Below, in pieces: positions 1 through 21,752 of a stretch of 21,752 nt of DNA (positions are counted from its first letter, which is position 1; each line of letters starts with the position of its first letter). The stretch spans positions 1 to 21,752 of IMG/VR virus record IMGVR_UViG_3300002835_001258. The stretch is one strand, 5' to 3'. This stretch comes from a virus. The notes under the pieces are model-generated. The model searched no databases. It was not told the DNA's origin and saw only the letters and a program-made list of their open reading frames with translations. The position numbers and the translations under genes were made by a program.

Positions 1-194
1 GCGGCTTGTTGGATCGTCTCGAAATGGTGGCCGGTGGTCGATTGCACCCAGTACCCGACATGCTGGCCGTTTTCGTAGACCTCGTGGCGACCGTTCGGGA
101 GCATGCTGTCCGTCTTGTATTGGGTCCGCCACGGGCCTTTCGATTCAATCTGGAACAGTCCGTCCGTCGCGTTGTTTTTCATGTCAATCCGCAT
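1..194 (-). CDS. Hypothetical protein, 3' end cut by window edge
   Basis: The reverse strand opens with ATG at 194-192 and stays open to the left edge, giving the first 64 residues of a protein whose end lies outside the window. An AAGGA ribosome site sits 7 bases before the ATG, which supports the start. The visible part is polar and aromatic, with segments such as FQIESKGPWRTQYKTDS and HEVYENGQHVGYWVQ, suggesting a small beta-rich soluble protein. No signal peptide or membrane segment is seen. It runs in the same direction as the integrase, but the tandem dyads at 329-372 lie between them, so it could be host DNA beyond an attachment site or a further phage gene. I do not recognise the family. 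Confidence 0.6.
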   Translation of the reverse strand, partial: MRIDMKNNATDGLFQIESKGPWRTQYKTDSMLPNGRHEVYENGQHVGYWVQSTTGHHFETIQQA

Positions 195-328
195 GTTCTG
201 TTCCTTGTGTTGGCTGTGTCGTTTGCGTCCCGTCATGGTGATATCTTAGCTATCGTCGTTCGTGCGTCAAGTGCTAAACACGGAAATCCGGAATTTTTTC
301 GGAACGGGGGAAATCGGCCAAAAACGAA

Positions 329-372
329 GCGCTACACGAAATGTAGCGCCGCGCTACGCCGGGTGTAGCGCC
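329..372. repeat. Two tandem 22-bp palindromic repeats beside the integrase gene
   Basis: Bases 329-350 and 351-372 are back-to-back 22-bp units that agree at about 17 positions. Each begins GCGCTAC and ends TGTAGCGCC, so each is also an inverted repeat (arms 329-336 and 342-349; arms 351-357 and 365-371) around a 5-7 base centre. The two centres differ while the arms are kept. The block lies 7 bases beyond the integrase stop. It could terminate int transcription, although no clear T-run follows on the minus strand, or it could be integrase core-type sites, whose normal plan is inverted arms around a 6-8 bp crossover region. The direct repeat period of 22 bp is about two helical turns. Confidence 0.7.
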
Positions 373-378
373 CGCGAT

Positions 379-1248
379 TTACGCCGCGTCGGGCCTGAAA
401 AGCACGTCAATCGCCCGTGGCTGCGGTGCGATCCGCCGGTCGATGTACGATTCGCGGGTGGTGGCCGCCGACGAGTGGTCGAGGAGCGACGTGGCGTTTC
501 CACCTGCGGCTGCCGCGTGGCTGGCAACCGATCGCCGCATGCAGTGGAACAGGTGCTTTCGGTCGCTCGGCAACCCCTCGCGTTTCAGGCACGAACGCCA
601 GCGATTGGCGACCGTTTCCGCCGAGCAATCGCGGGGGAACAGCATCGGGCCGCTGTAGACCGCACGGATCGCCGCGAGAGCCGCGACCGTGTCTGGATGC
701 AGGGTGTAGACCATGTCGCGCGTCTTCCCCTTCCGGTGGGCGGCAATCACTGTGAGCGACGATCCCGCAAGCTGCGCGGCCTCGGTCTTGAGCACGGCCC
801 CGATCCGCTCGCCGGTGTCCCACAACACCAAGAGCAACGCCCGGAACCACACGGCACCAGGTACGCCGCAGATTGGTTGGCGAGCGTGCGCCGTGGCAGC
901 AATCACGCGGGCCAACTCGGCGCGGGTCCATGCGACGGGGTTGGCGTGTTCCACGGGGGCCGCGTCAATGTCGGGGAATGTCTTCACCCAACCCCGCTTT
1001 GCCGCGAACGTCCATAGCGCGACGAGCTTGGACCGATACCCGTTGGCGGTGTACGCCGTCCGACCCTTGCGGATCACGCTGGCGACGACATCGGACACGT
1101 TGTCGTCCGTCAGGTCATCGACCGTTGGCAGACGACCGACCACGAGTCCAAGGGCCACGATCGCGCGGCGGAACTTCCCCTCGGTGTTCGCGGCGGCTCC
1201 GAGAAGTTTCCGGGTTTTGTATCGCTCAAATGCTTCGAAAAGAAGCAT
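379..1248 (-). CDS. int: Tyrosine recombinase / phage integrase
   Basis: 289-residue protein that should catalyse site-specific integration and excision of the phage genome. The catalytic set of the tyrosine recombinase family is complete: Arg148 (DTGERIGA), Lys173 or Lys175 in the HRKGK beta-hairpin, His235-x-x-Arg238 (LFHCMRRS), His258 (LLDHSS) and nucleophile Tyr268 (TTRESYIDRR). Residues 1-95 form the helical core-binding (SAM-like) domain and about 105-289 the catalytic domain. The length is normal to slightly short, with no evident arm-binding domain. The frame is open much further upstream, but ATG at 1248-1246 is preferred because an AAGGGGGAG ribosome site precedes it and similarity begins there. 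It is transcribed away from the excisionase gene, with the structured region 1249-1536 between them. Family call is firm; specificity is unknown. Confidence 0.96.
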   Translation of the reverse strand: MLLFEAFERYKTRKLLGAAANTEGKFRRAIVALGLVVGRLPTVDDLTDDNVSDVVASVIRKGRTAYTANGYRSKLVALWTFAAKRGWVKTFPDIDAAPVEHANPVAWTRAELARVIAATAHARQPICGVPGAVWFRALLLVLWDTGERIGAVLKTEAAQLAGSSLTVIAAHRKGKTRDMVYTLHPDTVAALAAIRAVYSGPMLFPRDCSAETVANRWRSCLKREGLPSDRKHLFHCMRRSVASHAAAAGGNATSLLDHSSAATTRESYIDRRIAPQPRAIDVLFRPDAA

Positions 1249-1332
1249 GCCTCTCCCCCTTGCCCAAGAGAAAAACACCAAGGGCGATGGTGTAAAGGCG
1301 GAAGGCCTCGCGACAGGGGGTTGCGAAAAGCG

Positions 1333-1398
1333 GGCCACGTTTCCGGGAATCCTGTGGCCGGGCGTGCCGAGAGTGCTGGCGCGTTGCGGAAACGCAAC
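1333..1398. promoter_or_regulatory. Nested dyad and tetraloop hairpin between int and xis
   Basis: GGCCAC at 1333-1338 pairs with GTGGCC at 1354-1359. Between them lies a second dyad, TTCC-G-GGAA at 1341-1349. Downstream, GTTGCG (1383-1388) and CGCAAC (1393-1398) form a perfect 6-bp stem with a GAAA tetraloop. These lie in the 288-bp divergent intergenic region, where int and xis control sites are expected. They could be repressor or excisionase operators, or parts of a structured leader. No convincing sigma70 promoter was found in this interval. Confidence 0.45.
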
Positions 1399-1432
1399 CT
1401 CGATTGCTCTCCTGGGCATTTGAAGAGAGTAC

Positions 1433-1505
1433 ACGGCAGAGGGCCATGTTCGCGAGGCATGGCGACCGCTGAGCTTGTCGCGGGATATCAACCTCTGCCG
1501 TTTTT
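1433..1505 (+). ncRNA. Candidate three-way-junction RNA ending in an intrinsic terminator
   Basis: P1 is a perfect 10-bp stem of 1433-1442 with 1492-1501 (core CGGCAGAGG/CCTCTGCCG). Inside it P2 is GCCATG 1443-1448 with CATGGC 1458-1463, loop 1449-1457 containing the self-complementary TCGCGA. P3 is CCGC 1466-1469 with GCGG 1480-1483. A run of five T follows at 1501-1505, as in a Rho-independent terminator on the + strand. The element ends 31 bases before the excisionase ATG, so it may be a leader/attenuator for that gene or a separate small RNA. It matches no riboswitch class I know. The structure is read by eye and unscored. Confidence 0.5.
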
Positions 1506-1536
1506 CTGTTTGCCTGTTTTTACGGGAAAGAATATC

Positions 1537-1758
1537 ATGGACGACATGATCGCTGTCCCCGACTTCCCCGCCATCGACACCAAAGCCGCCGCCCGAATCA
1601 TCGGGTGCCGGGATGCGAACGTCCGTATCCTGCTGATCGCCGGTCGAATTCGCGGGCGGAAGATTGGCCGGGATTGGTGGGTCGATGCCGATTCCGCCAA
1701 AGCCTACGCGGAGTCCCCGCAGAAAACGGGCCGTCCTCGCCACGTCAAGAATTCTTGA
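1537..1758 (+). CDS. xis: Excisionase-like helix-turn-helix protein
   Basis: 73-residue basic protein with a MerR/HTH_17-type winged-helix core at about residues 13-55: AAARIIGCRDANVRILLIAG is the helix-turn-helix, and RIRGRKIGRDWWVDADS is the wing that in such proteins inserts into the minor groove. Proteins of this shape next to a divergent tyrosine integrase are usually excisionases (recombination directionality factors), though small regulators with the same fold exist. The start at 1537 is chosen because GGGAAAG precedes it and the bases upstream form the structured RNA; the frame itself is open further left. A second ATG at 1546 is possible. It lies between the structured RNA and the promoter/operator at 1778-1810. 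The gene name reflects role by context, not a database hit. Confidence 0.7.
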   Translation: MDDMIAVPDFPAIDTKAAARIIGCRDANVRILLIAGRIRGRKIGRDWWVDADSAKAYAESPQKTGRPRHVKNS

Positions 1759-1777
1759 CAAAATCTGTAAAGGTGGC

Positions 1778-1810
1778 TTGACGACGTTTCGATGTTAGCG
1801 TAAAAACATC
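1778..1810 (+). promoter_or_regulatory. Sigma70-like promoter with overlapping dyad operator
   Basis: TTGACG at 1778-1783 is followed after exactly 17 bases by TAAAAA at 1801-1806, a reasonable -35/-10 pair reading rightwards into the early operon. A perfect dyad, GATGTT (1791-1796) and AACATC (1805-1810), covers the -10 element, the classic layout of a repressor operator. No repressor gene is visible in the window. Promoter calls by eye in GC-rich DNA are uncertain. Confidence 0.45.
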
Positions 1811-2066
1811 TCGTCACGAACGCGCTTGATATCGCGGTTGTGACAGGAAGGACAAGCCAAATTGCTCGCCCCCTGCTCGGGGCACGCGATGCGGCTGCAT
1901 CGATTGAAAGCAAATCTCCCCCGGTGGCGGTCGTGCGTTGGTTTGGCGCGACCGATCCGGCGCGTAGGCCCATGTCGCGTGGCGGGCTTCGTAAATCTGG
2001 CCTTGGGGGTGTCTTGACCCGGACGCCTAGCCAAACGTGGGCAGGGTCTTTTTTGAGGGGTGCCGC
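1811..2066. other. Stretch without a convincing + strand gene; HNH-like remnant on minus strand
   Basis: No + strand frame here has both a ribosome site and recognisable content. On the minus strand, a frame ending at 1795 encodes a tail reading ASNLACPSCHNRDIKRVRDE, which recalls the end of HNH endonucleases (NLACPSCHN), but no upstream CxxC or HH part and no good start are seen, so it may be a relic or chance. At the right end GACCC (2016-2020) and GGGTC (2044-2048), with six T at 2049-2054, could form a weak long-looped terminator directly before the 2067 gene. Confidence 0.35.
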
Positions 2067-2171
2067 ATGGATGTGGTGTACAGCGAACAACTGATCGGCG
2101 CTCTGTGCGGTGCCGTGTGTTCCGTGCTGTTTGGCGTGGCGTTTCTCCTGCAAGGGGACGGGCCATCGTGA
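2067..2171 (+). CDS. Small single-pass membrane protein (34 aa)
   Basis: 34 residues starting MDVVYSEQ, with a hydrophobic stretch at about residues 9-29 (LIGALCGAVCSVLFGVAFLL) that can cross the membrane once. It ends in a short polar GDGPS tail. GAGGGG lies 8 bases before the ATG, a good ribosome site, and the stop TGA overlaps the GTG start of the next gene. It is too short for family assignment. Small membrane proteins early in phage operons can be superinfection-exclusion factors or host-membrane regulators, but nothing in the sequence decides this. Confidence 0.6.
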   Translation: MDVVYSEQLIGALCGAVCSVLFGVAFLLQGDGPS

Positions 2172-2410
2172 TTGAGCGCGTTGGACACAACCCCGGCGAA
2201 GAGCGTGGCGACCAAATCAAAGGGAGCCGGATGTTCCGCGATTGGTGCTACGCATGTGGAGAAGCGATTCGGATGACGAGTCGCGGAGCGTGCGACGGCA
2301 ACAACCAATGCACGGAGTGCCGTGGGGCTGGGACGGAAGCACAGCGTACTGCGGAGATGTGGCAATACCTCACGCCGCGTCAGCAGCACGGGAAAAGAAA
2401 TACAGGCTGA
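2168..2410 (+). CDS. Zinc-ribbon small protein
   Basis: 80-residue protein starting at GTG 2168, coupled to the preceding gene by a GTGA overlap and preceded by AAGGGGA. It has four cysteines in a CYAC...CTEC arrangement (about residues 29, 32, 51, 54), separated by a polar loop, the pattern of a zinc ribbon. The remainder is basic and polar (C-terminus PRQQHGKRNTG). Such small zinc-binding proteins are common in phage early regions and usually bind nucleic acid or a host protein. Its stop codon is the start of the csrA leader, so it may be cotranscribed with csrA. No specific function can be assigned. Confidence 0.65.
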   Translation: MIERVGHNPGEERGDQIKGSRMFRDWCYACGEAIRMTSRGACDGNNQCTECRGAGTEAQRTAEMWQYLTPRQQHGKRNTG

Positions 2411-2460
2411 CGGATCGCTAGTTGCCCACGGACGGGCTTTTCACACACAACTAACAGGAG
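2410..2460 (+). promoter_or_regulatory. csrA leader with candidate CsrA-binding hairpin
   Basis: A 4-bp GC stem (2424-2427 with 2434-2437) presents the hexaloop ACGGAC at 2428-2433 closed by C-G, which is the ANGGA-in-a-hexaloop form of CsrA/RsmE sites; the run CACGGACG matches the CANGGANG consensus. A second ACGGA lies at 2410-2414, and the Shine-Dalgarno of csrA itself contains AGGA (2456-2459). An outer dyad TAGTTG (2419-2424)/CAACTA (2448-2453) could extend the fold. The layout fits CsrA repressing its own translation. Four T at 2438-2441 leave a weak terminator as an alternative. Confidence 0.5.
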
Positions 2461-2468
2461 CCGCAGGG

Positions 2469-2846
2469 ATGCTGGTCTTATCTCGCGAGCGCAATCAAGA
2501 CATTGCAATCGGCGATCACATTGTCGTGACGGTCGTCGGCATTCGGGGAAACTCGGTACGGCTGGGGATCACCGCTCCGAAGGAAACGCCGATCACACGT
2601 CCGGACATGACGCACCGATTCGAGGGTGCGAAGTGCGGCAAGGATTGGACGTGGGCTTTTATCCAAGTGCTTGACGGCGAGCGGGTATGCCGCAAGTGCA
2701 ATCCGAGCCGCGTGCTGTCGCGGAGCGCGTCGGGCTATCTGCAAGAGACGTTCATGGATCACGGCGAGCGAATCACGCAGGAAGCGCGAATGAATCGGAA
2801 TGATGCCGAGGCGAGCGATTGGGTTGTCGTGGAGGACGGACAATGA
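2469..2846 (+). CDS. csrA: CsrA-family carbon storage regulator with C-terminal extension
   Basis: 125 residues. Positions 1-50 are a typical CsrA RNA-binding domain: start MLVLSRERNQDIAIGD, the VRLGITAPKE strand, and the key Arg44 in ITRPD. CsrA dimers bind GGA motifs in mRNA leaders and usually block translation. Position 7 is Glu where many CsrA proteins have Arg. The normal family length is 60-75 residues; here 75 more follow, with His49, Cys56, Cys74 and Cys77 (ERVCRKC) that could form a small zinc site, then an acidic end. The start at 2469 has AGGAG upstream. The gene is coupled to the next one by ATGA. Its leader carries candidate CsrA sites, so autoregulation is likely. The extension's role is unknown. 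Confidence 0.92.
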   Translation: MLVLSRERNQDIAIGDHIVVTVVGIRGNSVRLGITAPKETPITRPDMTHRFEGAKCGKDWTWAFIQVLDGERVCRKCNPSRVLSRSASGYLQETFMDHGERITQEARMNRNDAEASDWVVVEDGQ

Positions 2847-3109
2847 GCGGCCCACCCCCTGACCCGAACGGCGGTTGCCCATACCTGCCGGGAAGCCCTG
2901 AAAAAGTCGATTGGCTCGAACGCCGCATGGCGGACGGCTGGTGCCTGTGGCACGAACACGACGCGAAGATGGAAGACCTCGCGACAGTCGAGACTGAGGG
3001 GGCCGCTTCCTACCAGCCAACCGGCGACGGCGAACCACCACGAGGGAAAGTCCGGCTAAGCAAGAAGGTCGGGTTGGTGGTGGAATCGATTGGAATCATT
3101 CACGAGTAA
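2843..3109 (+). CDS. Hypothetical phage protein (88 aa)
   Basis: 88 residues from ATG 2843, overlapping the csrA stop by four bases (ATGA) with GGAGG upstream, so translation is probably coupled to csrA. The protein begins MSGPPPDPNGGCPYLPGS, then has an aromatic and charged segment (EKVDWLERRMADGWCLW) and ends in a basic then hydrophobic tail. There is no membrane segment. Two cysteines (12 and 34) and HEHD could bind a metal, but no complete motif is seen. Family not recognised. Confidence 0.7.
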   Translation: MSGPPPDPNGGCPYLPGSPEKVDWLERRMADGWCLWHEHDAKMEDLATVETEGAASYQPTGDGEPPRGKVRLSKKVGLVVESIGIIHE

Positions 3110-3112
3110 TAC

Positions 3113-3433
3113 ATGCCCGCGTTCACACACGACATCGTCTACGACTTCGGCTACGTCCGCTTGCAGGTCAGATACGACATCAACCCCGGTTGGCCGGGCG
3201 ACGGCATGACGCCGCGAGAGGATGCGTTTCCCGAGGGGATTCGGTGCAAGTTCGAGTGTGGCGTTATTCAAGGCGCGGACGGCGTGGAGATCGAGTCGAG
3301 GAACTACCCGATCCGTGTTTGCTGGGAGTACGGGCGGAAGTATCTGGCGAAGTACGAAGACGAGATCAACGAAGCGGTGGAGCGGCATTTTCACGAGCGG
3401 CAAGGGGACCATCTTGGCAGAATCTATTCTTGA
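3113..3433 (+). CDS. Hypothetical protein (106 aa)
   Basis: 106 residues, starting 3 bases after the previous stop. The ribosome site is weak (GAG only), so translation probably depends on read-in from the gene before. The sequence is rich in aromatic and charged residues (DIVYDFGYVRLQVRYD, RVCWEYGRKYLAKYED) and looks soluble and mixed alpha/beta. The C-terminus, EAVERHFHERQGDH, overlaps the TTG start and ribosome site of the Sak4-like gene by 20 bases. No known domain is recognised. Its place just before the recombination genes may mean an accessory role. Confidence 0.65.
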   Translation: MPAFTHDIVYDFGYVRLQVRYDINPGWPGDGMTPREDAFPEGIRCKFECGVIQGADGVEIESRNYPIRVCWEYGRKYLAKYEDEINEAVERHFHERQGDHLGRIYS

Positions 3434-4193
3434 CCTGTTGTTTGATCCGGCGAAGAAACAACGCCCGAGGAGACTCATGGTCTACGGGCCTGACGGCGTC
3501 GGCAAATCGACATTCGCGGCGTCGGCTCCTGATCCGGTGTTTGTCACAACCGAGGACGGGCTGCGGGGGATCAAAGGGGCGATCCAATTCCCTGTCGCAA
3601 AAGACCTCGAAACATTCTGCGGCTACGTCGCGGCGCTCAAAGACCCGTCTCACGGACGCAAAACGCTGGTCGTTGATTCGACTACCGGCCTGACAAAGCT
3701 GATCGACGCCTGTGTTGCCGCGAAGGCCGGGAAGGCGTCGGTCGTCGAGATCGGGTTCGGCAAGGAACGGCCACTCCAACGCGAGGCGTGGGATGGCGTG
3801 CTCAATCTGATCGAGGATGTTTCGCTCGCAGCCAACATGACGGTTGTGCTGCTGGGCCACGCCAAGAACGACAGCTTCAAACCGCCCGACGGCGACAACT
3901 ACAACCGCTGGGTGCCGAAGCTGCCGGACGAATGCCGGATGGCCGTGTGTGAGTGGTGCGACGAATACTTTTTCGCGACCTACAAGGTGTTCACCAAATC
4001 GGAAGGCGAAGGCAAGGCCGCGACACGGAAAGCGATCGGCTCCGGCGACCGGATCATGAAGACGACGGGGGCGGGGGCGTTCCTCGCCAAGAGACGGATT
4101 GAGATGCCCGACGAATTGCCGCTTTCGTGGGATGCGTACCAGTATTACGTCGACGGCGGCACCGACGAACAAACGAACGGAGGGAAGTTCTGA
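3414..4193 (+). CDS. Sak4-like AAA/RecA-fold ATPase (phage recombination)
   Basis: 259-residue RecA-fold ATPase. The Walker A motif GPDGVGKST is at residues 25-33 and Walker B KTLVVDS ends near 89; GHAKND at about 150 fits the sensor region. The family (AAA_24, Sak4-type single-strand annealing/RecA-core proteins) helps phage recombination and is typically encoded next to a DUF669 or SSB-type gene, as here. The start is TTG 3414 because AAGGGGA lies 6 bases before it and it leaves a normal N-terminus; the later ATG at 3477 would leave only a few residues before Walker A. The stop overlaps the next ATG (TGATG). Family call is strong; the exact DNA activity is inferred. Confidence 0.88.
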   Translation: MAESILDLLFDPAKKQRPRRLMVYGPDGVGKSTFAASAPDPVFVTTEDGLRGIKGAIQFPVAKDLETFCGYVAALKDPSHGRKTLVVDSTTGLTKLIDACVAAKAGKASVVEIGFGKERPLQREAWDGVLNLIEDVSLAANMTVVLLGHAKNDSFKPPDGDNYNRWVPKLPDECRMAVCEWCDEYFFATYKVFTKSEGEGKAATRKAIGSGDRIMKTTGAGAFLAKRRIEMPDELPLSWDAYQYYVDGGTDEQTNGGKF

Positions 4194-4675
4194 TGGGGAA
4201 CCTGGGCGACGTGTTTGGCGGTCAGTCGGCGAACGACATCGAGGAGCGGTCTTTCGACGTGCTTCCGATGGGCGATTACACGCTGGTCGTGACAGCCAGC
4301 GAAACGAAGACCACGAAGAGCGGAAACGGCACGTACCTGAGTTGCACGATGGAGATCGTCGAGGGCCAGCACAAGGGCCGCAAGCTGTTCGCGAACTTCA
4401 ACATCAAGAACCCGAACGCCGAGGCGGTGTCGATCGCGCGTGCGGAACTGGCGGCGTTGTGTCGGGCTGTGCGAGTGCCGAACCCGAAGGATTCGAGCGA
4501 ACTTCACGACAAACCCTTCGACGCCCGGATCGGCATCGAGAAGCGGAAGGACACCGGCGAAGCGCAGAACCGCATCAAGAAGTACGCGGTGCGTGGCGGT
4601 CTCGGTGCGACTCCGGCGGGAGCGACGACCGGCGGCGGTCAAGCGACGAGCGACAAGAAGCCTTGGGAACGATGA
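4193..4675 (+). CDS. DUF669 family protein (likely ssDNA-binding partner)
   Basis: 160 residues starting at ATG 4193, overlapping the ATPase stop and preceded by GGAGGGAAG. The middle part, with GDYTLVVTASETKTTKSGNG, SCTMEIVEGQHKGRKLF and FNIKNPNAEAVSIARAELAA, is the pattern of the DUF669 phage family, found beside Sak4-type ATPases and suspected to bind single-stranded DNA. The C-terminal 30 residues are Gly/Ala/Thr-rich and flexible and end KKPWER, like the disordered tails of SSB-type proteins though not acidic. It is followed by a hairpin and T-run, which may lower expression of the next genes relative to this one. Confidence 0.82.
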   Translation: MGNLGDVFGGQSANDIEERSFDVLPMGDYTLVVTASETKTTKSGNGTYLSCTMEIVEGQHKGRKLFANFNIKNPNAEAVSIARAELAALCRAVRVPNPKDSSELHDKPFDARIGIEKRKDTGEAQNRIKKYAVRGGLGATPAGATTGGGQATSDKKPWER

Positions 4676-4689
4676 AGCATCGGGTGGGG

Positions 4690-4723
4690 CGCGGTCCCGG
4701 CGCAGTGTCGGGGCCGCGTTTTT
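4690..4723 (+). terminator. Rho-independent terminator or attenuator inside the operon
   Basis: CGCGGTCCCG (4690-4699) and CGGGGCCGCG (4709-4718) form a 10-bp GC-rich stem with one G-U pair and a 9-base loop, followed at once by five T. This is a good intrinsic terminator shape in the 61-bp gap between the DUF669 and Gp157-like genes. Because replication genes continue in the same direction, it is either a partial terminator that sets early gene ratios, or one overcome by antitermination. Confidence 0.7.
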
Positions 4724-4736
4724 CTGAGGGGAGATC

Positions 4737-5240
4737 ATGCCACCGTTTTACAAACTGACGGACGCGCTGGAACAGCTTTACGAATCGATCACCGTCGGCG
4801 AGGACGGCAGTATCGACGAGGAGACGCGGGCCACGCTGGAAGCGATGCAACAGCCGTGGCGCGAGAAGGCGATCAACATCGCGCGGCTGGCCAAGAACCT
4901 GAGCGGCGAACTGGCCGCCTACGAACAGCACGAAGCGACGATCAAGGCGCGGCGGATGAGGATCGAGAAGCAAGTCGACCAACTCAAGAGCTATCTCCGC
5001 GAGAACATGGAGCGGCTTGGCGAAACGTCGGTCGAGGAAGGGACGATCAAGGTGCGGTTGTGTCGCAACGCTCAACCGACGGTCGTGCTGCAAGAATTGG
5101 GGCTGCACAACGTGCCGGCGGCGTTTGTGATTCATCCGGAACCGATTCTCGACAAGCGGAAGTGCCTGGAGCACCACAAGCGGGGTGAGTCGATCACCGG
5201 GGTCGAGTTTCTTGTCGGTCATCATGTGCGGATTTCGTGA
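4737..5240 (+). CDS. Siphovirus Gp157-like protein
   Basis: 167 residues, close to the usual length of the Gp157 family. The N-terminal half is a long charged coiled-coil-like helix set (about 30-105, with REKAINIARLAKNLSGELAA and RRMRIEKQVDQLKSYLRENM), and the C-terminal part is a short beta region (GTIKVRLCRNAQPTVVL). Gp157 was described in streptococcal siphoviruses and linked to phage resistance phenotypes; family members are common beside Sak4/DUF669-type recombination genes, as here. Biochemical role is not settled. GAGGGGAG just before the ATG supports the start. The stop overlaps the next gene's start. Confidence 0.82.
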   Translation: MPPFYKLTDALEQLYESITVGEDGSIDEETRATLEAMQQPWREKAINIARLAKNLSGELAAYEQHEATIKARRMRIEKQVDQLKSYLRENMERLGETSVEEGTIKVRLCRNAQPTVVLQELGLHNVPAAFVIHPEPILDKRKCLEHHKRGESITGVEFLVGHHVRIS

Positions 5241-5929
5241 TGAGTAATGACAACCTTGCTGGCGTGTTTGGTGAGTACGGCGACGCACGATGCGTTCCTG
5301 ACCGCATGTCATCGAAGTGGTCGTTTCCAACCAAGGCGTTTGGGATCACGTTTCGCAGCCGAACGGAAGCGCGATGGGCGATGGTGTTCAATGCGTTGAC
5401 AGAACACTGGGCCTATGAACCCGAGTTATTCAAGTTCCGCGAGTTTTGGTACAAGCCGGACTTTTATCTTTACGATGACGAGACGTTCGTCGAGGTGAAG
5501 CCGGACCACGTTAGCAAGACAGAAGCCCGCAAGATTTTGAATGTTTGCGTGAGGACAAGCCGCCCTGTGTTATTGCTTCGCGGCAACCCGTCGCGAGACA
5601 TTCAGAAGTGCGCAGTATTCAACAAGGCGACAAGCGGCTTTTATTTTGAGCACAGAAGGTTTGCCGATGGATGCTGCCCCTCTGGCGGGGCGGTATGTCC
5701 AGAGAATGAGTATTGCGACACGGAATGGTGCGACTTCTCGAAGGCGAACATCTTTCTTGATAGCGGCTGCGAGGTCGTAAGGACCATCGGCAGTTCTGCT
5801 GCGGAAAGTTTTTTGACGCAAAAGTGTCGATTCTGTGGTCCATGCGTTGATTACATGGAACGCTCCGGAATCGCTATTGGTAGAACCTGGGACAACGTAG
5901 ACAACGCAGCCGCACACATTTTCGGCTGA
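5240..5929 (+). CDS. PD-(D/E)xK nuclease-like protein with Cys-rich tail
   Basis: 229 residues. The N-terminal half carries the restriction-endonuclease-fold signature: Glu43 in SRTEARWA, Asp74 in YKPDF and Glu85-Val-Lys87 in TFVEVKP, at the spacing seen in TnsA-like and phage endonucleases. The C-terminal half has nine cysteines between 145 and 202, including CRFCGPC at 196-202, which suggests one or two zinc sites. It probably cuts DNA, with the zinc region for target binding, during recombination, replication or host DNA breakdown. ATG 5240 overlaps the preceding stop; GTG 5237 is an alternative. Base composition looks lower in GC than neighbours, which may mean later acquisition. Activity is inferred from motifs only. 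Confidence 0.72.
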   Translation: MSNDNLAGVFGEYGDARCVPDRMSSKWSFPTKAFGITFRSRTEARWAMVFNALTEHWAYEPELFKFREFWYKPDFYLYDDETFVEVKPDHVSKTEARKILNVCVRTSRPVLLLRGNPSRDIQKCAVFNKATSGFYFEHRRFADGCCPSGGAVCPENEYCDTEWCDFSKANIFLDSGCEVVRTIGSSAAESFLTQKCRFCGPCVDYMERSGIAIGRTWDNVDNAAAHIFG

Positions 5930-5939
5930 GAGAACAGCA

Positions 5940-7601
5940 ATGCAACTCCGTTACTACCAATCCGAAGCTATCGATGCCGCTTGGAACTACCTGCGGAACA
6001 ACGACGGCAATCCGTGCATCGAGATTCCGACCGGCGGCGGGAAGTCGGCGATTATCGCCACGATGGCGCGGCAAGCCGTCGAACAATGGGAAGGCCGCGT
6101 CGTCATCCTGTCACACGTTCGGGAACTGGTTTCGCAGGTCGCGGGGACAATCGCCAAGATCGCGCCGAATCTCCCGATGGGGATTTACTCGGCTGGTCTG
6201 GGCCTCAAGCAAACACGCGAGCCGGTCATCGTGGCCGGGATTCAATCCATCTACAAACAGGCGTTTCGGGCCGGTCCGTTCGACATCATCATCGTCGACG
6301 AAGCGCAACTCATTCCGCCGAGCGGCGACGGCATGTATCGGCAGTTTATCGACGAGTGCAAGATTGCTCGCCCGACGGTCCGAGTTATCGGCCTGACGGC
6401 GACACCGTACCGCATGTCGACGGGCCTGATTTGTCACCCGGAAAACGTGCTCAATGAAATCTGCTACCGCGTCTCCGTCAAAACGCTGATCGATCAAGGC
6501 TACCTGTCGCGGCTGCGGTCGAAGCGAGGTGTGTCGGCGGACCTGTCGCAAGTCCACAAGCGGGGCGGCGAGTACATCGAAGCCGAGATGCAAGCGGCAA
6601 TGATGGGTGTTGTTCGGCCTGCGGTCGCTGAAATGCTGCGGTTGGCCGAAGGTCGAAAGTCGTGCCTCGTGTTCTGTGCGGGAGTGGCGCATGCCGAAAC
6701 AGTTCTCAACCTTCTCCGCGAGGCGGGCGAGGATGCGGACCTCGTGACCGGCGACACGCTTCTCCCGATCCGTGACGAGATCATCGGTCGGTTCAAAGCC
6801 GGTCGCCTGCGGTGGCTGGTAAATGTGACGGTCCTGACGGTCGGGTTCGACGCGCCGAACGTCGATTGCGTGGCGATCCTGCGGGCGACCCTGTCGCCGG
6901 GGCTGTTCTACCAAATGGTCGGGCGGGGGTTCCGCTTGGCCGAAGGGAAGCAAGATTGCCTTGTGCTCGATTTCGGGTCGAACCTCGATGTTCACGGGCC
7001 GGTCGACCAAATCATCGCGAAGGACGCCCGACGACCGGGCGAAGCTGGCGAAGCGGTCGTCAAGAAGTGTCCGCAGTGCGGGGATATCTGTTTCGCCTCG
7101 ATCCGGTTTTGCCCAGGTTGTGGCCACGAGTTTTTCACGCCGAAGCCCAGGCACGATCCGACGGCGACCGACGCGGCGGTGTTGTCGTCTGAAGTGCAGG
7201 TCGAGGAAGCCGATGTTGCATCCGTGACGTACAGCAAGCACGTCAAGCGGGCCTCGTCGATGGAAGAGATGGACAACCCAAAGCCGCCGACGATGCGGGT
7301 GGATTACCACATTGGAAACATGCTGACGGTCTCGGAGTGGGTGTGCATCGAGCACGAGGGATTCGCGTTGGCGAAGGCCCATTTGTGGTGGTCAGCACGC
7401 ACGCACGAGGCGTTTCCGGAGTCGGTCGTCGAGGCCGTGCAAATGTGCAAAGCGGGCCTCGTGGGGCAGCCGACGCGGATTCGCTACCGGACCAAGCCGG
7501 GCAGCCGGTGGCCGGAGATCGTGGGATTCGAGGGAATCGAGAAGCCGGAAGTCGATCCGGAGTTTATACCGAATTTTGAAGAGCAAGAGGTGCCATTTTG
7601 A
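5940..7601 (+). CDS. DEAD/DEAH-box SF2 DNA helicase
   Basis: 553 residues. It has the full SF2 set: Q-motif-like LRYYQSEA, motif I PTGGGKS (30-36), motif II DEAQ (120-123), motif III TATP (153-156), GFD near 302 and motif VI QMVGRGFR (325-332). This is the UvsW/XPB-like type common in phage early modules, where it unwinds branched DNA. A zinc ribbon follows at 377-394 (CPQC...CPGC), then a C-terminal domain with VDYHIGNMLTVSEWVCIEHE that recurs in phage helicases. The final residues FEEQEVPF resemble the acidic tip of SSB proteins. The stop overlaps the TTG start of the primase gene. It probably works with the neighbouring primase-helicase and RusA. Confidence 0.93.
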   Translation: MQLRYYQSEAIDAAWNYLRNNDGNPCIEIPTGGGKSAIIATMARQAVEQWEGRVVILSHVRELVSQVAGTIAKIAPNLPMGIYSAGLGLKQTREPVIVAGIQSIYKQAFRAGPFDIIIVDEAQLIPPSGDGMYRQFIDECKIARPTVRVIGLTATPYRMSTGLICHPENVLNEICYRVSVKTLIDQGYLSRLRSKRGVSADLSQVHKRGGEYIEAEMQAAMMGVVRPAVAEMLRLAEGRKSCLVFCAGVAHAETVLNLLREAGEDADLVTGDTLLPIRDEIIGRFKAGRLRWLVNVTVLTVGFDAPNVDCVAILRATLSPGLFYQMVGRGFRLAEGKQDCLVLDFGSNLDVHGPVDQIIAKDARRPGEAGEAVVKKCPQCGDICFASIRFCPGCGHEFFTPKPRHDPTATDAAVLSSEVQVEEADVASVTYSKHVKRASSMEEMDNPKPPTMRVDYHIGNMLTVSEWVCIEHEGFALAKAHLWWSARTHEAFPESVVEAVQMCKAGLVGQPTRIRYRTKPGSRWPEIVGFEGIEKPEVDPEFIPNFEEQEVPF

Positions 7602-9712
7602 ACGAGCGAAACCGACTGCACGAAGCGGCGGTGCGGCTTGCCGAGTACGGTTACAAGGTGTTCCCGTGCGTACCTGGGGCGAAGAATCCCATCGTCGCAC
7701 ACGGGTTCAAGGACGCAACCACGGATGAAGCCACGATTGCGACATGGTGGGCGGGAACACCGAACGCAAACGTCGGCGTTGCCACGGAGGGCATTTACGT
7801 TATCGACATCGACCCGATGGAGGACGGGTCGCCCAACTATTGGATGAACACCCTGACGGTCGAGCAGGTCGAGGAGCTTGCCAAAGCGCCGCAAACGATC
7901 ACGCCGCGCAACGGGGTTCACCTGTGGTTCCGTCAGCCGGACGGGATCGAGTTGCGGAACACGGGCCGGGGCGAAATCGCGCCACGGGTCGACACGCGGG
8001 GGACCGGTGGCTACGTGCTCGTGCCGCCGTCGGTGGTGAAGGAACACGGGGCGTACTGGTTCTCGCCTGGCCGTGAATTGGACTGCGGACCGGACGAATT
8101 GCCGGTCGTCCCGCAGTGGATCGTGGACATCCTCGACTTGGCCAAGAGGCCGAAGGCGACCGCGCCCGCGGAATCGTCGGGAACAGATTCCGTCGAGGAC
8201 ATCCCCGAGGGCCAGCGGAACAACACGCTGACAAGCATCGCGGGCGGATATCGGCGGATCGGCATGAGCCGGGACGCTATCGCCGCGGCGCTGCAGGTCG
8301 CCAACGTGGAGCGATGCAAACCGCCCCTCGATCCGGCGGAAGTCGACAAGATCGCGACAAGCATGTTGCGGTACGAAGTTGACCAAACGGCGCAGGCGGT
8401 TGCGGAGGGGTGGGCGGATCAAGAGACGAGCGAGGAAGACGAGCGAGGGCCTAAAGACCCCGGCAAGTTCCCGCAACACCTGCTGCAAGTCGGCGGGATC
8501 GTCGAAAAGATCATCGCTTACAACCTCGCGACCTCGCACCGTCCGCAGCCGGAATTGGCTTTGATGGGGGCCATCTGCCTGCTGTCGACGATCACCGGGC
8601 GGAAGGTCGAGGACGAATACCGGACACGGACGAATCTGTACGTCATCGGGCTTTGTCCGGCGGGCGGCGGGAAGGACCACGCCCGGCGGCTGAACAAGGA
8701 AATCCTCGCTGAAGCGGACATGGTCCAATACATCGGCAATGAAGACTTTAAGAGCGGGTCGGGCCTGCTTTCGGCGCTGCACGAACATCAATCGTTACTG
8801 TTCCAGATTGACGAGCTTGGGAAGTGGCTCCAGCAGATTGCGAACGGCGGGAACGGGTCCGGGGCCGGGTTCCTGCGGGACGTGGTCAAAGCCCTGTTGA
8901 ACGTCTACACATCGGCCCGGAGCATCATCAAGACCGGGGCACAAGCGGATGTGAACAAGGTCAAGACGATCAAGCAGCCGCACGCGGTCATTTACGCAAC
9001 GAGCATCCCGACGAACGTGCTCGAAAGCCTGAGTGTCGAGAACGTCAACGACGGGTTCCTGTCGCGGACGCTGATCGTCGAGTCGAGTGTTGGCCGGTCG
9101 CGGGAGAAGGCACCGCAGAACATCGATATCCCGACGGAGATTCTGGACTACGTCCGCTGGTGGGGTGCCTACACGCCCGAGGGGAATCTCGGCTCGATCA
9201 ACCCGGTTGCCCGGAAGATGCAAACCGATCCGGACGGGGCCGAACTGTATCGGGAGTTGTCGGCGCTGGCGGAAGCTGAGCAGGACGCTTGGCCGGAATA
9301 CGCGGGGTTGTGGGTCCGGTCGTCGGAGATGGCTCGCAAGCTGGCGATCCTGCACCAGTTGAGTTTGGACCGTGAAGCGGTCGAGGTGGGGGTGCGGTCG
9401 GTCTCCTGGGCGTGCGAATTCATTGAGTACGCCATCTCGCGGGCTGTGTTCCTCGCTCATGAGTGGGTGGCCGACGGCAAGTTCGAGAAGTTGCTCAAAC
9501 GGATCGTGCGCGTCGTTCGGGCCGGTAAGTCCGGAATCAGCCGCTACCAGATCACCCGTGCGGTCAGCAATGTGCCAACACGGGAGATCGACGAGGCCAT
9601 CCAACGACTGATTCACGACGGTCGCATCAAGAAGGTTTCCCGTAAGACGGGTGGCCGACCTGCGGATGTGTACACCGTCAACTCAGCAGAGACACCTATG
9701 ATGGATGTGTAA
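7598..9712 (+). CDS. Prim-pol primase fused to DUF3987 helicase-like domain
   Basis: 704 residues. N-terminal bifunctional primase-polymerase domain (about 5-180): VIDID with Asp70 and Asp72, His108 in GVHLWF, and Asp132 before GGYVLVPPS form the expected metal and nucleotide sites. A PriCT-like segment lies at about 205-260. The DUF3987 ATPase-like part has Walker A GLCPAGGGKD (351-360) and Walker B LLFQIDE (400-406). A winged-helix-like end (about 625-690) could bind DNA. It is probably the replicative primase-helicase. Walker A ends in Asp where Ser/Thr is usual; phage relatives I recall carry GK(E/D)H. Start is TTG 7598 with AAGAGG upstream and a TTGA overlap; its 3' end lies inside the first iteron-like repeat. 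Confidence 0.93.
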   Translation: MNERNRLHEAAVRLAEYGYKVFPCVPGAKNPIVAHGFKDATTDEATIATWWAGTPNANVGVATEGIYVIDIDPMEDGSPNYWMNTLTVEQVEELAKAPQTITPRNGVHLWFRQPDGIELRNTGRGEIAPRVDTRGTGGYVLVPPSVVKEHGAYWFSPGRELDCGPDELPVVPQWIVDILDLAKRPKATAPAESSGTDSVEDIPEGQRNNTLTSIAGGYRRIGMSRDAIAAALQVANVERCKPPLDPAEVDKIATSMLRYEVDQTAQAVAEGWADQETSEEDERGPKDPGKFPQHLLQVGGIVEKIIAYNLATSHRPQPELALMGAICLLSTITGRKVEDEYRTRTNLYVIGLCPAGGGKDHARRLNKEILAEADMVQYIGNEDFKSGSGLLSALHEHQSLLFQIDELGKWLQQIANGGNGSGAGFLRDVVKALLNVYTSARSIIKTGAQADVNKVKTIKQPHAVIYATSIPTNVLESLSVENVNDGFLSRTLIVESSVGRSREKAPQNIDIPTEILDYVRWWGAYTPEGNLGSINPVARKMQTDPDGAELYRELSALAEAEQDAWPEYAGLWVRSSEMARKLAILHQLSLDREAVEVGVRSVSWACEFIEYAISRAVFLAHEWVADGKFEKLLKRIVRVVRAGKSGISRYQITRAVSNVPTREIDEAIQRLIHDGRIKKVSRKTGGRPADVYTVNSAETPMMDV

Positions 9713-9716
9713 TAAG
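9696..9716 (+). repeat. Iteron-like repeat copy 1
   Basis: Copy 1 of a 21-bp repeat, CTATGATGnATGTGTAATAAG, with G at the variable position. It covers the last codons and stop of the primase gene and is preceded by ACAC, as in copy 3. The copy begins a 15-bp inverted repeat with 9735-9749. Confidence 0.8.
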
Positions 9717-9749
9717 GTTAGTCATGTTGTCTAGACCTTATTACGCATC
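9704..9749. repeat. 15-bp inverted repeat holding an inverted iteron copy
   Basis: GATGTGTAATAAGGT (9704-9718) and ACCTTATTACGCATC (9735-9749) are reverse complements except for one position that can pair as G-U. The 16-base middle includes the palindrome GTCTAGAC. On DNA this is an inverted fourth partial copy of the iteron. In RNA it would be a long hairpin after the primase stop, without a following T-run. Confidence 0.75.
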
Positions 9750-9823
9750 TGACGTATCTCGCCCGTGTGTGTGTGAGTGGCGGTCTGTGACGCTGGGTAA
9801 GCTGGGTGGTCTGGTGTCTGATT

Positions 9824-9883
9824 TCTCTCTCTCTCTCTCTATGATGTATGTGTAATAAGTATGAGAGTAAGAGAGAGAGAGGG
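9824..9883. repeat. CT tract and GA tract flanking iteron copy 2
   Basis: (CT)8 at 9825-9840 and (AG)6 at 9870-9881 are complementary dinucleotide tracts on either side of iteron copy 2 (9839-9859). They could form a 12-bp or longer stem, slide, or form non-B DNA (mirror or triplex-prone purine tract). Such tracts stand out in this GC-rich window and occur only here. Confidence 0.75.
9839..9859 (+). repeat. Iteron-like repeat copy 2
   Basis: The same 21-bp unit with T at the variable position. It lies directly against the end of the CT tract and 10 bases before the GA tract. Confidence 0.8.
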
Positions 9884-9912
9884 TAGGGATTTTCCCATAC
9901 CAGCACATACAC

Positions 9913-9933
9913 CTATGATGAATGTGTAATAAG
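9913..9933 (+). repeat. Iteron-like repeat copy 3
   Basis: The same 21-bp unit with A at the variable position, preceded by ACAC as in copy 1. It ends 17 bases before the rusA ATG, so a protein bound here could also control rusA translation or transcription. With copies 1 and 2 it spans the 238-bp gap 9713-9950, my best candidate for the phage replication origin. Confidence 0.8.
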
Positions 9934-9950
9934 TCTATCGAGGATTGCTT

Positions 9951-10331
9951 ATGCGTCTTGGCACGGAAGCACTGCGGATCGAACTGCCTTGGCCACCGTC
10001 GGCTAACTCGATTTGGCGACGGGCGGGGCGGCGGATGCACCTGAGCGCCAAGGCGGTCAGATTCCACGCCGGGGTGATGGCTGCGGTATTGGCCGTCCGG
10101 GGCGACCGGAAGCTGTCTGGACGCATTTGTGTGTGTTTGGAAGCGTATCCGCCAGACCGGCGGAAGCGGGATATCGACAACCTGGTCAAGCCGACTCTCG
10201 ACGCGCTGACGAAGGCGGGTGTCTGGCTGGATGACGAGCAGGTCGAGGAATTGACGATCCGGCGGCTGAACGTCAGTCGCGGCGGGCTACTGGTGGCGGA
10301 AATCTACGAACGGAAAGGCGGTGGCGAATGA
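9951..10331 (+). CDS. rusA: RusA-family Holliday junction resolvase
   Basis: 126 residues, the normal RusA length. The conserved block PPDRRKRDIDNLVKPTLDAL contains Asp74-Ile-Asp76-Asn77, matching the metal-binding aspartates of RusA, followed by GVWLDDEQVEEL with two more acidic residues. RusA is a homodimer that cuts Holliday junctions to resolve recombination and replication intermediates. The start ATG 9951 is chosen over TTG 9945 because GAGGA (9940-9944) sits 6 bases upstream. The gene follows the origin-like repeats and overlaps the next gene by ATGA, opening the run of small genes up to 14399. Confidence 0.94.
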   Translation: MRLGTEALRIELPWPPSANSIWRRAGRRMHLSAKAVRFHAGVMAAVLAVRGDRKLSGRICVCLEAYPPDRRKRDIDNLVKPTLDALTKAGVWLDDEQVEELTIRRLNVSRGGLLVAEIYERKGGGE

Positions 10332-10735
10332 GTGCTGACACAACCCCAACCCCCGAAGGCTGGCATGAGTTCTGGCCGTGCTTCATTCGCAAGCATGGGG
10401 ACAAGACTGCGGTGCTCGATCACTCGTCTGTAAGCGGTTGGTGGTGCCGCATTCACAGGCACGAGAATTTGGAAGAGGAAAATGGGTTCCTGCCACTCGC
10501 CGGCGCCGTCGCATGGGCCAACGAGCAACTCGGCGTGCCGAAGCCGGTCGTGGTTCACGAGCGGGGATTCGACGACGGCAGCGTTCTCGTGTGGCGAGAG
10601 GACGGCAAGGCGTCGGCGCGGGTTAGTCATGACCAAGGTTCTTTGCTTTGGTACATCGATGGATTGGACGAGGACCGTGGAGCAAGAGAATCTGCCCTGA
10701 CCGCTGCCCACGATTACGTGAGGGGGGGGCAATGA
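10328..10735 (+). CDS. Hypothetical phage protein (135 aa)
   Basis: 135 residues, starting four bases inside rusA (ATGA), so translation is probably coupled. The start MSADTTPTPEGWHEFWPCF and aromatic, charged composition (SGWWCRIHRHENLEEENGF) are typical of small phage proteins with beta structure. HDQGSLLWYIDGLDED and a C-terminal helix TAAHDYVRG follow. No metal-binding or catalytic motif is complete and no membrane segment is seen. Family not recognised. A run of seven G near the end (10724-10730) could be a slippage or sequencing-error site. Confidence 0.7.
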   Translation: MSADTTPTPEGWHEFWPCFIRKHGDKTAVLDHSSVSGWWCRIHRHENLEEENGFLPLAGAVAWANEQLGVPKPVVVHERGFDDGSVLVWREDGKASARVSHDQGSLLWYIDGLDEDRGARESALTAAHDYVRGGQ

Positions 10736-10932
10736 GCGAGCAACCGCAACAAGGCGACGTGTGGGAGAGGGATGGAAGGCGTCGCGTCGTTGATCGCGTC
10801 GTCGGAGAAACCAAAATCGGATTCGACGTGTGGTGGAACGGGAGAACGTATCCGACTTGGTGTACGACGTGGAGAGCGTGGGCATCGAAGGCCAAGCTGA
10901 TCGAGCGAAACGGAAAGGCGGTGGAAGCGTGA
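10732..10932 (+). CDS. Small GDVWE-family protein, copy A (66 aa)
   Basis: 66 residues, ATGA overlap with the gene before and GTGA with the gene after. It starts MSEQPQQGDVWERDGRR and ends with WCTTWRAWASKAKLIE. It resembles the 56-residue product at 12901-13071, sharing the GDVWE(R/S)D start and a C-terminal W..WA..A helix, so the two look like paralogs. The fold is probably a small SH3-like beta barrel, by general appearance only. Function unknown. Confidence 0.68.
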   Translation: MSEQPQQGDVWERDGRRRVVDRVVGETKIGFDVWWNGRTYPTWCTTWRAWASKAKLIERNGKAVEA

Positions 10933-11177
10933 AACTCGACCCGAACTCACCGGCGTATCCGGTGGAATGTGATTACGTCGATGGCGTGCCTCGTGGTCGC
11001 CAGACAGCCAGTAGAGCGGGGTACGAGACCGGCCTTACCGTGCGGCAGGAGTTTGCCAAACACATGATGGGCAACCTTCTGGTTGGCGTTGACAAGCCGA
11101 ATATGCAGGTCTGTGCGAGTCTCGCTGTCGAAGCCGCCGACGCCTTGATCGCCCAGTTGAACAAGGAGACAGCATGA
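10929..11177 (+). CDS. Hypothetical phage protein (82 aa), GLTxRxxFA type
   Basis: 82 residues from GTG 10929 (GTGA overlap, GGTGGA upstream). The segment GLTVRQEFAKHMMGNLL followed by a C-terminal AVEAADALIAQLNKE helix is the pattern of a widespread phage/prophage family of about 80-100 residues, with unknown role, in which GLT-R-x-FAAxAMQGLL precedes a helix ending ADALI. The N-terminal part, DPNSPAYPVECDYVDG, is loose. It lies in the run of coupled small genes, directly before the NUDIX gene. Confidence 0.72.
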   Translation: MKLDPNSPAYPVECDYVDGVPRGRQTASRAGYETGLTVRQEFAKHMMGNLLVGVDKPNMQVCASLAVEAADALIAQLNKETA

Positions 11178-11806
11178 CCGACGAACGAGTCCTGTGTGTG
11201 CCGAGTGCGTTTTGGAACTTCATCGCCGACGCTGGATACAGCCACTCCGACAGGCTGGGTGCGTTGCTTGCACAAGCGACCTACCGCAACCGCAAGACGC
11301 CGAACGACGACGGCCCGCCAGCCGAAGAGGACGAGCGATGGGTGCAACTCATCCCCTACGTTCTCGTGTTCGACGAACGCGGGCAAATCCTTTCTTACAA
11401 CCGTGGCGACAAAGGCGGCGAAAACCGTCTCGGCGGGAAGTGGTCCTGCGGCTTCGGCGGGCACGTCAACGACAAGGATGAAGGCTGGCTCGGCGGCATC
11501 GTGCGTGAGCTTCGCGAGGAGCTTTGCTTCACTGCCGCGATTGTCCCGCCGGAGACGCTTTTCGGCGTTGGCGATTGGGCTGTCCTGTCCGGCCCGCTCG
11601 GCTTCCTGCGTGACGACTCAACGCCTGTCGGTCGCGTGCATCTCGGGGTGCTGTACGAGATCAAGGCCGGGAGCGTGACACCGAAGGAAGACGTGGCTTG
11701 GACGTGGTCGAGTGTTGGGTTGCTTCGGCGGATGGCGGAGAAGAATCCGGACGACCTCGAAAAATGGTCGCGGATGGCTCTGGACGTGCTGAAAGGCGGT
11801 GCGTGA
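11174..11806 (+). CDS. NUDIX-family phosphohydrolase
   Basis: 210 residues. The NUDIX helix is at about 96-119: GGHVNDKDE, then seven residues, then RELREEL; Arg111, Glu112, Glu115 and Glu116 are the expected metal-binding set. The first Gly-to-Glu spacing is one or more residues longer than the classic box. The upstream block LIPYVLVFDERGQILSYNRG and KGGENRLGGKWSCGFGGH closely recall a NUDIX phosphoesterase subgroup of bacteria and phages, so the protein probably hydrolyses a nucleoside diphosphate-linked compound in the cytoplasm. In a phage this could clean up nucleotides or remove a host alarm signal, but the substrate cannot be read from sequence. Overlaps both neighbours (ATGA, TGATG). 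Confidence 0.87.
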   Translation: MTDERVLCVPSAFWNFIADAGYSHSDRLGALLAQATYRNRKTPNDDGPPAEEDERWVQLIPYVLVFDERGQILSYNRGDKGGENRLGGKWSCGFGGHVNDKDEGWLGGIVRELREELCFTAAIVPPETLFGVGDWAVLSGPLGFLRDDSTPVGRVHLGVLYEIKAGSVTPKEDVAWTWSSVGLLRRMAEKNPDDLEKWSRMALDVLKGGA

Positions 11807-12138
11807 TGGACCCGGTGCGACTGCGAGAGTTGATTGCGTTGATGCGAAAGGGCATCGACACATACCTCGAACGCAAAGAGTTGCTTGATGCGGACGAACT
11901 CCTCACCTGCCCCGAACCACTGACGCTCGCGAGGGCTGTCGAGGTGGTTGGGCGGGAGCCGGATCACGGTTCCGGTAGGTTTTGGAGTTGGCATGGGGGC
12001 ATTCACCTCACAAAGAACACACACGAAGATCGAGTTTCGATCCTGAAGGTCGATGAGGTGTACGAGAACATTTACCTGCCAACGGTCGGCCAATTCGCGT
12101 GCATGGTGTTGGCTGCGAAACAGGGGGTGGGGGGATGA
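11806..12138 (+). CDS. Hypothetical protein (110 aa)
   Basis: 110 residues starting at ATG 11806, one base overlapping the NUDIX stop. The N-terminal 35 residues form a charged helix (RLRELIALMRKGIDTYLERK), then PEPLTLARAVEVVG, an aromatic GRFWSWHGGIHL segment, and a C-terminal helix CMVLAAKQ. It looks soluble and mixed alpha/beta. No signal peptide or known catalytic motif. The next gene starts four bases before its stop. Family not recognised. Confidence 0.68.
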   Translation: MDPVRLRELIALMRKGIDTYLERKELLDADELLTCPEPLTLARAVEVVGREPDHGSGRFWSWHGGIHLTKNTHEDRVSILKVDEVYENIYLPTVGQFACMVLAAKQGVGG

Positions 12139-12329
12139 AGCTCTACGCGGTGTACGGTCTTGATGGGTATCCGGTGAGACCTCCAGAGACAACCGAGTCC
12201 AAGGCTTGGAACCGGGTTGCGAGGTTTATCGGGATGTCCGTTGACGAGTTGAAGGACAGAAGGGGCTACACCTGCGAGGAAGTCGAAATCGTGCGGAAGG
12301 GGGAGCGGGATGCGTCTGAAAAAGAATGA
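12135..12329 (+). CDS. Hypothetical protein (64 aa)
   Basis: 64 residues from ATG 12135, ATGA overlap with the gene before; a G-rich stretch serves as ribosome site. It begins MKLYAVYGLDGYPVRPPE, has a helix KAWNRVARFIGMSVDELKD, then GYTCEEVEIV and a charged tail. It may be a small adaptor or inhibitor-type protein; nothing decides. The last 20 bases overlap the next gene, in another frame. Confidence 0.65.
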   Translation: MKLYAVYGLDGYPVRPPETTESKAWNRVARFIGMSVDELKDRRGYTCEEVEIVRKGERDASEKE

Positions 12330-12507
12330 GTGGTGGATGGTGGTTTTACCAAATGGCGAGATTTGGCCGAACAGCGCACGCGGCACGAAAAAGGAATCGC
12401 AAGAGGTGCTTGCGAGCGTGCAGTACCAGTGGTGTTACTGGAAGAAGCAAGGCTACCGCTGCGTGGTGGTCGTGATTGCGGAGGTGAAGCGTGGCAAAGC
12501 AACCTGA
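12310..12507 (+). CDS. Hypothetical protein (65 aa), Trp/Tyr-rich
   Basis: 65 residues starting at 12310 with GGGGGAGCGGG directly upstream. It overlaps the previous gene by 20 bases and the next by 17, longer than most joins in this run. The sequence is beta-like at the N-terminus (EWWMVVLPNGEIWP), has a helix SQEVLASVQYQWCYWKKQ and a strand CVVVVIAEVKR: a small beta-alpha-beta protein. Basic overall. Family unknown. Confidence 0.62.
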   Translation: MRLKKNEWWMVVLPNGEIWPNSARGTKKESQEVLASVQYQWCYWKKQGYRCVVVVIAEVKRGKAT

Positions 12508-12904
12508 ACAGCGGCACGGCACGCTCGTCTCGCACGAGGAGCTTGAGCGACTGAGGGCCTACGAACGCGAGTTGGAAGCTGTCTCCAACATCCTGACGAA
12601 CGTACATCCGATGGGAGCCGTGAAGACCATCGGCATGCGTGAGGCGGCGACGGCACTGGGTGAAGTCTTGGAAAAGCAAGCCGTCTCGCACGAGGACGCG
12701 GCGTTGCTGCGGGAGGTGAAGCGGCTGGAGAACGCCATCCGGAATGGCTCGCCATACAGCCTTGTCGATCTCATCAGCTTTGACACCGACGAAAAGCGGT
12801 GGAAAGTTGGAATCGATGCACCGAGAGCGATTTATTGCGGTGGTGGCGACACCCTCACTGCTGCCCTGTCTTCCGCGCTCGACGCGGCTGAGGTGCCATC
12901 ATGA
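12491..12904 (+). CDS. Hypothetical protein with N-terminal coiled coil (137 aa)
   Basis: 137 residues from GTG 12491 with a near-ideal GGAGGTG ribosome site. Residues 15-85 are rich in Glu, Leu and Arg with heptad-like spacing (HEELERLRAYERELEAV, LLREVKRLENAI), suggesting a coiled coil. The C-terminal part has DEKRWKVGIDAPRAIYCGGG and an Ala/Leu-rich helix TAALSSALDAAE, a layout seen in many small phage proteins whose tail predicts an assigned row of helix. No catalytic motif. The stop overlaps the next ATG (ATGA). Confidence 0.7.
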   Translation: MAKQPEQRHGTLVSHEELERLRAYERELEAVSNILTNVHPMGAVKTIGMREAATALGEVLEKQAVSHEDAALLREVKRLENAIRNGSPYSLVDLISFDTDEKRWKVGIDAPRAIYCGGGDTLTAALSSALDAAEVPS

Positions 12905-13071
12905 CCGACACGACGCCGGTTGTGGGGGATGTGTGGGAGTCTGACAATGAATCGCGAACCGTGCTGGGAGTGACCATCGACAAGGTCCGTTACATGCTTA
13001 CCACCTACGAGGAGGTGTGTTCACTCGACGAGTGGCACGCATGGGCGGCGAACGCAAGGAAGGTGACGTGA
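12901..13071 (+). CDS. Small GDVWE-family protein, copy B (56 aa)
   Basis: 56 residues from ATG 12901, ATGA overlap upstream and TGATG overlap downstream. It starts MTDTTPVVGDVWESDNESR and ends DEWHAWAANARKV. It aligns with the 66-residue product at 10732-10932 through GDVWE, a beta core and a closing W..WA..A helix. The similarity suggests an ancient duplication inside the phage small-gene array. Function unknown. Its overlaps with neighbours make a chance frame unlikely. Confidence 0.65.
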   Translation: MTDTTPVVGDVWESDNESRTVLGVTIDKVRYMLTTYEEVCSLDEWHAWAANARKVT

Positions 13072-13352
13072 TGACCAACCCGCACGACACGCCGGAGCAG
13101 CGGCGATTGTTCAGCGAATGGTGGGAACGAAAATACTGCGAGGAAGTGCATTGGAACGAGAAGGGGCCGATGCGGGTTATCCACTGGGGGGACTGGTACG
13201 GATGGCTCGTCTGCCGTGCCGCGAACGCAGCCGAGGTCGCCGAACTGGTGGGGCTGCTGCGTCGTGTGGATGACGCTGGCTCGAATCTTATCGGGTGCGA
13301 CCTGATGGCAGACATCAAGGCCGCAATCGCCAAGCACGGGGGAAACGCATGA
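13071..13352 (+). CDS. Hypothetical phage protein (93 aa), Trp-rich
   Basis: 93 residues, ATG 13071 in a TGATG overlap with AAGG upstream. The N-terminal half, RRLFSEWWERKYCEE and HWGDWYGWLVCRAAN, follows the common phage pattern of a helix, an exposed Trp-rich segment, and W..W..GR/CRAA. The C-terminal half is a helix (AEVAELVGLLRRV, MADIKAAIAKHG). Members of such families have no assigned function. ATGA overlap with the next gene. Confidence 0.7.
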   Translation: MTNPHDTPEQRRLFSEWWERKYCEEVHWNEKGPMRVIHWGDWYGWLVCRAANAAEVAELVGLLRRVDDAGSNLIGCDLMADIKAAIAKHGGNA

Positions 13353-13669
13353 GCATGACACAAAAACAGATTGACGAACTCGAAAGCGCCGTGCTTTACC
13401 GCGATTGGCGACGCGTCAATGGCGTCATCTGTGCCGCAAACTCCGAAGCCCACGAGCGTGCCCTGACGCCGACGCGGGAGTGGCTGGCTGATGAATCGCA
13501 AGGATACGACGCCGACAGGGACGGCTATCTGTTTGGCGAATACATCGTGCTTCCACTGCCGACTGGACAGTGCGTTGTTCGCCTTGAACGCAATTGGAAC
13601 ACAATCGCCTACGTCACCACACGCGGCCAACTCCTCGACCTGCTGAGCGGACTGGGGGTGCGAACGTGA
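13349..13669 (+). CDS. Hypothetical protein (106 aa)
   Basis: 106 residues, starting at ATG 13349 (ATGA overlap); MSMT has a second ATG two codons on. It has a helical N-terminus (QKQIDELESAVLYRDWRRV), a polar centre with an acidic turn (GYDADRDGYLFGEY), a beta segment (YIVLPLPTGQCVVRLERN) and a final helix (RGQLLDLLSGLG). Soluble, no signal peptide. Family not recognised. GTGA overlap with the next gene. Confidence 0.68.
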   Translation: MSMTQKQIDELESAVLYRDWRRVNGVICAANSEAHERALTPTREWLADESQGYDADRDGYLFGEYIVLPLPTGQCVVRLERNWNTIAYVTTRGQLLDLLSGLGVRT

Positions 13670-13938
13670 CCACAGACGAACGAGCGGCGGCGTGTGCGGA
13701 AGAGATTCTGCGGCAAATCACCAGACGCGGGAATGTTCCGTTCCAAATCATCATCGCCCGCCACATCCGCGAAGCCGTGGCCGAGCGGGATGCGCTGCTG
13801 AAAGAAGCCCTGAGTCTGCGGGAGCTTGGTGCGTTGGAAGAACGGACGCCGATCAAGGGTCGCAACGCCCAGCGGTACACGAACGAAGCGAACGACATTG
13901 AAGCACGAATCAAGGCCATGATCGGAGGGGCAAGATGA
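13666..13938 (+). CDS. Hypothetical helical protein (90 aa)
   Basis: 90 residues from GTG 13666 (GTGA overlap, GGGGGTG upstream). It is almost entirely helical and charged: DERAAACAEEILRQITRRG, then ARHIREAVAERDALLKEAL, and a C-terminal TNEANDIEARIKAMIGG. The first two helices follow a pattern common in small phage proteins of unknown role. ATGA overlap with the next gene. Confidence 0.68.
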   Translation: MTTDERAAACAEEILRQITRRGNVPFQIIIARHIREAVAERDALLKEALSLRELGALEERTPIKGRNAQRYTNEANDIEARIKAMIGGAR

Positions 13939-14105
13939 GCGAGCCTGACAACTGGCTGAAAGACGCCCCGGAGCCGGAAGTGTCGCGGCTGGAACCAATG
14001 CCCTACCCACTCACACACATCGAAGTCCCGGTCGACGAACTGGACCAACTGCGTGCGGCTGCTGCGGAACTGGCGGAGATCAAGCGGGTTTGGGGGATGA
14101 AATGA
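13935..14105 (+). CDS. Hypothetical small acidic protein (56 aa)
   Basis: 56 residues from ATG 13935 (ATGA overlap, GGAGGGGCAAG upstream is a good ribosome site). It begins MSEPDNWLKDAPEPEVSR, has a Pro/Thr-rich centre, and ends in a helix DELDQLRAAAAELAEIKRV. The acidic and Pro-rich start may be disordered. No family recognised. The next gene starts four bases before its stop. Confidence 0.6.
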   Translation: MSEPDNWLKDAPEPEVSRLEPMPYPLTHIEVPVDELDQLRAAAAELAEIKRVWGMK

Positions 14106-14212
14106 ACATGAACTGCCAACACGACCCAAGCGGCTGGTGCATCGACTGCGTCACCGACCTTCAAGAAGAGAACGACAAGCTGAAGACGCAGCGTGACGAG
14201 AGGGGAGGTTGA
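14102..14212 (+). CDS. Micro-protein with CxH...CxxC motif (36 aa)
   Basis: 36 residues from ATG 14102 (ATGA overlap). The first half, CQHDPSGWCIDC, has Cys5, His7, Cys13 and Cys16 spaced like a small zinc knuckle; the second half is a charged helix (LQEENDKLKTQRDERGG). The short CQHxxxxWCxxC start resembles N-terminal zinc knuckles of other small phage proteins. It is short, but the ATGA overlap and the motif support it. Confidence 0.5.
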   Translation: MNMNCQHDPSGWCIDCVTDLQEENDKLKTQRDERGG

Positions 14213-14216
14213 GCGA

Positions 14217-14399
14217 ATGCCAAAGATCGGACGGCAGCAAGTTCGGACGGTTACGCTTGCTGACGACGTGGTCCGCATGGCGGAATTTCTCGCTTCGCTA
14301 TCGGACGAACCAGTTAAGAGGCGAGTCGAGAGAATGATTCGCAAGGCGTATCACCGTACACGGAGGGCACTTACGTTGAAGGAGAAGAGGGGCTACTAA
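14217..14399 (+). CDS. Small basic protein, possible ribbon-helix-helix regulator (60 aa)
   Basis: 60 residues, ATG 14217 with GGGGAGG 9 bases upstream. The pattern is a short strand (QVRTVTLADD), then two helices (VVRMAEFLASLS and VKRRVERMIRKAYHRTRRAL), with a very basic end: compatible with an Arc/MetJ-type ribbon-helix-helix DNA-binding protein. It is the last of the small-gene run and precedes an AT-rich gap. A regulator of the following cluster is possible. The fold is inferred. Confidence 0.55.
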   Translation: MPKIGRQQVRTVTLADDVVRMAEFLASLSDEPVKRRVERMIRKAYHRTRRALTLKEKRGY

Positions 14400-14457
14400 C
14401 GCAAAATAAAACTGAAACAATATCCCCTGTCGATTCAACCTTGGCGGGGGGGTTGTC
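14400..14457 (+). promoter_or_regulatory. AT-rich gap with inverted repeat before the 14458 gene
   Basis: After a long series of overlapping genes this is the first real gap. It begins with an A-rich stretch (AAAATAAAACTGAAACAATA) that stands out from the GC-rich surroundings and could hold a promoter, though I find no clear -35/-10 pair. CAACC (14436-14440) and GGTTG (14451-14455) form a dyad whose right arm touches the start region, so it may partly hide the G-run ribosome site. Confidence 0.35.
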
Positions 14458-15678
14458 ATGCTGAGCGGCTATCGGACGAAGATTGCGTGTGGTCTCGGCG
14501 CGGCCATTTGCCTATGGCGTGCGGCTGTTTGTCCGCAGGTGTATGGCGGTGAAATCGATCCGGCGGCGTGGGACTGGATCGTCCGTGCGATTCAGTTTGC
14601 CGCGTTGTATTTTTTCCGGCTGGCGATCCCCAAGGACTTCGGCCCGCAACTCAAGCGGCTGATCGAGGCGTTGGCTGATCTTGCGCCGCTGATACTGTCG
14701 TTGATGGAGCAGTTCCGGAAGCCGCCGACGCCTGCGCCGGACGTGAACGTGTTCTCGGTGCCGACCGACATGGAGCCGCCTGCCGGTGGTGTTGGTGTGT
14801 TGGAGTCGGGCCTGTTCGTCGAGAAGACGCCGAGCGGTGCAACGACGATCGGTTGTTTCGCCCTGCTGCTGTGCCTCGCCGGTGTCGCCAATGCCGCCCC
14901 GCCGAAGGCTGTCATCAACGGCCCAACGACCGGGACCGCTGGCGAACTGCTGACGCTGGATGCCTCGCAAAGCGAAGGCGAGAACATCAAGTTCCTATGG
15001 CGCGTGACGCCTGACGTGGCCGGTCGCCGCCTGTTTCGCGTCTGCGATAAAGACCCCTCGCGGGTGTCCATTGCGAGCCTGCCGGGGACGTGGGCGTACA
15101 CGCTGGTCGTCTCCAATGCCGATGGCGCGGACCTCCTGACATGGGTCGTCACGATCCCCGGCACTCCGCAGCCGCAGCCGTCTCCCCTGCCCCCCCGCCC
15201 CGGTCCCGACGTTGTCCCGCCATCGCCCTCGCCGCCGATGCCGCCGACTCCGGGACCGGGGCCTGCTCCAAGCCCGACACCGGGGCCGACGCCCGACCCG
15301 GCTCCGAGGCCTCCCGAGCCGACGCCGGTCCCACCGGTCCCGGTGCCGTTGACAGGTTTCGCCGCTGACGTGGCTTCGTGGGTGAAGCTGGTCGTTTCCC
15401 CGACGCGGGATGCCGAAGCCAAGCGGCTGGCCGATGCGTGCGAGGCGACGGCGTCCGCGATTGCTGCGGGTGCGCACTCCGGCCCGGCGGCGATCCTTGC
15501 GGCGATCAAGGCGGCGAACAACGCGGCGTTGGGTGCGAGCCTGAGCGCGTGGGGACCGTTTGCGGCCCGGTACACGGCGGCCTTGGGTATCAAATACGCC
15601 GCTGGCGAATTGAAGACCAACGAACAATGGGCGGCGATGTTGACGGAAACGGCGAAGGGCCTGCGGGGGGCGAAATGA
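14458..15678 (+). CDS. Membrane-anchored protein with Ig/PKD-like domain and Pro-rich linker
   Basis: 406 residues. Parts in order: a hydrophobic N-terminus (8-24) and second segment (41-57, IVRAIQFAALYFFRLA) in a short holin-like region; a Pro-rich bridge (about 88-110); a signal-peptide-like stretch inside the protein (128-147, IGCFALLLCLAGVANAA); an Ig/PKD-like domain (about 148-235, with LLTLDASQSEGENIKFLWRV); a Pro-rich linker (236-302); and a helical Ala-rich end. It looks like a holin-like membrane piece joined to a surface-exposed adhesion-type protein. It overlaps the methyltransferase start (ATGA). A role in lysis, surface attachment or host surface change is possible; none is proven. 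A missed stop or frameshift before residue 128 is an alternative explanation. Confidence 0.72.
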   Translation: MLSGYRTKIACGLGAAICLWRAAVCPQVYGGEIDPAAWDWIVRAIQFAALYFFRLAIPKDFGPQLKRLIEALADLAPLILSLMEQFRKPPTPAPDVNVFSVPTDMEPPAGGVGVLESGLFVEKTPSGATTIGCFALLLCLAGVANAAPPKAVINGPTTGTAGELLTLDASQSEGENIKFLWRVTPDVAGRRLFRVCDKDPSRVSIASLPGTWAYTLVVSNADGADLLTWVVTIPGTPQPQPSPLPPRPGPDVVPPSPSPPMPPTPGPGPAPSPTPGPTPDPAPRPPEPTPVPPVPVPLTGFAADVASWVKLVVSPTRDAEAKRLADACEATASAIAAGAHSGPAAILAAIKAANNAALGASLSAWGPFAARYTAALGIKYAAGELKTNEQWAAMLTETAKGLRGAK

Positions 15679-16370
15679 GCTTTTCCCGCGTCGAACATAC
15701 CGAGCATTGCACGCTGTACTGCGGCGACTGTCTGGACGTGCTGCCGACGCTGGGCAAGGTCGATGCGGTTGTCACTGATCCGCCGTATGGGATTGGCAAA
15801 CGGTTGGTGACTGGCGGAAAGTCGGCGCACTTCACGTCAATGGTCGAAAGCGGCGCGGACCTGTGGGACTTCAAGCCGTCAAAGCAAACATTCGACACCC
15901 TGTTGGGGATGTCTGATTCGCAAATCATCTGGGGTGGGAACTTCTTTGAGCTTCCGCCGTGCGACAAGCCCCTGTGCTGGGACAAGGTGAGGCCGAACCA
16001 GAAGAACTTGAGCGAGTGGGAATACGCTTGGACAAGCCTGTGTGGCCGAGCGGAGAAGTTCGACTACTGCGGGAATGGTGGCTTTGTGTCCGCAGAGACG
16101 CGAGAGCATCCCACGCAAAAGCCCGTTGCCGTTATGGCATGGTCGCTGCGGTTTCTCCCGAACGCCGACCTGATCCTCGATCCATACATGGGGTCTGGCA
16201 CGACCGGCGTGGCCTGCGTGAACACCGGTCGCCGCTTTATCGGAATCGAGAAGGAAGAGAAGTATTTCGAGATCGCCATCCGTCGCATCCGCCAAGCCGA
16301 ACGCATGGCGAAGTGCGACCTGTTCAAGGAACCGAAGCCCGTCGAACGCAAGCAACTGGAGTTGGTCTAA
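15675..16370 (+). CDS. DNA N4-cytosine/N6-adenine methyltransferase (beta-type order)
   Basis: 231 residues. The catalytic motif IV DPPYG is at 35-39 and the S-adenosylmethionine motif I LDPYMGSGTTG ends near 178; the order IV before I marks the beta class. A HPTQKP block (145-150) is the usual motif X region, and GRRFIGIEKEEKYFEIA follows motif I as in this family. The target-recognition part between 40 and 140 is short. It methylates adenine N6 or cytosine N4, which I cannot separate by sequence. No restriction endonuclease partner is next to it, so it is an orphan methyltransferase, probably for protecting phage DNA or marking replication. Ends TAA directly followed by the next ATG. Confidence 0.93.
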   Translation: MSFSRVEHTEHCTLYCGDCLDVLPTLGKVDAVVTDPPYGIGKRLVTGGKSAHFTSMVESGADLWDFKPSKQTFDTLLGMSDSQIIWGGNFFELPPCDKPLCWDKVRPNQKNLSEWEYAWTSLCGRAEKFDYCGNGGFVSAETREHPTQKPVAVMAWSLRFLPNADLILDPYMGSGTTGVACVNTGRRFIGIEKEEKYFEIAIRRIRQAERMAKCDLFKEPKPVERKQLELV

Positions 16371-17411
16371 ATGAGTCGTCGCGCGAAACTGCGATTGCTG
16401 GCGGTCGTGTACCTGACGGGTGCAGCGACGGCGTTCGCGTGCGCGTGGTGGCTGTTCTCCCCGCCAGCGACGACACCCGAAGAACACCGCTACGGCCTGA
16501 TTGAGAACTGGCAGGAAGAGGCCGCTCCGATCATTGCCGCTAACCCGCCGTTTCAGTTGGTGGACGAGAACGGCAACGCCATCGTCCAGGACAACCAGAA
16601 CGCGAACGTGCGGCTGTGGGACGCGGTGGTGAAGGCCCGTGGCTCGCATCTTCGCAACTACCCGCAGCAGGTTGGGGATTGCGTTTCTTTCGGGGTGAAA
16701 AATGCGGTTGAGTACCTTTTCGCGGCTGACGGGGAACGCGACTTCCGAGAGGTTCATCCGAGTTACTTCTATGGATACGCTCGCGTAATCGTCGGTAAGG
16801 GTGCCGTCCGTGGCGACGGTGCGGTGGGTGCGTGGGGAGCAACAGCCGCACGCGATGGTGGTGCGCTGTTCTTTACCGACAACGGGGTTCCCGCCTACCA
16901 AGGAAGCCTCGCGAGGGCTTGGGGCAAGGACGGTCCCCCAAAAGCCTTCGTCGACATCGCCAAGACCCGCCGCGTCAAGACGATCGCGCCGGTAAAGACC
17001 GCCGTTCAGTGCCGCGATGCGATTTGCAACGGCTACCCGGTGACGGTGGCCTCGATGTTTGGGACAACCGATATCCGCGAACGCGATGGGCGGATGGTGG
17101 CACGTCGGAACACGCAATGGGCGCATCAAATGTGCTGCTTGGGGTACGACGGCAGGGGGCCTGTGGCTTACTTCTACGTGCTCAATTCGTGGGGCGAGGC
17201 TGCGCATCCGAGGCCGCTGCAAGGCGAACCGCCGGGCGGGTTCTGGGTGACCATCGACGATATGCAGTGGATCACGTCCACCGGCGATTGCTGGTCGTTC
17301 TCGGACTTGGACGGATTCCCGGCGCGGGAATTGGACTTCAACGTGTTTGGTCAAGCGAAGCGTGAGGCCCGCGCTGTGGCTGACGCTCGGAAGACAACCC
17401 TTTCATTCTGA
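16371..17411 (+). CDS. Membrane-anchored papain-like (C1) cysteine peptidase
   Basis: 346 residues. A basic start and hydrophobic segment at 7-29 act as a signal anchor or uncleaved signal peptide. The catalytic layout of the papain family is complete: Gln99/100 and Cys104 in YPQQVGDCVSFG, His252 in QWAHQMCCLGYD and Asn272 in YVLNSWGE, followed by GGFWV. It should cut proteins outside the cytoplasmic membrane or, if not exported, in the cell. The C-terminal end carries LDFNVFGQ (321-328), a motif also found three times in the secreted protein at 18174. Its place between two methyltransferase genes is unusual. It might remodel the host surface, process virion proteins or help lysis. Targets unknown. 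Confidence 0.88.
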   Translation: MSRRAKLRLLAVVYLTGAATAFACAWWLFSPPATTPEEHRYGLIENWQEEAAPIIAANPPFQLVDENGNAIVQDNQNANVRLWDAVVKARGSHLRNYPQQVGDCVSFGVKNAVEYLFAADGERDFREVHPSYFYGYARVIVGKGAVRGDGAVGAWGATAARDGGALFFTDNGVPAYQGSLARAWGKDGPPKAFVDIAKTRRVKTIAPVKTAVQCRDAICNGYPVTVASMFGTTDIRERDGRMVARRNTQWAHQMCCLGYDGRGPVAYFYVLNSWGEAAHPRPLQGEPPGGFWVTIDDMQWITSTGDCWSFSDLDGFPARELDFNVFGQAKREARAVADARKTTLSF

Positions 17412-18172
17412 TGGATCGTATGAATGAGTTGGCACTTTTTGCAGGAGGGGGAGGCGGCATCTTGGGAGGGAAGCTCCTTGGATGGCGCACCGTCTGCGCT
17501 GTTGAAATTGATGCCTACGCAAGAAGCATCCTGCTTTCACGACAAGCCGATGGCTGTCTTTCACCGTTTCCGATCTGGGATGACGTTACAACGTTCGACG
17601 GCACTGTCTGGAAAGGCCGAATTGACGTGGTTTCAGGGGGCTTTCCCTGTCAGGACATATCATCAGCCCGTGGACCCGGAAGAAGTGGTCTCGCCGGTTC
17701 ACGATCGGGATTGTGGGTCGAGTTTGCAAGAATCATCAGCGAAGTACAGCCGAGATACGCATTCATCGAAAACAGCCCGCTCATCAGGAAAAACGGGCTT
17801 CAAGCCGTACTCAGTGACCTTGCCGCGATGGGGTACGATGCGTCGTGGGGCGTGTTTTCGGCTGCGGATGCTGGAGCACGACACGAGCGTGAAAGAATGT
17901 GGGTCGTTGCCAATAATTGGAACTCCGCTCAAACAACAATCCAGAAGAAGTGCGACATTTCTTCGGGGTGCCGTTCTCACGCCTTTGGAGATGTGTCCGA
18001 AAGGTTTTTTGCCGAACCCGCAATGGGTCGAAAAGTTGATGGGGTGGCCGGTTGGATGGACCGACTTGCAGCCCTTGGAAACGGACAAGTTCCAGCAGTG
18101 GCAAAGCTCGCATGGGAAATGTTAGCTCCTTCGCCAGATGAGTATCTTCCATCACAATCTAACGAGGTGTGA
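17411..18172 (+). CDS. C5-cytosine DNA methyltransferase (Dcm-type)
   Basis: 253 residues, shorter than the usual 300-400. Motif I LFAGGGGG (9-16), motif IV GGFPCQDIS with nucleophile Cys80, motif VI ENS (120-122), motif VIII RERMW (160-164) and motif X GNGQVPAVA (223-231) are all present, so it should methylate cytosine C5. ENS in place of ENV is common in phage members. The target recognition domain between about 168 and 205 is very short. The start ATG overlaps the protease stop (TGATG) with a poor ribosome site; ATG 17420 (MNELALF) is the likelier family start. The same DNA holds a long second open frame (17424-18125). Base composition is lower in GC than neighbours. Confidence 0.92.
   Translation: MDRMNELALFAGGGGGILGGKLLGWRTVCAVEIDAYARSILLSRQADGCLSPFPIWDDVTTFDGTVWKGRIDVVSGGFPCQDISSARGPGRSGLAGSRSGLWVEFARIISEVQPRYAFIENSPLIRKNGLQAVLSDLAAMGYDASWGVFSAADAGARHERERMWVVANNWNSAQTTIQKKCDISSGCRSHAFGDVSERFFAEPAMGRKVDGVAGWMDRLAALGNGQVPAVAKLAWEMLAPSPDEYLPSQSNEV
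17424..18125 (+). other. Long alternative frame inside the cytosine methyltransferase gene
   Basis: A second frame stays open for 233 codons from ATG 17424. It starts MSWHFLQEGEAASWEGSSLD and ends with LPNPQWVEKLMGWPVGWTDL then a Gln/His tail. This resembles annotated phage proteins that I remember, whose LNPxWVEWLMGWPxGWTDL end mirrors the DNA of the methyltransferase C-terminus read one base shifted. Most probably it is a shadow of the conserved methyltransferase codons, but dual coding cannot be ruled out by eye. Not counted as a gene here. Confidence 0.25.
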
Positions 18173-18173
18173 C

Positions 18174-18737
18174 GTGTCCCGCATTCTGTCTGCCCTTGCC
18201 ATCGCCCTGTCGCTCGTTTCGGGAGCCATCGCCGACGATCCGGTGCTCGACTTCGGGGTGTTCGACCCGATGCCGCAACTTGTAAGCGATCCTTACACGT
18301 TGGGTGCCCCGCTCGACTTTGACGTGTTCGGCGTGGGGAAGACGGTCGTGGTGCAGGAACCGCTGGACTTCAGCGTGTTCGAGCCGATGGAGGTCCGGAC
18401 ACAAGCCGCCGCGTCTCTGGTCCCGACGCCTACGAAGACCGGTGGCTACCCGCTGAGAACAACCCGATGGACCGGCCTGCCGAAAGACCGCGCCGCCGCT
18501 GTGCAACACCTCTCCACCGGGGCGCACGCTGGCATCTTCGATCTGACATGGCTGGCGACGCTGACGTGGGACGAGTTGGATTGCCTGCACGCGGATCATC
18601 ACGAGGGGTGCATCGACGAGACAGCAGTCAAGCGGGCGAAGATTCTGCCAGCGAAGCCGCTGCCGATGGCGAGTGTGCAGCAGCCGAACTGCACGGTGTT
18701 TTGGAACGGTCGCCAGTGGGTGAGGGTGTGCAGGTGA
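18174..18737 (+). CDS. Secreted protein with LDFxVF repeats
   Basis: 187 residues from GTG 18174, one base after the methyltransferase stop, with GAGGTG just upstream. Residues 1-20 (MSRILSALAIALSLVSGAIA) are a signal peptide with a likely cut before DDP. Then come three LDFxVF motifs (25-30, 47-52, 64-69) and a C-terminal domain with LSTGAHAGIFDLTWLATLTWDELDCLHADHHEG, a pattern I recall in planctomycete proteins of unknown role, ending PNCTVFWNGRQWVRVCR. The same LDFxVF occurs at the end of the peptidase gene upstream. Probably exported outside the cytoplasmic membrane. A partner or substrate of the peptidase is my inference. Confidence 0.72.
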   Translation: MSRILSALAIALSLVSGAIADDPVLDFGVFDPMPQLVSDPYTLGAPLDFDVFGVGKTVVVQEPLDFSVFEPMEVRTQAAASLVPTPTKTGGYPLRTTRWTGLPKDRAAAVQHLSTGAHAGIFDLTWLATLTWDELDCLHADHHEGCIDETAVKRAKILPAKPLPMASVQQPNCTVFWNGRQWVRVCR

Positions 18738-18740
18738 CGT

Positions 18741-18761
18741 AACCGAAGCCCGCTTTCGGTT
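18741..18761 (+). terminator. Hairpin after the secreted-protein gene
   Basis: AACCGAA (18741-18747) and TTCGGTT (18755-18761) form a perfect 7-bp stem with loop GCCCGCT, starting 4 bases after the stop codon. No T-run follows, so it is an incomplete Rho-independent terminator, an RNA-stabilising 3' end, or part of the leader of the next gene. Confidence 0.55.
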
Positions 18762-18804
18762 GGAGAGGGGGTGGTCAATCTCGCCGCGAATGATTCACGG
18801 CGTG

Positions 18805-18826
18805 GGGGCACGGATGCCCTGTTTTT
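18805..18826 (+). promoter_or_regulatory. Hairpin with ACGGAT hexaloop and T-run; candidate CsrA site
   Basis: G-rich arm 18805-18809 pairs with GCCCT at 18816-18820 (outermost pair G-U), leaving the hexaloop ACGGAT (18810-18815) closed by C-G: the textbook CsrA-binding shape, with CACGGATG matching CANGGAUG. Five T follow at 18822-18826, so an intrinsic terminator is the rival reading. It lies 14 bases before the 18841 gene, ahead of its GAGGTG ribosome site. The same loop type is found in the csrA leader of this phage. Confidence 0.5.
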
Positions 18827-18840
18827 CTGTGAGGTGCAGC

Positions 18841-18933
18841 ATGGTCAAACGGATGCTCGACCTCGCTGAGTTTGCGTTGTGGCTGGTTCTCGCCGCTGTG
18901 GCGTGCTGGGCCTATCGATTGTTGGAGCCGTGA
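18841..18933 (+). CDS. Small single-pass membrane protein (30 aa)
   Basis: 30 residues: MVKRMLDLAEF, then a hydrophobic helix ALWLVLAAVACWAYRLL, ending in EP. ATG 18841 has GAGGTG 4-9 bases upstream, and its stop TGA overlaps the next ATG. Short, but start signals and coupling support it. It lies directly after the ACGGAT hairpin, so it may be controlled by the phage CsrA. Possible roles include membrane modulation or toxin-like action; nothing shows which. Confidence 0.55.
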   Translation: MVKRMLDLAEFALWLVLAAVACWAYRLLEP

Positions 18934-19346
18934 TGAGTTCGGTCATCGAAGAAGCTGCTGGAATCCTTGCCGAGCGTGCGGCTGCGTATGGCAATCCGAT
19001 TCCGAACCACGAACGCATCGCCGCGTTTTGGACGGTCAAGTTTCGTCGCAAGCTGAAAGACGGCGAAATCGTTACGGCAAGCGATGTTGCCCAGTGCATG
19101 CGGTTGGTAAAGGAATCGAGACTTATCGAAACACCAGGGCACCGTGACAGCCTCGTCGACATTTGCGGGTACGCCGACTGCGAGAACGTGATTGCCGAGG
19201 CCAGCCATGCGGGTGCGCATTCTTCGCAAGATGTGGGATGTGTCGTTTGTCCCGAGAAAAGACCTGCCGAGGACTGTGGACGGGATGTGCAGCGAGCCGG
19301 ACAAGCCGGGCAAGTCAATCACGGTTGCCGCGTCTCTGACAGGTGA
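18933..19346 (+). CDS. DUF6378-like phage protein with overlapping tail
   Basis: 137 residues from ATG 18933 (TGATG overlap). Residues 1-88 follow the pattern of DUF6378-type phage proteins: ERAAAYGNPIPNHERIAAFW, VTASDVAQCMRLVKESRLIE, and GHRDSLVDICGYADCEN. The usual domain ends near residue 88. The other 49 residues (HAGAHSSQDVGCVVCPEK...) are unlike the domain and overlap the next gene in another frame by 140 bases, so the tail may be read-through after loss of an earlier stop, or this may be a real overlap. Function of the family is not known to me; it is common in phage early regions. Confidence 0.75.
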   Translation: MSSVIEEAAGILAERAAAYGNPIPNHERIAAFWTVKFRRKLKDGEIVTASDVAQCMRLVKESRLIETPGHRDSLVDICGYADCENVIAEASHAGAHSSQDVGCVVCPEKRPAEDCGRDVQRAGQAGQVNHGCRVSDR

Positions 19347-19491
19347 AAGACGGCTCGATGTAATCATTCACGAGATGTTGCACGCGGCGGACTGGCACAA
19401 AGACGAGGAGTGGGTGGAGGAAGTCGGATCGGACATAGCTCGGGCGTTGTGGCGATTGGGATATCGGGGGCCAACGGATGGCACGAAGTAG
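19207..19491 (+). CDS. HExxH metallopeptidase-like small protein
   Basis: 94 residues starting at ATG 19207 with GAGG upstream (TTG 19192 is an alternative). The motif IIHEMLHAADW gives HExxH (zinc-binding His and catalytic Glu), and the following KDEEWVEEVGSDIARALWRLG helix carries the acidic residues expected for the third ligand. It resembles small SprT/ImmA-type phage proteins that are common near metallophosphoesterases. It could cleave a protein, but at 94 residues it may be a scaffold with a metal site. The start overlaps the previous gene by 140 bases and the end overlaps the next by 14. Confidence 0.7.
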   Translation: MRVRILRKMWDVSFVPRKDLPRTVDGMCSEPDKPGKSITVAASLTGERRLDVIIHEMLHAADWHKDEEWVEEVGSDIARALWRLGYRGPTDGTK

Positions 19492-20410
19492 ATCAAAGCC
19501 GATCAACAACATCGTGGTGGTGAGCGATACCCACTGCGGTTGTGGTCTCGCGCTCATGCCGCCGCAGTTTTCCACCGACGAGGGGGTTGTCGTCGGGCAA
19601 TCGCCATTCCAACAAAAGCTGTGGGGAATGTGGGAAGAGTTTTGGGGCGAATGGGTGCCGGAGGCAACGCGCGGGGAACCGTTCGTTGTCGTCCATAACG
19701 GGGACGCAGTCGAGGGCGTTCACCACGGATCAACGAACCAAGTGACGGCGAACCTGCTGTATCACAAGCGAATCGCAAGAGCGGTGATGCAACCGGTCGT
19801 CGATGCGTGCGAAGGCCGCTACTACCACATCCGGGGGACAGAGGCCCACGTTGGAAAATCGGGCGAGTTTGAAGAGTCGCTGGCCGAAGACCTGGGCGCG
19901 ATCCCGGATCAAGGCGGGCATTTCGCCCGTTACGACCTGTGGATCAAGATCGGCGATGACGGGGACTTGGTTCACCTGCTGCACCACATCGGCACCACGG
20001 GATCGGCGGCATACGAAGCGACAGCGGTGCACAAGGAATTGACGGAGTCGTTTAACGAGGCGGCACGGTGGGGGCGGCAACCGCCGTCGATCATTGTCCG
20101 GTCTCACAGACATCGGCACATTCAAACGGTGATGCCTTGGATCAACGGAGAAGCAAGAGCGGTCGTAACGCCAGCGTGGCAGGGAAAAACCCCGTTCGCG
20201 TGGAAGATTCCGGGCGCAAGACTCAGCGAACCGCAGTTCGGCGGCGTGTTGATTCGGAAATCGCATGGTCGTCTGTTCGCGGACGCCAAGGTGTGGACGA
20301 TAGCGAGGTCGAACACGGAAGCGTCTCTGATTCCGGAATCACCGTCGAACTCTGGCGTGAAGCCATCGAGGACGCTCGCAAAAACGGGCAAAAGCCGCCG
20401 GGATACCTGA
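19478..20410 (+). CDS. Calcineurin-like metallophosphoesterase
   Basis: 310 residues. Motifs of the family: SDTHCG (Asp17, His19), HNGDAVEG (Asn74, Gly75, Asp76), RGTEAH (119-123, in place of GNHE), LLHHIG (168-169) and SHRHRH (His209, His211), which together form the two-metal site. It should hydrolyse phosphate esters, for example on nucleic acid or nucleotides; phage members are often linked to DNA repair or nucleotide processing. The last 30 or so residues (EASLIPESPSNSGVKPSRT...) are unlike the family and overlap the next gene by 118 bases. Start ATG 19478 has a G-rich ribosome site and overlaps the HExxH gene by 14 bases. Confidence 0.88.
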   Translation: MARSRSKPINNIVVVSDTHCGCGLALMPPQFSTDEGVVVGQSPFQQKLWGMWEEFWGEWVPEATRGEPFVVVHNGDAVEGVHHGSTNQVTANLLYHKRIARAVMQPVVDACEGRYYHIRGTEAHVGKSGEFEESLAEDLGAIPDQGGHFARYDLWIKIGDDGDLVHLLHHIGTTGSAAYEATAVHKELTESFNEAARWGRQPPSIIVRSHRHRHIQTVMPWINGEARAVVTPAWQGKTPFAWKIPGARLSEPQFGGVLIRKSHGRLFADAKVWTIARSNTEASLIPESPSNSGVKPSRTLAKTGKSRRDT

Positions 20411-20586
20411 CAGCGTTGCAACTGGCCGAGATTTGGGGATTGTCGATTTACGTCACGCGACGGGAACTGAAGTCGCTGATTCAACGCGGAGTCGTGCTGG
20501 TCGGATCGACCGGCGGTGAAAGCATTTCTGGCAGGCGTGTGACAGTCCCAGCCTACAAGCTCAAGACTGACGGCAAGGTGTACTGA
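20293..20586 (+). CDS. Winged/helix-turn-helix phage regulator
   Basis: 97 residues taken from GTG 20293; the frame is open further upstream but the domain starts at about residue 20. The core reads ITVELWREAIEDARKNGQ, then KPPGYLTALQLAEIWGLSIY and TRRELKSLIQRGVVL, a helix-turn-helix pattern followed by a wing (SISGRRVTVPAYKLKT). Small phage proteins of this shape are likely DNA-binding regulators or packaging accessory proteins. The start codon is uncertain: no good ribosome site is seen. The gene overlaps the metallophosphoesterase by 118 bases and is linked to the next by TGATG. Confidence 0.7.
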   Translation: MDDSEVEHGSVSDSGITVELWREAIEDARKNGQKPPGYLTALQLAEIWGLSIYVTRRELKSLIQRGVVLVGSTGGESISGRRVTVPAYKLKTDGKVY

Positions 20587-21119
20587 TGGCTGAAACAGCA
20601 TGGGCGAGCTTCGCGTCAGCCACATTGACCGGCGACTGGTCTTTATATCCCGGCAGCCGCGTTTTGACGCAAGACGGCAGCAACGCCGACTGGGGCAATG
20701 CTGGCATCAACGTGAGCGCCACGCTGCTCAATCCGGGATTCTTAGACCTGCCGGACTCCGCCACGATCACCGGATTCAATGTTCGGTGCTACGCGCGGGA
20801 AACAAACTCCGGGCAGGTGTACGCCTACCAAATCTACCTGCGTCAAGCGGGGTCGGATTACGGCAGCAACCGAGGCGGAACGACAGCCGGATTCAAGATT
20901 CAATCAACGTTCCAGTGGCACTCATGGGCTGTGACGGACGGCACGGTGACGCCAGCGCAAGCCAAGGCGTCGACGTTCGGTGTGAGAGTTGGGTTTGACG
21001 AAACCGGAAACCAAAACAGCCCGAGCCTTGAAGTCGACGCTTTTCAGATTCAGGCGGTGTACACGCCAGCAGCAAGCGGAAATCCCAACACGGTCGGTAT
21101 CACTCGCAGGAGACGATAA
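20586..21119 (+). CDS. Beta-rich protein, possible virion-associated (177 aa)
   Basis: 177 residues starting at ATG 20586 (one-base overlap with the previous stop). It is mostly beta-type, with many Ser/Thr/Gly/Asn (WASFASATLTGDWSLYPGS, NPGFLDLPDSATITGFNV, YQIYLRQAGSDYGSN), resembling jelly-roll type sandwich proteins. No signal peptide. The C-terminal ITRRRR is basic. It is the first of three genes at the right end that look like an early virion or host-attachment module. The similar Thr-rich composition of the next protein supports a structural role. No certain family. Confidence 0.6.
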   Translation: MAETAWASFASATLTGDWSLYPGSRVLTQDGSNADWGNAGINVSATLLNPGFLDLPDSATITGFNVRCYARETNSGQVYAYQIYLRQAGSDYGSNRGGTTAGFKIQSTFQWHSWAVTDGTVTPAQAKASTFGVRVGFDETGNQNSPSLEVDAFQIQAVYTPAASGNPNTVGITRRRR

Positions 21120-21121
21120 AC

Positions 21122-21520
21122 ATGGCGACGACAATCGGTGGAGATCACGTTTCGCAAACGAATCGTTCGGCTGCCACGCCGTACGTCATCACATGGACAA
21201 GCAACGCATCGGGGGCGTACTCCGAAACGATTGCGATCCGGTCGCCGGGCGAACTGGCCGAGGTCGATTTTGTGCCGGGATCACCTGCGCCGACGGCCAA
21301 TTACGACATCGTGCTGAACGATGAGCGAGGCGTCGACGTGCTGTCCGGCCAAGGTGCCAATCTGTCGGACACGACTCCTTACGTGGTCGCTCCCGGTATT
21401 GCGGTCAAGGATGGCACGACTACGAGCGTGGGCTATCGCTTCGTGGCTGGCAATCTGTCGTTGGCGATTACCAACGCAGGGGCGAGCAAGCAGGGCACGA
21501 TTGTGCTGTGGGTGCGATGA
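21122..21520 (+). CDS. Hypothetical phage structural-type protein (132 aa)
   Basis: 132 residues from ATG 21122 with AGGAG upstream. The pattern YVITWTSNASGAYSETIAIR, GELAEVDFVPGSPAPTANYD, LNDERGVDVLSGQGANLSD and a final TIVLWVR is one I recall for small beta proteins coded near phage head/tail modules. It is rich in Gly, Thr and Ser, with no Cys and no signal. A decoration, tail or fibre-associated role is likely but not proved. Confidence 0.7.
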   Translation: MATTIGGDHVSQTNRSAATPYVITWTSNASGAYSETIAIRSPGELAEVDFVPGSPAPTANYDIVLNDERGVDVLSGQGANLSDTTPYVVAPGIAVKDGTTTSVGYRFVAGNLSLAITNAGASKQGTIVLWVR

Positions 21521-21523
21521 ATC

Positions 21524-21694
21524 ATGCTGAACACACTGCGAGCATGCGGCGTCGTGATGGTCTACGCTTGTGTCGTCATTATGATTACACTGGTTGTTGC
21601 CGTGTTGGCGGTGCCGATGCTCGTGGTTGGGGTGTGTGACGTGGCTTGCCGTGCGGTTCATGCGGTGAAACGCGGGTGGAATGAGGCCGCGTGA
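21524..21694 (+). CDS. Small membrane protein (56 aa)
   Basis: 56 residues from ATG 21524, with one membrane-spanning stretch of about 25 residues (VVMVYACVVIMITLVVAVLAV...) followed by a basic C-terminus (CRAVHAVKRGWNEAA). Ribosome site is weak, GGTG. A competing ATG at 21517 in another frame gives only a Cys-rich basic 40-residue product, so the membrane frame is preferred. Possible holin-like or assembly role; not recognised. Confidence 0.55.
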   Translation: MLNTLRACGVVMVYACVVIMITLVVAVLAVPMLVVGVCDVACRAVHAVKRGWNEAA

Positions 21695-21752
21695 GGTGGG
21701 GTGCAACGGGTCCTTCCGAGGCCCCCCCGTACGTATCGCGGTGATGACATAG
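21695..21752. other. C-rich non-coding end with palindrome, possible packaging region
   Basis: After the last stop comes GGGTCCTTCCGAGG, a run of seven C, and the overlapping palindromes CGTACG and TACGTA (about 21728-21735). From memory, GGGTCCTTCC-type strings occur at the left edge of the packaging genes of many tailed phages. The ATG at 21744 stops after one more codon, so no gene is seen starting here. The feature is suggestive only. Confidence 0.3.

Follow-up and report, generated by a model that had tools for sequence, protein, structure and literature searches.

The complex of RsmE with hcnA RNA was solved with an ACGGAU hexaloop (PMC4005645), and the CsrA sites obtained by SELEX favour hexaloops presented on stems of no more than four pairs (PMC7652899). 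One CsrA dimer can bridge two sites that lie 10–63 nucleotides apart (PMC4066749). In the glgC leader of E. coli, a GGA hairpin is present just 5' of the Shine-Dalgarno (SD) sequence, followed by a site at the SD, and the two are bridged by a CsrA dimer that is anchored at the hairpin and then occupies the SD (PMC7652899). The autoregulation of bacterial csrA is established, and E. coli CsrA was found to repress its own translation via four leader sites, one of them over the SD (PMC7652899). The csrA genes of phage genomes are documented (PMC7366521), with the RsmM type in P. aeruginosa phages and PTXU04_00028 as examples, and the knock-down of one phage csrA resulted in smaller plaques (PMC11879866). 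No study of phage csrA leaders or of their autoregulation was found in the open-licence literature; the control of phage csrA genes, and phage RNAs as targets of CsrA, are an almost untested field.

The window (the whole stretch of DNA that was analysed) is an IMG/VR viral contig of 21,752 bp, and one of its minus-strand ORFs is integrase-like. Because of this, "temperate phage" appears a safer label than "prophage", the term of the original prediction, which the record does not establish. The csrA gene of the window was found on the plus strand at 2469–2846, with the ATG start at 2469, and encodes 125 amino acids. Residues 1–46 matched PF02599 above its curated cut-off (E-value 4.7e-19; 68.5 bits, cut-off 27), followed by a C-terminal extension of about 79 residues that contained three cysteines (C56, C74, and C77). 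The extension (2607–2843) gave no family match. In P. aeruginosa phages, the CsrA proteins that are of similar length carry an extension that looks different. The residues L4, T5, R6, R7, and R44 have RNA-binding roles in CsrA/RsmE. When compared with the RNA-contact residues of E. coli CsrA and RsmE, L4, R6, and R44 were kept in the phage protein, R7 was substituted with E, and T5 was substituted with S.

The 60-nucleotide leader of csrA contained, from 5' to 3' on the plus strand, an ACGGA site, a hairpin, a TTTT run, the SD AGGA, and a site on the start codon. The ACGGA site (2410–2414) is a part of UGACGGA (2408–2414), where the A that completes the TGA stop codon (2408–2410) of an ORF at 2168–2410 also opens the ACGGA. 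This plus-strand ORF has a weak zinc-ribbon-like match and is located between a small membrane-type ORF on the same strand (MDVVYSEQLIGALCGAVCSVLFGVAFLLQGDGPS; 2067–2171) and the hairpin. The hairpin (2424–2437) is composed of GCCC (2424–2427), an ACGGAC hexaloop of ANGGAN type (2428–2433), and GGGC (2434–2437), with a C-G closing pair, and its loop lies 18 nucleotides 3' of the upstream ACGGA, a spacing inside the range that one dimer can bridge. The UUUU run (2438–2441) follows the stem immediately, the SD AGGAGC is at 2456–2461 (AGGA at 2456–2459), and a CARGGAUG-type site, CAGGGAUG (also written CAGGGATG), covers the start codon at 2464–2471. The stem, both ACGGA sites, and the SD within 60 bases of the csrA start were present as originally predicted, and the proposed CsrA/RsmE type of the hexaloop was borne out by the type and size of the loop, the C-G pair that closes it, and the shortness of the stem (PMC4005645, PMC7652899). 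The UUUU run, the start-codon site, and a second perfect ANGGAN hairpin at 18806–18819 had been omitted there.

The leader resembles that of glgC in the GGA hairpin just 5' of the SD and in the site at the SD, and that of E. coli csrA in the several GGA sites of its own leader, one over the SD. Unlike glgC, the window hairpin, a candidate CsrA site, is followed by UUUU, is located just 3' of a stop codon, and has no conserved place with respect to the downstream gene. Unlike E. coli csrA, the gene is a phage gene with a C-terminal extension, and in relatives the hairpin is displaced from it by a tRNA or a tRNA-like stretch. The RBS stem-loop of hcnA from P. fluorescens shares the ACGGAU-type hexaloop and the C-G closing pair (PMC4005645); it encompasses the RBS, whereas the stem of the window is 4–5 bp long and leaves the RBS outside. 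The leaders of 12 annotated phage csrA genes, unlike the window, contained no GGA hairpin, and in most of them the only site was near the SD.

A perfect 4-bp ANGGAN hairpin was found in 0.02% of the dinucleotide shuffles of the 60-nucleotide leader. When the whole window was shuffled, 0.54 such hairpins per strand were expected; the plus strand had three, of which those at 2424 and 18806 were located in leaders, and the minus strand had none. The expectation of 0.54 speaks for a reading without any RNA-level regulatory role, in which the hairpin is due to chance or marks a DNA boundary for tRNA-cassette exchange; we consider this reading improbable, and the conservation that bears on it is given below with the relatives. 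The CSRA_TARGET rule (Kulkarni et al., PMC4066749) asks for at least three A(N)GGA-type sites, one of them in the SD region, with at least two pairs 10–60 nucleotides apart. The csrA of the window was selected by this rule, with GGA cores at -57, -39, -12, and -2. Applied to positions -60 to +5, the rule selected csrA and no other among 34 gene starts, which were picked by eye from the ORF table with a few approximate positions, and 4 of the 811 ATG/GTG positions. With the published 200/30-nucleotide window, 4 of the 34 genes were selected, csrA included. The presence of paired and start-overlapping sites within one 60-nucleotide leader, and the four-site repression of E. coli csrA (PMC7652899), favour a dedicated autogenous operator, i.e., a hairpin that evolved so that the phage CsrA limits its own translation. 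We regard such an operator as quite unlikely, and the evidence against it comes from the relatives and from other csrA leaders.

A 35-nucleotide module consisting of ACGGA on a stop codon, the 18-nucleotide spacing, a hairpin with an ACGGAU loop, and UUUU was found in two relative lineages, both reachable without the hairpin as a query. The first (L002/L007, one contig) was found via the CsrA protein, which is 97% identical, and the second (L151/L149) was found by the hairpin pattern and, independently, by a pattern from a 133-nucleotide upstream block. The UGACGGA heptamer was also kept in both. It is the stop codon of the small membrane-type ORF that opens the module in these relatives, and the zinc-ribbon-like ORF was not present at the same place in either. 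L007 contained TGACGGAGCGGTGAGTGCCCACGGATGGGCCTTTT where the small membrane ORF stops, followed by a tRNA gene at 4192–4263 (ARAGORN; Rfam 43.7 bits), of which the first base stands right after the TTTT, 5' of csrA. L151 contained TGACGGATCGGTGAGTGCCCACGGATGGGCGTTTT, followed by about 400 nucleotides with two tRNA-like-ended stretches and then by a csrA of 60 amino acids. These two stretches (4829–4947 and about 5057–5189) are about 120–130 nucleotides each, start with GGATCGG, and end with a T-arm and a matching 7-nucleotide acceptor strand; the first starts directly after the TTTT of the hairpin. They are called only tRNA-like, since neither ARAGORN nor Rfam gave a call for them as true tRNAs. 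At the csrA start, both lineages kept CAAGGATG, with CAAGGAUG at the start-codon site, and an AGGA-type SD (the SD of the window kept in L007, AAGGAGG in L151). A further record of 61 kb (L006) contained GTGCCCACGGATGGGCTTTTTCAC, also with an ACGGAU loop, just 5' of the SD of an early gene other than csrA and beside a divergent integrase-like ORF; no csrA was detected in this record.

Across the relatives, the module was 77–94% identical over 35 nucleotides against 56–63% for the small ORF, and the csrA DNA was 56–58% identical to that of L151. Between the window and L151, the identity was 80% in the module, 61% in the small ORF, 56% in the first 141 nucleotides of csrA, and 86% in the upstream noncoding block; the module and the block, both noncoding, were thus better kept than the surrounding coding sequence. 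The stem was identical in all relatives, several of which were found by the stem sequence. No nucleotide relatives of 1910–2480 were found in annotated phages or plasmids, and Rfam scans of the window and the leader regions gave no known RNA family except the tRNA of L007. The start of that tRNA exactly after the TTTT would fit a boundary for cassette exchange, but the module has outlasted the divergence of the flanking ORFs, with both ACGGA sites and their 18-nucleotide spacing kept, which argues against a hairpin without a role in RNA.

An ANGGAN hairpin within 100 nucleotides of the start was found in none of 18 distinct further csrA leaders, which came from 12 annotated phages, L004, L005, L002, and the bacterial genome contigs L009, L011, and L012 (L010 repeats L005); 17 of the 18 belong to more distant csrA genes, and the remaining one is the 97%-identical L002. 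Most of these leaders contained a single ANGGA, at the SD. The search of bacterial genome contigs returned only distant CsrA genes, without GGA hairpins. Within the window family, the loop was kept yet shifted away from csrA. Homologues thus did not keep the hairpin in cis with csrA, and outside the window family csrA was kept without the loop, the outcome that the original prediction had named as refuting it. Since a tRNA or about 400 nucleotides intervene before csrA in the relatives, L006 has another gene, and the 18 leaders are without the hairpin, the module, judged by its conserved position, is best assigned to the small ORF that precedes it, as a part of the 3' end. The hairpin was conserved away from csrA in L007, L151, and L006, which together with the 18 leaders stands against the dedicated operator. 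The original proposal of a self-limiting CsrA stands in part: the multi-site rule selects csrA, this is unusual among gene starts, and the SD and start-codon sites are kept in two lineages; the same comparisons do not support csrA control as the purpose of the hairpin. To judge from the conserved place, the UUUU, and the tRNA that follows in L007, the hairpin has been kept for a reason other than csrA autoregulation. Self-control of csrA via the hairpin would be particular to the window phage, because the element is conserved at the 3' end of the small cistron upstream, and a more general autoregulation of csrA would rest on the start-proximal sites.

The main rival of CsrA binding is that the hairpin and UUUU serve the upstream small cistron as a leaky intrinsic terminator or as a 3'-end-forming hairpin, with an incidental GGA loop; we hold this as a serious possibility, well below an even chance. 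Four or five U were found directly or one base after the stem in the window, L007, L151, L006, and L145. In the window, L007, and L151 the module opens at a stop codon, and in L006 and L145 stop codons are 13–17 nucleotides away. The tRNA of L007 begins right after the UUUU, and cleavage by RNase P at the 5' end of the tRNA would produce the same hairpin-UUUU terminus. The stem and U run of the window are those of short phage terminators of the form GCCC-N6-GGGC-UUUU, and hairpins with GCCC-N6-GGGC-UUUUCA are common in viral contigs. We scanned IMG/VR for such hairpins (GCCC-N6-GGGC-TTTTCA) as controls, and at least 120 matches were obtained, with 106 distinct contexts among those listed. Unlike the window, an ANGGAN loop was present in 0 of 120 controls among the matches listed, and an ANGGA starting 12–24 nucleotides 5' of the loop was present in 2 of the 106 distinct contexts among them. 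The short run of four or five U and the stem of 4–5 bp (-7.3 to -7.8 kcal/mol) also speak against a terminator; the window hairpin (4-bp stem, UUUU) falls below the terminator-scan threshold of 5 pairs and 5 T. The stretch from the UUUU to the tRNA in L007, or to the SD in the window, is too short for a promoter, and none was predicted nearby; transcription must therefore read through.

Among the lineages with GCCCACGGAYGGGC hairpins followed by T, an upstream ANGGA was found in the window family (18 nucleotides), L006 (17 nucleotides), and L150 (15 nucleotides), and was absent in L145, L146, and L148, so that 3 of the 6 lineages have the pair. The lower frequency of paired GGA sites in the controls (2 of 106) than in the lineages (3 of 6) favours CsrA-type binding over a plain terminator, but it is suggestive only, because the comparison was framed after the spacing had been seen, the six lineages are few and were chosen by hairpin sequence, and the base composition of the controls was unmatched.

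The hairpin alone is stable (-7.3 kcal/mol for the 4-bp stem). The predicted fold of 2400–2490 did not contain it, and this fold was no more stable than shuffles (z 0.05), which is a point in favour of the reading without an RNA-level role. The pair probability of the hairpin varied with the transcript ends from 0.006 to about 1; it was about 0.95 for the RNA 2411–2442 or 2411–2470 and 0.006–0.07 for several longer RNAs. Because the isolated hairpin is stable and several longer RNAs largely exclude it, the hairpin could form during transcription and is not guaranteed in the finished leader.

The loop, the closing pair, and the stem length match known Csr/Rsm sites, and the arrangement is glgC-like; for these reasons, CsrA-type binding is the most likely function, with the hairpin as one half of a two-site (bivalent) CsrA/Rsm-type RNA element, a reading that we hold tentatively and at slightly less than even confidence. 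The multi-site rule, the paired site in three lineages, the conservation of the module, and the retained L4, R6, and R44 also speak for it. A CsrA dimer, of the phage or of the host, would grip the ACGGA at the stop codon and the ACGGAY loop of the hairpin. In the window phage, this bivalent site may additionally repress csrA: as the element is in the csrA leader, the bound CsrA could reach the SD AGGA and CAGGGAUG at the start codon, and the translation of csrA could be repressed. The sequences, their conservation, and their arrangement are as described above, and from them we infer binding, bridging, and repression. Several points are against the bivalent element, namely that the hairpin is not beside csrA in two lineages, that the 18 leaders are without it, that the fold often excludes it, that R7 is substituted with E, and that 3 of the 6 lineages are without the pair. 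The finding is best described as an unusually placed candidate for a type of RNA site that is already known.

The bivalent element and the terminator may also be combined. The module would then be a CsrA-gated boundary, in which a two-site element is coupled to a hairpin that acts as a leaky terminator or forms the 3' end. CsrA of the phage or the host would set the readthrough from the early small cistron to the tRNA/csrA segment; alternatively, the 3' end, once released, would serve with its two GGA sites as a small sponge for CsrA. We consider this combination unlikely; if it is true, the element would be common to phages with and without their own csrA. With bivalent CsrA binding as the preferred reading, a compact and conserved two-site element, shared by a csrA-bearing family and a phage in which no csrA was detected, offers a short RNA for direct measurement of binding by phage and host CsrA.

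Other elements of similar kind were found in the window and its relatives. The second ANGGAN hairpin on the plus strand (18806–18819), found by the sequence scan, is GGGC-ACGGAU-GCCC followed by TGTTTTT and lies 21 nucleotides before the ATG at 18841. The ORF at 18841 encodes 30 amino acids of membrane type, with a further ACGGAUG just inside it (18849–18855). Judged by its motifs, this hairpin together with the site at 18849–18855 is a second candidate CsrA target.

The 133-nucleotide noncoding block was found at 1916–2048 in the window, 3902–4033 in L007, and 4532–4659 in L151; it is 82–94% identical among them, and the adjacent ORFs have diverged much further. In L151, both arms of one predicted stem of the block are shorter. 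The block terminates in GACCC...GGGTC and a T run. No match to Rfam was found for the block, which is possibly an early leader RNA. A role of the block (1916–2048) as a CsrA sponge was set aside, with few GGA and a fold no more stable than shuffles. In L151, a hairpin AGCC-ACGGAG-GGCT was found at 5382–5395, and its loop contained the SD of the gene after csrA, a CsrA-like arrangement.
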